Shown here in pieces: positions 1-64,000 of a stretch of DNA of 64,000 nt; positions within the stretch are counted from its first letter, which is position 1; each line of letters starts with the position of its first letter. The stretch covers positions 3,410,001-3,474,000 of the forward strand of contig CP116670.1 of NCBI GenBank assembly GCA_028370155.1, written 5' to 3'. The notes beneath the pieces are model-generated. The model ran no database searches, had not been told where the DNA came from, and saw nothing but the letters and a program-made list of their open reading frames with translations. Origin of the DNA: Arthrobacter sp. OVS8 (GTDB lineage: Bacteria; Actinomycetota; Actinomycetes; Actinomycetales; Micrococcaceae). The position numbers and the translations under genes were made by a program.

Positions 1-476
1 TCCACTTCTCCGAGGGCGCTTCGCAGGCAACCACAGCGTTCCTCGGCAAGCACGTGGACATCCTCGTCGCCAACGTCAGCGACGTGACCGACCTGACCAA
101 GCAGGGCAAGGCCCGCGTGCTGGGCGTCATGACCTCCGAGCGTTCCCCGTCGTTGCCGGACGTTCCCACGTTCAAGGAATCCGGCTACGAAGTTGAGGCC
201 GGCACCGTCCGCGGCTATTCTGCCCCGGCCGGGCTGCCGGATGCCGTAGCCAAGAAGCTCGAAGCTGCCATCCAGAAGGCCATTGAAGACCCGTCCGTCG
301 TGCAGAAGATGAACGACCTCGGCCTGCAGACCAGCTACCTCTCCGGCGAAGCGTACAAGCAGTTCTGGGCCGGACAGGAGGAGGACTTCAAGAAGGTCCT
401 CCCGTTGGTTCAGAAAAAGACTAACCATCCCGCAAACGCCGTTCAGAGGATCCACCATGACTTCTCCAGAGCTTGA
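1..476 (+). CDS. TctC/Bug-type solute-binding protein, 3' part
   Basis: This is the C-terminal part of a periplasmic-type binding protein of the tripartite tricarboxylate transporter (Bug/TctC) family, cut by the window edge. Family features are the VDILVANVSDV stretch, the GKARVLGVMTSER strand-loop and the SLPDVPTFKESGY motif, which occurs in almost all TctC proteins. Such lipoproteins bind small carboxylates outside the membrane. The frame as sequenced runs into the next gene. Adding one A to the five-A run near 414-418 would end it at a TAA at 422-424, giving a normal C-terminus and a 32-base gap before the next gene. The following genes suggest that it feeds a carboxylate catabolic operon. 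Confidence 0.85.
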   Translation, partial: HFSEGASQATTAFLGKHVDILVANVSDVTDLTKQGKARVLGVMTSERSPSLPDVPTFKESGYEVEAGTVRGYSAPAGLPDAVAKKLEAAIQKAIEDPSVVQKMNDLGLQTSYLSGEAYKQFWAGQEEDFKKVLPLVQKKTNHPANAVQRIHHDFSRA

Positions 477-1092
477 CACGATCACCGCCGAGCTTTCCCG
501 GCCCGGCCAGGACGTGATTGACCGCCTCGCCAAACTTCCGGCCGCCAATATCGGCGACGCCATGGACCGCCTCGGAGTCGCGGACTCTGCGATCCAGGCC
601 ATCTGGCCGGGCGCCCGCCTCGCCGGACCGGCCTTCACCGTCTGGACCCGTCCGGGCGACAACCAAGGCATCCACCGCGCACTTGAGCTGGCCCGTCCCG
701 GGGACGTCATAGTCGTCTGCGGGGGCGGGGATGAATCCCGCGCCCTGTTGGGTGAACTCATTGGAGAGCGGGCCATCAACCTCGGCCTTGCCGGGTTCGC
801 GCTGGACGGAGCGGCCCGCGATGCCGAAGCTCTTGGCGAGATCGGAATGCCGGTCTTTGCCCGCGCCATCACCCCTGCCGGGCCCTACAAAAACGGTCCG
901 TCGCGGCTTGGAACACCGATCTCTTTCGGCGGAGTCCCTGTGCTGCCCGGCGACATCATCATCGGTGATTCCGATGGCATCGTCGTCGTTCCCCGCGAGC
1001 AAGCAGCCATCGTGGCCGATGCTGCCGAAGCTGTCTTTGCTGACGAAACGAACCGCCGGCGTGCCATCGTCGCAGCCCGCCACCAAAACTAG
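457..1092 (+). CDS. RraA family protein (4-hydroxy-4-methyl-2-oxoglutarate aldolase / oxaloacetate decarboxylase-like)
   Basis: A 211-residue protein of the RraA/HMG-aldolase fold. The family metal and substrate signature is visible: GEL at residues 99-101 followed by the LDGAARD motif at 116-122, whose Arg121 and Asp122 correspond to the substrate- and metal-binding residues. Proteins of this family cleave 4-carboxy-4-hydroxy-2-oxoacids to pyruvate or decarboxylate oxaloacetate; some homologues instead inhibit RNase E. The setting between a carboxylate-binding protein and a dehydrogenase favours a catabolic aldolase or decarboxylase over RNase regulation. The gene is intact, and the next gene starts 17 bases after its stop. 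Confidence 0.85.
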   Translation: MTSPELDTITAELSRPGQDVIDRLAKLPAANIGDAMDRLGVADSAIQAIWPGARLAGPAFTVWTRPGDNQGIHRALELARPGDVIVVCGGGDESRALLGELIGERAINLGLAGFALDGAARDAEALGEIGMPVFARAITPAGPYKNGPSRLGTPISFGGVPVLPGDIIIGDSDGIVVVPREQAAIVADAAEAVFADETNRRRAIVAARHQN

Positions 1093-1108
1093 TAAGGACA
1101 GAATATCC

Positions 1109-1900
1109 ATGACAGCCTGCACCGTCATCGGCCTCGGCGAAGCGGGGGCCACCTATGCGGCGGCCCTCGTCGCCGCAGGCCACAGCGTCAGGGGATTTGA
1201 TCCCGTTGCCCCGTCCACCCCGGCCGGAGTGGCCCGGATGGCAACCGCGGCCCAGGCCTGCCTTGGCGCGGAGCTGGTCCTTGTTCTCACCGGGGCAGCC
1301 GCGGCCCGCAGCGTCGCGGAGGAATGCCTGCCCGTCATGCCGGAAGGCAGCTGTTACGCCGACTTCACGTCCTCCTCGCCGGAGGTCATGCGGGAACTCG
1401 GGCAGCTCCCAAGCAACGCAGCGTTTGTGGATGTCGCCATCCTCGGTCCCGTTCCCACGCTGGGAGCGCGGACACCGTTGATGGTCAGCGGACCCGGATC
1501 CCAGGCGATCGCCGATCTCCTGGCCGCGTTGGGCGCCGACGTCGAAATCGCTGCAGGGGAACCCGGCGCCGCCATGGCGCACAAGCTCCTCCGCAGCGTC
1601 CTGATGAAAGGCCTGGCATCGGTGGTTGTCGAGGCCGTCACCGCCGGGCGCGCCGCCGGCCTCGAGGACTGGATCCGCGGCCAGATCGCCCATCAACTGG
1701 CCGGCGACGGGCACGCGGTCATCGATCGGTTCCTCACCGGGACGGTAAAGCACGCCGTGCGACGGTCCAAGGAAATGCAGGACACTGCCGTCTACCTTTC
1801 CTCCGACCTCGCAGTCCCAGCCGAAATGACCACGGCCTCGGCAGCAGCTCTGGCACGCATCGCTGCGGAAGCCGCACAGACGGCTCCGGCCTTGCGCTGA
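1109..1900 (+). CDS. NAD(P)-dependent 3-hydroxyisobutyrate/6-phosphogluconate dehydrogenase-like protein
   Basis: A 263-residue beta-hydroxyacid-dehydrogenase-like protein. The N-terminus carries the dinucleotide-binding IGLGEAG at residues 7-13. The C-terminal helical part (GEPGAAMAHKLLRSVLMKG onward) resembles the DUF1932 domain of 6-phosphogluconate dehydrogenase-like proteins, with the conserved lysine in the AHKLLRS segment. It probably oxidises a hydroxyacid made or used by the neighbouring aldolase. The ATG at 1109 sits 17 bases after the rraA stop, with a purine-rich AAGGACAG site upstream. The true substrate cannot be read from the sequence. Confidence 0.8.
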   Translation: MTACTVIGLGEAGATYAAALVAAGHSVRGFDPVAPSTPAGVARMATAAQACLGAELVLVLTGAAAARSVAEECLPVMPEGSCYADFTSSSPEVMRELGQLPSNAAFVDVAILGPVPTLGARTPLMVSGPGSQAIADLLAALGADVEIAAGEPGAAMAHKLLRSVLMKGLASVVVEAVTAGRAAGLEDWIRGQIAHQLAGDGHAVIDRFLTGTVKHAVRRSKEMQDTAVYLSSDLAVPAEMTTASAAALARIAAEAAQTAPALR

Positions 1901-1981
1901 CACCGGCGTCAGGGAGAATCGTGGACAGGAATTAATGAGGAACCTTCTCACACCACGAGTCTTTGAGTCAGGAGCAGCAAC

Positions 1982-3317
1982 ATGATGGGCATCTGGGCCC
2001 TCGGTGCCTACCTGGCCGTCATCCTGCTGTGGACCACCCTGATTAAGCGCAGCGTCGGGGAGGCAATGATTCTCGGTTTCTTGGTTGTGCTCCCTTTCAC
2101 GGGGGCCGCCGCGGGACAAATCGGATGGACGGCTTTCTACTCCGCGGTGACCGACGAAATCGTCTACGCCACGATGGCGTTCGTCTTCATGGGATACCTG
2201 CTCGACCAGACGGGTGTCCTGGACAGGCTCATCGATTTGCTGAACTCCCTGCTCGGCGGCATGAGGAGGCCCCGCCTGGGTGTCCACCGTGGCCTCGGCC
2301 GGCCTCGGCGGCGTGGTCCACAACCAAGCGGCCATCGCCGCCACAGTGGGATCCGTGACAATACCCTGGATGGAGAAATCCAAGCTGGACAAGGCTTCGG
2401 CGGCGACCCTTGTCGCCGGAAACGCCGGGATGGGCATCACCTTCCCGTTCAGTGCCTCAATGTTCGTGCTCGTCGGATCAGCCACCGTCGGGCCGTTGCT
2501 GGACGTCGACGACCTCGTCCTGCCCTTGCTCGTCGGCGGGTTGTGGTGCTTCCTGCATCGTCTGGTGGTTACCTGGTGGCTGGTGCGCAAGAGCGGCATG
2601 ACCACTCTCGATCGTTCCCACCGCCTGGCGGTTGCAGTTGCGTTCAAACAGGGGGCCGCCACACTGTTGCTGTTCGCCGTGGTGGCGATTCCGCTGGTCA
2701 TCACCTCCGGCGGCATGGCATTGGCGCTTTCGGACTGGACCGGCGTGGACGTAGCCGAATCCGTCAGCGTGATCATCTGGATACCGGTGGTCCTGATCAT
2801 TACCGGTGCGTTGCTGGGCAGGAGACGGCTCCCCGGCAGCCTCCGTGCCTGGTGGGCACTACTGCGGCAGTCCGCCCCGAGGTTCGGCGTCGTCGGCGTC
2901 ACGGTCGTCTTCGCATTCGCCGGGGCCAACGCCCTTGCCGCTACCGGCTTGCCCCAGCAGATGACGGCATTGCTCAACGGCCTGAACCTGCCGTTGTGGC
3001 TTCTCGCGATCCTGATCGGGGTGATCGTTATCGCGGTGGCCGCGCCGCTGTCCGCCACGGCCACCATGGCCGCCGTCGGAACTGTCGGCGTCGCCACACT
3101 CGTTGCCGCCGGCGTTCCGGCCACCACGGCAGCCGTCGCAGTACTGGTGTTTTCGTCCTGCGAAGCCGCGGTCCCGCCGGGAGGTGCGCCGTTGTACGTC
3201 GCCTGTGGCATCGCGGACGTGGATCCGGTCAAGACCTTCGGCCGCCTGCTCACACATTACGCACTGCCGTTGCTGGGTATCGGCGTGCTGATCACTGTCG
3301 GCGTCTTGCCGGTCTAA
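1982..3317 (+). CDS. DctM-like (TRAP-type) large permease, frameshifted as sequenced
   Basis: Two overlapping frames together encode a roughly 445-residue polytopic membrane protein. Frame one (from the ATG at 1982) ends in LLGGMRR, and frame two continues with AWVSTVASAGLGGVVHNQAA, the pattern of DctM-like ion-transporter permeases. The C-terminus, with APLYVACGIADVDP and a final hydrophobic helix, also fits that family. The frames join near 2270 beside GG and CCCC runs; two added G or one removed C would repair it. It lies in a catabolic operon with a TctC-type binding protein, an unusual pairing. A two-helix protein follows immediately and may be its small subunit. Confidence 0.75.
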
Positions 3318-3323
3318 AGGAAT

Positions 3324-3586
3324 ATGACAATGCGGCAGATCAGGCGATCCATCGACGTAATTTTCGTTCTCACGCTCGCAGCACTCCTCTCTGGGGAGTG
3401 TTGTTCGTGGCGGGTCAGGCCGTCGCGCTGCTCTTCGGCCGGGGAGATTGGCTGGAATTCTTCAACGAGGCCATCAAGACCCCGATGTGCATTGCGGCGT
3501 CCGTGTGCGCAATCGCAGGGTTCCTTCTCAGCTATAAGCGCCCGCAAAAGCAAAGCCGGACACCCCAGGAGGCAACCACGCCATGA
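3324..3586 (+). CDS. Small two-helix membrane protein, possible permease subunit, frameshifted
   Basis: About 88 residues with two predicted membrane segments (IDVIFVLTLAALL..VLFVAG and MCIAASVCAIAGFLLSY) separated by a short amphipathic stretch containing DWLEFFNEAI. The ATG at 3324 lies six bases after the permease stop. The frame changes at the GGGG run near 3400; adding one G joins the parts. Its stop overlaps the start of the next gene at 3583. Size and position suggest an accessory subunit of the preceding permease, like the small DctQ or TctB subunits but shorter. No family is recognised with confidence. Confidence 0.55.
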
Positions 3587-4521
3587 CGATACCCACGGAA
3601 CCCGGAAGCTATCCGTCATACGCCGGACTCCTGGGAAGGGCGGGCAAACTCTCCGGCACTTCATGGGGGCTCTTTCCTGAACCAGGACGCGGGACGCCCT
3701 CCTTCATCAGCGGGGATGCCGTCCTGCAGGCACGCGACTGCATCCGGAGCGGGGCAGTGTTTGGCCTGGACTACCCGGCCGACGCCTTCGCCCCCGGGAT
3801 GTCGCTCAAGCGCACAGCTCCACGCCACACCATCTATTCCTCGCATCCGGCGCACCGCGACGACTACGTGGACGGCTACTACCTCCAGGGATCCACACAG
3901 GTCGACGGCCTCCGCCATCGCAGGGCCGACGACATCGGTTTCTACAACGGCACCCCTGATGACCAGGTCCGGGAAGGAACCGCCGAGCTCGGCATCCAGG
4001 AATGGGCGGAGCACCCCATTGCCGGCAGGGGAGTGCTGGTTGACCTCGACGGGTTCCGTAAGGACCAGGGAAACCCCATAGACCACCCGGGCGGAGAACC
4101 CCTCGACCTTGACCTGATCCATGCGGCGATGGCCGCACAAACCCTCCGCCTGCGCCCCGGCGACATCCTTATGCTCCACACCGGTTGGTGTGAATGGTTC
4201 CTTGCCCTGACAGCGGACGAAAAGACGCGTTGCCGTGACACACGCAGGGCAACCGGCGTAGCCCAGTCGGAGGACTTCGTCGCCTGGGCTTGGGACAACC
4301 AGTTGGCACTGATCGCCGCCGATAATTTTGCCCTCGAATGCCTTCCCGTTGTACCCGCCAGTCCGTTCCTCCACTCCGCCCCGAACGACCACGGCATGAT
4401 GCACCAGCAACTACTGGCCAAACTTGGCATGGCCATCGGTGAACTGTGGCGGCTCGGACCGCTCAGCCGGCAGATGAGATCCACAGGAAACTGGGACGCC
4501 TTCGTTACCATCAAACCCTGA
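3583..4521 (+). CDS. Cyclase family protein (kynurenine formamidase-like metal hydrolase)
   Basis: A 312-residue protein of the cyclase family (the Pfam cyclase / kynurenine formamidase fold). The metal-site region reads GSTQVDGLRHRR, a variant of the family HxGTHxDxPxH motif seen in the larger cyclase-like subgroup. Further family traits are the RPGDILMLHTGW segment and the late NDHGMMHQQLL. Members hydrolyse formamides or lactone-like bonds of small acids. Its ATG overlaps the previous stop (ATGA), so it is probably translationally coupled to the transport genes. It ends the operon; the substrate is unknown. Confidence 0.75.
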   Translation: MTIPTEPGSYPSYAGLLGRAGKLSGTSWGLFPEPGRGTPSFISGDAVLQARDCIRSGAVFGLDYPADAFAPGMSLKRTAPRHTIYSSHPAHRDDYVDGYYLQGSTQVDGLRHRRADDIGFYNGTPDDQVREGTAELGIQEWAEHPIAGRGVLVDLDGFRKDQGNPIDHPGGEPLDLDLIHAAMAAQTLRLRPGDILMLHTGWCEWFLALTADEKTRCRDTRRATGVAQSEDFVAWAWDNQLALIAADNFALECLPVVPASPFLHSAPNDHGMMHQQLLAKLGMAIGELWRLGPLSRQMRSTGNWDAFVTIKP

Positions 4522-4622
4522 ACATCACCGGCGGGACCGGATCACCCGCCAACGCCACGGCAGTGGTCTGACATGGAGGTACTCCGTATCCCCGTCGGGG
4601 ACGAAGCCTTGCCGCCCAGCCC

Positions 4623-5827
4623 TTGAGCGGGATCTCGTGGCGGCTGATCCTGAGTAGCCAGGCTGCCCTGGCACAAGCGTCCTGGACGGGTATCCGCCTC
4701 ATCATTGGATACCGGGCGCTGGCGGCGGGCGCCGACCCGGTTTTCCTTGGCGCGCTGGCATCGAGTTTCGCCTTGCCTGCCCTTCTGGCGGCAATCCCGG
4801 CCGGGCGGGTGGCGGACCGGGTCGGCGGAACCGGCATGGCGGTGATCGGCCTCCTGATAGCAGCGGCAGGCACCGCAGCCCTGCTCGTGGTCCCGGGCCT
4901 CCCCGCACTCTTGATCGCAAGCGCGATTGTGGGCCTCGGGCATCTCTTGGTGATGGTGGGCCACCAGAGTTTCGTGGCCCACTACAGCACAGCCGATTCG
5001 AGGGATGGCGCCTTCGGGGCACTCACAGCGGCGGCGTCTGTGGGCCAGCTTGTTGGGCCGCCGGCGGTCACCATCGCGGCGTCGCTCGGAGCGGGAAGCA
5101 ACGGAAGCCTCCCCGACACCGGTGTGGGGCTGCTGGTATGTCTGGTCTTCACGCTCCTAGCGGCACCGGGCTATTTCGCTCTTCGGGGTCCGGATGCAAA
5201 CCTCCGGATGAGGCGGCGGCTTCAGACGAAGGTCCCGTCCCGCGTACGCGGGCTGGTCGCCATACCCGGCGTGTGGAGGTCACTCGCAGTCAGTGCCGCG
5301 GTGCTCACGACGGTGGACCTGATGTACGCGTTCGTTCCCGTCTGGGCCACGGACAATGGCATCAGCGCGCCCACAGTGGGACTTCTTCTCGCGCTGAGAG
5401 CTGCCGTGTCAGTACTGAGCAGGCTCGGACTGACCAGGCTCATCGGCAAATTCGGACGCAAAGCCCTCCTGCTTGCCTCCATCACGGTCGCAACCCTGGC
5501 ACTCATGGCGCTTCCGCTCGTTGGCACTTACGGCGCGATTGGCGTCATGATCGGTCTCGGAATCGGGCTGGGCATACCCCAACCCCTGACGATGGCATGG
5601 GTGACGGGCCTCGCCGACCCCTCCCGCCACGGGGCCGTACTCGGCCTTCGCCTCACCGCGAACAGGTTCGCCCAGATTTCCCTTCCCTCGCCGTGGGAGC
5701 CCTGGCTGCGCCGCTGGGGGTTCTGGGCATCTTCTGGGCCAACGCCGCGGTCTTGCTCGGCGCCCTCGCCGTTGTAGCGGGATCAGACGCCGGCAAACGA
5801 CCGGGGAGCAATCATGAGAACGAGTGA
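4623..5827 (+). CDS. Major facilitator superfamily transporter, frameshifted near 3' end
   Basis: A roughly 400-residue MFS permease with about twelve hydrophobic segments. The loop AAIPAGRVADRVGG between helices 2 and 3 matches the MFS GxxaDrxG-type signature. The reading frame changes near 5688 in TTCCCTTCCCTC; adding one C restores the last helix (AVGALAAPLGVLGIFWANAA) and the stop at 5827. The start is uncertain. TTG at 4623 is the first in-frame candidate; an ATG at 4573 is out of frame and could be the real start if another base is missing. It follows the cyclase gene by about 100 bases and may export or import a pathway compound. Confidence 0.75.
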
Positions 5828-5937
5828 CACGTGGCCAGCAGGGAAGGGTCACTGCCGTGGGCGGCCGCGCCCAGGCCGGGCCGCTCGGTTATGGTGAGGG
5901 AGCCGCGCAAGAGCCACAAGGAACCCGAAGGAGCCAC

Positions 5938-6617
5938 GTGTTCGCCGAGACGTCCGTCGCCCTGGCCGGGCTCGCCCTGATCGCCGTAGAGCTCATCCGG
6001 TCGGTTCCCGCGCTCCGGCGCGTGCAGCGCACCGGGGCCAGCGACGGCGTCAGCGGCCTGAGCCTGGGCGTTCTCGCCGGTACCGGCCTGGGCTGGCTGG
6101 CCCTGGCCGTGATCGTCCAGAGCTGGTGGGTGCTGGCAGCCAACATGCTGTGGATCGCAATCCACGCCGTCCTGTGCCGGGAAGTGGCCAGGACCGCGGC
6201 CCGGAAACGGCGCGAAATTGTCGTCGCCGGGGCCGCATCAGCCGCTGCCCTTGCCCTCGCCACGATCGGCGCCGGACTATTTATGCCGGTTCAGGACGCC
6301 CTGGGAATCATGCTGGGCGTGTCGACCCTCTTCTATGCCATTCCGGCGGCATACGAAGGCCTGGCCAGCGCGTCCACCCGCGGACTGAGCCTGGTCTCCT
6401 CGGCGTGAACACCCTGGAAGGGACCATCTATTTCCTGGCCGGAATCGCCGTGCTCAGGATCGCCGAGACGGCGGACCCTGTGTTCGGCTTCGCCTTCTTC
6501 GGCGTGGTCAGCATCGCGTCCAACGGCGTGCGGTTCGTCCGGGTCGCGTACCGGCGGATCAAACGGCTCGACCTGGTCCCGCCGCCGGCCGCGCCCGTCG
6601 CCGCCGCCCGGCCGTAG
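5938..6617 (+). CDS. Double PQ-loop/SemiSWEET-like membrane protein, frameshifted
   Basis: A roughly 226-residue membrane protein with two PQ-loop-like repeats. Repeat one contains ELIRSVPALRRVQRTG followed by GVSGLSLGVLAGTGLGW. Repeat two contains FYAIPAAYEGLASASTRGLS followed by GVNTLEGTIYFLAGI. Each has the conserved proline and the short polar loop of SWEET/PQ-loop proteins, which transport sugars or amino acids. The frame breaks near 6402; adding one C to the CC run joins the halves. GTG at 5938 is chosen because GAAGGAG precedes it. Bacterial SemiSWEETs normally have one three-helix repeat, so the duplicated form is notable. Confidence 0.65.
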
Positions 6618-6639
6618 CGCCGCGGCGCGCGGCAGAAGA

Positions 6640-6670
6640 GTACGACGGCGGGAGGATCCCGTCGTCGTAC
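6640..6670. terminator. Bidirectional stem-loop terminator between convergent genes
   Basis: Arms at 6640-6653 and 6657-6670 pair over 14 bases with one mismatch and a three-base loop. It lies between the stops of the PQ-loop gene and the opposite-strand hydrolase, so it probably ends transcription from both sides. There is no strong U tract. Confidence 0.6.
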
Positions 6671-6673
6671 ACC

Positions 6674-7587
6674 TCACGGCGAGTGCAGGTTATCGATCAA
6701 CCGCCGTATTTGCTCCGGCCGCTCAATATTGGCGAAGTGGCCACAGCGCGGGATGGTGACCAGCCGGGCCCGCGGGACGACACCGGCCAGCCGGACCAGA
6801 TCAGACTGAGGCGTGAACACATCACGGTCTCCGCGGGTCGCCAGCACCGGGCAGCGGATGCCGCGCCAGTGGTCAAAGTCGTAGTGCGCCGCGGCCCGGG
6901 CGGCAGCGCAAAGCCGGCGGGCCGGGCGTCGTCGCCGAGCCCGTGGAGCACGCGCCTGGATATGGCTGCGGGGTTTGCGAAAAACGGTGACATCAGCAGT
7001 CCCATGACCGGGGTGGTGCCGACCGCATGGACCAGCGCGTCCCCGGCCGCCCCGAGGGCCGACATGGAGCGCATGAGGAGCAACATGCCGGCAAACGTCG
7101 GGAATCTGGACAGGCCGTGCAGAGGCCGCCGGGCCACATCGGCCACGCTGAAAGTGCCGGCCGAAATGGCGGCGACGCTGGCGGTCCGCTCCGGCCAGGC
7201 AGCGGCAATGTGCAATGCCAGGAATCCTCCCATGGAGTGGCCCACCAGGTTCCATCGCCGGTAGCCGAGCGAATGCAGTACCCCGGTGACAGCCCGTGCC
7301 ATCGCCTCGATGCCGAAAAGTTCCAGCCGGGCGCCCTTCGTCGATTCGCCCCAGCCGGGCAGGTCAATGATCACCCGGGGACGGGCAGGTTCAACGGAAA
7401 GCAGCGGGAGGAAGCTGGTCCAGGACCCCGCGGCGCCGTGAAGGTAGACATCCGCTGTGCCGCCCGCGGGAGGCGGGCCTTCGGTGCACTCCTGGACACG
7501 CACGGTGCAGGGGCCCAATTCCGTGGGCAGGACGTACCGGCGCAGCGTGGCCGTTTCCTTCGGAGCGGTGTCCCGCTGAACGCTCAT
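6674..7587 (-). CDS. Alpha/beta hydrolase, frameshifted
   Basis: A roughly 304-residue alpha/beta-hydrolase. The oxyanion-region motif LHGAAGSW and the nucleophile elbow GHSMGG (Ser at about residue 118) are clear. The acid region TRGDRDVFTP and the catalytic His in RCGHFANIERPEQ follow at the C-terminus. The frame breaks near 6915; adding one C to a CCC run joins the halves. ATG at 7587 was chosen. Such enzymes hydrolyse esters, lactones or C-C bonds; the family is too broad to name a substrate. It is transcribed alone, toward the PQ-loop gene. Confidence 0.75.
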
Positions 7588-7706
7588 GTCACCCTCTGTT
7601 CGTGGTCTCAGCAACTGATTCGGAGCGGCAGGCGTTCCGGACCGGTGTACGGGCACGTCGTCGGCGGGCCCGCCGGGCCCGTCGGGCCGGTCGGGCGAAG
7701 CGGGGC

Positions 7707-9002
7707 TCAGTGACGGCGCCATTTCGGCCGAAACCGCGGAACGATCGTGTGCTTGCGGCTCAGGCCCCGGGCGGGAGCGGGAGTGACCGGCACCGGACCG
7801 CCGGGCTCGGGGCCGGCGGCGGCGGCGGCCCGTCCGTAGCGGGCGGCCAACGGCGCGGCGCTGATGCCGTGGGCCACGACGCTGAGCAGGACGGTGGCCG
7901 TGATGACGCCCACCGCCTCGTCCGACACTGCTCCGAGGGCTTCCAGCGCCAGCAGCGCGAATACGAGCGACGCCAGGCCGCGCGGACCGAACCACCCCAC
8001 GAAAAGGATGGTCCTTCGGTCGAGGCCGGAACCAATCGAGGCGAGGGCCACCGGGAGCATGCGCACCACCGTGAGGCTGAGCACGGCATAGACCAGAGTC
8101 AGCGGAACAAAGTTCGCCAGCATGGTCGGAACGGAGATGGCTCCAAAGGCGAGCCACACCAGCAGGGAGACCAGGCCGCCCATCTGCTCGACGAAGACCA
8201 GTTCCGCCGGTCCCCGCTGACCCGCGCACGTGCCGAACGCCAGGCCGGCGCAGAACGCGGCGACGAACCCGTTGCCGTTCACCGCGAGGGCGGCGGTGTA
8301 GGCGAGCAGGCTCAGGGCAAGGACGCCGATGCCGGCGAAGTCCTCGGCGGCGGCCCCGTGCCGGCGGGCCAGTTGCAGCAGCCACCCGCCCAGGGCCCCG
8401 GCTGCTGCCCCGACGCCGGCGCCGACGAGCAGCGCGACGGCGGCGCTGCCGGGAGCGGCGGCGCTCTCGAGTCCTGCCGCGGCGGCCGCGCCGGCGATGG
8501 CGACCATAACCACCGGGGTGGCGATGCCGTCGTTGAGGCCGCTCTCAACAGTGATCAGCTGGCGGATCCGCGACGGCACCGCCGGGTTCGTAACCACGGG
8601 GATCCCGAGGGCGGCGTCGGTGGGAGCCAGCGCGGCGCCGACGAGGAGGGCCAGCCACAGCCCGAAGTGGGGGAAGAACCACAGGGCCAGGAGCCACCCG
8701 AACACGATGGTCAGCGGCAGGCCGACTCCCAGCAGCCGAACATAACGGCCCACGTCACGGCGCAACTGCTGGAGGGGCAGGCGGGCGGCGTCGGAGAAAA
8801 GCACCCACACCAGGGTGATCTCGACCACAGGGGTGACCGCCTCCGGCGGCGAGGAGCCATCGACCACCCCGGACCAGGCCATGGCCGCGCCGACAGCGGT
8901 GAACACCACGGGAGCGGTCAGGTCCGCGCGCTCAAGCCGAGCGGACACCAGTGCCCACACGAACAGCGTGGCGGTGATCAGGACCAGGGCCGTCAGCTCC
9001 AT
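7707..9002 (-). CDS. Cation:proton antiporter (CPA1/NhaP-like)
   Basis: An intact 431-residue protein with about twelve membrane segments. The ion-site motifs of the CPA superfamily are visible: ALAPTDAALG in the middle and VESGLNDGIATPVV shortly after, the PTD and NDG residues typical of NhaP-type Na+(K+)/H+ exchangers. It should move monovalent cations out in exchange for protons and contribute to pH and salt tolerance. Its ATG overlaps the 3' end of the upstream pyruvate-kinase-like gene by ten bases, which points to co-transcription and coupled translation. The C-terminus is short, without a regulatory domain. Confidence 0.85.
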   Translation of the reverse strand: MELTALVLITATLFVWALVSARLERADLTAPVVFTAVGAAMAWSGVVDGSSPPEAVTPVVEITLVWVLFSDAARLPLQQLRRDVGRYVRLLGVGLPLTIVFGWLLALWFFPHFGLWLALLVGAALAPTDAALGIPVVTNPAVPSRIRQLITVESGLNDGIATPVVMVAIAGAAAAAGLESAAAPGSAAVALLVGAGVGAAAGALGGWLLQLARRHGAAAEDFAGIGVLALSLLAYTAALAVNGNGFVAAFCAGLAFGTCAGQRGPAELVFVEQMGGLVSLLVWLAFGAISVPTMLANFVPLTLVYAVLSLTVVRMLPVALASIGSGLDRRTILFVGWFGPRGLASLVFALLALEALGAVSDEAVGVITATVLLSVVAHGISAAPLAARYGRAAAAAGPEPGGPVPVTPAPARGLSRKHTIVPRFRPKWRRH

Positions 9003-10925
9003 GTCGGATCCATGCCTCCTCCGGTGCCTGCTTCAGCGTTCGATTCCGTGCCGTCCGCCGCGCCCGTCTGGTCCCATGCCCGGAGGCGTCTGAGCAGGCT
9101 CCTTTTCTTCTGCGTATGGTCCTGCATCCGGCCCAGAATGTCCGCGAGCATGCTGATGGCCTCGTTGATGAAGGGTCCCTTGTTGAGCATGACGCACTCG
9201 GCGCGTTGGGCCATGGCCGCGTCCGTCACTTCGGCGCGGGACGGCCTGCCGGTCCGGGCCAGGGTGTCGAGCACCTGGGTGGCCCAGATCACGGGGACGT
9301 GGGCGGCTTCGCAGAGCCACAGGATTTCCTCCTGGACCTCTGCAAGCCGTTCGAATCCGGCCTCCACGGCAAGGTCACCGCGTGCGATCATGACGCCGAC
9401 GTCGGCCCACTTCATGAGTTCCAGGAGGATGTCGGGCAGCGCGTTAAAGGCCGCCACGGTCTCAATCTTAAGCAAAATGTCCAGGTTCCTGTCCTGGCCC
9501 GGATCGAGGCGGGCGAGGAGGTCCCGCACGTCTGCTGCGCTGCGGACAAAGGACATGCTCACGATGTCGGCGAGCTCCCGGACGTGCTCCAGATCGGCGA
9601 TGTCCTGCTCGGTCAGGGCGGAGATGGAGAGTCGCGAGTCAGGGAGGTTGATGCCTTTTTCTGCCCGAAGCCGGGTGCCTTGCGACGCGGCGGAGGTGAT
9701 CCGTGCCGTCAGCTCTCCCGGTCCGACGGCGGTGATCACCCCGCCGACTTTGCCGTCGTCGAACCAGATCCGTTCCCCGGCGCGGGTGTCCGCCAGGACG
9801 CCGGCGAGTGTGCACCCGATGCGGTGGCTGCCCACGGAGGTGTTGTCCGCGGGGTCCAGGTTGCTGGTGAGGACAAGGCTGTCACCCCGGTGGATGAGCA
9901 GACTCTCCTCCGCCGACGGGAGGTCCCCGACTTTGACGGAGGCGCGCCCGTGATCGTGGCCTTTGCGGACGGCCGCGTGGTCCGGGGCAGCAGCGAGTCT
10001 GGTGCCGGGGGTGAAGTAGGCGGTCTTCTCCAGGGTCACCAGGCAGCCGTGGGGGCCGTCTGCTCGACGACGAGCGTGCGGCGGGCTCCGCGGGCATCGT
10101 CCAGCCGGATCTTCTGGCCCCGCCGCCGGGAGCCGCCCATGCGTCGTCGTCCAGGGGGATCACAGGCACCGCCGGACCGTGCGCCGCCGGTCCTGTCCCG
10201 GGCGCTGCTGCGGGCGGTTCGCCGAGCCACGCGCGTCCCGGTTCCAGGACTTTTCCCGCCTTGTTGCGGACCGGTTTGACGCGGAGGACCTTAGGGCCGG
10301 GACGGACCGGGCCCGTGCGCAGCTTGGGACCGGCCAGATCCATGGCGATGAGGCAGCGTTTCCCGGTGGCCTCCTCTGCGGCGCGGACGTGATCGACCAT
10401 GAGCCGCCACGACGTGGGCCCGTCGTGGGCGCAGTTGATGCGGGCCAGGTCCATCCCCCGCTCCACCATGCCGCGGACAAGTGACGGGTCCGCGGCCGCC
10501 TCGCCCGGCAGCGTGACCATGATGCGCGTGGAGCGGTCTTCCGGCTTGGGACCCAGGAGGTTGACTGCATTGCGGGCGAGCAGCTCGCCGCCGTCGGGGA
10601 ATCCGGCGGGCGGCGCGGGGTGCTCGGCGTCGGGGGTGACCAGCCGGGTGAGGGTCCAGATTAACGATTCGATGCTGGGCAGCACATGGGCTTCCGTGCG
10701 TCCCAGCGAGGACAGGCCGTACTTTGCGAGGCGGGCTTGCAGGTCCCGGATGTCGTGGCGCCGCAGCTCGGCGTAGTGGACGAGGTTGAGGGCGCTCTCG
10801 CGGTGGCGGGGCCGCACGGCGTCGATCTTTCCGCCGCTGCTTGTTTCGGCGTGCTTGACGTTGCGCCGGAGCCTGATGACTTCTTCAAGCAATGCGCGCA
10901 GTTCTTCGATCTCCGCGCTGGACAC
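8993..10925 (-). CDS. Atypical pyruvate kinase, C-terminal domain absent, two frameshifts
   Basis: About 640 residues after repair. Order: a roughly 115-residue helical N-terminal extension, then a pyruvate-kinase barrel (STRIMVTLPGEAA, RGMDLARINCAHDG, AMDLAGPKLRTG), a B-domain-like insert, and the second barrel half (ADIVSMSFVRSAADV, LLKIETVAAFN, VMIARGDLAVEAG, ATQVLDTLARTGRPSRAEVTD). It ends soon after VMLNKGPFINEAI, so the usual C-terminal regulatory domain is missing. Where classic enzymes read SGE.A.G.YP, this one reads NKGPFINEA. Frameshifts near 10133 and 10050 are each repaired by one added base. Catalytic Lys and metal-site residues seem kept, but the true reaction is uncertain. Confidence 0.75.
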
Positions 10926-11065
10926 GAGTTGTTACTCCTGCGGGTCGTCCTTCGTTCCAGTCCGGGCGTGCCGGAACTGGCCATGCTCAATTTTAGGCCG
11001 GGTGGACCTGCGCGGGCCTGTGTCCAAAGTCCCTAGGGGCCGGTCCGCCGGCCTGGACTTCCTGC

Positions 11066-11273
11066 CTAGGTGTTGAGTTCCCGGTGGAGTCTGCTCCGGG
11101 CGCTGTTTTCGATCAGCGTGGGGATATAGATTCTGATCCGCCCGCCGTCCAAAGAGTCGTATTCCTCAGCGACGATTCCTTCAATGCGGTGCCGGGGCGC
11201 CGCGGGGAAGCGGGTGGCGAGGCGGTCTGCAACCTTGCGGATGGTCGGTTCCCTCTCGGCGTCGCTCACCATT
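11066..11273 (-). CDS. Small three-helix-bundle protein (DUF3562-like)
   Basis: About 68 residues from the ATG at 11273; an in-frame ATG at 11308 would add 12 more. The sequence EREPTIRKVADRLATRFP followed by HRIEGIVAEEYDSLDGGRIRIYIPTLIENSARSRL matches the pattern of small actinobacterial proteins described as three-helix bundle dimerisation domains. They are frequent in Arthrobacter genomes and have no assigned role. It is monocistronic and divergent from the next small gene. Confidence 0.6.
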
Positions 11274-11418
11274 TCAGTGTGATTCAGGCCGCTGCCGGCG
11301 TCAATCATTGGGCGGCGGCGTTCACCGGCCGTTAACGGGCCGAGCCTACGCTGGAGGTGACCCATCTCCGTGGACGGGAAGGCGCCGATATGAACTTCGA
11401 AGGAAATCCGGCAGGAAT

Positions 11419-11625
11419 GTGCACGGGAGCGAACTCAGGCGCGGGCAGGAGGTCCGCGTCCGGGTCGGTGACCAGGATCTGGGCGTCGGCATCGTCGATG
11501 AAGTGACGGTCGACGGCGGCAATGCCGTCTGGATCTTCTTCTCAGGGTCCGTGCCGCGCAGGGTCCCGACCGACCACCACTCGACGGAGTTCACCGTCCT
11601 GGAGTCCGACACCCGGTTCGCGTAG
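11419..11625 (+). CDS. Small conserved hypothetical protein
   Basis: About 68 residues with a beta-rich pattern: GQEVRVRVGDQDLGVGIVDE, VWIFFSGSVPRR, STEFTVLESDTRF. It has no signal peptide or membrane segment. A GTG at 11419 with a GGCAGGA site is the likely start, since the frame upstream lacks a good initiator nearby. No function is recognised. It is followed by a strong stem-loop shared with the convergent MOSC gene. Confidence 0.4.
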   Translation: MHGSELRRGQEVRVRVGDQDLGVGIVDEVTVDGGNAVWIFFSGSVPRRVPTDHHSTEFTVLESDTRFA

Positions 11626-11672
11626 GCGACCCGCCGCGCGGGAAGCCTCCGCGCCGGGTTCGCCGGAGAGCT

Positions 11673-11704
11673 GCGGGCTCGCCGGAAGCTTGCGGCGAGC
11701 CCGC
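11673..11704. terminator. Bidirectional stem-loop terminator
   Basis: Perfect 12-base arms at 11673-11684 and 11693-11704 with an eight-base loop. It lies between the convergent small gene and the MOSC gene and is followed by CTTT on the plus strand. Confidence 0.65.
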
Positions 11705-11750
11705 ACCTTTCCGGCGGATTCGGCAGTGGTGACCCTGAAGCCGGCCAGCG

Positions 11751-12320
11751 CTACGGCAGCCGCGACGGCCGCAGCAGGCTGGGTGTGCCGGCCAGGGCAG
11801 GGTCCAGGGGCACCGGGCTGACCAGTACGGCCGGGCCGCGGTGCAGCAGGCCGTCCGACAACGGCTGGCAGCGAACGCCTCCCCGCCCGCGCATGGCGGC
11901 GTGGGCTCCGGGGGCGAGCATCTGGTCCATCCAGGCGCAGGGGTGGGCCGCCGCCCCGCCCGGAACTGCACCAGTTCCCCGCCCGATTCCAGGGCGAAGT
12001 CGTGGCCCAGCAGGGGAGCCAGGTGGGCGCCCCGGAGAACCACATTGCGCCGGGTCAACAGCGGGTCAAACGCCCCGACGCCGAGCTCCGTGGCCATCGC
12101 TTCGAGGGCTTCGACCGCGATCAACGTGACGGCCGCGTCCATGTGCGCCGCCTTGCCGAAAAACCGGTCGCCAACGATTCCCTTGCCGCCACCAGCTCCA
12201 CCCGGTCCGCGTCCGTCGTGGGGACATTGGCTGCGCCCTCGCGGGCGCGCCCGAAGTACGCGTGCGCGGGCGACACGAGAAGGTGCAGAATCTCGACGTC
12301 GTACCTGTAGCTTGCCTTCA
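11751..12320 (-). CDS. MOSC domain protein, two frameshifts
   Basis: After two one-base repairs (near 12210 and 11955) a roughly 190-residue MOSC domain appears. Visible family motifs are GIVGDRFFGK, TLIAVEALE, the RRNVVLRGAHLAPLLGH segment and HPCAWMDQM, whose Cys corresponds to the conserved MOSC cysteine. MOSC domains bind molybdenum cofactor or sulfur and occur in YiiM-type detoxifying reductases and Moco sulfurases. This is a stand-alone domain without a fused PLP or ferredoxin part. The start ATG is at 12320 and the stop TAG at 11751, after LLRPSRLP. Confidence 0.75.
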
Positions 12321-12396
12321 TGTCCTCAAACTATCCTCCCCGGCAGCGGACGGCACCTTGGCGCCGGAGCGGACGTCCGGGTCCGTCTCGGGACGT

Positions 12397-13437
12397 TCAG
12401 GCACCCTGCCGGGCGAGGTGGCTACCGAGGCTGACCACGTTGACTTTGCGGGGGTGGACATCGCGCCGCTCCATGTACTTGAGAATCTCGGCTGACTTTC
12501 CCTTGTGGCTAAGCACGATCGCTGCCAGCGGTCCTGTCATGCTCATGGAAGCGGCCTGGGTGTAAATGGCGCGGGCCGCACCGTCCCGCCGCTGGGCATT
12601 GGTCATCATGCCCCAGAGCGTTCGCGCCAGTTGCCGGTACGACCCGTAGGCCACCGTCAGTAGATCAGTGATGCCGTCCTCCGAGTAGTTCCGCACTCCC
12701 TCGATGGCGAGGCTCGACCCGGGAACGACACGAATCGCGGAGTGCACACTGCGCAGCACCGCTGCGGCCGCCCCGGCCGTGGTTCCACGCCTCGCGTCCG
12801 GCCGTTCGGCGTCGAAGACGTTTCTAAAGGTCAGGAAGTCGAGTTTGATGCCGGTTGGGACGGCGGCCCATGAATGGAGGAAGAATGCCAGATCATCATC
12901 GGGGCGCAGATTCGCCGTCAACGCCTCGAGAATTGCGAGAGGCTCCTGCTCAAGCAGGGCATGAAACTCGTCGGCTACTGTTTGCGATTGCGCCGACGCC
13001 GACGGCGAGCATCTGAGTCGCGCCTGCAAGTCGACGAGCAGCGTTCGACGGCGTTCCTCGTCGCCGCGCGGGAGCGTGTTCCCCGATCCCGGCACATTGC
13101 GGTAGGCGTCGGCGGGGTGCCCGCCGTGCACGGGCGGCCAGGCCGCCGGGACGCTGCCCTGTCCAAGAAGCTGGGCCACGGGCAGAGGCGTCAGCCGCCT
13201 CCTAAGGGCGGGCAGTGCCTGAAACTGTGCGAGGACTATCAGGACGGTCATGAGCGCCGCGACCGCCACACCGGCAAGGATTGCACCCGGGCCCCAGTAC
13301 CGCCAAAGGATCCGCGCCAGAAAGTAGACGTTCATCGCAAATATGGTCGCTGCGAATAATTTCTGCCATGTGGTCAGCGCGAGGCGCCGCCTGAAGTGCG
13401 GTGCATCCGCAACGGGCCAGTTCAAAGTGTCCCCCAA
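12397..13437 (-). CDS. Hypothetical two-helix membrane protein
   Basis: About 346 residues. Two adjacent membrane segments lie near the N-terminus (LFAATIFAMNVYFLARILW and AILAGVAVAALMTVLIVLAQF), followed by a roughly 270-residue soluble part rich in helices. The start is unclear: TTG codons at 13437 and 13425 are candidates, and the frame is open to 13500. No known domain is recognised in the soluble part (for example AIRVVPGSSLAIEGVRNYSED). It is single, and divergent from the hydrolase at 13524. Confidence 0.5.
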   Translation of the reverse strand: MGDTLNWPVADAPHFRRRLALTTWQKLFAATIFAMNVYFLARILWRYWGPGAILAGVAVAALMTVLIVLAQFQALPALRRRLTPLPVAQLLGQGSVPAAWPPVHGGHPADAYRNVPGSGNTLPRGDEERRRTLLVDLQARLRCSPSASAQSQTVADEFHALLEQEPLAILEALTANLRPDDDLAFFLHSWAAVPTGIKLDFLTFRNVFDAERPDARRGTTAGAAAAVLRSVHSAIRVVPGSSLAIEGVRNYSEDGITDLLTVAYGSYRQLARTLWGMMTNAQRRDGAARAIYTQAASMSMTGPLAAIVLSHKGKSAEILKYMERRDVHPRKVNVVSLGSHLARQGA

Positions 13438-13523
13438 GACTAGAACAGTGATTGAGGGACACCCTACGCCCAGTGAGGGCAGAGGGCCGCCAAGAGGCAA
13501 TCGGCGAGGCGTACCCTGAGCCT

Positions 13524-14317
13524 ATGGACTCGGAGGTCCGGAATCTGCGGCTCACCACGGGCATCTCGGTGCCGTGCCTCGTCCGGGGAAGCGCCGACGC
13601 ACGGCCGCTGTTGCTGTTGCACGCCTGGGGCGAATCCCGCCGAAGCTTCGACCGTCTTGTGCCCTGGCTGGCTGGCTTCAGGGTCTATGCGCCCGACCTC
13701 CGGGGCCAGGGCGAGGCGGACAAACCGGCGGACGGGTATTCGCTGGCGGAACAGGCCGGGGACGCCGCCGCCATCCTGGATGCCCTCGACGTGCGGAAGG
13801 CATTTGTTCTCGGCTCCTCCAGCGGCGGCTACGTTGCCCAGCAGCTGGCCGTTGGACACCCGGAGCGCGTCGCTGCGCTTGTGCTGGTGGGAACTCCCTT
13901 GAGCCTGCGCGGCCGGCCTGCGTTCGCGGACGAGGTCGATCGCCTCACGGACCCCGTCGACGAGGACTGGGTGCGGAACTCGCTGTCCTGGTTTCCCTGC
14001 TGCATGCGGTGCCGAGGTGGTTCATCGAGGACCGGGTGCAGGACGGCGTCAGGATGCCCGCGCACGCATGGCAGCGCATCCTCGAGGGCCTGTGTGCGGC
14101 CACGCCGCCCACCGAGTCCGGAACGATTCATGCGCCCGCGCTGATCCTGTGGGGAGCCCACGACGGCGTGCTGCCGCGGCGGCACCAGGAGGCCCTGGCG
14201 GCACGAATAGCGGGCGCCGAGTTGAAGGTTTATCCCGGTGTCGCGCACCTGGTGCTGTGGGAGTGCCCCGAACAGGTGGCTGAGGACATGACGAAATTCC
14301 TGAACTCCGTTGACTGA
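13524..14317 (+). CDS. Alpha/beta hydrolase, frameshifted
   Basis: A roughly 265-residue alpha/beta-hydrolase. Visible motifs are LLHAWGESRRSF, PDLRGQGEADKP, the nucleophile elbow GSSSGGYVAQQ, the acid region LILWGAHDGVLP and the His in PGVAHLVLWECPE. The frame breaks near 13998 after WFP; adding one C to TTTCCC gives PLLHAVPRWF and joins the parts. The fold is close to haloperoxidase- or esterase-like members, with no substrate assignable. The start ATG at 13524 is the first after the divergent promoter region. Confidence 0.75.
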
Positions 14318-14458
14318 GGTAGGCAGGAGTCCTTGCGCTGGGTGGGGATCGTCCTGCGCGCAACACAACCGCCGCGACGGCGGTGCCGCCGGCGGCCTCC
14401 TCCTATGGCGCAAACCACGCGTCCGGGAGCACAATGCGAGACATCAACGGAGAGGAAC

Positions 14459-14842
14459 GTGGGGACTGTGGAATCTGCAAACGAGAACGTGGTCAAACGG
14501 CTGATCGGATGCCTCAACGACCGTCGGGTTGAGCTCATGGATGAGCTGTTCCACGACGACGCGGTGATGCACTGGCCGCAATCCGGAGAACTCGTCCGCG
14601 GCGCCCAGAACCGGAGGAGCATCTACAACGCCTTCCCGCAGCTGCCGACCATCACGCCCCGCCGGCTGGTGAGCGGCGGGGACCTGGTGGTCCTGGAAGC
14701 GTCACTCGACTACGACGGCCCGAGGTATGAAACGGTCTTTATCTTCGAATTCCGGGACGGCAAGATCTCCAAGGAGACGGCGTACTGGAGTGAGGCCTTC
14801 GAGGCGCCGGCCTGGCGTGCCCAGTGGGTTGAAAAAACCTAG
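14459..14842 (+). CDS. SnoaL-like / NTF2-fold protein
   Basis: About 127 residues from a GTG at 14459, preceded by GGAGAGGA. A GTG at 14468 and an upstream ATG at 14405 are alternatives. The pattern NVVKRLIGCLNDRRVELMDELFHDDAVMHWPQSGE, then YETVFIFEFRDGKISKETAYW, is that of SnoaL-like polyketide-cyclase or ketosteroid-isomerase-like domains. Members bind small hydrophobic ligands or act as isomerases, and many have no known activity. Its stop overlaps the convergent ABC ATPase gene stop by four bases. Confidence 0.65.
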   Translation: MGTVESANENVVKRLIGCLNDRRVELMDELFHDDAVMHWPQSGELVRGAQNRRSIYNAFPQLPTITPRRLVSGGDLVVLEASLDYDGPRYETVFIFEFRDGKISKETAYWSEAFEAPAWRAQWVEKT

Positions 14843-16273
14843 CCGGAGATCACCGTGGCCTCCCCGACGCCGGTTTCGAGCCCGAGCGGCAGCCGGCGTT
14901 GTGTGACGGCGTCGGCCAGGGCCTCGTCGTGGGTGACCAGGATCAGGGTGGAGCCGAGGCGGCCCACTTGGTCCATGAGGCCGCTGATGGTTTCCTCCTG
15001 CGTGATGAGGTCCAGCCGTGAGGTGGGCTCGTCGGCGAAAACCAGGGCCGGCTCCAGCAGCATGGACCGGATGATGGCAAGGCGCTGCAGTTCCCCGCCG
15101 GAGACCTGCCCGGGCATGCGCTGCAGCAGCGCCGGGGCCAGGCGGAGCAAGGCCATAAGTTCCTCGAGCCGGTCCGGTTTCAGCCGGTGGCGGCGGAGAA
15201 CGTCTCCGAAGGAGTCGCGCAGCCGGACACGCGGCGCGAAGGCCAGCGCCGGGTCCTGGTAGAGCTTCTGCAGCCGACCCCCGCGGAGGGCCCGGGAGTG
15301 GTCCACGTGTCCGGTATCCGGTGGGAGCAGCCGGAGCAATACATTGCCCAGGGTGGTTTTCCCGCTGCCGCTTGGGCCGCTGATCGACACCCGTTCACCC
15401 GCGCCGATGGAGACCGAAAGGTCCGAGAAGAGCTGCTGGCCGCCGAGGGTTTTGGCCAGTGCCTTACCGGAGATGAGGGCGCTCCGCCGGCGTCTGGCGC
15501 TTCCGCGCACGTCCACGGGTACTTCCAACGGCCAGGTTCGGCCGCCAGGAGCCGCCGGGTGTACGGGTGGGCGGGTTCCGTGAGCACTTGCCGGGCGGGA
15601 CCCTGTTCCAGGACGTGCGCGTCCTTCATGACCAGCACGTCGCCGCCGAGTTCGCGGGCGAGGTCCAGATCGTGGGTGATGGTCAGCAGGATGCCGCCGC
15701 CATCCACGTGCCGTTTGAGGATCTCCGCCAGTTCAGCGCGGGCCCTCCGGTCCAGTCCCTTGGACGGTTCGTCCGCGATCAGCACACGGGCGCCGCCGAT
15801 GGTGGCCGCGGCGAACGCGACCCGCTGGGCCATACCGCCGGAGAGGGTGTGCGGAAACGCAGCGGAGGCGCGTCCGAGTCCGAGGAGGCAAGCAGGGCTC
15901 CGGCGGAACGCCGCGCGGCGTTTTTGTCCGCGGCGAAGAACGCCGCGCCTTCGGCGACCTGCTCCTGGGCGCGCATGGTGGGGTCGAGGGCCCGCCCGGG
16001 TTCCTGCGGCAGCAGGGCCATCACCGGTCCCCAGAGCCGGTGCCTGTTGGTCCGGTCGGCCAGGTCGTAGCTCTGGCCGTCCACGGCCAAGCGTCCCTGC
16101 GCCTTGAGGTTGGCGGGGAGGGTTCCCATAATTGCGTGGGCCAGCAGCGACTTGCCGGAGCCGCTTTCGCCGACAATCGTCACGGGCACTCCGGGCTCGA
16201 AGTCCAGTCCGGAGACATCGACCAGAACGGTGCCGGCATGGATGACGGACAGGTGGAACAGGCGCATGCTCAC
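14839..16273 (-). CDS. Fused double ATPase of peptide/nickel-type ABC importer (DppD-DppF-like), frameshifted
   Basis: One roughly 480-residue protein with two nucleotide-binding domains in tandem. Domain one: Walker A GESGSGKS, signature LSGGMAQR, Walker B VLIADEPSKGLD, H-loop TITHD. Domain two: GPSGSGKTT, VSGGELQR, VFADEPTSRLD, LVTHD. All ATPase motifs are present twice. Two frameshifts, near 15885 and 15530, are each repaired by one base in a C or G run. GTG at 16273 overlaps the permease stop (GTGA), so translation is coupled. It powers the importer formed with the two permeases and the lipoprotein upstream. Fused forms replace the usual separate DppD and DppF. Confidence 0.8.
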
Positions 16274-17051
16274 AGGCGGGCCTCCTTGTTTCGCAGGCTC
16301 AGCAGCCCGATCAGGACAGCGGTGAGAACCAGGACGGGGGCCAGGGACATCCACGGCGCCTCGTGGTAATAAGGGAATGCCTCGGTAACCATCAGCCCCA
16401 GCTCAGGAGTGGGCGGGCGGATCCCGACGCCGACGAATCCGAGCGTGGACAAGGCGAGGATGGAGGATCCGACGCCGAACGTTGCCATGGTGGCCAGCAG
16501 CGGCCGAAGTTCGGGCCAGAGGTGGCGGCGGATGACGTGGGCCGGACCCAGTTTCAGTATCCCGGCGGCCTCGACGGCCGCCCGGCGAGCAACAGCCCGC
16601 TGCGGGAGCGGACCATGCGGAAATACTCCACCCATTGCGCCAGGGCAAGCCCCACATAGAGCGTCCACAGGTCACCGTTGGTGCCGGCAGAGAAGATGAG
16701 GACCACCAGCAGGGCCGGGAGGGCGATGAAAGCTTCGGACAATCCATGAAGGGCAGCGTCGATCCAGCCGCCGCGCCAGGCCGCAATGATGCCGGCGAGC
16801 GACCCGACCAGCAGTGCTGTGGCGACGCACAGGACCGCCATCATGAGGGACAGTTGCGTGGCGTGGGCAAGCCGGGCCACGACGCTCCGGCCCAGGTGAT
16901 CGCGGCCGAGCGGTTCACCGGGGCTGGGAGGTTCGAGGAAGCGCGACAGGTCCTGCGCAGCGTGGTCCGGCCAGGCCAGCGGGCCGATGACCGCGAAAAG
17001 CACCAGCAGGGCCAGCAGGGCGGCGGCCGTACGCTGGACTGGCGTAGTCAC
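16270..17051 (-). CDS. ABC permease, DppC/NikC type, frameshifted
   Basis: A roughly 260-residue inner-membrane permease. The N-terminal part has EPLGRDHLGRSVVARL, the typical DppC/OppC/NikC signature, and the C-terminal part has STLGFVGVGIRPPTPELG. The EAA-like cytoplasmic loop lies around VEAAGILKLGPAHVIRRHLWPEL. The frame breaks near 16590; one added G joins the parts. GTG at 17051 overlaps the DppB-type stop, so the genes are coupled. Confidence 0.8.
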
Positions 17052-18037
17052 AGGACAACCTCCCGGCGGCGGGGACGCGGATCCAGCGCGAGGGCGCCGA
17101 GGTCCACGAGGGTGTTGAGGACTACCACCAGGAGGGCCAGGGCGAGGGCGGTGGCCTGGATCATGGGCAGGTCCCGCCAGAAAATCGCGTGCACCAGGGC
17201 GTGGCCCAGGCCGGGCCAGGCGAACAGGCTTTCGACCACAACGACGCCCTCGATGAGGATCAGCAGCTGCACGCCGAGGTAGGAAAGCAGCGCCACTCCG
17301 GCGTTCCTGAGCACGTGGCGCAGGAACACCAGCCGGGCGCCCAGGCCCTTGGTCGTGGCGAACCTGACGTACTCCGATTGCCGGATCTGGGCCACGGTAT
17401 CCCGGGTCACCCGGGCGAACAATCCGGAGAGCCCGACGGCGAGAGTCGCCGCCGGGAGCACGATGTTGCCGGTGGCACCGTGCCCGGCAGCGGGCAGCAC
17501 GCCGAGGTGGACCGAGAAGACCAGGATCAGGACCAGCCCCAGCAGGAAGGGTGGCAGGGACCGTGCGCCGGAGACCCACAGGGTGGTCATCCGGTCCAGG
17601 ATCCCGCCCGGCCGGGACGCAGCCAGGGTTCCGGCCGTGGTGCCGACCAGCAGCGCAATGGCCAGCGCCGCGGCGGCGAGTTGAAGGCTGCTGGACAGGT
17701 ACAGGCCGAGCTCCCCGGCAACGCTGGCGCCGGTGACCAGCGAGGTGCCCAGATCCAGGCTGGCCAGGTTACGGAGCCAGTCGAGGAGCTGCTGCCATGC
17801 CGGGCGGTCCAGGCCCAGCTCGGCGCGGACCGTGTCCGCGGAGGCAGCGGTCACCTGGTCATAGCCGTAGCGGCCCGCGGCGATGCGGAAGGCGATGTCG
17901 CCGGGGAGGCTTTGGATGATGGCAAAGCACGCCGTCGAGACGAGCAGGACCACCGCCGCCGCCTGGAGGGCGCGTTGCCGGATCACCCGCAGGACGGGGC
18001 CGGCCGGGATCCGGGATGTGGTTGAGGAGATGTCCAT
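17048..18037 (-). CDS. ABC permease, DppB/NikB type
   Basis: An intact permease of about 329 residues from the ATG at 18037. Six hydrophobic segments are visible. The first is followed by a periplasmic loop (ADTVRAELGLDRPAWQQLLDWL), as in OppB/DppB/NikB proteins. The cytoplasmic EAA-type loop reads EYVRFATTKGLGARLVFLRHVLRN. It forms the membrane channel with the DppC-type partner. The start lies 18 bases downstream of the binding-protein stop. Confidence 0.85.
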   Translation of the reverse strand: MDISSTTSRIPAGPVLRVIRQRALQAAAVVLLVSTACFAIIQSLPGDIAFRIAAGRYGYDQVTAASADTVRAELGLDRPAWQQLLDWLRNLASLDLGTSLVTGASVAGELGLYLSSSLQLAAAALAIALLVGTTAGTLAASRPGGILDRMTTLWVSGARSLPPFLLGLVLILVFSVHLGVLPAAGHGATGNIVLPAATLAVGLSGLFARVTRDTVAQIRQSEYVRFATTKGLGARLVFLRHVLRNAGVALLSYLGVQLLILIEGVVVVESLFAWPGLGHALVHAIFWRDLPMIQATALALALLVVVLNTLVDLGALALDPRPRRREVVL

Positions 18038-18054
18038 AGGAAGTCCCGCCGCGC

Positions 18055-19604
18055 TTACTTTGCCCAGCTCAGGTCGGTGAGCCGCCACGAGCGTTCGAGC
18101 GGGTCCAGGACGAGGCCCTGCACCCGGGGCTCACGACGGCGCTTTGGCGGTACCAGGCCACCGGAATGACGGGGAGATCGCTCTGGAGGATTTTGCTGAC
18201 CTGCTGCCGGCCGTTGTTGAGGACGTCGGCGTCGGCGGTTCCGGCCATGGTCTCCAGCGTCGACGTCAGTTCGGTGTTGTTCCAGCGCATCGCGCCGTAG
18301 TCGGCGCCGTCCGGTCCGAAATCGTCGGCCAGGGTCACCAAGGCGTCCGGGACGAGGGCATAGTTGCGGGCGTAGAGTCCCAGTTCGAGGGAGCCGTCCT
18401 GGTGCCCGGCCGGGATCTCGCTGGAGTTGCCGACCTTCACGTCGACCGAAATCCCCAGTTCCTTCAGCTTCGCCTGGACGGCGGTGGCGATGACCGGCAG
18501 TTCCGGCCGGTCCGGGAAGGTGCGCAGTGTGACGGAGAATTTCCGGCCGTCCTGCTCCAGGATGGAGTCGCTGCCGGGCCGCCAGCCGCCTCCGCCAGCA
18601 GTTCGCGGGCCCCGGACGGGTCGTGGGCCAGGGGCGTGATGGCGTCCTGATGCCATTCGGGGAGGGAGGGCGGGAAGAGCTGAGTGGCGGCCATCTCGGG
18701 GTCCCGGAGCAGTGCCGTGGCCATCGAGTCGCGGTCCAGGGCCATGCTCAGTGCCCGCCGGACACGGACATCACCGAGGATGGCGTGGCCGGCATTGACC
18801 TTGAGCAGGATGGTGCGCGGCAGGGTGACATCGGCGATTGTCAGCTTGCCGCCCTGCTTCAGCCGCCGCAGGCTGGTCGGGTCCATACCGAAAGTGACAT
18901 CGGCCTGGCCGCTCTCGGCCATCAGCGCCCGGCTTTCTGAGCGTCCCGCGGCCTGGTATTTCACTTCGGTGATGGCCGGCTTCGTGCCCTGCCACTGCTC
19001 GAACGCCGTCAGTTCAATGGTGGCCGGCTGTTCCAGCCGCTCCACCCGGTAGGGGCCGGAGCCGACCACCGTCGTGACGGTCCGGTCGGGGCCGTATGAG
19101 CTGGGGGCTAGGATCTGCGTGCTGGTGTGGGCCAGTACGGCGGCCAGCGGGGCGAACGGCTTCGCCAGGTCCACCCGCACGTTGCTGCCCTCGGCGGATA
19201 TCGCGGTGACGGGAACTGTGGCCAGCGGCGTTCCTGCCATTGTCCGGGCGGTCTTCAGCGCATCGGCGACGGCGGCGGCGGTCACGGACGTTCCGTCATG
19301 GAACAGGGCGTCGGGGCGCAGCGGGAACCGCCAGGTGAGCCCGTCGGGGAGGTTTCCCAGCCTGTGGCCAGTCCCGGCTGCAGGACGCCGCGGAGATCGG
19401 CGTCGACCAGGGTCTCCGCGACCTGAAGGCGGGTGAAGAACCCGCCGCTGGTGGAGGGGTCCAGGCTGTGCAGCTCAAACTGGCCCACGACCTTCAATGG
19501 CCGTTCCGGGGACGGGACGCTTTGGGCGCCTTCCCCGCGCACGCCGCCAGTACCGTGAGGGCGGCGGCCGCCGCGCCCAACATTCTCATCCTGCGCCAAA
19601 ACAT
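18055..19604 (-). CDS. Peptide/nickel-type ABC solute-binding lipoprotein, multiple frameshifts
   Basis: A roughly 510-residue family-5 extracellular binding protein (DppA/NikA/OppA type). The ATG at 19604 starts a lipoprotein signal peptide MFWRRMRMLG...LTVLAAC with lipobox LAAC at about residue 22. Domain traits are LKVVGQFELHSLDPSTSGGFF, the VVGSGPYRVERLEQP strand and VRRALSMALDRDSMA. At least four frameshifts (near 19535, 19345, 18590 and 18125) are each repaired by adding one base. The upstream Fur/Zur-like sites suggest a metal or metallophore ligand instead of peptides; that is inference from regulation. Confidence 0.75.
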
Positions 19605-19661
19605 GTGGTGTTCCTTCTCCGTCGACAGGCTGTCTGTCATCCGCCGGTCAGCCTAGATGCA

Positions 19662-19728
19662 AATCGTTCTCAATAGCAATCGAAATCCCGGGGCGACGCT
19701 CTGCCTTGATATGAGAACGATTCTTATA
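19662..19728 (-). promoter_or_regulatory. Paired Fur/Zur-like operator sites upstream of the ABC importer
   Basis: The 11-mer TGAGAACGATT occurs twice in opposite orientation: as its complement at 19662-19672 and directly at 19712-19722. The second lies in a 19-bp imperfect palindrome at 19710-19728 (TATGAGAA-CGA-TTCTTATA, one mismatch). The form resembles actinobacterial Zur boxes (TGAxAAxGATTxTCA type). The sites lie 58-124 bases upstream of the lipoprotein start, where they could block its promoter; they are also about 100 bases upstream of the divergent DUF6221 gene. Confidence 0.55.
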
Positions 19729-19826
19729 TAGGGTGGCGGCCTACGGTCGCCCCCGCTGTCGCCCCGCCGTCGCCCCTCTCGGGTTGCTCCTTTGGCGCGC
19801 CAGTTCGGGGTGCAATGATGGTCGCC

Positions 19827-20171
19827 ATGAACATCGTCGAGTTTCTGGAAGCGCGCATCGCGGACGAAGAAGCAGCTATCCGGGATGGCATGTTCGTTGT
19901 CGGCACGTCTGATCGTCCAGACCACGGAGGTGACGGCAAGGGTTCCCTCGGCGAGCGGATGGAGGAAGAGTGCGCGCAGAAAAGGGCCATCATCGCCAGT
20001 TGGAAACAAGCTGCCGCGGACGAAGGAATTGACGATCCCGCGGACGCTGAGGGGACGGTTGCCGTCGCCCGCCGGGCCATGCTGACCATTCTGGCCGGGT
20101 CCTATCGGGAGCACCCGGACTACGATCCGGGATGGTCGCCGGATCTGCCCACCGACGTTCCGGCTGAATAG
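19827..20171 (+). CDS. DUF6221 family protein
   Basis: A 114-residue protein beginning MNIVEFLEARIADEEAA, the typical start of DUF6221 proteins, which are common in Streptomyces and Arthrobacter. It has no signal peptide or membrane segment, and the C-terminus is acidic with HPDYDPGWSPDLP. ATGs at 19815 and 19818 are possible, but the family pattern favours 19827. The function is unknown. A second member lies at 37802-38119 in this window. Confidence 0.7.
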   Translation: MNIVEFLEARIADEEAAIRDGMFVVGTSDRPDHGGDGKGSLGERMEEECAQKRAIIASWKQAAADEGIDDPADAEGTVAVARRAMLTILAGSYREHPDYDPGWSPDLPTDVPAE

Positions 20172-20179
20172 CCCCGGGG

Positions 20180-20602
20180 CTACTCGGCGGACGGCCGTCT
20201 GCGCTGCAGTTTCGTCGCCGCCCGCTGTCCCTTGGCCGCGAGGCGGCGCTGCTTCGATCCCCGGGTGGGCTTGGTCGGCCGGCGGCTGGCGGCCTCGGGG
20301 GCAAGACCCTCTGCCACATGGCCGGCGAGCTTGGCCAGGGCGATCTCACGGTTGCGCAGCTGGGAGCGCCGCTCGGACGCGGTCACTGTGATCACCCCGG
20401 CGACGAGGCGCCGTTCGAGCCGTGTGGACAGCCGCAGCCGCTGCTCTTCCGAAAGCGCCGTTGAGGCGGCAATGCTCCACGAGAGTTCGACGCGGCTGTC
20501 CGAGGTGTTGACGTGTTGGCCGCCGGGCCCGGACGACCGCGAGAACCGCCAGCCGAGCTCCGATGCGGGAATCGTGAGCGCGGGTGACACCTCCAGATCC
20601 AT
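20180..20602 (-). CDS. arfB: Alternative ribosome-rescue factor ArfB (peptidyl-tRNA hydrolase)
   Basis: A 140-residue ArfB/YaeJ/ICT1-type protein. The catalytic GGQ lies in SRSSGPGGQHVNTSDSRVEL near residue 28, as in class-I release factors, and the basic tail (KPTRGSKQRRLAAKGQRAATKLQRRR) is the element that enters the empty mRNA channel of stalled ribosomes. There is no codon-recognition domain. It releases peptides from non-stop ribosomes. The gene starts at 20602, five bases from the stop of the upstream DeoR gene on the same strand. Confidence 0.9.
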   Translation of the reverse strand: MDLEVSPALTIPASELGWRFSRSSGPGGQHVNTSDSRVELSWSIAASTALSEEQRLRLSTRLERRLVAGVITVTASERRSQLRNREIALAKLAGHVAEGLAPEAASRRPTKPTRGSKQRRLAAKGQRAATKLQRRRPSAE

Positions 20603-20606
20603 GGAA

Positions 20607-21450
20607 CTAGCGTTGCACGATATTGGTCGGTTCGCCGCCGCGGGCCTCCGCTGCGCGGGCCTCAGCCGCGCGGGCCGCGGCGCCACCCGGCGCCAGCCGC
20701 AACCGGCCCACCCGCTCGGCCAGGATCCGCCGGGCCTCCCGGGCAGTCCCTCGTCGCTGATGAGCTCGTCTGCTTCCTCCAGGCCGGCGATGGTGCTGAT
20801 GCCGAAGGTGCCCCACTTCGTGTGGTCCGCCAGTACCACCACCCGGCGGGACGCGGCCATGAAGGCGCGGTCCGTCTCCGCTTCCAGCACGTTCGGCGTC
20901 GTAAAACCCGCGTCGGCATCCACGCCGTGGACGCCCAGGAACAGCACGTCCAGGTGCAGCTGCTTGAGGGCCGACGTCGCCAGCGGCCCCACCAGCGCAT
21001 CCGAGGGCGTGCGCTCGCCGCCGGTCAGGATCACGGTGGACGGGGACGGACTCTGGTTGAAGACGTCGGCCACCCGCACCGAGTTGGTCACCACGGTGAT
21101 CCGGGGCCCGGCGGACAGCAGCTGCGCCAGCGCCCAGGTGGTGGTGCCCGCGCTGAGGCCCACCGCCATGCCTTCGCGCACCTGGGCCGCGGCCTCGTGT
21201 GCGATGGCCATCTTCTCGTCCTGCAGCTGCGTCACCTTCAGCTCGAAACCGGGCTCGTGGGTGCTCACGGCGCCGGGCAGCTTGGCCCCGCCGTGGATTT
21301 TTCCACGGCGCCCGCCGCGTCCAGTGCCTCGATGTCCCGCCGGACGGTCATGAGGGACACGCCCAGCATCCGGGCGAGGTCCGCGACGCGGACGATCCGC
21401 TCGCGCTGGACCTCCGCGATGATGGCGGAGTGGCGTGCTGCGGCGAGCAT
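20607..21450 (-). CDS. DeoR/GlpR-family transcriptional regulator, two frameshifts
   Basis: About 280 residues. The N-terminal DeoR helix-turn-helix is clear (ERIVRVADLARMLGVSLMTVRRDIEALDAAG), followed by the sugar-phosphate isomerase-like effector domain (GLSAGTTTWALAQLL, ITVVTNSVRVADVF, FLGVHGVDADAGFT, VLADHTKWG). Frameshifts near 21303 (A run) and 20735 (G run) are each repaired by one base. It is divergent from galT-galK with about 165 bases between, so it probably controls them in response to a sugar phosphate. ATG at 21450 was chosen to fit the HTH start. Confidence 0.8.
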
Positions 21451-21615
21451 TCTGCGTCCTTCGTGGGGTGCCGGCGGGGATTCGGGGAGCGAGAAGCAAT
21501 GACTGCCCATGCTTCCTCCCACACATCCTAGTGTCCGTACCGGCCAAACGCACACGCTTTCTGCTTTATTTTGTGCTCTATTGTTTGAAAATGTTTTGTC
21601 GTGTACAACTGAACC
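21451..21615. promoter_or_regulatory. Divergent promoter region between deoR-type regulator and galT
   Basis: The galT-proximal half (21550-21610) is much more AT-rich than the surroundings. It carries two TTTTGT(G/C) elements about 30 bases apart and a TTGTTTGAAAATGTTTTG stretch. This fits a promoter with DeoR-type operator half-sites, but no exact consensus can be assigned. Confidence 0.4.
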
Positions 21616-22752
21616 ATGACGCGAACCACCATGACCCGCCTGGCCGACGGCCGCGAAATCCTCTATTTTGACGACGCCGGGTCTGCGGAGCGTTCCGCCG
21701 CCTCCTCGTGGACCACCGCGAGCTGCCCGCCCGCCCTGAACCGGGCCAGCTGCGCTTCGATGCGCTGAGCGGGGAATGGGTCGCCGTTGCCGCGCACCGG
21801 CAGTCGCGCACGCACCTGCCGCCGGCGGACCAGTGCCCCATCTGCCCGACGACGCCGGCCAACCGGACCGAGATCCCGGCGTCGGACTACGACGTCGCCG
21901 TCTTTGAGAACCGCTTCCTCCCTGGGGCCGGCCACAGACGACGTCCCGCCGGCGCCGGGCTGGGGACCACCGCCCCCGCCGTCGGCCGCTGCGAGGTGGT
22001 GGCTTTCACCCCGCAGCACACCGGATCCTTCGCCGAGTTGGGCTGGCGCCGCACCCGCACGGTGATCGACGCCTGGGCCCACCGCACGGAAGCGCTCAGC
22101 GCACTGCCCGGCATCCAGCAGGTCTTCCCGTTCGAAAACCGGGGCGCCGACATCGGCGTTACCCTGCACCACCCGCACGGGCAGATCTACGCGTACCCGT
22201 ACGTCACGCCCCGCGCCGCGGTCCTGGCGGCGGCAGCCGGCGCCTACTCGGCCACGTCCGACGGCGGCGCGACGCTCACGTCCTCCCTGCTCCGGGCCGA
22301 ACGCCACGACGGCAGCCGCATGGTGCTCGAAGGCGAACACTTCAGCGCCTACGTCCCCTTCGCGGCCCGCTGGCCCCTGGAAGTCCACCTCGTCCCGCAC
22401 CGCCAGGTCCCCGACCTCGCCGCCTTAAACGGTGCCGAACGCGACGAGCTGGCGGAGCTCTACCCCGAACTCCTGAGGCGCTTCGACGCCCTCTACCCGA
22501 CGCCCACCCCTACATTGCGGCCTGGCATCAGGCCCGCTGGAAACGGCGCTGCGCCGGGACGGCCATCTGCACCTGCAGCTGACCTCGCCCCGCCGCGCCG
22601 CGGACAAACTCAAGTACCTGGCCGGCTCCGAAGCCGCGATGGGGGCCTTCATCAACGACACCACGCCGGAATCCGTCGCCGCGCGGCTGCGGGAAGTGGC
22701 CAGCGACCCGGCAGCCCGCACCACCCTGACCCCGGAAGGCGCCCCCGCATGA
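21616..22752 (+). CDS. galT: Galactose-1-phosphate uridylyltransferase, frameshifted
   Basis: A Leloir enzyme that transfers UMP from UDP-glucose to galactose-1-phosphate. A roughly 378-residue HIT-superfamily protein. The catalytic motif is intact ([13 protein letters not shown], with the HPH nucleophile histidine). The zinc-site region [10 protein letters not shown] and the second half [13 protein letters not shown] are also seen. Frameshifts near 21705 and 22537 are each repaired by one base (GCCCG to GCCCCG at the second, giving [16 protein letters not shown]). The stop overlaps the galK start (ATGA). Confidence 0.9.
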
Positions 22753-23944
22753 ACACCACGACGCGCACCGACGCCTGCGCCGGAGGCCTGGCGGACAGCC
22801 TGGCGGACCGGTTCGAGGCCACGTTCGGCGCTGCCCCCACGGCGTCTGGGCCGCTCCCGGCCGGGTCAACCTGATCGGCGAGCACACCGACTACAACGAG
22901 GGCTTCGTCCTGCCCTTCGCGATCAACAAGCGGGCCAGGATCGCCGTCCGGCTCCGGGAGGGCTCCTTCGTGAAGACAGCCGAGTCCGGCTGCTGTCCAC
23001 GTTCGGCGACCAGGGCTCGTCGAAGCCGACGCCGCCGCCCTGGCGCCGGGCGCCGGCAAGGGCTGGGCCAAGTACCCGCTGGGCGTGCTCTGGGCCTTGC
23101 AGCAGCGCGGCCTCGACGTCCCGGGGTTTGACCTCCTCCTCGACTCCGACGTCCCGCTCGGTGCCGGGCTGTCCTCCTCGCACGCGATCGAATGCGCCGT
23201 CGTCACGGCCCTGAATGATTTGCTCGGCGCCGGACTCACCGCCGAGGACATGGTCACACTCACCCACGATGCCGAAAACGCCTTTGTCGGCGCGCCCACC
23301 GGCATCATGGACCAGTCGGCGTCGCTGCGCGGCGCCCGCGGGCACGCCGTCTTCCTGGACTGCCGGGACCAGTCTGTGGAGCTCGTGCCGTTCCGGGCGC
23401 AGGATGCCGGGCTGGTCCTGCTGGTGATCGACACGAAGGTGGCGCATTCCCACGCCGACGGCGGCTACGCGTCCCGCCGTGCGTCCTGCGAGCTCGGCGC
23501 CGAGGTCCTGGGGTCACAGCCCTGCGGGATGTCGCTGTCGCGGACCTTGAGGAGGCCGGCGGCCTGCTCGATCCGGTGACGTTCCGGCGGGTCCGGCACA
23601 TCGTCACCGAAAACGACCGCGTGCTGCAGGCCGTGGACACCCTCCGGTCCCAGGGCCCGGCCCGGATCGGTGCCCTCCTGGATGCCAGCCACGCCTCCAT
23701 GCGGGACGACTTCGAGATCTCCTGCCCGGAGCTGGACCTTGCCGTGGGCACGGCCCGCAGCCACGGCGCCATCGGAGCCCGCATGACGGGCGGCGGCTTC
23801 GGCGGCTCGGCGATCGCCCTCACCCCGGTGGGGGACGAGCAGCAGGTCCGTGACGCCGTCGTGCGTGCCTTCGCGGACGCCGGTTTCACCGCGCCGGACA
23901 TCTTCACCGTTACACCGGCCGCCGGAGCAGAGCGCCTGTCCTGA
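22749..23944 (+). CDS. galK: Galactokinase, multiple frameshifts
   Basis: Phosphorylates galactose to galactose-1-phosphate with ATP. About 400 residues when repaired. GHMP-kinase motifs are present: [19 protein letters not shown] (galactokinase signature), [13 protein letters not shown] (ATP loop), [12 protein letters not shown] and [13 protein letters not shown] near the C-terminus. Frameshifts lie near 22840 (one C in a C run restores [12 protein letters not shown]), 22985, 23020 and 23515. The ATG overlaps the galT stop. The gene ends directly before the repeat array. Confidence 0.9.
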
Positions 23945-23946
23945 CG

Positions 23947-24222
23947 TCGATTGCTCCCCACCGGCCCCCTAGCCTCGCAAGCTCGGCCAGGGAACCCTGC
24001 CGGCGTGGGCCCAAGCGGCCCTCTCGCCTCGCAAGCTCGGCCAGGGAACCCTGCCGGCGTGGGCCCAACCGGCCCCCTCGCCTCGCAAGCTCGGCCAGGG
24101 AACCCTGCCGGCGTGGGCCCAACCGGCCCCCTCGCCTCGCAAGCTCGGCCAGGGAACCTTGCCGGCGTGGGCCCAAGCGGCCCTTTAGACCCCTCAATAG
24201 GTCCGTTACGGAGCAGCCGATG
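23947..24222. repeat. Palindromic intergenic repeat with internal 54-bp tandem array
   Basis: The outer arms TCGATTGCTCC (23947-23957) and GGAGCAGCCGA (24210-24220) pair apart from one mismatch and one wobble. The right part (about 24177-24224) matches the element at 32305-32370 over about 48 bases with roughly ten differences. Between the arms lie four units of period exactly 54 bp, with GCCTCGCAAG starting at 23972, 24026, 24080 and 24134. Each unit contains the palindrome CAGGGAACCCTG. Units differ by only a few bases. It is not a CRISPR: there are no variable spacers. Confidence 0.85.
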
Positions 24223-25248
24223 AGGCCTGGGCCGGGCAGCCGCAGGACTGCCGGACCCGCAGTTCGGTGGGGAACGTGCGGTGCTCCGCCGGCTCGCCGC
24301 GGCGTGCTCCGAGGAGGGCGCCGACGGCGGCTTCCGCCATCACCCGGACCGGCTGCTCCACCGTCGTCAGGGCGGGCCAGCTGTATTCGGCCTCGGCGGA
24401 TCCGTCGAAGGAGGTCAGGGCGATATCGCCCGGCACACTCAGCCCGGCTTCGTGGATGGCGCGCAGGATGCCGATCGCCTGCATATCCGAACTGGCGAAA
24501 ACGGCCGTGGGCCGGTCCGCCGAGGACAGCAGCCTGCGGCCGGCGGCGTACCCGCCCTCCCGGCTGAACGGTCCGCGGACAATGGGGCCCTCCGGCAGCC
24601 CGGCCGCGGCGAGCGCCTGCAGCCAGCCCTCCTCGCGGAGGTCGTAGTCCTGGGCCGTGTTGGTGCCCATGGCGAGGGCGATGTTCGTATGCCCGTGTCC
24701 GATCAGGTGGTCCACCGCAATCCGGGCCCCGGCCGCCAGATCCACGCCCACACTGTTGAAGCCGGGTGATGTCCCGCTGTGGTTCAGGAGCACGGCGGGG
24801 ATCTCCGCCGATTCGAGGGCCGCGAGGTCCGGTTCAAACAGCACACTGGCGAGCACCACGCCGTCCACCTGGCGCGAGGCGAGGTTGCGGATGTTCCGGC
24901 GCTCCTTGGAGAGGTTGCCGTCCGAGTTGGTCAGCAGCAGGGCGTAGCCGAGCTCCGCCGCGGCATCCTCGACGGCGTGGGCCAGCAGCGAGAAGAACGG
25001 GTTGGTGTTGTCCGGGATGATCAGGCCGATGGTCTCGCTGGAGCCCAGCTTCAGCGCGCGGGCGGCGGCATTGGGCCGGTAGCCCAGGATCCGGATGGCG
25101 TCCTGCACCTTGGCCTCGGTGGCCGGGGCCACCTTTTTCGGGCCGCCGTTGACCACGTAGCTCACGACGGCGGTGCTCACGCCGGCGTAGCGGGCGACAT
25201 CCTTGCGGGTCACCGGGCCGCGGGGGTGTGCACTGCCGAGGTGGTCAT
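24206..25248 (-). CDS. LacI-family transcriptional regulator
   Basis: About 345 residues. The N-terminal LacI helix-turn-helix with hinge is visible ([22 protein letters not shown], then [10 protein letters not shown]), followed by a periplasmic-binding-like effector domain ([30 protein letters not shown]). As sequenced, the frame opens at a GTG at 25213. Adding one C near 25215 extends it to an ATG at 25248 preceded by GGAAG, giving [11 protein letters not shown]. It probably controls the alpha-galactoside genes through the operators at 26537 and 26613. Its last codons lie inside the right arm of the repeat. Confidence 0.85.
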
Positions 25249-25258
25249 GGCTTCCATG

Positions 25259-26462
25259 CTAACTAGCTGCGGACGGCGCATCGCCGAAATCGCGGATGGG
25301 AAGGCGTTCTCCGTTGCGCTGGGCCGACGCGTGCGCCACGATTCCGGGCAACGTGAAGCGCGCCGCCACCCAGGCATTGACCGGCGGCAGCGACCCGCTG
25401 TTGACCGCTGTCACGAAGTCGTCCACCAGGAACTGGTGGCTCCCGTCGTGCCCGTTCGGCGCGCCGCGGAACTCCTCCGGGAGCCTGCTGCTGTCGTGCA
25501 CCGGCGCCAGCCCGGAGGTGAAGGCGTCCCGCAGTTCCGGGGCGACGTCCGCCAGAGACGGATCGTCCAGAGGAATGCTGGGCCGGGTGTCCAGCTGGTC
25601 CGAGATGTCCTGGACATCCTTCTTGTCCTGCCACACGCTGACGGTGGCAAGCTGTTCGAAGCTCGCTTCGGTCCCGAAAAAGCGGAAGCGGGATTCGCGA
25701 ATGTGCGAGGGTAGCCCACGCGGCGCATCTCGTTGGTGCGCATCACGCCGCCGTCATTCAGTTCGAACAGCGCCGTCGCGTTGGAGAAATCGTTGCCGAA
25801 CATGCTGACGTCCTTGTCAAACACGCCGTCCGGACGGTCGTCCTTGACCCCGACGCAGCTGACGCTCACGGCGTGGGCGGCACGGCGCCGAGGACCCCGC
25901 CGATGGCGTGCGTGGGGTAGAGCATAGGCGGGTAGCTCGCCGTTGCCTTCCAGTTCTCGCCGCCGCTGTACTGGTACGCCTCGTAGAAACCGAGGTCCAT
26001 GTCGTGGACGTAGTCGCCCTCGGCGTAGAAGATCCGCCCGAACCTCCCGGCCGCATGCTGTTCCCGGGCGTAGACCGTGGCCGGGTTGTAGAAGCTAGTC
26101 TCGCCCATGGCATACACCAGCCCGGTGTCGCGGACCGTCTCGATGATGCGGGCAATCTCGTCTTCGCTGACCGCCATGGGTACCGCCGAATAGACGTGCT
26201 TGCCGGCGCGCAGGGCCTGCACGACGAGCGGACCGTGGGTCCAGCGCTGCGTGAAGATGGCGACGGCGTCGACGTCGGACGCCAGGAGTTCCTCGAAGCT
26301 GGCCATGGTGCCGTCCAGCGCCCACTGCCCCCGGGCAGCGGCGGCACGTTCCGGAAGTTCGTCGACGGCGTACACCTTGCTGACGCCGGGGTGGAGTTTG
26401 AAGAGGTGGGCGAAGTGGCCGCCGAACTGGCCGACCCCGACGACTCCGATGGAAAACGTCAT
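25259..26462 (-). CDS. Gfo/Idh/MocA-family oxidoreductase, two frameshifts
   Basis: A roughly 400-residue NAD(P)-dependent sugar oxidoreductase. The N-terminal Rossmann motif IGVVGVGQFGGHFA and the family GKHVYSAVPMAVSEDE (position of the E/K-P signature) are clear. The frame breaks near 25870 (one C restores AVPPHAVSVSCVGVKDD) and near 25660. The ATG at 26462 faces the ABC permease gene across a 210-base regulatory region. It probably oxidises a sugar or sugar derivative of the galactoside pathway. Confidence 0.8.
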
Positions 26463-26536
26463 TGTTGCCTTTTCCGATCTGCCCGGACGGCCGGGCTCCA
26501 TGCCCGCGCGGGCATTCGCCAACAGCGTCCCACGCG

Positions 26537-26630
26537 AATCTACTCGAGTCAATGGTTACTGGTCGGTACGAGAAAATCGCCCACGTTGCAGGAAATGTCC
26601 CTTGCCAGCCGAAATCTACTCGTGTAGATT
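26537..26630. promoter_or_regulatory. LacI-type operators in the divergent galactoside promoter region
   Basis: A near-perfect 18-bp palindrome AATCTACTCGTGTAGATT lies at 26613-26630, with the central CG typical of LacI operators. A second, partial copy AATCTACTCGAGTC lies at 26537-26550, 76 bases away. They sit between the oxidoreductase start (26462) and the permease start (26676), so one LacI dimer or tetramer could control both directions. The LacI gene at 24206-25248 is the obvious candidate regulator. Confidence 0.7.
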
Positions 26631-26675
26631 CAGTTTCAGCTGTTACCCACATCACACCACCAGGAAGAGTCAACG

Positions 26676-27631
26676 ATGACTACCATCACCAAACTTCCGG
26701 ATCCCGTGGCTGGCGGATCCAAGCCCCGCACCGCGGAAAAACGCTCCGGGCCGGCCGCGGACGCCGCCTTGGCGACCTCCGGATCGCCCTGCTGTTCATC
26801 CTCCCGGCCATGATCGGTTTCGTCGCCTTCTTCCTGGTCCCTACGATCCGCGGCGTCTACCTCAGCTTCACCGAGTACAGCGTCCTGGGGGATCCCACCT
26901 GGATAGGCACCCGGAACTACACCGCGATTCTTGCGGACGAGCTGTTCTGGAACGCCATGGCCGTCACCCTCCAGTACGTCGGCCTGAACATCGGCTTCCA
27001 GACCCTCATCGCCCTCGGGCTGGCGCTCCTTATGCACCGCGTGGCGAAATCCACGCTGATCCGCGGCGCGCTCCTGCTGCCCTTCCTCGTCGCCAACGTG
27101 ATCGTGGCGCTCCTGTGGTTCTGGATGCTCGACTACCAGATCGGGATCGTCAACGAGATCATCAACTGGTTCGGACTGCCCCGCATCGCCTTCTTCGGCA
27201 GCGAACAATGGGCCATCCCCACCATCGCCGGCGTCAACGTCTGGCGGCACATGGGCTACACCGCCCTGCTGATCTTCGCCGGGCTGCAGTCCATCCCCAG
27301 CCACGTTTACGAGGTGGCGTCCCTCGACGGCGCATCTCCCACCCGGACCTTCTGGAGCATCACCATGCCGCTCCTGCGCCCCGTGCTGGTGCTGGTGCTC
27401 GTGGTCACCGTGATCGGGTCCTTCCAGGTGTTCGACACCGTGGCCGTGACCACCGGCGGCGGACCCATCAACGCTTCCCGCGTCATCCAGATGTACATCT
27501 ACCAGAAGGCCTTCGGTGAATCCGACTTCGGCTACGCCTCGGCCCTGTCCGTCATTCTCTTCATCATTCTCGCCCTCGTGGCCTTCATCCAGATGAAGTT
27601 CCTCAAGGGCAACGAATCGGATCTGGACTAA
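26676..27631 (+). CDS. Sugar ABC permease, MalF/UgpA type, frameshifted
   Basis: A roughly 318-residue permease with six hydrophobic segments and the EAA loop YEVASLDGASPTRTFWSITMPLL. The ATG at 26676 follows an AGGAAGAG ribosome site. The first 25 codons are in one frame and the rest in another; the break is near 26755. It is the first gene of an importer with the MalG-type permease and the binding protein. No ATPase is encoded nearby, so a shared MsiK-like ATPase elsewhere probably drives it. Confidence 0.85.
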
Positions 27632-27643
27632 GGAAACCCAGCC

Positions 27644-28577
27644 ATGACAACTTCCGCCCTCTCCCGCAAGACATCCGCAAAAACCGCCCACAGGAAACCC
27701 AGGAAGCCCTTCAGCTGGCGCCGCGCCGGCGCCTGGACCCTCGTCGTCGTCGCCATCATCGTCACGGTGGCACCGTTCCTCTGGATGCTCCGCACGGCAC
27801 TCTCGAGCAACGCCTCCCTGGCCTCCAACGCCAGCAACCTGCTGCCGGCGGACTTCAGCCTCGGCGCCTTTAAGCGGGTCCTCGGCCTGCAGACCCCGGA
27901 GGAAGCGATCGCAGAAGGGGCTCCGGCGCCGCTATCAACTTCTGGCTGTACCTGCGGAACTCCATCATCTTCGCGACCGTCACCACTGCCGGGCAGGTGT
28001 TCTTCAGCGCGATGGCCGCCTACGCCTTCTCCCGGCTGCGCTGGCCCGGCCGGAACGTGGTGTTCGGACTTTTCCTCGCCACCATGATGGTCCCGCCGAT
28101 CTTCACCGCCCTGCCCAACTTCCTCATGATCAAGAACCTGGGCCTGCTCAACACCTTCGCCGGCCTGGCCCTGCCCTTCCTGTTCATGACCCCTTCGCCA
28201 TCTTCTTCCTGCGCCAGTTCTTCCTCTCCATGTCCCGCGAAGTGGAGGAGGCCGCCATGCTCGACGGCGCCAAACACGTCCGGATCTTCTTCCAGATCGT
28301 GCTGCCCAACGCCGCCGCCCCGCTGGCCACCCTGGCGCTGCTGACCTTCATCGGCCAGTGGAATGAGTACTTCTGGCCGCTGCTGGTGGGCCAGGACGAA
28401 AGCGTCCGCGTCCTCACTGTGGGCCTGGGCGTCTTCAAATCCCAGTCGCCGCAGGGCGCCCCTGATTGGTCCGGCCTGATGGCCGCCACCCTGATCGCCG
28501 CCCTGCCCGTCCTCCTGCTCTTCATCGCCTTCGGCAAGCGGGTGGTCAACTCCATCGGCTTCTCCGGCATCAAGTAA
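27644..28577 (+). CDS. Sugar ABC permease, MalG/UgpE type, two frameshifts
   Basis: A roughly 312-residue second permease. A hydrophobic helix near residue 35 and the EAA loop REVEEAAMLDGAKHVRIFFQIVLP are characteristic. The C-terminus ends KRVVNSIGFSGIK, as in many MalG-like proteins. Frameshifts near 27925 and 28190 are each repaired by one added base (the second restores FMTPFAIFFLRQFFL). It starts 12 bases after the first permease and is co-transcribed. Confidence 0.85.
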
Positions 28578-28635
28578 CCCAGTTCAACACACACCCATCC
28601 GTACTTCCACATTGCACATCCCTGAAAGGTCCACC

Positions 28636-29973
28636 ATGAAGAAGACTCTCGGCGCCGTCGCTGCCGCCGCAGCCATCGCCCTCTCCCTGTCCGCCTGTGG
28701 CGGCGGTTCCGCCCCTCCGCCGAGGCCAAGGGTGAAATCAACTACTGGCTCTGGGACGCGAACCAGCTGCCCGCCTACCAGCAGTGCGCCGACGATTTCA
28801 CCAAGGCCAACCCGGACATCAAGGTGAAGATCACCCAGCGCGGCTGGGACGACTACTGGACCACGCTGACCAACGGCTTCGTCGCCGGCACGGCCCGGAC
28901 GTCTTCACCAACCACCTCTCCAAGTACCCCGAGTACGCGGCGAAGAAGCAGCTGCTCTCCCTGGACGACGCCGTCGCGAAAGACGGCATCAAGCTGGAGA
29001 GCTACACCAAGGGCCTGCCTGAACTGTGGGTCGGCCAGGATGGCAAGCGCTACGGCCTGCCCAAAGACTGGGACACGGTAGGCCTCTTCTACAACAGGGC
29101 CATGGCCGACTCCGCGGGTCTCACGGCCGAGGAGATGGCCAACCTGGACTGGAACCCGCAGGACGGCGGCAGCTACGAGAAAGCGATCGCGCACCTGACC
29201 GTGGACAAGAACGGCGTGCGTGGCGACGAGGCCGGCTTCGACAAGAACAACGTTGCGGTCTACGGCCTCGGACTCGCCGGCGGCGGCTCCGGCCAGGGCC
29301 AGACCGAGTGGAGCTTCCTGACCGCGACCACCGGCTGGACCCACACGGACAAAAACCCGTGGGGCACCGAGTTCAACTACGACGATCCCCGTTTCCAGGA
29401 GACCATCGCCTGGTGGGCGGCCTGATCGAGAAGGGTTACATGCCCAAGCTGGAAACCACCGTGGGCGCCAGCCTCGCGGACAACTTCGGCGCCGGAAAGG
29501 CCGCCATCAACACCACCGGCGACTGGCTGATCGGCCAGTACCAGAGCTACAAGGGTGTAGAAACGGCATTCGCACCCACCCCCAAGGGCCCCGAAGGCAA
29601 ACGCGCCAGCATGTTCAACGGACTGGCCGACTCGATTTGGGCGGGCACCAAAAACCCGGCCGCCTCGGTCAAGTGGGTCGAATACCTCGGCTCCACTGCC
29701 TGCCAGGACGTCGTCGCCAAGAAGGCCGTCGTCTTCCCGGCCCTCACCAGCTCCTCCGAGATCGCGGCCAAGGCCTTCGCGGACAAGGGCACGGACGTTT
29801 CTGCCTTCACCACCCACATCAAGGACGGCACCACGTTCCTCTTCCCGATCGCGGACAAGGCAGCCAAGGTGGACGGCATCATGAAGCCGGCCATGGACGC
29901 CGTCCTCGCAGGCAAGAAGCCGGCCAGCTCGCTTACGGAAGCCAACAACCAGGTCAACGCCCTCTTCAAGTAG
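28636..29973 (+). CDS. Sugar ABC solute-binding lipoprotein (family 1), three frameshifts
   Basis: A roughly 447-residue lipoprotein starting MKKTLGAVAAAAAIALSLSAC, with lipobox LSAC. The mature part is a family-1 sugar-binding protein: EINYWLWDANQLPAYQQCA, then GTGPDVFTNHLSKYPEYA, GKRYGLPKDWDTVGLFYN and GKAAINTTGDWLIGQY. Three one-base repairs (near 28715, 28893 and 29420) restore it. It delivers the substrate, probably raffinose- or melibiose-like galactosides judging by the adjacent alpha-galactosidase. It is followed by a stem-loop before the next gene. Confidence 0.85.
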
Positions 29974-29985
29974 GGCCCACCCGCC

Positions 29986-30025
29986 CCGGATGCCGCCGCT
30001 ACCTCCTCGCGGCGGCGGCATCCGG
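29986..30025 (+). terminator. Intercistronic stem-loop after the binding-protein gene
   Basis: Arms 29986-29999 and 30012-30025 pair over 14 bases perfectly with a 12-base loop. There is no U tract. It may stabilise the upstream mRNA end or lower expression of the downstream glycosidase. Confidence 0.5.
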
Positions 30026-30096
30026 TATACCCCTTGAACCATCCCCGCACTTAACCCGCGTCCCGGACGCCCCCGAACCACCGAAAGAGACCCGCC

Positions 30097-32299
30097 ATGG
30101 AACCCTTGTACCTCCGCTCCGCCAGCACCAGCCTGGTGATCAGCTTCGACAGCGGAGAGGCCGAGGTCATCCATTGGGGTGCCGATCTGGGCGATTCGCT
30201 GCCCGATCTGGCCATCCTCGGAGCCCCGGTCCCGCACTCCGCCGTCGACGCCGCCGTCCCCGCCGGACTCCTCCCGCAGGCCTCCTCCAGCTGGCGCGGC
30301 CGGCCTGCCCTGCGCGGCCACCGGATCGCCGACGGCGTTCCCGGCTACGACTTTTCGGTCCTCCTCCGCGTCGCTGAGGTGACCGCCAGCGCCGTCGGGA
30401 CCTCCGCGGTGATTGTCCAGGCCGACGCCGACGCCGGGATCCGGGTTTCGTCCGCCCTCACCCTGCACGACGGCGGCCTGCTGGAACTGCGGCACACCGT
30501 CACCAACACCGGCACCTCGCCGTACCAGCTCGACGAACTGGCCACCGTGCTCCCGGTGGCGCCCGACGCCGTCGAGCTCCTGGACCTGACCGGGCGCTGG
30601 TGCCGGGAACGCCACCCGCAGCGCCGCGCCATCGAGCAGGGCACGTGGGTGCGCACCGGCAGGCATGGTCGCACCGGCCACGACTCCTCGCTGCTCTTCG
30701 CCGCGGGAACCGCCGGCTTCGGCAACCGCCACGGCAGGGTCTGGGCCACCCACCTGGCCTGGAGCGGCAACCACGAGCAGTTCGCGGACAGCGCCGCGGA
30801 CGGGCGGACCATGATCGGCGGCTCCGAGCTGCTGGGCCCGGCCGAGGTGATCCTGGCATCCGGCGGAAGCTACACCACGCCCGCACTGTTCGCCGCCTAC
30901 TCGGACCGCGGCCTGGACGGCATCAGCGAATCCTTCTACGCCTGGTTCCGGAACCGGCCGCACCACGTGCTGCCTGCCGCGGCACCCGGCAAGCCCCGCC
31001 CGGTGGTGCTGAACACCTGGGAGGCCGTGTACTTCGAGCACAACCTCATCACCCTGATCGAACTCGCGGACTCCGCCGCGGAGCTCGGCGTCGAGCGCTT
31101 CGTGCTCGACGACGGCTGGTTCCGCGGCCGCCGCGACGACCACGCCGGACTGGGCGACTGGTACGTGGACGAGGCCCTGTGGCCTTCCGGGCTCACCCCC
31201 TGATCGACGCCGTCACCTCCCGCGGGATGGAGTTCGGGCTGTGGGTGGAGCCGGAGATGGTCAACCTGGACTCCGACGTCGTCCGGGCGCACCCGGAGTG
31301 GATTGTCGGCCCGTCGGTCAAGAGCTACAAGGACGGCGGGCGGCTGCCGCTGGAATGGCGCCACCAGCACATCATTGACCTCGTCAACCCGGACGCCTGG
31401 CAGTACATCTACGACCGCGTGGATGCGCTCCTGCGCGAAAACAACATCAGCTACCTCAAATGGGACCAGAACCGGGACCTGCTGGAGCACGGCCACGCCG
31501 GCCGCGCCTCGGTGCATGAACAGACCCTCGCCGCGTACCGGCTGTTCGACGCGCTCAAGGCTGCGCATCCCGGCGTCGAGATTGAAAGCTGCTCCTCCGG
31601 CGGTGCGCGCGTCGATCTTGGCATCCTGGAACGGACCGACCGGATCTGGGCCTCGGACTGCAACGACGCCCTGGAACGGCAGAGCATCCAGCGCTGGACC
31701 GGGCTGGTGGTTCCGCCGGAACTGGTGGGCGGCCACGTCGGCCCCACCACCTCGCACACCACGGCCCGCACGCACGACCTCTCCTTCCGCGCCATCACCG
31801 CCCTGTTCGGGCACTTCGGGATGGAATGGGACGTCCGGCAGGTCGTGGGCGTGCAGCGGGAGGAACTCAAGCGGTTCATCGGAATCTACAAGGAGCACCG
31901 TGACCTGATCCACTCGGGCCGCATGGTCCGCGCTGACCTGGCCGACCAGTCCCTGATGCTGCACGGGGTGGTGGCCGCTGGCAGCGGCCCTGCCGCCCAG
32001 CCGCGGTGGCAGGCTCGACGGCGGCGCTGTTCACCCTGGTCTGCACCGGCACCTCACCCGCCGAGCAGCCCGGCCGGATCGCCATCCCCGGCCTCGCCGC
32101 TGACGCGCAGTACCGGGTGGAAGCGGTCTTCCCGGCCCCGGGCGACGCCGACTACGCCCGCACCTTCACCCAGGTCCAGCCGCCGGCCTGGCTCGAGTCC
32201 GGCGCCACGGCGAGCGGCCGCTTCCTGGCCGAGGTGGGCCTGCCCATGCCCGTCCTCAACCCGGAGCACGCCCTGCTGCTGCAGGTCACCACCGCCTAA
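30097..32299 (+). CDS. Alpha-galactosidase (GH36), two frameshifts
   Basis: A roughly 733-residue GH36 enzyme that releases galactose from melibiose or raffinose-family sugars. An N-terminal beta-sandwich is followed by the barrel: LNTWEAVYFEHN, ERFVLDDGWFRGRR, FGLWVEPEMVNLDSD, the nucleophile region SYLKWDQNRD and the acid/base region SDCNDALERQSIQRW. Frameshifts near 31195 (C run) and 31992 are each repaired by one base; the latter links to the C-terminal beta domain. No signal peptide is visible, so the enzyme is probably cytoplasmic and acts after import by the upstream ABC system. Confidence 0.9.
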
Positions 32300-32304
32300 C
32301 CCCG

Positions 32305-32370
32305 CCCATCGACTGCTCCACACCCGCCCTTTTGAGCCCTCAAAACGGCGGTTACGGAGCAGTCGATGGG
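32305..32370. repeat. Palindromic intergenic repeat, compact copy / terminator
   Basis: Perfect 15-bp outer arms at 32305-32319 and 32356-32370 enclose a second stem of 13 bp with one mismatch (around TTTTGAG/CTCAAAA). It lies between the convergent alpha-galactosidase and DUF202 genes. The sequence is the same family as the expanded element at 23947-24222. It probably also ends transcription from both sides. Confidence 0.8.
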
Positions 32371-32383
32371 GGCGTTGTCGGAC

Positions 32384-32727
32384 CTACTGCAGCGGCAGGA
32401 ACAGCACGGTGTAGATGCCGAGTGCGGCGAGGACCACGACGCTGCCCGCGATGGCCGCCGTCGCGCGGACGCTCGCGGTCATCGCGCCTCCGCCGATGCC
32501 GCTGGCCGCCCGGTGGTAGCGGCGGCGCTGCGTGACGGCAATGCCCAGCGCGACCAGCAGTGAAGCCGCCACCAGGGTGCCGACAAACCAGCCGTAGTGC
32601 GGCATCCAGCGCAGGAAAATGCAGGCCGCCGTGATCAGCGTCAAAGCGGTCCTGCGCCAGGCGAGGTCCGTGCGTTCGGGCTGGAGCCCCGGGTCGTTGT
32701 GCACCGCCGCCGCCCTGGTCCGTGCCA
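32384..32727 (-). CDS. DUF202 family membrane protein
   Basis: A 114-residue protein with three hydrophobic segments. The N-terminal motif LQPERTDLAWRRTALTLI is the DUF202 signature (ERT.LAW.RT). The function is unknown; such small membrane proteins often pair with YidH-like partners. It is directly downstream of another DUF202 gene (3-base gap) on the same strand, so the pair may form a membrane complex. Confidence 0.8.
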
Positions 32728-32730
32728 TGG

Positions 32731-33240
32731 CTAGGCCGGCCGCCAGATCACAAAAACAATCAGCACGGCCGCGACGAGTGCGCCGCCGGCCGCCAGGATG
32801 GGAGCGATCAGGGGCAGCGGAAGCGGTGCCTGCCGACGCATGGCCCGTTCCACATTGAGCCAGCGGAAGAAGGAACCGCCGCCGGTCACCAGCCCCAGAA
32901 GAAGCAGCAGTACGGCGACGGTTTTGCGGACCTCGGGGGTGAACAGTTCCGACGTGAAGGCCTCGACGGCGATGCCGCCGGCCACCATCGCCAGCGAGGT
33001 CCGGATCCACGCAAGGAACGTGCGCTCGTTGGCCAGCGTGAACCGGGGATCCGGTTCGGTCCCGCCGCCCAGGGCCCAGGCCGAGATTCTGTGCCGGCTC
33101 CGGTCCGGCTCCGCCGCGGCAGCGTTCGCTCCGGTGCCCGTGCCCGTGCCAGTGCCGGTGCCCGTCCCGGCCGGGGCGGGGCCGCCGGGTGCCTCGCGGC
33201 CGGTGGATGACGTGTCTGGGGCTTCTTCGTGCGCGGTCAT
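32731..33240 (-). CDS. DUF202/YidH-like membrane protein with Gly-Thr repeat tail
   Basis: A 169-residue protein. The N-terminal 45 residues are low-complexity with six to seven GT repeats. A YidH-like domain follows (RFTLANERTFLAWIRTSLAMVAGG, the DUF202 NERTFLAWIRT signature) with three hydrophobic segments. The repeat comes from a hexanucleotide-like tract near 33133-33171. It is first of the DUF202 pair. Confidence 0.8.
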   Translation of the reverse strand: MTAHEEAPDTSSTGREAPGGPAPAGTGTGTGTGTGTGANAAAAEPDRSRHRISAWALGGGTEPDPRFTLANERTFLAWIRTSLAMVAGGIAVEAFTSELFTPEVRKTVAVLLLLLGLVTGGGSFFRWLNVERAMRRQAPLPLPLIAPILAAGGALVAAVLIVFVIWRPA

Positions 33241-33304
33241 AGTGCTCTCAGGATGTCACCTGGGGAGGCGTTTCCGCACTTCAAAGGCAACGGCGGCCGG
33301 CGCT

Positions 33305-33802
33305 TTAGTTATGAACGGCCGCAAACAGGTTCAGGCTCGCGGAGAACACCAGCCACGAAACGTAGGGCAGCATCAGCACCCCGGCTGTCCTGCTGATCGG
33401 CCCGAAGTGGAGGACTGCCAAGGTTGCCGCCACGGCATGGGCCGCGAGCACAGCAAGGGCCAGCCACAGCGCCGCGGTCCCCAGCATCGGGTACACGCCG
33501 AAGAACATCAGCGGCCACGCCAGGTTCAGCAGCAGGAGAGCGCCGTAGACCTTGAGCGCAGCCCCGCGCGGGAACTGCCGCTGGCGCCACACCAGCCACA
33601 CCGCCACGGCCACGGCCGCGTAGAGCACCAGCCACACCGAGCCGAAAATCCACCCGGGCGGTGTCCACGGCGCCTTGTCGGCCAAGGCGTACCACGTACC
33701 GTTCATCCGGATCGGCAAGGAGCCCAGCAGCGACACCAGCCACGACACCGCCAGGAAGCCGATCAATGCCCGGCCCTGCCGCTGCCAGGGGCGATCGCCC
33801 AT
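33305..33802 (-). CDS. TspO/MBR family protein
   Basis: A 165-residue five-helix membrane protein of the TspO (tryptophan-rich sensory protein / benzodiazepine receptor) family. Family traits are the WYALADKAPWTPPGWIFGSVW segment, many tryptophans, LNLAWPLMFFG in the fourth helix and the short C-terminal helix. TspO proteins bind porphyrins and act in stress signalling or tetrapyrrole handling. The ATG at 33802 starts MGDRPWQRQ. It is monocistronic, about 60 bases downstream of the DUF202 pair start. Confidence 0.85.
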   Translation of the reverse strand: MGDRPWQRQGRALIGFLAVSWLVSLLGSLPIRMNGTWYALADKAPWTPPGWIFGSVWLVLYAAVAVAVWLVWRQRQFPRGAALKVYGALLLLNLAWPLMFFGVYPMLGTAALWLALAVLAAHAVAATLAVLHFGPISRTAGVLMLPYVSWLVFSASLNLFAAVHN

Positions 33803-33919
33803 CAGCGCGGGGCGCGGGGAACTTCTTCAACGTTGGCCAGCACTGACTTACTGTGAACAATCAGGGGCTGTACGTCAAACCGACGCGCGCAAATTGGCGG
33901 CCACCCGCTGGTCCGGGAG

Positions 33920-34524
33920 TCAGGCCGCCGGAACCCGCAGCACTTCCACGGCGGCCAGCAGATACGGCACCGGATCCGGGTCCGTGCCTTCAGCCCACTG
34001 CATCCACGCTTCGAAGGTTGCCGCCAGGTAAGCCGCACACAGGTAACCCGCGGTGGCCTCGGGAACCCCGCGGTCCAGAAGATAACGCCGCGCCCCGTCG
34101 CGCTGCGGCGCCAGGGAACCGTAGCTCCGGCTGGCCAGCTCGGGATGCCGGGCGATCAGGCGCAACCGCCCCCGCGACACCGCCAGGTCGGGTATCACCG
34201 CCACCCCGGCCACCGCGGCCGCCCGCAAACCCGCCATGATGCCGTCACTGCCCGTCCCCGGACGCGGGCCTCCTCCAGAACCAGCCCGGAGGCGCGGACA
34301 ACCGGTTCCATGCCGCCCCAGATGAGATCGGCCTTGCTGGAGAAGTACCGGTAGAGGCTCTTGCGGCCGATCCCGGCCGCGCGCGCGATGTCCTCCATGG
34401 ACGTCTGTTCGTAGCCGTTGTCGGCGAAGAGCTGCAGCGCGAGGCCGGCGATGGCGTCCGGATCGATGGTCACCGGGCGCCCGGAGGAACGCGTTTCTGA
34501 GGGCTTGGAGTCTTGCGCGGGCAT
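33920..34524 (-). CDS. TetR-family transcriptional regulator, frameshifted
   Basis: A roughly 202-residue repressor. The HTH is clear: ALQLFADNGYEQTSMEDIARAAGIGRKSLYRYFSSKADL. The C-terminal ligand domain follows after a frameshift near 34257 (one G restores RVRGRGSDGIMAG). It ends EVLRVPAA. It is divergent from the SDR gene at 34609 with a perfect palindromic operator between them, so it probably represses itself and that gene. ATG 34524 was chosen; an upstream GTG at 34539 is possible. Confidence 0.85.
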
Positions 34525-34548
34525 CCCACCAGTATTCACCCTTTGATA

Positions 34549-34565
34549 ATGACACAGCGTGTCAT
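34549..34565. promoter_or_regulatory. TetR-type operator
   Basis: Perfect inverted repeat ATGACAC-AGC-GTGTCAT between the divergent TetR and SDR genes. A further ATGACAC half-site lies at 34575-34581. Position and form fit a TetR dimer site overlapping both promoters. Confidence 0.75.
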
Positions 34566-34608
34566 AAGGTGGAAAATGACACCATCCCGCAACGTTCGGA
34601 AGGACATC

Positions 34609-35388
34609 ATGGGCAACGACGCTTCATGGCAGGAAACCATCACGGCAGGCCGGTTCGCCGGCAAAACGGTCATCGTCACCGGCGCCGGTTCGGGCATCGG
34701 CCTGGCCACGGCCCTGCGCGCCGCCAGGGAAGGCGGCCGCGTCATCGCCGCCGACATCAGCTCCGAGCGGCTGGACGCCCTGGTTGCCGGGAACACCGGC
34801 CTGGACCTGGTCCCCGTCGCCGGCGACATCTCCACCGAAGAGACCGTGGCCGCCGTCGTCGCTGCCGCGGGCGGCAAGGTGGACGCCCTGGCGAACATCG
34901 CCGGCATCATGGACCACTTCGCGCCGATCCACGAGGTGGACGACGACACCTGGGACCGGGTCTTCAGGATCAACGTCACCGCCCTCATGCGCCTGACCCG
35001 CGCCGTGGTGCCGCTGATGCTCGAGACCGGTGCCGGCTCGGTGGTCAACGTCGCCTCCGAAGCCGGCCTCCGCGGTTCCGCCGCCGGCGCCGCGTACACC
35101 GCGTCCAAGCACGCCGTCGTCGGCCTGACCAGGAACTCCGCGGTGATGTACGGGCCGCTGGGCCTGCGCTTCAACGCGGTGGCCCCCGGCGCCACCATCA
35201 CCAACATCGAGGCCACCTGGGGTTCCCAGCTGGCCGCCGAACGGCTCGGCCCGCTGATGGGCGCGAACATCCCGGCCCCGGCCACCGCGGCCCAGCTGGC
35301 AGCCTCGATCACCTTCCTGCTCAGCGACGACGGCACCAACGTCAACGGCGCGATTCTCGCCTCCGACGGCGGCTGGTCCGCGGTCTAA
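34609..35388 (+). CDS. Short-chain dehydrogenase/reductase (SDR)
   Basis: A 259-residue classical SDR. The cofactor loop TGAGSGIG, the NIAGI strand and the catalytic Ser plus YTASK are present (VNVASEAGLRGSAAGAAYTASKH). The C-terminus GAILASDGGWSAV is typical. It oxidises or reduces an alcohol/ketone with NAD(P). ATG 34609 was chosen because GGAAGGA precedes it by five bases; an ATG at 34576 is in frame. It is probably controlled by the divergent TetR gene. Confidence 0.85.
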   Translation: MGNDASWQETITAGRFAGKTVIVTGAGSGIGLATALRAAREGGRVIAADISSERLDALVAGNTGLDLVPVAGDISTEETVAAVVAAAGGKVDALANIAGIMDHFAPIHEVDDDTWDRVFRINVTALMRLTRAVVPLMLETGAGSVVNVASEAGLRGSAAGAAYTASKHAVVGLTRNSAVMYGPLGLRFNAVAPGATITNIEATWGSQLAAERLGPLMGANIPAPATAAQLAASITFLLSDDGTNVNGAILASDGGWSAV

Positions 35389-35404
35389 CAGCCGGCAGGC
35401 ACTA

Positions 35405-35453
35405 CGGGAGCGGATGACGGCGGGAGCCCCCGCCGTCGTCCGCTCCCGTTTTT
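35405..35453 (+). terminator. Rho-independent terminator of the SDR gene
   Basis: A 20-bp stem (35405-35424 with 35429-35448, one wobble) and a four-base loop, followed by TTTTT at 35449-35453. This is the best intrinsic terminator in the window. Confidence 0.9.
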
Positions 35454-35525
35454 CGTGCCTTGGCCGCCGGGGCTTTGATTCGCATACTGGAAGAAGGAAG
35501 CCGGGCGGTCAACGGGAGGGCAGCG

Positions 35526-36130
35526 ATGGACAGCGGGTCGGGCGGAGCGTTCCGGCGCCGGGTGGAGCGCGCAGCGGAACTCCGGGCCCTGCGCGTCAGC
35601 GGACTGACGCTCCAGGAAGAGCAGGAGCTGGCCGCCGCCGAAGAGAAGGAGCGGGACCTGCGCGCGAGGTTCGACGAAGCCACCAGGGCCGAATACCTGA
35701 TCCGCGATGCCATGGCGCAGGGAAAATTCGACCACTTGAAATACGCTGGCAAACCCATCCCGGGGCTGGGGAGAAGTACGACCCTGACTGGTGGGTCAAG
35801 GGCCTGATGCAGCGTGAAAACATCACCGGGATGGGACCCAAAGCCATCCTGCTCCGCACAGAGGACGCCGGGCTGGACGCCCGGATCGGCGAGCTGCACT
35901 CCGAGAAGCAGGTCCGCGAGGTGCTGGAGGATTTCAATGCCCGGGTAGTTGACGCCCGGCGGCAGCTGCAGGGCGGTCCACCCGTTGTCACGGAGACGCG
36001 TGATATCGAGGCGGAAGTTCGGCGCTGGGTGGAACGCCGTGCCGCGCTCGCAGCCGCCGTCGAGCAGGAAGCGCATCAGACGCCGGAGGTCCGCCGTTCC
36101 TGGTGGCGGCAGCTCTGGTCCGGCTCTTAG
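35526..36130 (+). CDS. DUF1992 (DnaJ-homologue C28-like) protein, frameshifted
   Basis: A roughly 201-residue protein. The DUF1992 signature is seen: EYLIRDAMAQGKFDHLKYAGKPIPGLG followed by KYDPDWWVKGLMQRENITG. The frame breaks near 35773 at GGGG; one added G restores GLGEKYDPDWW. The rest is a charged helical region ending RRSWWRQLWSGS. The family is related to human DNAJC28 and has no known activity in bacteria. Confidence 0.8.
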
Positions 36131-36229
36131 CGGGCTCCTGTCCTTCCGTGCCCGGGCCCAGTCCTGGGCCCAGGCCGGCTGTCCGGCGGAACCCGGCCCC
36201 GGCACGAGCCGGAACCGGGTCCCGTGGGG

Positions 36230-37670
36230 TCAGTACCCCGCGATCTGGGCCAGGTAGCCGTAGAACTTCCCGTCGACCGGGCGGAACGGGTCGCCCTCAA
36301 AGCCGAAGTCGCGGTTTTCCTCGTTGTAGGCGGCGGTGAGCTCCAGGAACCGAGACATCGCTTCCTTTCCCGAGCCTTCACACGCGCCTTCGCTGATGCA
36401 CAGCGCCAGCGAGCCCGCGACTGCGGGGCTGGCGAAGCTGGTTCCGTGGGCCACTCCATAGCCGCCCGGAGCCGTGGAGGTCATGCAGACCCCGGGTCCG
36501 GCGACGGTGTGGGCCTTGTCCGCGGACCCGCTGGCGAAGTTGGAGAAGTACGCCGGGTAGTCATCCTTTTGCCCCACCTTCGACCAGTCTTCGGTCCCGC
36601 ACAGCGGAGACTTCAGGCTGTCAGGCTTGCCGTCGAAGTCCGCGATGGCCGTGGCGGTCAACACCTCGTCGTAGGTGGCCGGGACGAAGCCGGCGATGTC
36701 CTGGCCGGAGTTCCCGGCCGCTACGGCATACACGACTCCGGCGTCGACGGAACGGCAGATGGCGTAGTGCATCGGGTCCGTTCCCTTGCCGCAGTTCTCG
36801 GTTTCGGTCCCCGGGCCGCCGATGCTGATGTTGGCCACGGCGATGTCGTTGTCCGGGTCATCGTCGTTGAGCGTCGCGGTCACCCAGTCGATGGCGCAGA
36901 TGAGCATTTCCTCGGTGATCACACCGGCGTCGTCAACCACGCGGATGGACCACAACGGGGTGCCCGGCGCCGTGCCGATCACGCCCAGGTTGTTGTCCCT
37001 GGCGCCGATCACCCCGGCCACGAAGGTCCCGTGTCCAACGGTATCCGTGGAGGTAACCTTTACGGGGAGCCGGTGGAACAGTCGATGCCACCTTGCACGT
37101 TCAGGTCCGGGTGGCTGCTGTCAATGCCGCTGTCGATCACGGCCACGTTGACGTCGACAGCGTCCCGGGCCCGGGGCTGTTGGTCACCGTCCGGGAGGGA
37201 ACCGCCCATTCGCAGCCACCACAGCGGCGCCACCTGGTTGTTAGGCCCCGGATCCTCCGGCTGGTCGAACTCCCTGGCCACGCTAATGAAATCAACACCG
37301 GGATCTGCCGCGAGGCGGGCCGCGGCGGATGGCGTCATGGTGGCGGCATACCCCTTGACGGCATTTCGATAGACCGTGGAAACAGCCAGGCCGTATTTGC
37401 CTTGCTGGGCCGTGGCTGCTGTACCGGCGTCAACTGGGCCGTCTTTCAGCACCACGATGTAATTCTGTTTCTGCTCGGCGCCAGTTGAGGGGACGGCGGC
37501 AACGAGGCTTCCGGCCACGGCCAGGCTCAGCGCTGCAAGACCACCGAGGATGCCCCGGATCCGATGCCTGGCCTTGGGCGGGGAGCGGCGTTCCCGGGAT
37601 CTTTGCGTCGCCCCGCGGTGGCGGGCGCTAGTTGTCGCAATATTCCCGGACGGCGGACGTAGCTGAACAT
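36230..37670 (-). CDS. Secreted subtilisin-like serine protease (S8), frameshifted
   Basis: A roughly 480-residue extracellular protease. Order: a signal-like hydrophobic segment (ILGGLAALSLAVAGSLVAA), an I9 inhibitor-like prodomain (NYIVVLKDGPVDAG), then the S8 catalytic domain with Asp in VNVAVIDSGIDSSHPDLN, His in DTVGHGTFVAGVI and Ser in AHGTSFASPAVAG. The His motif is recovered by one added C near 37062 (TCCCCGTAA). The true start is probably the ATG at 37670, which needs one further base near 37665; the soluble frame is open upstream. A roughly 100-residue non-catalytic tail ends at 36230. Confidence 0.85.
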
Positions 37671-37801
37671 GGTGGCCTCCATTTTTGCGTCTTCGCTATT
37701 GAGCGCCCCCGCTCTTTAGCTTAGGCCAGCGATTGGATATTGCACACGGACCTTGGGATTTTCTTAGAGCCAACTGTGAAATCAGGCCGACGGCAGGAGG
37801 C

Positions 37802-38119
37802 CTAGGCGCGGAGCCAGTCCTGCTCGAAGTCGGGATGGTCGTAGTAGGGAAGGGCCAAGGCATAAAGTGACTGTTCCATCCACTCGAGGGATTGCGGGAT
37901 CCAGCCCAGGTCCGGCCCGGTGTCGCTGACCATCGCTGCGAGGGCCGACTGACGGGCGGATTCCACAATGCGGATCAGGCGCCGCTTGGCCTCGCACTCG
38001 AGCAGCAGGCGCTGTTCGTACCAGGCACCGGACTTCGAGACAGTCCGGTCGCCGAGAAGCGTCCGCGCTACGGCCTCGTCCTCGCTGATCCGTTCGGACA
38101 GAAATTCCACGATGTCCAC
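37802..38119 (-). CDS. DUF6221 family protein
   Basis: A 105-residue paralogue of the protein at 19827. It begins VDIVEFLSERISEDEAVA from a GTG at 38119 and ends PDFEQDWLRA. No transmembrane segment or signal is visible. The function is unknown. Confidence 0.65.
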   Translation of the reverse strand: MDIVEFLSERISEDEAVARTLLGDRTVSKSGAWYEQRLLLECEAKRRLIRIVESARQSALAAMVSDTGPDLGWIPQSLEWMEQSLYALALPYYDHPDFEQDWLRA

Positions 38120-38181
38120 ACCGCGAGCGTACGCGCGCTTGACGCTAGGCAACCAGCGCCGGCTGCCGGATCCGTGGAACC

Positions 38182-38406
38182 TTAGCGTGCTGCCAGGTTT
38201 TCCGCGTCCTCTGGCCCAACAAAGTGGCAGGACCCCTCGTGCCGCTCGGACAGCACGCAGGTCCGGCCCGTGGGCAGATGCACGTTGCCGCACAGCCCGG
38301 TAATCGCCACGTCCTCGCGGACATGCAGGCTGCTCAGGTCGGGGCGGTCCTGGCTGGCCTCATGGATCCGAGGGCCACCGGGAGAGTTGGGTTCTGGACT
38401 GGTCAT
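38182..38406 (-). CDS. Small Cys/His-containing hypothetical protein
   Basis: A 74-residue protein with the pattern CGNVHLPTGRTCVLSERHEGSCHF. Its three cysteines and clustered histidines suggest a small metal-binding site, like other actinobacterial small C-H-C proteins. No signal or membrane segment is seen. It lies about 60 bases upstream of the DUF6221 gene on the same strand. Confidence 0.5.
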   Translation of the reverse strand: MTSPEPNSPGGPRIHEASQDRPDLSSLHVREDVAITGLCGNVHLPTGRTCVLSERHEGSCHFVGPEDAENLAAR

Positions 38407-38545
38407 GTCTGCTGCTCCTTGGAGGGTTTGCCGTGCAGGGAGGTGTCAGTCTCGATTGGGTCCGTAATCCAGTTTCACACCACCGCGTTAACTGCGGGTT
38501 ACCAGCCCGTAAGATCCTTGTCTCCGGTCCGCCGCAGGGGCGGGT

Positions 38546-39528
38546 TCACCGGTGCATATCGGCGGCGAGCGGGATCTCCAGGCACCCGGCGGCGGTGTCC
38601 CAACTGCTCGCGGTCCCGAGGTGGCGGCTGAGCCTCTGCATCCGTTCTGCGATCTGCCGGGAACTCCTGCCTGCCAGCCGGGCCTGGAAATCGGTGATCA
38701 GCGTCGGATACAGCCGCAGCATTCGGGGCATGCCGCCGTCCGTGTGGAGCAGGAAAATGAACGACTGGTCGTTGCGCTCCACCTGGTCCACCGCATAATC
38801 GTCCACGAAGTCTCCGGCGCTGTAGATGACGGGCCGGCCCTGGAACACCTCGACGCCGCGGAAGATATGCGGCGAGTGCCCGTAGACGACGTCGGCGCCC
38901 GCCTCGATCAGTGCCCGCGCCAGTCCGCGGTGCTCGGACGGCGCCCCGGAGCCCCAGTTCGGCCCCCAATGCGCGGAAACGATCAGGAGCTGGACGCGGG
39001 CCTTCGTCCGACGGACCAACGCCAGCAGTTCCTCCACCCTGCGGTCGCTGTCCACCACCGGCACAAAGAAGACGCCGGGCCCGCCGTCGGCTTCCCAGTC
39101 CGGCTGGTTGTCGGTGAACGCAATGAGCCCCACGGCGATCCCGGACACGCGGCGCACCGCGGGCGGCGGGCGGCGTCCCCGTCAAGACCGGCCCCGGCAT
39201 GCAGGATGCCGGCCGAGTCGAGCGCGGGCAGCATCTCCCGGAAGGCCCCGGCCCCGTAATCCAGGACATGGTTGTTGGCCAGCGACACCATCCCGATCCC
39301 CGCGGCGCGGAGGCTCGCCAGATTCCTCGGGTCAGAGCGGAAATGGAACACCTTGCCGGCCTGCGGTTCGCCGCCGGCTGCCAGGACGCATTCAAGATTG
39401 GCGATCGTGAGGTCCGCCGTGCGCAGAACGGTGTGCGTATCTCCCCACGGGTAAGCAGCGCCGACCCGCCGCAGCCGCTCATTGACCAGCCGGCCCAGCA
39501 TGACGTCGCCCAGCAACGCAATCAACAT
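38546..39528 (-). CDS. CapA family protein (poly-gamma-glutamate capsule-like), frameshifted
   Basis: A roughly 328-residue PGA_cap/CapA domain. Metallophosphoesterase-like motifs are visible: LLGDVMLGR at the N-terminus, IANLECVLA, ANNHVLDYGAGAF, SAHWGPNW and GHSPHIFRGVEVFQG. The frame breaks near 39170; one added C gives ARRPAVRRVSGIAV. CapA proteins take part in poly-gamma-glutamate synthesis or act as general phosphoesterases; without neighbouring capB/capC the capsule role is doubtful. ATG at 39528. Confidence 0.8.
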
Positions 39529-39631
39529 GGCAACCTGCCTGTCAGCGCCTCCCCGGCCCGTTCCCGGTCCTTCTCCCAGCATGGACCGTCCCGCGGATCC
39601 TGGCCAGCCGCCGTCGTGCGCAACCACAATA

Positions 39632-39649
39632 TAATCAGCTTGCTTATTA
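39632..39649. promoter_or_regulatory. Palindromic motif TAATCAGC-TT-GCTTATTA, copy 1
   Basis: An 18-bp imperfect palindrome in an AT-rich patch about 105 bases before the DJ-1/PfpI gene. The same core (TCAGC/T-ATGCTTA) recurs at 41241-41253 and 61188-61200. It could be an operator or an extended promoter element; no regulator is assigned. Confidence 0.4.
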
Positions 39650-39754
39650 CTTTGCGGCTTCCTAGAGTTGATCCTGTCAGGCATCAAAACTCTCCGAGCG
39701 GGGATCCGGCCCGTCCAAGGCCGCAGTTCCTCCCCGGGCACCAGAGGAGGACCC

Positions 39755-40321
39755 ATGTCCCAGCACAACATTGCCGGTAAGAAAGTCGCCTTCCTGCTCA
39801 CCGACGGCGTGGAGCAGGTGGAACTGACCAGCCCCTGGAACGCCGTGAAGGAGGCCGGCGGCGAGCCCACCCTGGTGGCGCCCAAGCGCGGGACGCTGCA
39901 GGGCTACGACGGCACTGAGAAGGGGCAGACGTTCGACGTCGACCTCGCGGCCTCCGAGGCCAACGCCGCTGATTTCCATGCCCTTGTGATCCCCGGCGGC
40001 GTGGTCAACGCGGACCATCTCCGCGCCGACAAGGACGCCCAGGCTTTCACCCGGGCCTTCTTCGAGCAGCACAAGCCGGTGGCCTCGATCTGCCACGGCC
40101 CCTGGCTGCTGATCGACGCCGGCGTCATCAACGGCCGGAACGTCACCTCCTACCACACGCTCCAGACCGACCTGAAGAATGCCGGCGCCAACTGGAGTGA
40201 CCAGGAAGTGGTGGTGGACCAGGGGCTGGTAACCAGCCGGAACCCGCACGACCTTCCCGCCTTCAACGACAAACTGCTGGAGGAAATCGAGGAAGGCGAG
40301 CACGCCGGACAGACGGCCTGA
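39755..40321 (+). CDS. DJ-1/PfpI family protein (YhbO-like)
   Basis: A 188-residue type-1 glutamine-amidotransferase-like protein. The nucleophile elbow ASICHGPWLLIDAG with Cys near residue 113 and the start KKVAFLLTDGVEQVEL match the PfpI/YhbO group. These are stress-linked deglycases, glyoxalases or proteases; the exact activity is debated in the family. ATG 39755 follows AGAGGAGG. The gene is intact. Confidence 0.85.
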   Translation: MSQHNIAGKKVAFLLTDGVEQVELTSPWNAVKEAGGEPTLVAPKRGTLQGYDGTEKGQTFDVDLAASEANAADFHALVIPGGVVNADHLRADKDAQAFTRAFFEQHKPVASICHGPWLLIDAGVINGRNVTSYHTLQTDLKNAGANWSDQEVVVDQGLVTSRNPHDLPAFNDKLLEEIEEGEHAGQTA

Positions 40322-40466
40322 GCGGCGGCAATGCCCTGAAGCGGGGACTGCGGCGGAGGCCTACCGTGAATGCACGATTTGGGGCAGGATATGCCATGTA
40401 AATGTGCGCCGGCCGCGCCGCACCATGGCACGCTTGCCGGCATCCCAGCTGCAAGGAGTCCCGGAT

Positions 40467-40886
40467 ATGACCACGCTGAATCCGTACCTGAGTTTCCGCG
40501 ACAACGCCAAGGAAGCCATGACCTTCTACCAGTCGGTCTTCGGCGGTGAACTGAACATGAGCACCTTCGGCGAATACCACGCCAGCGAGGATCCGGCCGA
40601 GCAGGACAAGATCATGCACGCCATGCTGACCACTGACAGAGGCATGGTGCTGATGGGCGCGGACACGCCCAACGGGATGGACTTCACGCCCGGCAGCAGC
40701 ATCTCCGTGTCCGTGAGCGGCTCGGACGAAGCCGAACTGCGAGGCTACTTCGACAAGCTCGCCGAAAGCGGAAACGTGACAGTTCCCATGGAGAAAGCGC
40801 CGTGGGGAGATGTCTTCGGCATGTGCACGGACAAGTTCGGTACTGACTGGCTGGTCAACGTCGGTCCTGAGGCCGGCCAGGGCTAA
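40467..40886 (+). CDS. VOC family protein (PhnB/glyoxalase-like)
   Basis: A 139-residue vicinal-oxygen-chelate domain of the PhnB-like type. The start LNPYLSFRDNAKEAMTFYQSVFGGEL and the end WGDVFGMCTDKFGTDWLVNV are characteristic. Members are often annotated as 3-demethylubiquinone methyltransferase-like; the real activity is unknown. The ATG follows AAGGAG. Confidence 0.85.
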   Translation: MTTLNPYLSFRDNAKEAMTFYQSVFGGELNMSTFGEYHASEDPAEQDKIMHAMLTTDRGMVLMGADTPNGMDFTPGSSISVSVSGSDEAELRGYFDKLAESGNVTVPMEKAPWGDVFGMCTDKFGTDWLVNVGPEAGQG

Positions 40887-41016
40887 GGCGGGCCCGGCGC
40901 GGCCTCATGCAAGGCCGCGCTCCGCCGTATTCCCCTCCCGCCGGGGCGCGGCTATCCTGAAGGCGGCCGGGACACAGCGTCATCGAGTCCACCTGTCCGG
41001 CCCAGAGAGGCACGCC

Positions 41017-41226
41017 ATGACCGAGAAGCTGCACATCACGCCGGAGGATGAGTTCCCGGAGGACCTCAGCAAGGTGGGGGACAAGGACCTGCAGGTCCTA
41101 GACAGCCAGGTCCAGCGGCAGCTGGACTACGAGTACGTGGCCGAGGGCGAACCGAATCCGGAGACCGAGTTCAGGCACTACGACCTTGACGAGGAGTTCA
41201 GCGAGCGGGACAAGCGAGAGGACTGA
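41017..41226 (+). CDS. Small acidic conserved hypothetical protein
   Basis: A 69-residue, very acidic, charged protein (for example VGDKDLQVLDSQVQRQLDYEYVAEGEPNPETEF). The ATG follows AGAGAGG. No domain is known. It lies between the VOC gene and the hydrolase pair. Probably real by codon pattern and ribosome site. Confidence 0.5.
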   Translation: MTEKLHITPEDEFPEDLSKVGDKDLQVLDSQVQRQLDYEYVAEGEPNPETEFRHYDLDEEFSERDKRED

Positions 41227-41240
41227 CCGGCGGAATTCTG

Positions 41241-41253
41241 TCAGTATGCTTAG
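41241..41253. promoter_or_regulatory. Palindrome-like motif TCAGTATGCTTAG, copy 2
   Basis: The second copy of the TCAG-ATGCTTA core, about 50 bases before the hydrolase gene at 41302. It is less symmetric than copies at 39632 and 61186. Confidence 0.3.
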
Positions 41254-41301
41254 CGGACGCTGATACGCGGCGCGGAAGCACCGGACAGAAAAGAGCCCAC
41301 C

Positions 41302-42111
41302 ATGAGCAGGCCCGACCGTCTAGAGATCGAGGCCGCAGGCCATGTGGGACATGTGTTCGTCTCCGCGGGCCACGCCGGCCCGCACGACGGCGGGGCGGCG
41401 CGCCCCGCCGTCGTGCTGATCCACGGGATCGGCGTCTCGCACCGCTATCTCGGCCGGCTCCACCGGCTGCTGGCGGAGTCAGCCGACACGTACTCGATCG
41501 ACCTCCCCGGCTTCGGAGCGACGCCACACCCGGAAAACACTCTCACGGTCCCGGACCACGCCACTTACATCCTTGGGGCGCTGGAGCAGCTGGGTGTCCT
41601 GGAGTTCGTGCTGGTCGGACACTCAATGGGCACCCAGTTCGCGATTGAGGCCGCACTTCAGCAGCCCGAGCGCGTGTCCCGTCTGGTCCTGATGGCGCCG
41701 GTGGTCGATGCGAAGCGGCGCACCGTCATGCAGCAGGCCCTCGCACTCGGCCGGGACAGCCTGTTCTTCGAAAGCCCGTCCGCCAACGCCCTCGTCTTCA
41801 CCGACTATCTCCGCTGTGGGCCCGTCTGGTACCTGAAGACCCTGCGCGTCATGATGGGCTACCCCACGGAGCAGAAGATTGCCGGAGTCGCCGCCCCGGT
41901 CCTGGTGGTGCGCGGCGCGAACGACCCTGTCGCCTCGGCTGACTGGTGCCGACGCCTTGCCTCCCACGCGGCCGAGGGGCAGCTGCTCGAAGTCGCAGGC
42001 ACCGGGCACGTCGTGCAGCACAACCGCTCCGTGGAAGTGGCGGCAGCCATCCTGGAATTTGCCGGGATCCGCCAGGACGCCGGGGAGGCCTCCCAAGGAC
42101 ACCCGGCGTGA
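41302..42111 (+). CDS. Alpha/beta hydrolase
   Basis: An intact 269-residue alpha/beta-hydrolase. Visible are VVLIHGIGVSHRYLG, IDLPGFGATPHP, the nucleophile elbow VGHSMGTQFAIEA, the acid region VVRGANDPVAS and the His in VAGTGHVVQHN. It resembles lipase/esterase or C-C hydrolases of secondary metabolism. The stop overlaps the GTG of the next hydrolase (GTGA), so the two are coupled. Confidence 0.85.
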   Translation: MSRPDRLEIEAAGHVGHVFVSAGHAGPHDGGAARPAVVLIHGIGVSHRYLGRLHRLLAESADTYSIDLPGFGATPHPENTLTVPDHATYILGALEQLGVLEFVLVGHSMGTQFAIEAALQQPERVSRLVLMAPVVDAKRRTVMQQALALGRDSLFFESPSANALVFTDYLRCGPVWYLKTLRVMMGYPTEQKIAGVAAPVLVVRGANDPVASADWCRRLASHAAEGQLLEVAGTGHVVQHNRSVEVAAAILEFAGIRQDAGEASQGHPA

Positions 42112-42832
42112 GCGGGGTGTTGAGCGGGGTGCTGCAATCCGCCCGCTGGTGGGTCCAGGACTATCTGTATGCCGCGGGCGGCAGATCCTCAGCGCCGCCT
42201 CCCGCACCAAGCCGGAGGATTTCCTCGGCGGGACCGGACGCCCCGTCGTGATGATCCCGGGAGTGTACGAGGACTGGCGCTTTATGCTGCCGCTCGCGAG
42301 GAGGCTTCATGAGGCCGGCCATCCGGTGCATGTGCTGGCGCTGCTGCGCCGGAACCGGCACGCGGTGCCCAAGACCGCGGATCTGATCGCCGGATACATC
42401 AGGGAGCGTGAACTGACGGACGCGATGATCGTCGCGCACAGCAAGGGCGGACTGATCGGCAAATTCGTGATGATGCAGCTCGATCCGGAGCGCCGGATCG
42501 CGGGCATGGTGGCGGTCTGCACGCCGTTCTCCGGATCGCGGTACGCGTCGTTCATGTTGCTGCCGAGCCTGCGCGCCTTCTCGCCCCGGAGTGCGGTGAC
42601 CATGCAGCTCGCCCGGGAGGAACGCGTCAACCAGCACATCACTTCGGTCTACGGGCGCTTTGACCCGCACATCCCTGAGGGCAGTGTGCTGCCCGGAGCC
42701 CGGAACATCCAGCTGGACACCGCGGGGCACTTCCGGATCCTGGCCGATGAGGTCACCGTCCGGACCATCCTCGACATCGCGGCCGCGCCGGAGCGCCGAG
42801 AGTTGCCGGACGTACGGCCACGGGACGGCTAG
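42108..42832 (+). CDS. Lipase-like alpha/beta hydrolase, frameshifted
   Basis: A roughly 242-residue hydrolase of the triacylglycerol-lipase-like type. After one G is added near 42183 (AGGQILSAASRTKP) the chain runs GRPVVMIPGVYEDWRFMLPLA, with the nucleophile elbow VAHSKGGLIGKFV, the YGRFDPHIP region and the His in DTAGHFRILADE. The serine sits in AHSKG instead of GHSMG, as in lipases of this type. It is coupled to the previous hydrolase and may act on the same substrate. Confidence 0.75.
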
Positions 42833-42889
42833 TCTGTCAGTGAACTTATCAATTTCCGGACCCCGGACTGACTTTTCAATGGATCCAGC

Positions 42890-44926
42890 ATGTCTCTTCG
42901 CAGGCCAACTCCCGCGCCCGCGGCCTCGCCCCACGTTGCCGACGGCATACCCCGGAGCTCCTTGTCAGGGCCCTGTCCGCAACGTCCGAAATTTCGCTGA
43001 TCACGGACGCGGCGCAGAACATCCTGCACGCCAGCCGCTCCTTCAGCACCATCACCGGGTACTCGGAAGCCGAGGTGCTGGGCACTAACTGCCGGATCCT
43101 CCAGGGCCGGGCACCGCGCCGGAGGCCGCCGCGACCATCCGGGACGCGTTGGCGCGCGGGGAACAGTTCCGCGGCGACATCCTCAACTACCGCAAGGACG
43201 GATCACCGTTCTGGAACGCACTGACCATCACCCCGCTCCTGGACGAAAACGGTCAGGTCACACACTTCGTCAGCGTGCAGCGCGACATTAATGCCCGGAT
43301 GGCGCTGCACGAACAGCTCCGTTTCCAGGCCACCCACGATCAGCTGACCGGCCTGCCCAACCGTGCGGCCCTGGACGGGCACCTCGCCAGGGTGCTGGAT
43401 CCCGACGGCGGTTCCCGGCCCGCCGTCGCCGTCGGACTGATTGACCTGGACCGGTTCAAGGAAGTGAACAACTCCCTCGGCCACGAGGCCGGCGACGCCA
43501 TCCTGAAAAGCTGGGCCGCCAGGATGCAGGCGCGGCTCCAGCCGGCCGAGTTCCTCGCCCGGATGGGCGGCGACGAATTTGTGCTCGTGGTTGAAGGGGC
43601 AGGCGGGGATGACGCCGCGGCGACGTTGGGCGGCGTGCTCCGCCGGCTCGGCCGCAGTGTCGACGAACCATTTGAAGCGGGCGGGGAAACGATTTCCCTG
43701 ACCATGAGCGCGGGTTTGGCCTGCTCGCCCCGGGACGGCAACGACATGCGCACCCTGCTGCGCGGCGCCGACGCCGCCCTCAACGTGGCCAAAGCCCGAT
43801 CCGCGGGAACGCACGGCTGGTGGGAACTGGCCGGGAACGCGGCGGACGCCGAGGCGTCTCCGGCCCCCGTGCCGACGGCCGGCGCACCCGCCGGGGTGGG
43901 TGCGGCGCCCGGGCCGGCCAGCGACGTCGTTGCCTCGTACAGGGAGCAGCTGTTCGACGGCGGGCTGGAGATGTTCATGCAGCCCGTCGTGGACCTTCAC
44001 GCCGGAAGCGTCCACCTGTTCGAGTCCCTGGCCCGGCTGCGGCTGCGCGACGGCAGCCTTGTACCGCCGGCAGCCTTCCTTCCGCACCTCAGCGCGGCAG
44101 AGACGGACAGGCTGTTCAGGGTGGGACTTGATCAGGTGCTGGCCCGCCTCGCGGCCTGGGACGGGCTGGAGCTGTCCGCCAAGGTCTCCATCAACATTGC
44201 CCCGTCCAGCCTGCTGGACCCGGACTGCCCGCGTTTCGTCGAAGAAGCGCTCCGCCGGCACACGATCGCGCCGCCGCGGCTGGTCCTGGAGCTACTGGAA
44301 ACCGAAACCACGGACTGGGACCTGCTCCGGGGGCCCCTGGACCGCCTGGTCGAGCTGGGCGTCGGACTCGCCATGGATGATCTCGGCGCGGGCTACAGCA
44401 GCCTGAAGCGACTGTCCATGCTGCCCTTCACGGCGGTCAAAATCGACCGGGACATGCTCACCGGCCTGCGGACCAGCCCGCTGGAGACCCTCAGCCTGAT
44501 CGCCACCCTGGTGCAGATCGGCAGGGATTTCGACCTGTCTGTCGTGGCTGAGGGGCTCGAGGACCTCGGCATGACCGAAGCCGTGGCCGTGCTCGGAGCC
44601 CGGTACGGCCAGGGCTACCATCTAGCACGCCCGATGCCTGCCGCCGAGGTGCCCGGCTGGACGGCGGGCTTCGAATCGCGCGAATCCCCCGCCAGGTCAC
44701 CACGGCCCTCGGAGCCCTGGCCTTCCACTGGAAGTTCCTTCGCCTCGGTTCCCCGCACCCGCACCGCCTCCAGGACTGCCCTTTCACGGACTACCTGGAG
44801 TCCCGCGGCGGACGGCGGGGCGACGTCCACCGCTGGCACGCGCAGCAGCACCGGGCCGACAGCAGTTCCGGCGCCAGCCGGATGATCGTGGACTGGCTGA
44901 TCCGCGAAATCCGGCGCGGGGCTTAG
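42890..44926 (+). CDS. LOV-GGDEF-EAL protein (blue-light-type c-di-GMP enzyme), three frameshifts
   Basis: A roughly 680-residue signalling protein after one-base repairs near 42955, 43110 and 44690. Residues about 25-140 form a LOV-type PAS domain with the flavin-adduct cysteine in GTNCRILQG (Cys68) plus NYRKDG, FWN and the conserved Gln in SVQRDIN. The GGDEF domain (MGGDEFVLV, about 228-232) is intact and lacks an RxxD I-site. The EAL-type domain has ESL for EAL, a conserved MDDLGAGYSSLKRL, VKIDR and VVAEGLE. A further 75 residues with HPH, DCPF and HRWHAQQH resemble a Cys/His metal-binding extension. Confidence 0.8.
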
Positions 44927-45692
44927 ACGTCGAAGTGCGTCCTGGCCGCCCCTTGCCCAGTGATTCCACGACGCCGGCGGCCACCACATGCAGCTTGATG
45001 TTGCGCGCGCTGGACGCGGCCTTGAGGAGCTCAAAGGCCTCGTCCTGGCTGCAGCGGTTCTGCGCCATGATGATGCCCACCGCGACGTCGATGCCGGTCC
45101 GTGTCTCCAGGGTGGCCCTGAGGTTCGCGGCCGTGTCGCTGTAGTTCGCGAAACGCACGGCGAGGCGCAGCGCCATGGACGTTTGGCTCACGAAGTTCCG
45201 GGCCAGGTCCATCGCCCTGCCGTCGAACCGGCCGGACCGGTGCGAGTACAGGTTGAGCGCCGCACGGGTGTCGCCGTCCAGCAGGAACGGAAGGGCCAGA
45301 ATCGAACGGACGCCGTGGCCCCGGACGGTGGCGGCGTATTGCGGCCAGCGTCCGCAATCCTCAAGGTCGCGGATATGAACCGTTTCCTGTTCCCGGGAGG
45401 CCGTCACGCACGGGCCGTCGCCGAAGGTGTACTGGATTTCGTCCATGGCCTGGGCGGCCGGGCTGCTGCTGGCCACCGTCGCGGCTTTGCGGTGCCGGAA
45501 GAGCGTGATCCCGCAGAGGATTTCGTCACCGGGCTCCGAGAGGCTGCCGGCGGATACGCGCGCCAGTTCGCCCAGGAACTCCTCTACGTCGGAGCTGCTG
45601 AGCACCAGTTCATTGAAGTGCTGATTGGTTGATGTTGCGTCTGTGTAAGCTGCGGTTGATTCGCTAACCACTGTCTCGTCGTGCCGTTTCAC
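44923..45692 (-). CDS. GAF-ANTAR transcription antitermination regulator, frameshifted at 3' end
   Basis: A roughly 255-residue GAF plus ANTAR protein. The GAF part holds GDGPCVTASREQETVHIRDL and HGVRSILALPFLLDGDTRAALNLY. The ANTAR helices end GIDVAVGIIMAQNRCSQDEAFELLKAAS. ANTAR domains bind paired RNA hairpins and prevent termination. As sequenced the frame runs past its end; one G near 44955 restores the terminal RTHFDV and a TAA at 44923-44925. Its stop overlaps the LOV-EAL stop. It starts at 45692. Confidence 0.8.
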
Positions 45693-45893
45693 TCAGGTCA
45701 AAACGATCCGGACGGGCCACCGACGTGCGGGAAGCTGCAACGGCGGGCGGCCGGATCGAAGAACAATCCAACGGCCCGCTGCAGAACCGTACCGGAAAAT
45801 TATATACAGCCGTTCTGCGCCTTTCCTCACGGAACCGCCCGCTGCCAAACCGGGCATAAAGGCCCTCACGTCCGGAGGGTTCCTGACAGATAG
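45681..45893 (+). CDS. Possible small Cys/His protein in the region 45693-45987
   Basis: A 70-residue open frame with the pattern CAFPHGTARCQTGHKGPH, similar to actinobacterial small C..H..C..GH.GPH proteins. It overlaps the ANTAR gene start on the other strand by 12 bases and has no clear ribosome site. The rest of the 295-base interval before 45988 contains no clear terminator or repeat. The frame may be chance. Confidence 0.25.
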   Translation: MPFHSGQNDPDGPPTCGKLQRRAAGSKNNPTARCRTVPENYIQPFCAFPHGTARCQTGHKGPHVRRVPDR

Positions 45894-45987
45894 TGGGAGG
45901 AAGAGGCCAATCGGTCAATTTCCCAGCCCGCGGAGCGCACTCCTGGATGGAGGCCACGGCCGGCACCTCGAGTGGAAAGCCTTACCG

Positions 45988-47339
45988 ATGAGCATTTTCG
46001 AAGACAGGGTCGACGCCGGCCGGCAACTGGGCCGACGGCTCGCGGACCTGCGGGGTCAGGACATTGTGGTTCTGGGGTTGCCGCGCGGCGGCGTCCCGGT
46101 GGCCTTCGAAGTCGCCGCCGCCCTCGACGCGCCGCTGGACGTGATCGTGGTGCGGAAGCTGGGACTTCCCTACCAGCCCGAGCTTGCCATGGGCGCCATC
46201 GGGGAGGGCGGGGCCCGCGTACTGGAGGAACGCGTGCTGGCCCATGCCCGGGTCAGTGACACGGAGTTGCAGGCGGTCGAGGACCATGAACGCGCTGTCC
46301 TGGAGAACCGGGTGGCCCGGTTCCGGAAGGGCAGGACCCGGCAGGAGCTCACCGGGCGCATCGCCGTGATAGTCGACGACGGGATCGCTACCGGGTCCAC
46401 GGCCAGGGTCGCCTGCCGGGTCGCCCGGCAGCTCGGTGCCGCGAGGGTCATCCTCGCTGTTCCGGTGGCCCCCGCCGACACCCTCAGGAGCCTGACCGAG
46501 CCCGACGAAATCGTCTGCCTCGCCACCCCGCACCAGTTCTCCGCGGTGGGCTACCACTACCGCGATTTCTCGCCCACCGAGGACGACGAAGTGGTGCAGT
46601 TGCTCGACGCGGCTGCCAAGCGCCTGCGGAATTCGCAGCCGGCGCCGTGGAAGCCGTCCACGGCCGGTGCGGAGGACCCGGCGGAGGTCGACGAGGAAGT
46701 CGAGATCCCGTCGCGCGGGGTGCGGCTCCAAGGCCAGCTGCACCTGCCGGTCCCGGCCCGGGGGTGGTGCTGTTCGCGCACGGCAGCGGCAGCAGCCGCC
46801 ACAGCCCGCGGAACAGGTATGTTGCCGGGGTGCTCCAGCAGGCCGGGCTCGGCACACTGCTGCTGGATCTCCTGACCCCGGCGGAGGAACGGCACCGGGC
46901 CAACGTCTTCGACATCGAACTGCTGGCCCGCCGGCTGTCCTCAGCCACGGACTGGCTCGCCTCGCGGCAGGACACGGCCTCCTGCACCATCGGCTATTTC
47001 GGTGCCAGCACCGGTGCCGGGGCCGCGCTCTGGGCAGCCTCAGAACCAACTGCCAGGATCGATGCCGTCGTCTCCCGCGGCGGCCGCCCTGACCTAGCCG
47101 GGCCCAGGTTATCCGCCGTCCGGGCCCCCACGCTCCTGATCGTGGGCAGCTATGACTACGAAGTGCTGGAACTCAACCGCAAGGCGAAGTCCATGATGCG
47201 CTGTCCCAACCAGCTGGCCGTGGTCCAGGGCGCCACGCATCTCTTTGAAGAACCCGGCACGCTGGCGGCGGCGGCCATCCTCGCCAGGGACTGGTTCATC
47301 GACTACCTGCTGCAGGCTGACACCGAACCGCAGAGGTAG
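45988..47339 (+). CDS. Phosphoribosyltransferase-dienelactone-hydrolase fusion, frameshifted
   Basis: A roughly 450-residue two-domain protein. Domain one is a phosphoribosyltransferase fold with VVLGLPRGGVPVAFEVA and the PRPP loop IAVIVDDGIATGSTARVA. Domain two is an alpha/beta-hydrolase of the dienelactone-hydrolase type (VVLFAHGSGSSRHSPRNRYVA, nucleophile region GYFGASTGAGAALWA, acid region LIVGSYDYEVLELN, His in GATHLFEEPG). The frame breaks near 46762; one added G joins the domains. The natural substrate is unknown. It is monocistronic and convergent with the membrane gene at 47345. Confidence 0.8.
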
Positions 47340-47344
47340 GCGTG

Positions 47345-48094
47345 TCAGACCCCGTGGACCTTGTGGTTGCCGCCGGCCCGGTGGCGGAAGGCGTAGATCA
47401 GCAGTGCCACCCCGGCGAGCACCAGCAGCACAGGGACGAAAAATTCGCTGGCGGTGAGCAGCGCCGTGGACTGCAAGGCGAAGATGAGCCCCAGCACGGC
47501 CAGGACCGCGGCCGGAATCAGCGGCCACTTCATCCGTGAAGGTTCCGCTGCCGCGGTCTGACCCGGCTGACCCTGCTGGCCGGGGAAAGCTGCAGGCGGC
47601 CCCGGGCTGTGCTCGGGTCGGACGGGAACCAGGGACAGCGCCCCGAACGTGGCAGCCAGACCCAGGAACAGCACCGCGGCAACGGGCATGCCTTCCCAGG
47701 CCGGCGGGAGGGCCACGACGAGTGACAGTGTCAGCATCACCCCGCAGGGGATCAGCGCCCACCAGTTGGCGGGTTCACGCACGTACACCGCGCCGAAGCC
47801 TGCGCCCATGAACAGGAACAGAGCGGCGCCCGCCCCGTACGCCGCCGGGCCCGGCCAGAGCTGGGTGATCAGGATGACCGCCGCCAGGCCCAGAAAGACC
47901 GAGCCGGGAATGGCGGCCCACCAGTCAGCGCGGCTGCGGAAGAACACGGTCAGGAACGCGGTTCCGGCTGCCGCGAAAATGAGCGGCCACACGAGGGCCG
48001 CGCTATCGAGGATCCCGAGCAGATCCAGCAGCAACAGGACGCCGGCCGCCATCAGTGCGATGCCGGCGATGATGCTGGTTTTGGCCGAACTCAC
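47345..48094 (-). CDS. Polytopic membrane protein, conserved hypothetical
   Basis: A 249-residue protein with about seven hydrophobic segments and two WWA-type turns (RADWWAAIPGS and PANWWALIPCG) in repeated positions, suggesting internal duplication. The last pair of helices frames a Pro/Gly/Gln-rich loop. It resembles LiaI/LiaF-type membrane domains only loosely. GTG 48094 overlaps the preceding gene stop (GTGA). Confidence 0.6.
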   Translation of the reverse strand: MSSAKTSIIAGIALMAAGVLLLLDLLGILDSAALVWPLIFAAAGTAFLTVFFRSRADWWAAIPGSVFLGLAAVILITQLWPGPAAYGAGAALFLFMGAGFGAVYVREPANWWALIPCGVMLTLSLVVALPPAWEGMPVAAVLFLGLAATFGALSLVPVRPEHSPGPPAAFPGQQGQPGQTAAAEPSRMKWPLIPAAVLAVLGLIFALQSTALLTASEFFVPVLLVLAGVALLIYAFRHRAGGNHKVHGV

Positions 48095-48776
48095 GGTGTG
48101 CCTCCCTCCGCCCGGGACTTGATGCCCAGGAGCATGCGCCGTTCCATAACAAACTGCACGGGTTCCAGCAAGGGCCGGAGGATGAGTCCCACGGGCAGGG
48201 GAGCATAGTCATACCGCGTCCGGGACAGCAGCCGCGTGGTGCGCTCACCGACGGGTTCCAGCACGAACGTCCAGCCGATCTGCAGCCGCGGACCTGCGGC
48301 GGGAGCGCCGGGTGGGATGGCGCTCCCGGTGAGCGGATCCACGGTGCCGCCGAGGGCCAGCACGGAGCCGGTCACGATCTGCCGCACCGGAATCCCGACG
48401 TCGGGGCCCAGCGGAATGACGTCGCCGACGTCGAGCCTCTGGTGTTCGGGAAGGATCCGGTCGGCGCTGTGGATGCCGAGGCCGGCGGCGTTCTCCAGCA
48501 GATCGTAGCTGTACATTCCGCCGCGTCCGGCGCCCAGCTGGACGAGCCACGGCCAGACGCTCGCGGCCGGTGCGCTGATGGTGACGGCACGGGTACTCTG
48601 CATCCGCGGCGTCGGAACGAGGTCATCGCCGGGAAGCGGGCGGCGGCTTCCTGGGTGCTTGCACCCCACCGCAACAGCCGGGGCCGGACTGCCAGGACGT
48701 AGCAGGCGGCCGCTGCCGCCGCGGCAAGGCCCGCCAGGGGGCCGCGGAGCCGGAGGGATGCAGGGGCCCGGTTCAT
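48091..48776 (-). CDS. SRPBCC-type protein with N-terminal membrane anchor, frameshifted
   Basis: A roughly 228-residue protein. An N-terminal helix (GPLAGLAAAAAAACYVLAV) precedes a START/SRPBCC-like domain with RAVTISAPAASVWPWLVQLGAGRGG and the C-terminal SRTRYDYAPLPVG, typical of polyketide-cyclase/Aha1-like ligand folds. One C near 48630 restores RFPGDDLVPTP. It lies between two coupled genes in the usp-SRPBCC-membrane cluster. Confidence 0.7.
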
Positions 48777-49237
48777 CCGCCTGTCCGTGTTTTGCCCGTG
48801 TCCTCACCGACGACGAGGACCGGGCAGTGGGCATGGGCCGCGCAGGCGCCGCTGACCGACCCCATGATTTGCGCGAGGAAGCCGCCGCGGCCCCGTCGGC
48901 CGACCACCAGGAGCTGGGCGTCCCGGCTCTCCTCCACCAGGACCTTCGCCGGCGGGCCGAACTTCACGGTCCGGGTCAGTCCCTCGGGCACATCGCCGCC
49001 GAAGGCCCGGTCCAGGGACTCATCGACGAGGCGCTTCGCCGTCTCTTCCAGCTCCGTGGTGGTGGGGGAACTCTCTTCGGGCAGATGGGAGGCCAGGAAA
49101 AGATCCGAGGTGCCAAGGCAGGTGACCACCGCCAGCGGCGCGTCGAGGCTCCTGGCCAAGCGCCCGGCGAGCCGCAGCGCCGTCGTCGAGAAATCCGAAC
49201 CGTCCACACCCACGACTATCCGCTGATCAGCGTTCAT
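48773..49237 (-). CDS. Universal stress protein (UspA family)
   Basis: An intact 154-residue Usp. The start RIVVGVDGSDFSTTALRLA and the ATP-binding signature GRRGRGGFLAQIMGSVSGACAAHAHCPVLVV (GxxGxG...GS pattern) are diagnostic. It probably binds ATP and acts under starvation or oxidative stress. The stop overlaps the next gene start. Confidence 0.9.
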   Translation of the reverse strand: MNADQRIVVGVDGSDFSTTALRLAGRLARSLDAPLAVVTCLGTSDLFLASHLPEESSPTTTELEETAKRLVDESLDRAFGGDVPEGLTRTVKFGPPAKVLVEESRDAQLLVVGRRGRGGFLAQIMGSVSGACAAHAHCPVLVVGEDTGKTRTGG

Positions 49238-49397
49238 GGCCCCCAGCCTGCCCGGTCCGCCCGGCAGCGCCTAGGGCCAAAAGTCACCCGGGAAGCCGCC
49301 CGGCGCCCGGAGCGCTGGGCCTGGGGCTGTGCACCGTCCGCCGTCCCCTCTAGGGTGGAACAAACCCCGCCACACAACCCCACCCCAAGGAGTGCTG

Positions 49398-50270
49398 ATG
49401 AGAGTTGCTGTTACCGGAGGAAGCGGAAAGCTGGGCCGGAGCGTTGTCCGGCGGCTGAGCGAGGAGGGCCACGACGTCACCAACCTGGACCGCACGGGCA
49501 CGCGCGGACGCGGTTTTACCGAGGTGGACCTGCGCGACTACGGCCAGGTGGTGGACGTGTTCCTGGGCCTGGAGGACCGGCACTCGGGGTTTGACGCGGT
49601 GGTGCATCTGGCCGCCATCCCGGCGCCCGGCCACGCGCCGGACGCCGCCACCTTCGAGAACAACATGCAGGCCACGTACAACGTGTTCCAGGCGGCCCGT
49701 CGGGCCGGGATCAAAAAGATTGTCTACGCGTCCAGCGAGACGGTGCTGGGACTGCCTTTCGACGTCGATCCTCCCTATATACCGGTGGACGAGGAATACC
49801 CGGCCCGGCCGGAAAGCACCTACTCCCTGGTGAAGCACCTGGAGGAGCAGATGGCCATCCAGCTCACCCGCTGGGATCCGGAGCTAAGCATCACCGGCCT
49901 GCGCTTTTCGAACGTGATGGACCCGGAGGACTACGAGGAATTCCCCGGCTTCGACGCCGACGCCAGGCTGCGGATGTGGAACCTCTGGGGCTACATCGAC
50001 GGCCGGGACGGGGCGCAGGCGGTGTCCCGGGCCCTCGAGCACGGCACCCCGGGGTTTGAGGCGTTCATCATCGCCAACGCGGACACCGTGATGAGCCGCT
50101 CCAGCGCCAGCCTCGCGGCGGAGGTGTTCCCGGCCGTGCCCGTGGTGAAGGAACTCGGCGAGCACGAAACCCTGCTCTCCATCGACAAGGCCAAACGCCT
50201 GCTGGGCTACGCGCCGGAGCACAGTTGGCGGACCTACCACCCGCTGCGCACCACTCCCACCGAAGACTGA
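49398..50270 (+). CDS. NAD-dependent epimerase/dehydratase (extended SDR)
   Basis: A 290-residue extended SDR. The cofactor motif VTGGSGKLGRSVV, the VVHLAAIPAPG strand, ASSETVLG with the catalytic Ser and the YSLVKHLEEQ catalytic Tyr-Lys are present. It resembles uronate dehydrogenases and sugar epimerases. ATG 49398 follows AAGGAG. It precedes the aldo-keto reductase by eight bases, so the two are co-transcribed. Confidence 0.85.
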   Translation: MRVAVTGGSGKLGRSVVRRLSEEGHDVTNLDRTGTRGRGFTEVDLRDYGQVVDVFLGLEDRHSGFDAVVHLAAIPAPGHAPDAATFENNMQATYNVFQAARRAGIKKIVYASSETVLGLPFDVDPPYIPVDEEYPARPESTYSLVKHLEEQMAIQLTRWDPELSITGLRFSNVMDPEDYEEFPGFDADARLRMWNLWGYIDGRDGAQAVSRALEHGTPGFEAFIIANADTVMSRSSASLAAEVFPAVPVVKELGEHETLLSIDKAKRLLGYAPEHSWRTYHPLRTTPTED

Positions 50271-50278
50271 GGAGCCCC

Positions 50279-51309
50279 ATGCACTACCGCACCCTGGGCA
50301 CCAGCGGCGCCGTCGTCTCCAGCTACGCGCTGGGCACCATGACCTTCGGCGCCGAATCCACTGAGGAACAATCCCACGCGATCCTTGATGATTACGTCGC
50401 GGCGGGCGGCAATTTTATCGACACCGCCGATGTCTACGCCGCAGGGCTCTCGGAGGAGATCATCGGCCGCTGGCTATCCGCGCGCCCGGACGCCCGGGAC
50501 CGCATGGTGCTCGCCACCAAGGGCCGTTTCCCGACGGGCGAGGCCCCGAACGACGTCGGCACCTCCCGGCGGCACCTGAACCGCGCACTGGATGACTCGC
50601 TGCGCCGTCTTGGTGTGGAACAGATCGACCTGTACCAGCTGCATGCCTGGGATCCGATCACACCGCTGGAGGAGACCCTGCGGTTCCTGAACGACGCCGT
50701 CGGCAGCGGGAAAATCGCCTATTACGGCTTCTCGAATTTCCTGGGCTGGCAGCTGACGAAGGCCGTCCACGTGGCGCGCGCCCACGGCTGGAGCGGGCCG
50801 GTGACGCTGCAGCCGCAGTACAGCCTGCTGGTCCGCGAAATCGAGTCCGAGATTGTGCCGGCCTCGCTCGACGCCGGGATCGGCCTGCTGCCGTGGTCGC
50901 CGCTGGGCGGGGGCTGGCTGTCCGGAAAGTACCGGCGTGACCAGCCGCCTGCGGGTGCCACAAGGCTGGGTGAAAACCCGGAACGCGGCATGGAAGCCTG
51001 GAAGGCCCGGAATGCCGACCCGCGCACCTGGGAAATCGTGGAGGCGGTCCATGACATCGCCGGCCGCCACGAGGCAAGTGCCGCCCAGGTGTCTTTGGCC
51101 TGGCTGGCCGAACAGCCGGCCGTGACCTCCGTGATCCTGGGTGCGCGCAGCACGGAACAGCTCGCCGACAATCTCGCGGCCGCGGACCTCCTGCTGACCG
51201 AGGGGGAGCTGATGCGGCTGAGCGAGGTGAGCCGCCGCGCGTCGGGGTCTACCCGTACGGGCCGCTGGCCCAGGAGCAGCGCAGCCGGAAGCTCAACGGC
51301 GGCCGCTAA
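50279..51309 (+). CDS. Aldo/keto reductase, frameshifted at 3' end
   Basis: A roughly 343-residue AKR. The tetrad is visible: Asp-Tyr in IDTADVYAAGLSEEI, Lys in VLATKGR, His in LYQLHAWD. The NADPH-binding end VILGARSTEQLADNL is kept. One C near 51241 changes the tail to RVGVYPYGPLAQEQRSRKLNGGR with a stop at 51309. As sequenced the frame reads through into the inverted repeat. It reduces sugar or aldehyde carbonyls. Confidence 0.85.
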
Positions 51310-51314
51310 GGAAG

Positions 51315-51377
51315 CAACGCGGGGTCACTTCGCGCCCATCCAGAGCCCCATCATGGGCGCGAAGTGACCCCGCGTTG
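51315..51377. repeat. Perfect 25-bp inverted repeat between convergent genes
   Basis: Arms 51315-51339 and 51353-51377 are perfect reverse complements (CAACGCGGGGTCACTTCGCGCCCAT) around a 13-base loop. It is much stronger than an ordinary terminator and has no U tract. It also contains the last codons of the FadR-type gene. It may be a mobile or repetitive palindrome acting as a bidirectional terminator. Confidence 0.85.
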
Positions 51378-52121
51378 TGGTGCGGGGGTGGCGGCGGGCT
51401 GCTGGTGCCTGGACCAGATGTCGCCCATCTCCTCGGTGGACTGCTCCACGATCCGGCTCATCGCGGCATGGGCCGCCGCCGCCTCGCCACGCTGGATGGC
51501 ACTGGCAACATCCACGTGCAGCTGAAGCGCTTCATGATGCGGCAGGTGCGGCATCAGGCCGTGCTCGGTGCGCCCGGTCAGGACCTCCGTCACGAGGTTG
51601 TGCAGCTGGGAAAACATGGCGTTTCCGGAGGCCTTGAGCACGGCGGCGTGGAACTCGATGTCGAGCCGGAGGAATTCGTCGTGGTCTCCCCGCTGCCCCG
51701 CGGCCCAGAGCCGAGCCGCCTGGGAGACGAGGTCGCTGCCGGTGTCCAAGGAGGCGCGCCCGGCGGCTAGGCGCGCAGCCTGGGGTTCGATGGCTCCGCG
51801 GAGTTCATTCAAGGCCTGCAGCTGCTCGAGCCGTTTGGACGAGGCGAGCCGCCAGCGGATCACCTGCGGATCGTAGGCGTTCCAGGAGTCTTCGGGCTGA
51901 ACGACGGTGCCCAGCCGCCGTCGTGATTCCAGCATGCCCTTGGAGGAGAGCACCCGGGTGGCTTCCCGGACCACGGAGCGGGACACGCTGTGCTGCGCCT
52001 CAAGCTCGTCCAGGCGCAGGATCGAGTGCGGCGCCAGGGTCCCCTCGGCAATAGCGAGTCCCAGGTTTTGGACCAGCACGGAATGCAGGTCAGCCGAGGA
52101 CTCCGCCTTTGGGGTTTTCAT
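51351..52121 (-). CDS. FadR/GntR-family transcriptional regulator
   Basis: A roughly 256-residue FadR-subfamily regulator. The winged HTH contains LDELEAQHSVSRSVVREATRVLSSKGMLESRRRLGTVV. The C-terminal FCD ligand domain carries the metal-site histidines in RLDIEFHAAVLKASGN and HHEALQLHVDVA. It ends with a short tail encoded in the inverted repeat. It is divergent from the sugar ABC operon with 140 bases between and probably controls it in response to a sugar acid. ATG 52121. Confidence 0.85.
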   Translation of the reverse strand: MKTPKAESSADLHSVLVQNLGLAIAEGTLAPHSILRLDELEAQHSVSRSVVREATRVLSSKGMLESRRRLGTVVQPEDSWNAYDPQVIRWRLASSKRLEQLQALNELRGAIEPQAARLAAGRASLDTGSDLVSQAARLWAAGQRGDHDEFLRLDIEFHAAVLKASGNAMFSQLHNLVTEVLTGRTEHGLMPHLPHHEALQLHVDVASAIQRGEAAAAHAAMSRIVEQSTEEMGDIWSRHQQPAATPAPQRGVTSRP

Positions 52122-52261
52122 AAATAAATCATACGGGTGAGGCACAAGGGGTTGTTTAAGTCTGCTTTATTTCTCTAAGATCGCTTCCAGAGCAGATGTA
52201 AAGATGCATTTGCAGCCGGCTGGACTGTGACGCCCAGCCCTGAAGAACCAAGGGAGTCGTA
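52122..52261. promoter_or_regulatory. Divergent promoter region of FadR-type gene and sugar-acid operon
   Basis: An AT-rich 140-base gap. A plausible plus-strand promoter has TTGTTT at 52152-52157 and CTAAGA at 52175-52180, a 17-base spacing. AAATAAATCAT near the FadR start and CTTTATTTCTC near 52166 could be operator halves. These are inferred only. Confidence 0.4.
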
Positions 52262-53557
52262 ATGAAGCGACGTTCGATTGTGCAGTACGCGGCTGTCGCC
52301 GCGGCCCTGTCTCTGGGCCTCACCGCCTGCGGCGGAGCCAGCGGCAGCAGCGATGCCAAAGCCGCCGGCACCGTCCGGGTCACCCTCGCAAACCACGTCT
52401 GGACCGAAGGCATCAAGGCCGCGATTCCGGAATTCGAAAAGTCCAGCGGCCTCAAGGTCGAGCTGACCCAGTTGGGCGAAGACCAGCTCTCGGACCAGTA
52501 CAACGTCAAGCTCAACGCCGGCAGCGACGAGATCGACGTCATGATGTACCGCCCGCTGCAGGAGGGCAAGGCGTTCGCCAAGAACGGTTACCTCGCCGAC
52601 CTGACGTCCAAGGTTTCCGCGGACACCATCTGGGACTGGAAGGACTACCAGGAGGGCCCGGTCAAGGCCACCACGGCTGACGGCAAGGTGGTGGGCGTCC
52701 CGATCATCACCGAACGCGAAGTGCTCTATTACCGCAAGGACCTGCTGAAGGCAGCCGGTCTCGAAGTGCCCAAGACCATGGAAGAACTTGAAGCGGCGGC
52801 CAAGGCCATCAAGGCTTCCTCGCCGGACACGGCAGGCTTTGTGGCCCGCACCGGCAAGTCCGCCGCCGTTACCCAGTTCTCCAGCTTCCTGTACAGCTTC
52901 GGCGGTGACTTCACGGATGCCAGCGGCAAGTCCGCCGTCAACACCGACGCCGCCAAGAAGGCCTATGCGTACTACGGCGGCCTGATCAAGAACTACGGCC
53001 CGGCCAACGTCAGCACCGACATGAGCTGGCCCGAGGCGATGGCCATCTTCACCCAGGGCAAGGCCGCCTTCTACACCGAAGCCGACTCCCTCTACAAGAA
53101 CGCCACCGACCCGGCCAAGTCCAAGGTCGCCGACACGGTCGGCTTCGCCGCGCTGCCCGCAGGCCCGGCCGGTTCCAAGCCGTACAACATCCCGTCGTGG
53201 GGCCTCGCCGTCAACGAAGCCTCGGGCAACCAGGACAACGCCTGGAAGTTCATCCAGTGGGCCACCAGCAAGGAACGCACCCTGGAAGCGCAGAAGGCCG
53301 GTGTCCCCGGACCCCGCGCCTCCGTCTGGGCCGACCCCGCCGGCACCTCCACCTACCCGGCGGACCTGGCCGAGGCCATCGCCGCCAGCGCCAAGAACGG
53401 CGTCGGCCACGACCGTCCCGAGGTGGTCACGGTAGGCAAGGCCCGTGAAATCGTGGGCGGACCGATCGTAGCCACCATTACCGGTGAGGACGCTTCTGCC
53501 GCCGCCGACACGGCCCACGAGGCCTTCCAGAAGTTCCTGGACAGCGAAAAGAAGTAA
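52262..53557 (+). CDS. Sugar ABC solute-binding lipoprotein (family 1)
   Basis: An intact 431-residue lipoprotein. The signal MKRRSIVQYAAVAAALSLGLTAC ends with lipobox LTAC. The mature part has TVRVTLANHVWTEGIKAAIPEFE, DEIDVMMYRPLQEG, GVPIITEREVLYYRKDLL and the late GGPIVATITGEDA. It delivers a sugar or sugar acid to the permeases at 53670-55535. A strong stem-loop follows. Confidence 0.85.
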   Translation: MKRRSIVQYAAVAAALSLGLTACGGASGSSDAKAAGTVRVTLANHVWTEGIKAAIPEFEKSSGLKVELTQLGEDQLSDQYNVKLNAGSDEIDVMMYRPLQEGKAFAKNGYLADLTSKVSADTIWDWKDYQEGPVKATTADGKVVGVPIITEREVLYYRKDLLKAAGLEVPKTMEELEAAAKAIKASSPDTAGFVARTGKSAAVTQFSSFLYSFGGDFTDASGKSAVNTDAAKKAYAYYGGLIKNYGPANVSTDMSWPEAMAIFTQGKAAFYTEADSLYKNATDPAKSKVADTVGFAALPAGPAGSKPYNIPSWGLAVNEASGNQDNAWKFIQWATSKERTLEAQKAGVPGPRASVWADPAGTSTYPADLAEAIAASAKNGVGHDRPEVVTVGKAREIVGGPIVATITGEDASAAADTAHEAFQKFLDSEKK

Positions 53558-53592
53558 CGCGCCCGGCGCGGTTCGCGCCCGATGCATCACCA

Positions 53593-53632
53593 GCCCGGCG
53601 GGGCGGCAGCCCAAACCGCCGCCCCGCCGGGC
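53593..53632 (+). terminator. Intercistronic stem-loop after binding-protein gene
   Basis: Perfect 15-bp arms at 53593-53607 and 53618-53632 with a ten-base loop and no U tract. It lies between the binding protein and the permeases. It is likely to protect the binding-protein mRNA or reduce read-through. Confidence 0.6.
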
Positions 53633-53669
53633 AAGCTCTTCACTTCACCCCCGACTCCTTAGGTGAACC

Positions 53670-54638
53670 ATGTCTGTATTGACCCCTCCCCGCAGCGCGC
53701 AGTCCCAGCCGCCGTCCGGCCGCAACGCCGGCCGCGCCACCGGTGCCCGTGAGAATTTCTCCGCCTGGGCGAACCAGCACCGCAAGTGGCTTTTCGCGGC
53801 CCCCGCCATGATTTTCGTCGGCGTCCTGATCATCTTTCCGCTGGCCTGGACCCTTTACCTGAGCCTCACCGATTCGCAGGGCTCGGTGCGGGCGGCCTCC
53901 GAGTTCATCGGCCTGGAAAACTACCTCACGGTCCTGTCCGACGTCGAACGTTTCTGGCCCGCCGTCGGACGCACGCTGACCTTCACCGGAGTCGCCCTGG
54001 TCTGCGAGGTGGTCCTGGGCATGTGCATCGCGCTGCTGCTGTGGCGCCCTTTCCGCGGTGAAAAGTGGGTCCGCGTGGCCATTCTCCTGCCGCTCGTCGC
54101 CACTCCGGTAGCTGTCGGCATGATGTGGCGGCTGATCTTAGACCCCAACATCGGCTTCGTCAATCAGCTGCTGGGCATGGTCGGCATCCCGCCCCAGCCG
54201 TGGCTGTCCGGACAGGACACCGCGCTGGGCACCACAATCTTCATGGACGTGTGGCAGTGGACCCCCATGGTGGTGCTGATCCTGCTCGCCGGCCTGACCT
54301 CCCTGTCCGAGGAGCCCGACGAGGCGGCCCGGATGGACGGCGCCAACGCGTTCCAGCGCTTCTTCTTCATCACCCTGCCCCTCATGATGCCGACCGTGAT
54401 TGTGGCCATCCTGCTCCGGGGCATCGACGCCCTGAAGACCTTCGACATCCTGTACGCCACCAAGGGCAAGGGCGGCGGGTCCTTCCACGAGGTGGAGACC
54501 CTCAACGTCTACGCCTACGGCCTGAGCTTCGACTACAACCAGTACGGGCTCTCCTCCGCGGTGCTGATCCTGTTCTTCATGATCATCATCGGCTCCATGT
54601 GGCTGCTGACCATGCGCAAGAAAGCGGTAAGCAAATGA
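53670..54638 (+). CDS. Sugar ABC permease, MalF/UgpA type
   Basis: An intact 322-residue permease with six helices. The EAA loop EEPDEAARMDGANAFQRFFFITLPLMMPT and the helices KWLFAAPAMIFVGVLIIFPLAWTLYLS and VAILLPLVATPVAVGMMWRL are typical. The stop overlaps the next gene start (ATGA). Confidence 0.9.
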   Translation: MSVLTPPRSAQSQPPSGRNAGRATGARENFSAWANQHRKWLFAAPAMIFVGVLIIFPLAWTLYLSLTDSQGSVRAASEFIGLENYLTVLSDVERFWPAVGRTLTFTGVALVCEVVLGMCIALLLWRPFRGEKWVRVAILLPLVATPVAVGMMWRLILDPNIGFVNQLLGMVGIPPQPWLSGQDTALGTTIFMDVWQWTPMVVLILLAGLTSLSEEPDEAARMDGANAFQRFFFITLPLMMPTVIVAILLRGIDALKTFDILYATKGKGGGSFHEVETLNVYAYGLSFDYNQYGLSSAVLILFFMIIIGSMWLLTMRKKAVSK

Positions 54639-55535
54639 CCGTCCAGACAAAAAACACAGAACTCACCGAACCCCGGACCGCAACCCCCGCCCGGCCCGCG
54701 CCGCCCCCGCCGCCGCAAGCCCCTCGGCACCCGCGCCTACAAGGCCTTCCGCGTCGCCGCCCTGGTCGCCGTCGTGCTGTTCCTGGTGGCCCCGCTGTTC
54801 TGGATGCTGCTGGCATCCTTCAAGACCAACGTGGACATTTACGACACCGGCAAGTCGTTCTTCTTCACCCCCACGGGCGAGAACTACGCGAACGTGCTGC
54901 AGCGCAACAACTACTTCGTCTTCATCTTCAACAGCTTCTGGGTGGCCTTCGTCTCCACGGTCCTGTCCCTGGTCCTCGGTGTTCCGGCGGCGTACGCGAT
55001 GAGCCGCTTCACGATGCACCGCTCGGCCCTGGTGGTCCTGATGGCCCGCGTCATCCCGGGCGTCTCCCTGCTGGTGCCCTGGTACTACGTCTTCTCCAAC
55101 CTGAAGATGGTGGGTGGCTTCGAAGTACTGATCCTCAGCCACATGTTCGTCTCGCTGCCGCTGATCGTCTACATCATGATGAGCTACTTCGACTCGCTGC
55201 CGCTGGAGCTGGAGGAATCCGCGCAGGTGGACGGGCTCACCCCGATCGGTGCGTTCCGGCGCATCACCCTGCCGCTCTCGGTGGCCGGCATGGCCACCGC
55301 GGGCATCCTGTCCTTCATCTTCTCGTGGAACAACTTTATGTTCGCCCTGGTGCTCTCCGGTTCCAAGACCAAGACCCTCCCGGTCGCGATCTTCGACTTC
55401 GTCTCTTACGCCAGCATCGATTGGGGCGGGCTCATGGCGGCCGCCACGGTGGTCACCGTTCCGATCATGATCATTGCGCTCTTCACGCAGAAGTACATCG
55501 TTTCCGGCATGACCGCCGGTGCGACGAAGGGCTAG
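54635..55535 (+). CDS. Sugar ABC permease, MalG/UgpE type, frameshifted
   Basis: A roughly 300-residue permease. The first 30 codons (MTVQTKNTELTEPRT then a proline tract) are in a different frame from the rest; the break lies in the CCG-rich stretch near 54710, where two bases are missing or one is extra. The EAA loop LELEESAQVDGLTPIGAFRRITLPL and the C-terminus YIVSGMTAGATKG are intact. It is coupled to the upstream permease. Confidence 0.85.
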
Positions 55536-55542
55536 GCCACCG

Positions 55543-56691
55543 ATGACACTCATCAGCAGGATTGAAACGTTCCTCGTCGCGCCGCGCTGGCTGTTCGTCC
55601 GGATCGAAACCGACAGCGGGATCGTCGGCTGGGGCGAGGCCAGCTGCGAGGGCCGCAGCGAAACGGTCCGCACCGCCGTCGACCAGCTCTCCGAGCTGCT
55701 TATCGGCAACGATGCCCTGCGGATCGAGGACCACTGGCAGGTGATGACCAAGGGGTCCTTCTACCGCGGCGGCCCCATCCTGGCCAGCGCAGTCTCCGGG
55801 TTGGACCAGGCCCTGTGGGACATTGCCGGCAAGCACTTCAACACCCCCGTGCACCAGCTGCTGGGCGGTCACGTCCGCGACCGGATCCGGATGTACGGCT
55901 GGGTGGGCGGGGACGAGCCCAACGAGGTGGCCGACCAGATCAGCGCCCAGCTGGAGGTCGGGCTCACGGCCGTCAAAATGAACGCCAGCGGCCGGATGAG
56001 CCCCATCGCTTCCGTCGCCGAGCTCGACGGCGTCGTCCGCCGCGTCGCGGCCGCCCGCGAGGTGCTGGGCGACCACCGCGACGTCGCGGTCGACTTCCAC
56101 GGCCGCTTCAGCCTGGCCAACGCCCGCCGGGTGGCACCGCTGCTGGAACCGTACAGGCCCTTCTTCCTCGAAGAACCCGTGGTCCCGGAAAACACGCACC
56201 TGCTGCGCGAATTCACCTCGTCAACCACGACGCCGGTCTCCACCGGCGAGAGGCTCTACAGCCGGCAGGAATTCCTGCCCGCGCTGCAGGCCGGCATCGC
56301 CGTGGCCCAGCCGGACCTGTCGCACGCCGGCGGCATCACCGAGGTCCGCAAAATCGCCTCGCTCGCCGAAATCTACGAGGTCCAGCTCGCCCCGCACTGC
56401 CCGCTGGGTCCGCTGGCCCTGGCCGCCTGCCTGCAGGTGGGCTTCGCCACGCCCAACTTCCTGATCCAGGAGCAAAGCATCGGCATCCACTACAACCAGG
56501 GCGCCGAAGTCCTGGACTACGTGGTGGACAAGTCCCCGCTGAAGTTCGTGGACGGCCACATCGAACGCCTGACCGGCCCGGGTCTCGGCATCGAAATCGA
56601 CGAGGCCGTGGTCCGCGCCGCGGACAAGCGCGGACACGCCTGGCGCGGGCCCGTCTGGCGCCACCCCGACGGAGCCTTCGCAGAATGGTGA
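55543..56691 (+). CDS. dgoD: D-galactonate dehydratase
   Basis: A 382-residue enolase-superfamily enzyme that dehydrates D-galactonate to 2-dehydro-3-deoxygalactonate. Close to the pattern of E. coli Dgo[42 protein letters not shown], metal residues in [17 protein letters not shown], and [18 protein letters not shown] and the general base region [19 protein letters not shown] 55543 follows the permease stop by seven bases. The gene is intact. Confidence 0.9.
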
Positions 56692-56696
56692 ACAAC

Positions 56697-57371
56697 ATGA
56701 CTTCAGTACTGACTCCGGAACTACTCCTCGCGGGAATCCGGGAGACCCGGCTGGTGGCGATCGTGCGGGGCACCGACGGCGGCGCGGCCGCGAAGGCGGC
56801 CCTCGCCGCGATGGAGGAGGGCTTCCGCTTCGTCGAAATCGCACTGACCACGCCGGACGCCCTCGCAGCGATCCGCGCAGTCCGCGCCGCCGCTCCGGAA
56901 GGCTGCTTCGTCGGCGCCGGCACCGTGCTGACCGCGCAGGACGTGGACCACGTGGCCGAGGCCGGCGGCCAGTTCATGGTGACGCCGTCACTGGCCGGGT
57001 CGATCGAAGCCTCCGCTGCCCTGGGGATCCCCGTGCTGGCCGGGGCCCTGACACCCACGGAGTCCTACGAGGCGATGAGCCGCGGCGCCACCGCGGTCAA
57101 GCTCTTTCCCGCCTCCATCGGCGGACCGGGCTACCTCAAAGCCCTGCGCGACCCGTTCCCCGGGATCCCTTTCATCGCCGTCGGCGGCGTGGGGCTCGAC
57201 GAGGCGGCGGGCTACTGGAACGCGGGTGCCGTCGCCGTCGGCCTCGGCGGACCGCTGTTCGGGGACGCCGGCTCCGGCGGGGACCTGGCGCCGATGCGCG
57301 AGCGGGCACGCGCCTTCGTGGCAGTCGCAGCAGACTTCGATCGCCGGATCGCCGCGGAGCGGCTGCCGTGA
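56697..57371 (+). CDS. dgoA: 2-dehydro-3-deoxy-6-phosphogalactonate aldolase
   Basis: A roughly 224-residue class-I KDPG/KDPGal aldolase. Schiff-base Lys in [19 protein letters not shown], Glu in [11 protein letters not shown] and the [11 protein letters not shown] motif are seen. It cleaves 2-dehydro-3-deoxy-6-phosphogalactonate to pyruvate and glyceraldehyde-3-phosphate. An ATG at 56685 overlapping the dgoD stop is an alternative start. The stop overlaps the kinase start (GTGA). Confidence 0.85.
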
Positions 57372-58392
57372 CTCCCGATTCTGTGCTTCCCGTCCCGGTG
57401 CTTCCCGTCCCGGGGGCCCCTGAGCTCCTGACCTTCGGCGAGTCGATGGTCTCGCTGCGCTCGGCCGGACCGCTGTCTGCCGGCGGCTCCCTGGCGATGC
57501 ATGTGGCCGGGGCGGAATCGAACGTGGCCGTGGGAGTCGCGCGGCTCGGCCACCGGGTGGGCTGGGCCGGAGTCGTGGGCGCCGACCCGCACGGAGAGTT
57601 CATCCTGCGGCAGCTGCGGAGCGAGGGCATCGGGGTGCACCACCGCGCGGACGCCTCCCGCGGCACCGGAGTGATGTTCCTGGAACAGCGCACCGCGGAC
57701 GTCACCCGCGCCTTCTACTACCGTGCGGGATCCGCCGGATCCACCCTCAGCCGGGACGACGTCGACGCCGCCTTCCGGAACGGCGCCCGCGTCCTGCACC
57801 TCACGGGAATTACGGCCGCCCTCAGCCAGGAGGCGCGGCGGGCTGTGGAATATGCGGCCGCGCGGGCTGCCGGCGAAGGGCTGGACGTTTCCCTCGACGT
57901 CAACTACCGCAGCAAGCTCTGGTCCCGGGACGAGGCGCGCGCCGTCCTCAGCCCGCTGGCCCGGCATGCCAGCATCCTGATCGCCTCCGACGACGAACTC
58001 GGCTTGGTCTGCGCTGCCGACGCCGGGAACGGTACTGAACCGCGCGCGGCAGACGACGCCGAAACGGCCATGGCCGCCGAACTCCTCGACCGAGGCGTCC
58101 GGGAGGTGGTGGTCAAGCGCGGCCCGGCCGGCGCCGGGGTCCACACCGCGGCCGGCCGGTGGGAAACGCCCGCCGTGCCCGTCACCAGCATCGACACCGT
58201 GGGCGCAGGGGATGCCTTCACCGCCGGCTATCTCTCGGCCCTGCTCGACGGCGAGGACGTGCCCGGCCGCCTGCAGCGGGGCGCCCTCGCGGGGCATTCG
58301 CCGTCAGCACCGCCGGTGACTGGGAAGGCCTGCCCCGCCGGTCCGAGCTCGCGCTGCTCGGGGCCACGCCCAGCGGAACAACCCAGCGCTAG
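57368..58392 (+). CDS. 2-dehydro-3-deoxygalactonokinase / KDG kinase (PfkB), frameshifted
   Basis: A roughly 341-residue PfkB-family sugar-acid kinase. The N-terminus [16 protein letters not shown] and the [21 protein letters not shown] segment, plus the C-terminal signature [18 protein letters not shown], are typical of 2-keto-3-deoxygluconate or -galactonate kinases. One G near 58290 restores [19 protein letters not shown] and the stop at 58392. The N-terminal [10 protein letters not shown] comes from a 15-bp direct duplication. It supplies the substrate for the aldolase. Confidence 0.8.
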
Positions 58393-58459
58393 GGCATGCC
58401 CGCGACCATCCACCCGCCATCCACCGAACTTCAACCGACACCGAAAGCCTGGACCACTT

Positions 58460-59688
58460 GTGAAAATCATTGCTGCTGAAGTCTTTGTGACCAGCCCTTC
58501 GCGGAACTTCGTGACCCTGCGGATCACCACGGAGGATGGTGTGACGGGCATCGGGGACGCGACGTTGAACGGGCGCGAGCTCGCGGTGGCCGCGTATTTG
58601 AAGGAGCATGTTGCGCAGTTGCTGATCGGGAAGGACCCGCACCGGATCGAGGATACCTGGCAGTTCCTGTACCGGTCCTCGTACTGGCGGCGGGGTCCGG
58701 TGACGATGGCCGCGATCGCCGCGGTGGACATGGCGTTGTGGGACATCAAGGGCAAGCTGGCCGGGATGCCGGTGTACCAGTTGTTGGGCGGGGCTTCGCG
58801 GAACGGGCTGCGCGCGTACGGGCATGCCTCGGGCGCGGACCTGCCGTCGTTGTTCGATTCGGTCCGGGAGCACCTGGAGCTCGGGTACAAGTCGATCCGG
58901 ATCCAGACCGCGGTGCCCGGGATCAAGGCCGTGTACGGGGTCGCGGCGCAGGCGCAGGCCTCGGGGAGCGGTATGACTACGAGCCCGCCGGGCGCGGTGC
59001 GTTCCCGCTGGAGGAGGACTGGGACACCCGGGCGTACCTGCGGCACCTGCCGTCCGTGTTCGAGGCGGTCCGGAACGAGTTCGGCCCGGAGCTGCCGCTG
59101 CTCCATGACGGGCACCACCGGATGACGCCGATCCAGGCCGCGAAGCTGGGCAAGGCGCTGGAGCCTTATGACTTGTTCTGGCTGGAGGACTGCACCCCGG
59201 CGGAGAACCAGGAGGCGTTGCGCCTGGTCCGGCAGCACACCACCACGCCGCTGGCGATCGGTGAGATTTTCAACACCGTGTATGACTACCAGACGATCAT
59301 CAAGGAACAGCTGATCGACTACGTCCGGGCCGCCTCCACGCACTTCGGCGGGATCAGCCCGTTGAAGAAGGTGATGGACTTCGCCGCGCAGTACCAGATC
59401 AAGTCCGGCTTCCACGGCCCCACCGACATTTCCCCGGTCGGGTTCGCCGCGCAGCTGCACGTGGGCCTGGCGATCCACAACTACGGGATCCAGGAATACA
59501 TGCAGCACTCGGATAAGACCAACGAGGTCTTCGAGCAGTCCATGACGTTCGTCGACGGATACCTGCACCCGGGCGACAAACCCGGCATCGGCGTCGAATT
59601 CAACGAAGAGGCCGCCGCCGCGTTCCCGTACCAGCAGGCCTACCTGCCCTACAACCGCCTCGTCGACGGAACCGTTCACGACTGGTAG
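58460..59688 (+). CDS. ManD-type D-mannonate/D-gluconate dehydratase, frameshifted
   Basis: A roughly 410-residue enolase-superfamily enzyme of the ManD/RspA type. The start [65 protein letters not shown] and the [13 protein letters not shown] region match ManD. It dehydrates D-mannonate or D-gluconate to KDG, or may be a low-activity member of the family. GTG 58460 is the start; one G near 58962 joins the frames. Its first two thirds use many TTG and G-ending codons, unlike its neighbours. Confidence 0.8.
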
Positions 59689-59714
59689 TCAGGAAATGAT
59701 CGAGGGCGCAGAGA

Positions 59715-59758
59715 AGGTCCCGGGCGGGAGTCGAGGCTCAGCCGCCCGGGACCTGGCT
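59715..59758 (+). terminator. Terminator of the sugar-acid operon
   Basis: Perfect 13-bp stem (59715-59727 with 59742-59754) with a 14-base loop, followed by GGCTTTT. It ends the dgo/man operon. Confidence 0.7.
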
Positions 59759-59796
59759 TTTGTGCGCCTGGGCATGCGCCCCAGGCAACGGCGAGG

Positions 59797-60006
59797 CTAG
59801 TGAATGAGTTCCCTGGTCATGCCGAAGGGGACCTGGTCGGACAGCGCAGCCGTGTAGTGGCCGGGCTTGTGCCGGGTGATCAGGATGCCCTGCGTCCCGG
59901 TGGCCATGGCGATCTGCTGGAGTCCGCGCACGGCGTCGTCGAGCCGTTCGTCCAGGACCTGGCGGCTGTCAACCTGGATTTCAATGCACTCGGTTATTGT
60001 GGTCAT
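59797..60006 (-). CDS. Small conserved hypothetical protein
   Basis: A 69-residue protein: MTTITECIEIQVDSRQVLDERLDDAVRGLQQIA then GILITRHKPGHYTAALSDQVPFGMTREL. No transmembrane segment or signal peptide. The composition and codon pattern look coding. The function is unknown. It is monocistronic and convergent with the dgo operon. Confidence 0.6.
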   Translation of the reverse strand: MTTITECIEIQVDSRQVLDERLDDAVRGLQQIAMATGTQGILITRHKPGHYTAALSDQVPFGMTRELIH

Positions 60007-60329
60007 CGCTCTGTTCTTTCTTGGGAGTTACTCGTTGGCCCCAATAATTGAAGCGACAATAACGTCATATTTATCGGCCCGTCAAATCACCACGCTGTGT
60101 CTCGTCGGAGCCTGTCCGGACCCATGATTCGACCGGTGCCTGCCGCGCGCCGCTGACCTGCAGTTCCATCCCTGCCCGGGTCTCTCTCGTGAGGATGCTC
60201 ACCCGGGGACGGGCGGGACGCTTCCGGGCGAACAATTCAGTGTCGCGGACGGCGGTTGCTGCTACGGTCCGCTGCGTCGTGGACTGCCCTGAGGCTGGGG
60301 CCGCGGACACCGGGCCCGCCAGGTGCGGC

Positions 60330-60676
60330 TCAGTCCTTGTCGAGTTCGGCCAGAATGGATTTCGCTGCTTTGGCGATGTCGTCATGGTCGTTCTGGGCGG
60401 CCCGGCTTTCGATGGCGAGGATTGCGCAGCGGTGCAGGCGTCGGAAGTCGCCGAACGGGAAGCTGTACCGGCCCTTTGTGCCCTCAGTTTTCTCGCTGTC
60501 TGTGCCCAAATGCCAGGTGCCGTATTCGGTGTAGCCGTGCTTGTCGATGTAGGCGTTCTCCTGGCCGGTATCGGGGCATGCTCGCTCCAGTCGTCGCGCG
60601 CATCCCGGGCGATCCTGGAGTCTTTGATCAGCTGCCGGGCGTGGCTGAGGCCTGCCTGATTGAGTTTGACTGACAT
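60330..60676 (-). CDS. Small hypothetical protein, frameshifted
   Basis: A roughly 115-residue protein after one C is added near 60580 (EHAPDTGQENAYIDKHGY). Recurrent features are LNQAGLSHARQLIKDSRI, GTWHLGTDSEKTEGTKGRYSFPFGDFRRLHRCAI and a helical acidic tail. No known domain. Its ATG at 60676 is fixed by MSVKLNQAG. The unrepaired alternative frame downstream is non-coding in style. Confidence 0.55.
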
Positions 60677-60774
60677 GGTGTTCCTTTCTTCGACTCGTGG
60701 CGCCCGTACGGCAGATGGGTCCTGGGATCGAGGCTGCGTGGCTGCCGGCTATGGGTGCCGCGATCATTAAGACC

Positions 60775-61125
60775 TCACTGTTTGTCTGTCGTTTGGTCAC
60801 CGTGGCGCGCGGGTTTTGACGACGGGCCGCCCCAGCGGCGCCACGCCAGGGCTGCGGCGGCGACGGCAAGGATGAGCACCGCGGCCAGCACATACGGAGC
60901 GAAGTCCACACGGGTTTCCTTCGCGGCCGGTGTTTCGCCGGTGCCCGGGTCGACGGGGCCGGCAGGGGACGCGGAGTCAGTGGGTGTCGCCGTGGTGGTG
61001 CCGGCATTGAGGGCGCTCAACCCGTCAGCGTGATGGGGTGTTGCAGCACTGCCTGCCGCCGTGGGCACAAGGAAGGCTGCGCACAGCGCGAGTGCGGCGA
61101 AGGCGGTCCTGAGAATAGACTTCAT
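60775..61125 (-). CDS. Secreted or anchored small protein with signal peptide and C-terminal helix
   Basis: A 116-residue protein. An N-terminal signal (SILRTAFAALALCAAFLVPTAAGSA), a Thr/Pro/Ala-rich linker, then a C-terminal hydrophobic helix (YVLAAVLILAVAAAALAW) followed by a short basic tail. The arrangement suggests a cell-surface anchored protein. It has no recognised family. Confidence 0.5.
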   Translation of the reverse strand: MKSILRTAFAALALCAAFLVPTAAGSAATPHHADGLSALNAGTTTATPTDSASPAGPVDPGTGETPAAKETRVDFAPYVLAAVLILAVAAAALAWRRWGGPSSKPARHGDQTTDKQ

Positions 61126-61185
61126 CGGTTCTCCTTTTCAAAGCACATGTGGCGCGGGCCCAAGTGACACCTGCACGGAGGCTGA

Positions 61186-61203
61186 TTATCAGCATGCTTA
61201 CTA
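61186..61203. promoter_or_regulatory. Palindromic motif TTATCAGC-AT-GCTTACTA, copy 3
   Basis: The third copy of the TCAGC-(A/T)T-GCTTA palindrome, in an AT-rich patch 60 bases upstream of the signal-peptide gene and 170 bases from the DUF6480 gene. The 246-base interval holds no other gene. Confidence 0.4.
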
Positions 61204-61370
61204 TAACTAGTCGGGGACGCCTCCGCCAGAGGGGCCGGGCCATCCTTTAGGCCGCCCAACGCCAACGAACTCAAACCGTGGCCGAAGATTGACCCGCCGG
61301 TGCTTGGGTCCTGGAGTTAATATGATGCTGGCACGAAGCTCAGAGTCCCCTCGATGCGGAAGGCGTAACC

Positions 61371-61602
61371 ATGAGCACCTATCATCCTGAAAACGACCCG
61401 GCCAACCCGGATCCGCCCAAACCTGCGGACCGCGCCACCCATCCAGAGATCCCCGGTGACAAGGATCCGGATCCGGCCGCCTCGGCCAACCCGGATCCGC
61501 TCAGCGGGAAGATCACGGGGCTGGAGCCGGGCGGGGAGTGCCTCCCGGAGAGACCCTCCGGCCGAAGACCAGATGAGCCGCGACCAGGGGCACAACGAGT
61601 AG
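61371..61602 (+). CDS. DUF6480 family protein, frameshifted
   Basis: A roughly 77-residue, acidic, proline-rich protein. After two one-base repairs (near 61540 and 61556) the C-terminus reads GLEPGGGVPPGETPPAEDQMSRDQ, the DUF6480 hallmark. The N-terminus has DPANPDPPKPADRATH. The function is unknown; it is common in Arthrobacter and Streptomyces. ATG 61371. Confidence 0.6.
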
Positions 61603-61631
61603 GCGGCCACCGGCGACGACGTCGGCGGCCC

Positions 61632-62728
61632 TTACGTAAGGACGGTGAATTCTTCCGCCGGATAGCGGACCCCGTTGACCTGCAGCTGAAGGGTGTGGCC
61701 GCCGGGGTGGTGGACGCGCGTGGTCATTTGGCGGAACGCGTGGCGCTTCGAAAATGTCCGGGACTCGCCCGGGGCCAGGACGGCCGTTCCGAGTTTGAAT
61801 ACCTTCTCCGCGCGGGTGCCGTTGGCCTTGGCGTAGTGGACCACGTAGTCGACGGCGAGCCGGGCCTCCGCCGCCCGGTATTGGACACCGCAAACGTGAA
61901 GCCGAGCTCCCCGGGGAGCTCGACGACGGTGCGGTCCAGCTGCGGCGCCGTCACGGCCAGCGAGGCAGGCGCGAATCCCAGCAGTTCCAGCGCGCCGGGG
62001 TGCGCCTTCTTGAGCAGGGTCCGCAGCCCGTGCCGGACCACCCTGGCCGTGTTTCCGTCGGGCTCGGCCATCCATCGTGCCGCCGCGGCAACCACTTCGT
62101 CAGGGGCGTGGCGGGCCAGATCGTTCAGGTGGTTTGCCACCGAGCGCCGGACATCCTCGACGGGGTCCCGATACAGGGCGTCGAGGATCGGCAGGGTAGC
62201 GGCTGGCCGGTCCGTGATCTCGGGGACGCGGATGGCCCAGGGCAGGTAGGGCCGGGTGCCCTCGCTCGCGAGCCGGCGCACGTGCCAGTCCTGATGAGAT
62301 GTCCAGCCCTGGATGACGGCCAGCGCCCTGTCCAGATCGGCCGCAAGGAGCCGCCGGATCGCGAATTCCGCGGTAAGCCGCGGCGTCAGCTCTGCGAGGA
62401 GCGCCAGGCAGTCCTCGAAATCGGCGGGTTCCTTGTGCGTCAGGGCGAGGGTGGCCGCGGTCTCGGTCACGGGCCAGATCATCCAGCCGGTAAAGTCCGG
62501 ATCCTCCAGCGCCCGGCGGAAGATTGCCGCCGTGCCGGCGTAGTTTTCCGGCAGGTCGGCCAGCAGGGCGCGGCTCAGGAGGTCCGTGCGTTCCCGCAGG
62601 CTCAGTGGATCGAGGCGCCCGGCCATGCCGGCGAGGCCCGGGAAGGTGCGTCCCGGCGAGGCAGCGGCGAGGATCCGCTGCAGCGAGCGGACGACGTCCG
62701 CGTTGATCAGTTCATTCATGACGCCCAT
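61632..62728 (-). CDS. DNA alkylation repair-like protein (HEAT-fold), frameshifted
   Basis: A roughly 366-residue protein. The alpha-helical repeats match the AlkD/DNA_alkylation repair fold: MNELINADVVRSLQRIL, RPYLPWAIRVPEITDRPAATLPILDALYRDPVEDVRRSVANHLNDLARHAPDEV. AlkD removes alkylated bases. The C-terminal about 90 residues are a beta domain (TVVELPGELGFTFAVSNTG plus YPAEEFTVLT), recovered by one G near 61883, which is unusual for AlkD. ATG 62719 is the second possible start. No repair genes are adjacent. Confidence 0.7.
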
Positions 62729-62762
62729 GGCATCAGGCTACCGGGGAGCGCGGCGCCGGGCT

Positions 62763-62788
62763 GCAGCGGGGCTTTACGGCCCCGCTGC
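62763..62788. other. Stem-loop in the PAP2 5' region
   Basis: Perfect 10-bp arms (62763-62772 and 62779-62788) with a six-base loop, between the divergent AlkD-like and PAP2 genes. It lies 30 bases before the PAP2 start and could affect its mRNA. Confidence 0.35.
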
Positions 62789-62817
62789 CCCCGAACCGGG
62801 ATATTCTTCACGAAGGA

Positions 62818-63633
62818 ATGTCCAGACACGGCGTAGAGGCGGATGCGGAAATGGCTGAGGAAACAACCGGAAAATCACCCGGCAGATGGCGCGTATTCCA
62901 CGACAAATTCGTGGTGGAGGAACGCTACATGGAGGTCCGGGACCGGAAGAACCTGTACCGGATCGCCGTAGGCCTGATGATTCTGGGCGTCGTGCTGTTC
63001 TTCTCGATCCTTGCCGGTGTCCTCCAGCAGGACGGCCTGACCGCCGGCGACGAGCCGGTCCGCTCGTGGCTCCTCACCCTCCGCTCCGAACCGCTCACGA
63101 CCATCATGATCATCCTTGCGATCGTTTTCGGACCCGTCGCACTGCCGATCATCATCCTGGTGGTGACGGTGGCCTGGGGCCTGCTGGCCAAGCACGCCTG
63201 GCGGCCGATGCTCCTGGCCGGCGCCATGCTCACCGGTGTGATTCTGGCCCAGATCATCGGGCGCACCATTGACCGCCAGCGCCCGCCCGTGGACCTTATG
63301 CTCTTCGGCGCTGACTTCACCTTTTCTTTCCCATCGGGCCACGTCCTCGGCGCCTGCGACTTCCTGCTGGTCAGCGCCTACCTGGTTTTCTCCCGCCGGC
63401 ACAACCGCATGGCCGCCGTCGCAGGCTTCCTGCTGGCCGGCGTCGGGATCTTCTTCGCCGCGGTGAGCCGGCTGTACCTGGGCTACCACTGGCTGACCGA
63501 CGCGTTTGCCTCGCTGTCCATCTCGTTCGTGATCCTGGGCGGCGTGATCGCCCTGGACACCTGGCGGACCGCCCGGGTCCGGGGTGAGGAGATCACCGGA
63601 ACACTTTCCAAGGCCGATACGAGCCAGACGTAA
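62818..63633 (+). CDS. PAP2-family phosphatase membrane protein
   Basis: A 271-residue protein with six hydrophobic segments. The three-part PAP2 signature is complete: RTIDRQRPP (KxxxxxxRP-like), FPSGHVLGA (PSGH) and SRLYLGYHWLTD (SRxxxxxHxxxD). It dephosphorylates lipid phosphates such as undecaprenyl pyrophosphate or phosphatidate outside the membrane. ATG 62818 follows GAAGGA; an internal ATG at 62851 is in frame. Confidence 0.85.
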   Translation: MSRHGVEADAEMAEETTGKSPGRWRVFHDKFVVEERYMEVRDRKNLYRIAVGLMILGVVLFFSILAGVLQQDGLTAGDEPVRSWLLTLRSEPLTTIMIILAIVFGPVALPIIILVVTVAWGLLAKHAWRPMLLAGAMLTGVILAQIIGRTIDRQRPPVDLMLFGADFTFSFPSGHVLGACDFLLVSAYLVFSRRHNRMAAVAGFLLAGVGIFFAAVSRLYLGYHWLTDAFASLSISFVILGGVIALDTWRTARVRGEEITGTLSKADTSQT

Positions 63634-63680
63634 CTCAAGGGGTCTCTTGCCCGCTGCCGGCACCGGTGCCACAGTGGGGC

Positions 63681-63989
63681 ATGGCCACCGAAGAAGATGT
63701 CCGCCGCGCCGCATTGGCCCTCCCGGGTGTGGTCGAACGCCCCAGCTGGGGCCAGCCCGCCTGGTTCGCGGCCACGCTCATGGCCCGGATGTGGGAAGAG
63801 GGGTGCTCACGGTCAAGACCGAGGAACGCGAAGCGCTCGCCGGAACGGACCCGGAGACTTATTTCTGGACGGCCCATCATGAGCGTTCACCGTTGCTTGG
63901 TGCTCGTGCGGCTGGACCGCATCGACCTTACGGAACTCGGCGAGCTCCTCGAGGAGTCCCACCGCATCGCCGGGGGCGGGAGGCGCTAG
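63681..63989 (+). CDS. MmcQ/YjbR family protein, two frameshifts
   Basis: A roughly 103-residue DNA-binding-fold protein of the MmcQ/YjbR family. Visible are EEDVRRAALALPGVVERPSWGQPAWFAA, GVLTVKTEEREALAGTDPETYFWTAHH and LDRIDLTELGELLEESH. Frameshifts near 63803 (G run) and 63890 are repaired by added bases. The family is related to CyaY-like folds and has no certain activity. It lies near the window edge; nothing can be said about the last 11 bases. Confidence 0.75.
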   Translation: MATEEDVRRAALALPGVVERPSWGQPAWFAATLMARMWEEGCSRSRPRNAKRSPERTRRLISGRPIMSVHRCLVLVRLDRIDLTELGELLEESHRIAGGGRR

Positions 63990-64000
63990 GTCCGGCGTGA

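Follow-up and report, generated by a model that had tools for sequence, protein, structure and literature searches.

A frame-interrupted LOV-GGDEF-EAL gene of Arthrobacter sp. OVS8 with a conserved, putatively metal-binding C-terminal domain

Does a gene that is split over four frame segments encode a functional blue-light receptor, and what is the Cys/His-containing domain at the end of its product? The gene is located in a stretch of 64,000 nucleotides of the Arthrobacter sp. OVS8 genome, the whole of which is called the window here. LOV-GGDEF-EAL and GGDEF-EAL-CZB proteins are each known separately, and the new element is a conserved tail, unlisted in Pfam, on a LOV photoreceptor. Based on sequence and comparative analysis, we favor with moderate confidence a cytosolic, blue-light-regulated c-di-GMP phosphodiesterase, with a predicted metal-site tail as its second input and with frame changes that would be assembly errors. 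This reading builds on the domain content, the residue conservation, the conservation of the tail and an EAL-tail lineage shared with distant bacteria, all of which are observed.

The gene and its frame changes

The gene starts with an ATG codon (MSLRRPTP) and ends with a stop codon, both placed exactly by the translations and the window letters (Table 1). Its product contains LOV, GGDEF and EAL domains in this order, followed by the Cys/His C-terminal domain. A translation read through two of the three breaks matches the Pfam families PAS_9, GGDEF and EAL far past chance. For its final 77 residues there is no Pfam match, even when E<=10 is allowed.

Table 1 Features of the gene in window coordinates
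Feature	Position	Strand	Basis
Whole gene, LOV-GGDEF-EAL-tail, four frame segments	42890..44926	+	Translations, open-frame relatives
One-base frame change relative to L022 (first of three)	42948..42952	+	Comparison with L022
LOV (PAS_9) domain	42991..43295	+	Pfam 2.4e-21; solved LOV 6rhg 1.1e-29, 2z6d 1.6e-28
GTNCRILQG motif	43081-43107	+	Window letters
LOV adduct cysteine codon TGC	43090..43092	+	Invariant in 14/14 aligned rows
Second frame change, single base, directly after GTNCRILQG	43104..43107	+	Comparison with L022
NYRKDG	43185-43202	+	Window letters
FWN, its Asn	43215	+	Window letters
LOV Gln	43278	+	Window letters
GGDEF domain; GGDEF motif 43566-43580	43335..43802	+	Pfam 2.1e-36
EAL domain	43938..44642	+	Pfam 5.6e-45; key residues invariant in 14/14 rows
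EAL residues	E 44022, N 44193, E 44289, DD 44376-44381, K 44439, E 44550, Q 44610	+	
ESL (EAL signature variant)	44022-44030	+	Window letters
One-base frame change in the EAL-tail interval (third of three)	44686..44690	+	Comparison with L022
C-terminal four-helix tail domain	44699..44926	+	Conserved tail family; AF2 model of L022 tail, pLDDT 80.9
Tail candidate ligands	His 44726, Cys 44777, His 44837, His 44849	+	Window letters

The entire protein is encoded in a single open frame in five relatives, namely L022 from Arthrobacter sp. U41 strain DE0109 (95% identical), L021 (93%), L024 (83%), L023 (80%) and L002 (80%), the last of which looks like a near-copy of L023. Compared with L022, to which it is 94.8% identical in nucleotides over its length, the window gene has three single-base deletions, in line with the original prediction that frameshifts would hide it from automated annotation. 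The three aligned blocks contain 68 synonymous and 30 nonsynonymous differences (three and three for the tail block). The gene upstream is also interrupted, near 42179, and the 5 kb downstream (45729-49383) show nine more indels of 1-2 bases relative to L022, four of which (45729-45895) lie between long ORFs and five farther downstream. The host genome is a single contig of 4.18 Mb with a completeness estimate of 79.72%. Each frame change has a homopolymer run of 3-5 at most a few bases away, which carries little weight because the frequency of such runs at this G+C is uncontrolled.

Assembly error is the most probable source of the frame changes, judging from the presence of intact relatives at 80-95% identity, the mostly synonymous differences and the breaks in neighboring genes. 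Three frame changes within one gene would also be expected of a true pseudogene that was recently inactivated in Arthrobacter sp. OVS8. However, the similar indels in the neighboring DNA, the break near 42179 and the low completeness for a single-contig genome argue against a pseudogene, as does the synonymous excess, although a very recent pseudogene would show the same pattern. On the grounds of completeness, neighboring indels and synonymous excess, we judge inactivation to be unlikely. Given the nine indels in 45729-49383, gene calls across the window merit caution.

The surroundings of the gene are shared with L021-L024. A convergent downstream neighbor (44934-45692, minus strand), resembling by eye a GAF-ANTAR RNA-binding regulator, is kept beside the gene in these relatives. 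Two upstream genes (41254-42832, plus strand; the second broken near 42179), which by eye are alpha/beta hydrolase-like, are also found upstream of the gene in all four.

LOV sensor and c-di-GMP output

The LOV domain aligns with the solved LOV proteins 6rhg and phototropin-2 (2z6d), with the adduct cysteine, both Asn and the Gln in register. We take the Asn, Asn and Gln residues to be the flavin contacts. The GTNCRILQG signature, NYRKDG, FWN and Gln, from which a blue-light sensor had been proposed, are thus confirmed, and the cysteine is retained in the frame-corrected sequence. Residue conservation was followed in an alignment of 14 rows (A6), which includes L033, whose tail is cut by a frame break, and leaves out L002 as a near-copy of L023, L031 (two frames), L034, L036 and L048. 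The adduct cysteine (GxNCRxLQ) is invariant in all 14 rows. From these conserved residues we infer a canonical LOV sensor that binds flavin.

The EAL domain of the window is also alignable to solved EAL domains, and E379, N436, E468, D497, D498, K518, E555 and Q575 (L022 numbering) are invariant in 14/14 rows. These correspond to the catalytic and metal residues of EAL domains. The main acidic residues are therefore retained together with the ESL variant, as originally described. The GGDEF motif, likewise reported as intact, is complete in the window as well as in each of the four Arthrobacter-type rows, and is kept in Salinibacterium L034 and Paenarthrobacter aurescens. All ten Cryobacterium rows deviate from GG(D/E)EF (GGDRF in four, NGDEF in two, and GGDLF, SGDQF, KGDEY and KGDEF), and six of them are without the Glu before Phe; since some of these rows are closely related, the ten departures are not ten independent losses.

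With the EAL residues invariant and the GG(D/E)EF motif altered in every Cryobacterium copy (ten of ten), the comparison favors hydrolysis over two-way turnover, and c-di-GMP hydrolysis is most likely the conserved output. Of the light-controlled c-di-GMP turnover originally predicted, the hydrolysis side is thereby favored and the two-way part less so. Some cyclase activity may persist, because the GGDEF motif is intact in the Arthrobacter-type rows, Salinibacterium L034 and P. aurescens.

Comparison with known systems points the same way. SL2 of Synechococcus elongatus, a LOV-GGDEF-EAL protein, is reported to hydrolyze c-di-GMP in blue light (PMC8846402). SL2 shares the domain order, the canonical LOV cysteine and the EAL output with the window protein, but belongs to a different phylum and, as described there, has LOV, GGDEF and EAL only, with no Cys/His tail; this comparison is by description rather than alignment. 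LOV-GGDEF pieces of LOV-GGDEF-EAL proteins are reported to lack light-regulated synthesis, and the same study suggests the EAL domain as a possible target of light in such proteins (PMC10396304). The LOV-activated diguanylate cyclases (LadC) resemble the window protein in the helical linker coupling LOV to GGDEF, but differ in having synthesis as output and, as described there, neither EAL nor tail (PMC10396304).

A main output of light-driven c-di-GMP synthesis, with a secondary or sensory EAL domain, would fit the intact GGDEF motif in the window and all four Arthrobacter-type rows, the ability of LOV-GGDEF proteins to act as light-activated cyclases (PMC10396304) and the match to Mycetocola L048, which covers LOV-GGDEF only. 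The invariant EAL residues beside ten of ten Cryobacterium motifs off GG(D/E)EF, and the phosphodiesterase action reported for SL2 (PMC8846402), speak against it, and we consider a diguanylate cyclase improbable.

In the phosphodiesterase that we favor, blue light would produce a flavin-cysteine adduct in the LOV domain, as suggested by the conserved residues. The resulting change would pass through a helical linker to the GGDEF domain and on to the EAL domain. GGDEF may serve mainly as a coupling element, possibly with some cyclase activity in Arthrobacter-type copies, and EAL would hydrolyze c-di-GMP more strongly in light, a direction taken from SL2. This scheme predicts a fall in c-di-GMP under blue light in some actinobacteria of soil and the cryosphere. 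A protein of this kind could also be put to use as a naturally occurring phosphodiesterase under light control.

The C-terminal domain and its relation to CZB

The clustered Cys/His residues noted earlier in the C-terminal segment include a conserved His/Cys/His/His set. In 47 strong-scoring tails (set A7, matches below 1e-4), the first His is present in 38 and absent in nine, the Cys is present in all 47, and each of the two last His in 46 (HxxxH 46/47); these counts describe the strong-scoring group, because weaker tails, including some in which most ligands are missing (L145-L147, L152-L154), were left out, together with near-copies, the window copy and L033. AF2 models the L022 tail as four helices (mean pLDDT 80.9, pTM 0.70), and the model of the full-length protein is weak (pTM 0.53).

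The tail was found in at least 2 of 396 Actinomycetota genomes, one of them the window's own (17-row profile), in at least 10 of 369 genomes of the class around Thiomonas, the weakest matches of which may be chance, and in at least 15 of 148 genomes of the phylum around a Nitrospirota MAG, with up to five per genome and with one of the 15 (G934, 0.006, internal stops) probably a chance match. All three counts are lower bounds, as limited candidates were scored per genome. The tail is a conserved domain that no Pfam family covers, common to Micrococcales, Nitrospirota and Pseudomonadota. The Pfam family LRV_2 matched 1 of 17 tails weakly (0.0037), which was taken as chance. An HMM search of PDB sequences with the tail gave three chance-level matches (best 0.55), and Foldseek with the tail model gave 17 matches at E<=10, none at or below 0.001. 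VIA-align against 126 chains gave FusB (Z 5.8) and the middle domain of DosC (Z 4.7), both too low for helical bundles and not adopted. No CZB chain is listed among the Foldseek and VIA-align results.

The ligand order H..C..HxxxH, with three His and one Cys as in CZB (PF13682), is complete in the window and raises the question of whether the tail is a CZB domain. Pfam CZB has no match to the window tail at E<=10 and none in the window's own genome (0/1), and its comparison with the Thiomonas tails gives 0.03, below the cut-off. In hhalign, the tail aligned to CZB plus six EAL-CZB sequences with a score of 29.8 (Prob 63) and all four ligands in register, and to 16 CZB rows alone with a score of 21.9 (Prob 20). 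When the post-EAL linker was removed, the score was 22.9 (Prob 22), with the Cys and HxxxH aligned and the first His not. None of 200 shuffled controls reaches any of these three scores. With the ligand columns masked, the score is 10.45 versus a shuffle mean of 10.1, hence no similarity is seen beyond the ligands.

Moreover, CZB domains are described as having, at position 4 of the alpha-3 motif and three residues past the Cys, a near-universal Gly (PMC8262984). The window tail (CPFTDYL) has Thr at this position, and Gly is found in a few relatives, such as L106, L109, L144 and L151. On the EAL tree described below, the four classical EAL-CZB rows cluster with one another (100%) apart from the tail-bearing EALs. 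We do not claim membership in CZB, on four counts, namely the missing Pfam match, the absent position-4 Gly, the lack of similarity beyond the ligands and the separate tree group. The tail is best described from its sequence as CZB-like and not CZB, and may work like the CZB metal site.

EAL-CZB proteins are given as 3.4% of CZB sequences and as restricted to Proteobacteria in PMC8262984, and Acidithiobacillus is described as having PAS-GGDEF-EAL-CZB and Protoglobin-GGDEF-EAL-CZB proteins (PMC6416229). These have a His/Cys domain directly after EAL, like the window protein (PMC6416229, PMC8262984); they differ in that the four classical EAL-CZB proteins examined stand apart on the EAL tree and that Pfam CZB does not match the window tail. 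E. coli DgcZ, a CZB-GGDEF zinc and HOCl sensor, is another c-di-GMP enzyme under the control of a 3His/1Cys metal site, but its CZB governs a cyclase, with neither LOV nor EAL as described (PMC8846402, PMC8262984).

The tail probably binds metal through the conserved Cys and histidines. The same photoreceptor could instead carry a structural or dimerization tail, in which Cys/His residues would be remnants or folding aids with no part in metal or redox sensing. Such a role is suggested by the tails of L145 and L147, which are without most ligands and belong to the same EAL branch, by the first His missing in 9/47 tails and by the loss of CZB likeness in the masked profile. The retention of Cys in 47/47 and of HxxxH in 46/47 strong-scoring tails from three phyla speaks against it, with the ligand-less tails falling below the cut, and we regard a purely structural tail as somewhat unlikely. 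If the tail is a metal site, three His and one Cys would hold zinc or a similar metal, the four-helix domain would act as a second input, and metal occupancy or oxidation of the cysteine may modulate EAL. One polypeptide may thereby combine light input with metal or oxidant input. L145, L146 and L147 are EAL proteins whose tail start is alignable and whose Cys and HxxxH ligands are missing, which makes them natural metal-free versions for comparison.

EAL lineage and distribution of the gene

The EAL tree, built by a quick method, contains 94 of 131 domains, composed of 52 tail rows, four classical CZB rows and 38 of 75 others. Fifty-one of the 52 tail-bearing EALs are located on one side of a single branch (SH-aLRT 94), which spans Micrococcales, Nitrospirota and Pseudomonadota; L144 is the sole tail row outside. 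This side also holds one Thiomonas EAL with a truncated tail (L066), and L036 and L102 were scored as 'none' for the tail despite their diverged tails. The 14 Micrococcales rows group together (support 97). The gene also marks a conserved EAL-linked domain that is absent from Pfam and common to Nitrospirota and Thiomonas.

Domain gaps and LOV motifs were scanned in 20 regions chosen from genome-search matches and nine earlier loci. A LOV cysteine motif precedes GGDEF in 6/6 actinobacterial proteins scanned and in 2/23 others (L052, L200). The gap between GGDEF and EAL measures 341-369 residues in all 20 non-actinobacterial regions fetched, and Pfam identifies Protoglobin in both inserts scanned, those of L052 and L095, whereas the actinobacterial proteins are without this insert. 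We tentatively propose a distinct EAL lineage of three phyla with its own unnamed, putative metal-site tail, possibly of separate origin from CZB, which in Micrococcales would have been joined to LOV without the protoglobin-type insert to give a two-input (blue light, metal/oxidant) c-di-GMP phosphodiesterase that would also be able to spread on plasmids. In the open-licence literature, with few subscription papers covered, no paper was found that joins a LOV sensor to this EAL-tail lineage. L052 and L095 (P0010, P0011), the two with Protoglobin in the GGDEF-EAL gap, are very long proteins that carry the same tail.

Of the 36 other genomes of the genus searched, G031 alone (carrying L002) has a relative over the full length, which points to a patchy distribution of the gene. 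Cryobacterium relatives are about 46-54% identical. Among the matches listed, a relative with 46.4% identity over query 18-643 (ABM10776.1) is encoded on the conjugative plasmid pTC2 of P. aurescens TC1. The LOV Cys, GGDEF, EAL and tail H/C/HxxxH are all visible by eye in ABM10776.1, which shares these elements with the window protein and differs in its conjugative-plasmid location. With this plasmid relative in a sequenced strain and intact copies in Arthrobacter isolates such as U41 DE0109 and Leaf69, the predictions are directly testable. The pTC2 relative (L215:2908-5091) is uncharacterised and annotated merely as 'Sensory Box Protein'.
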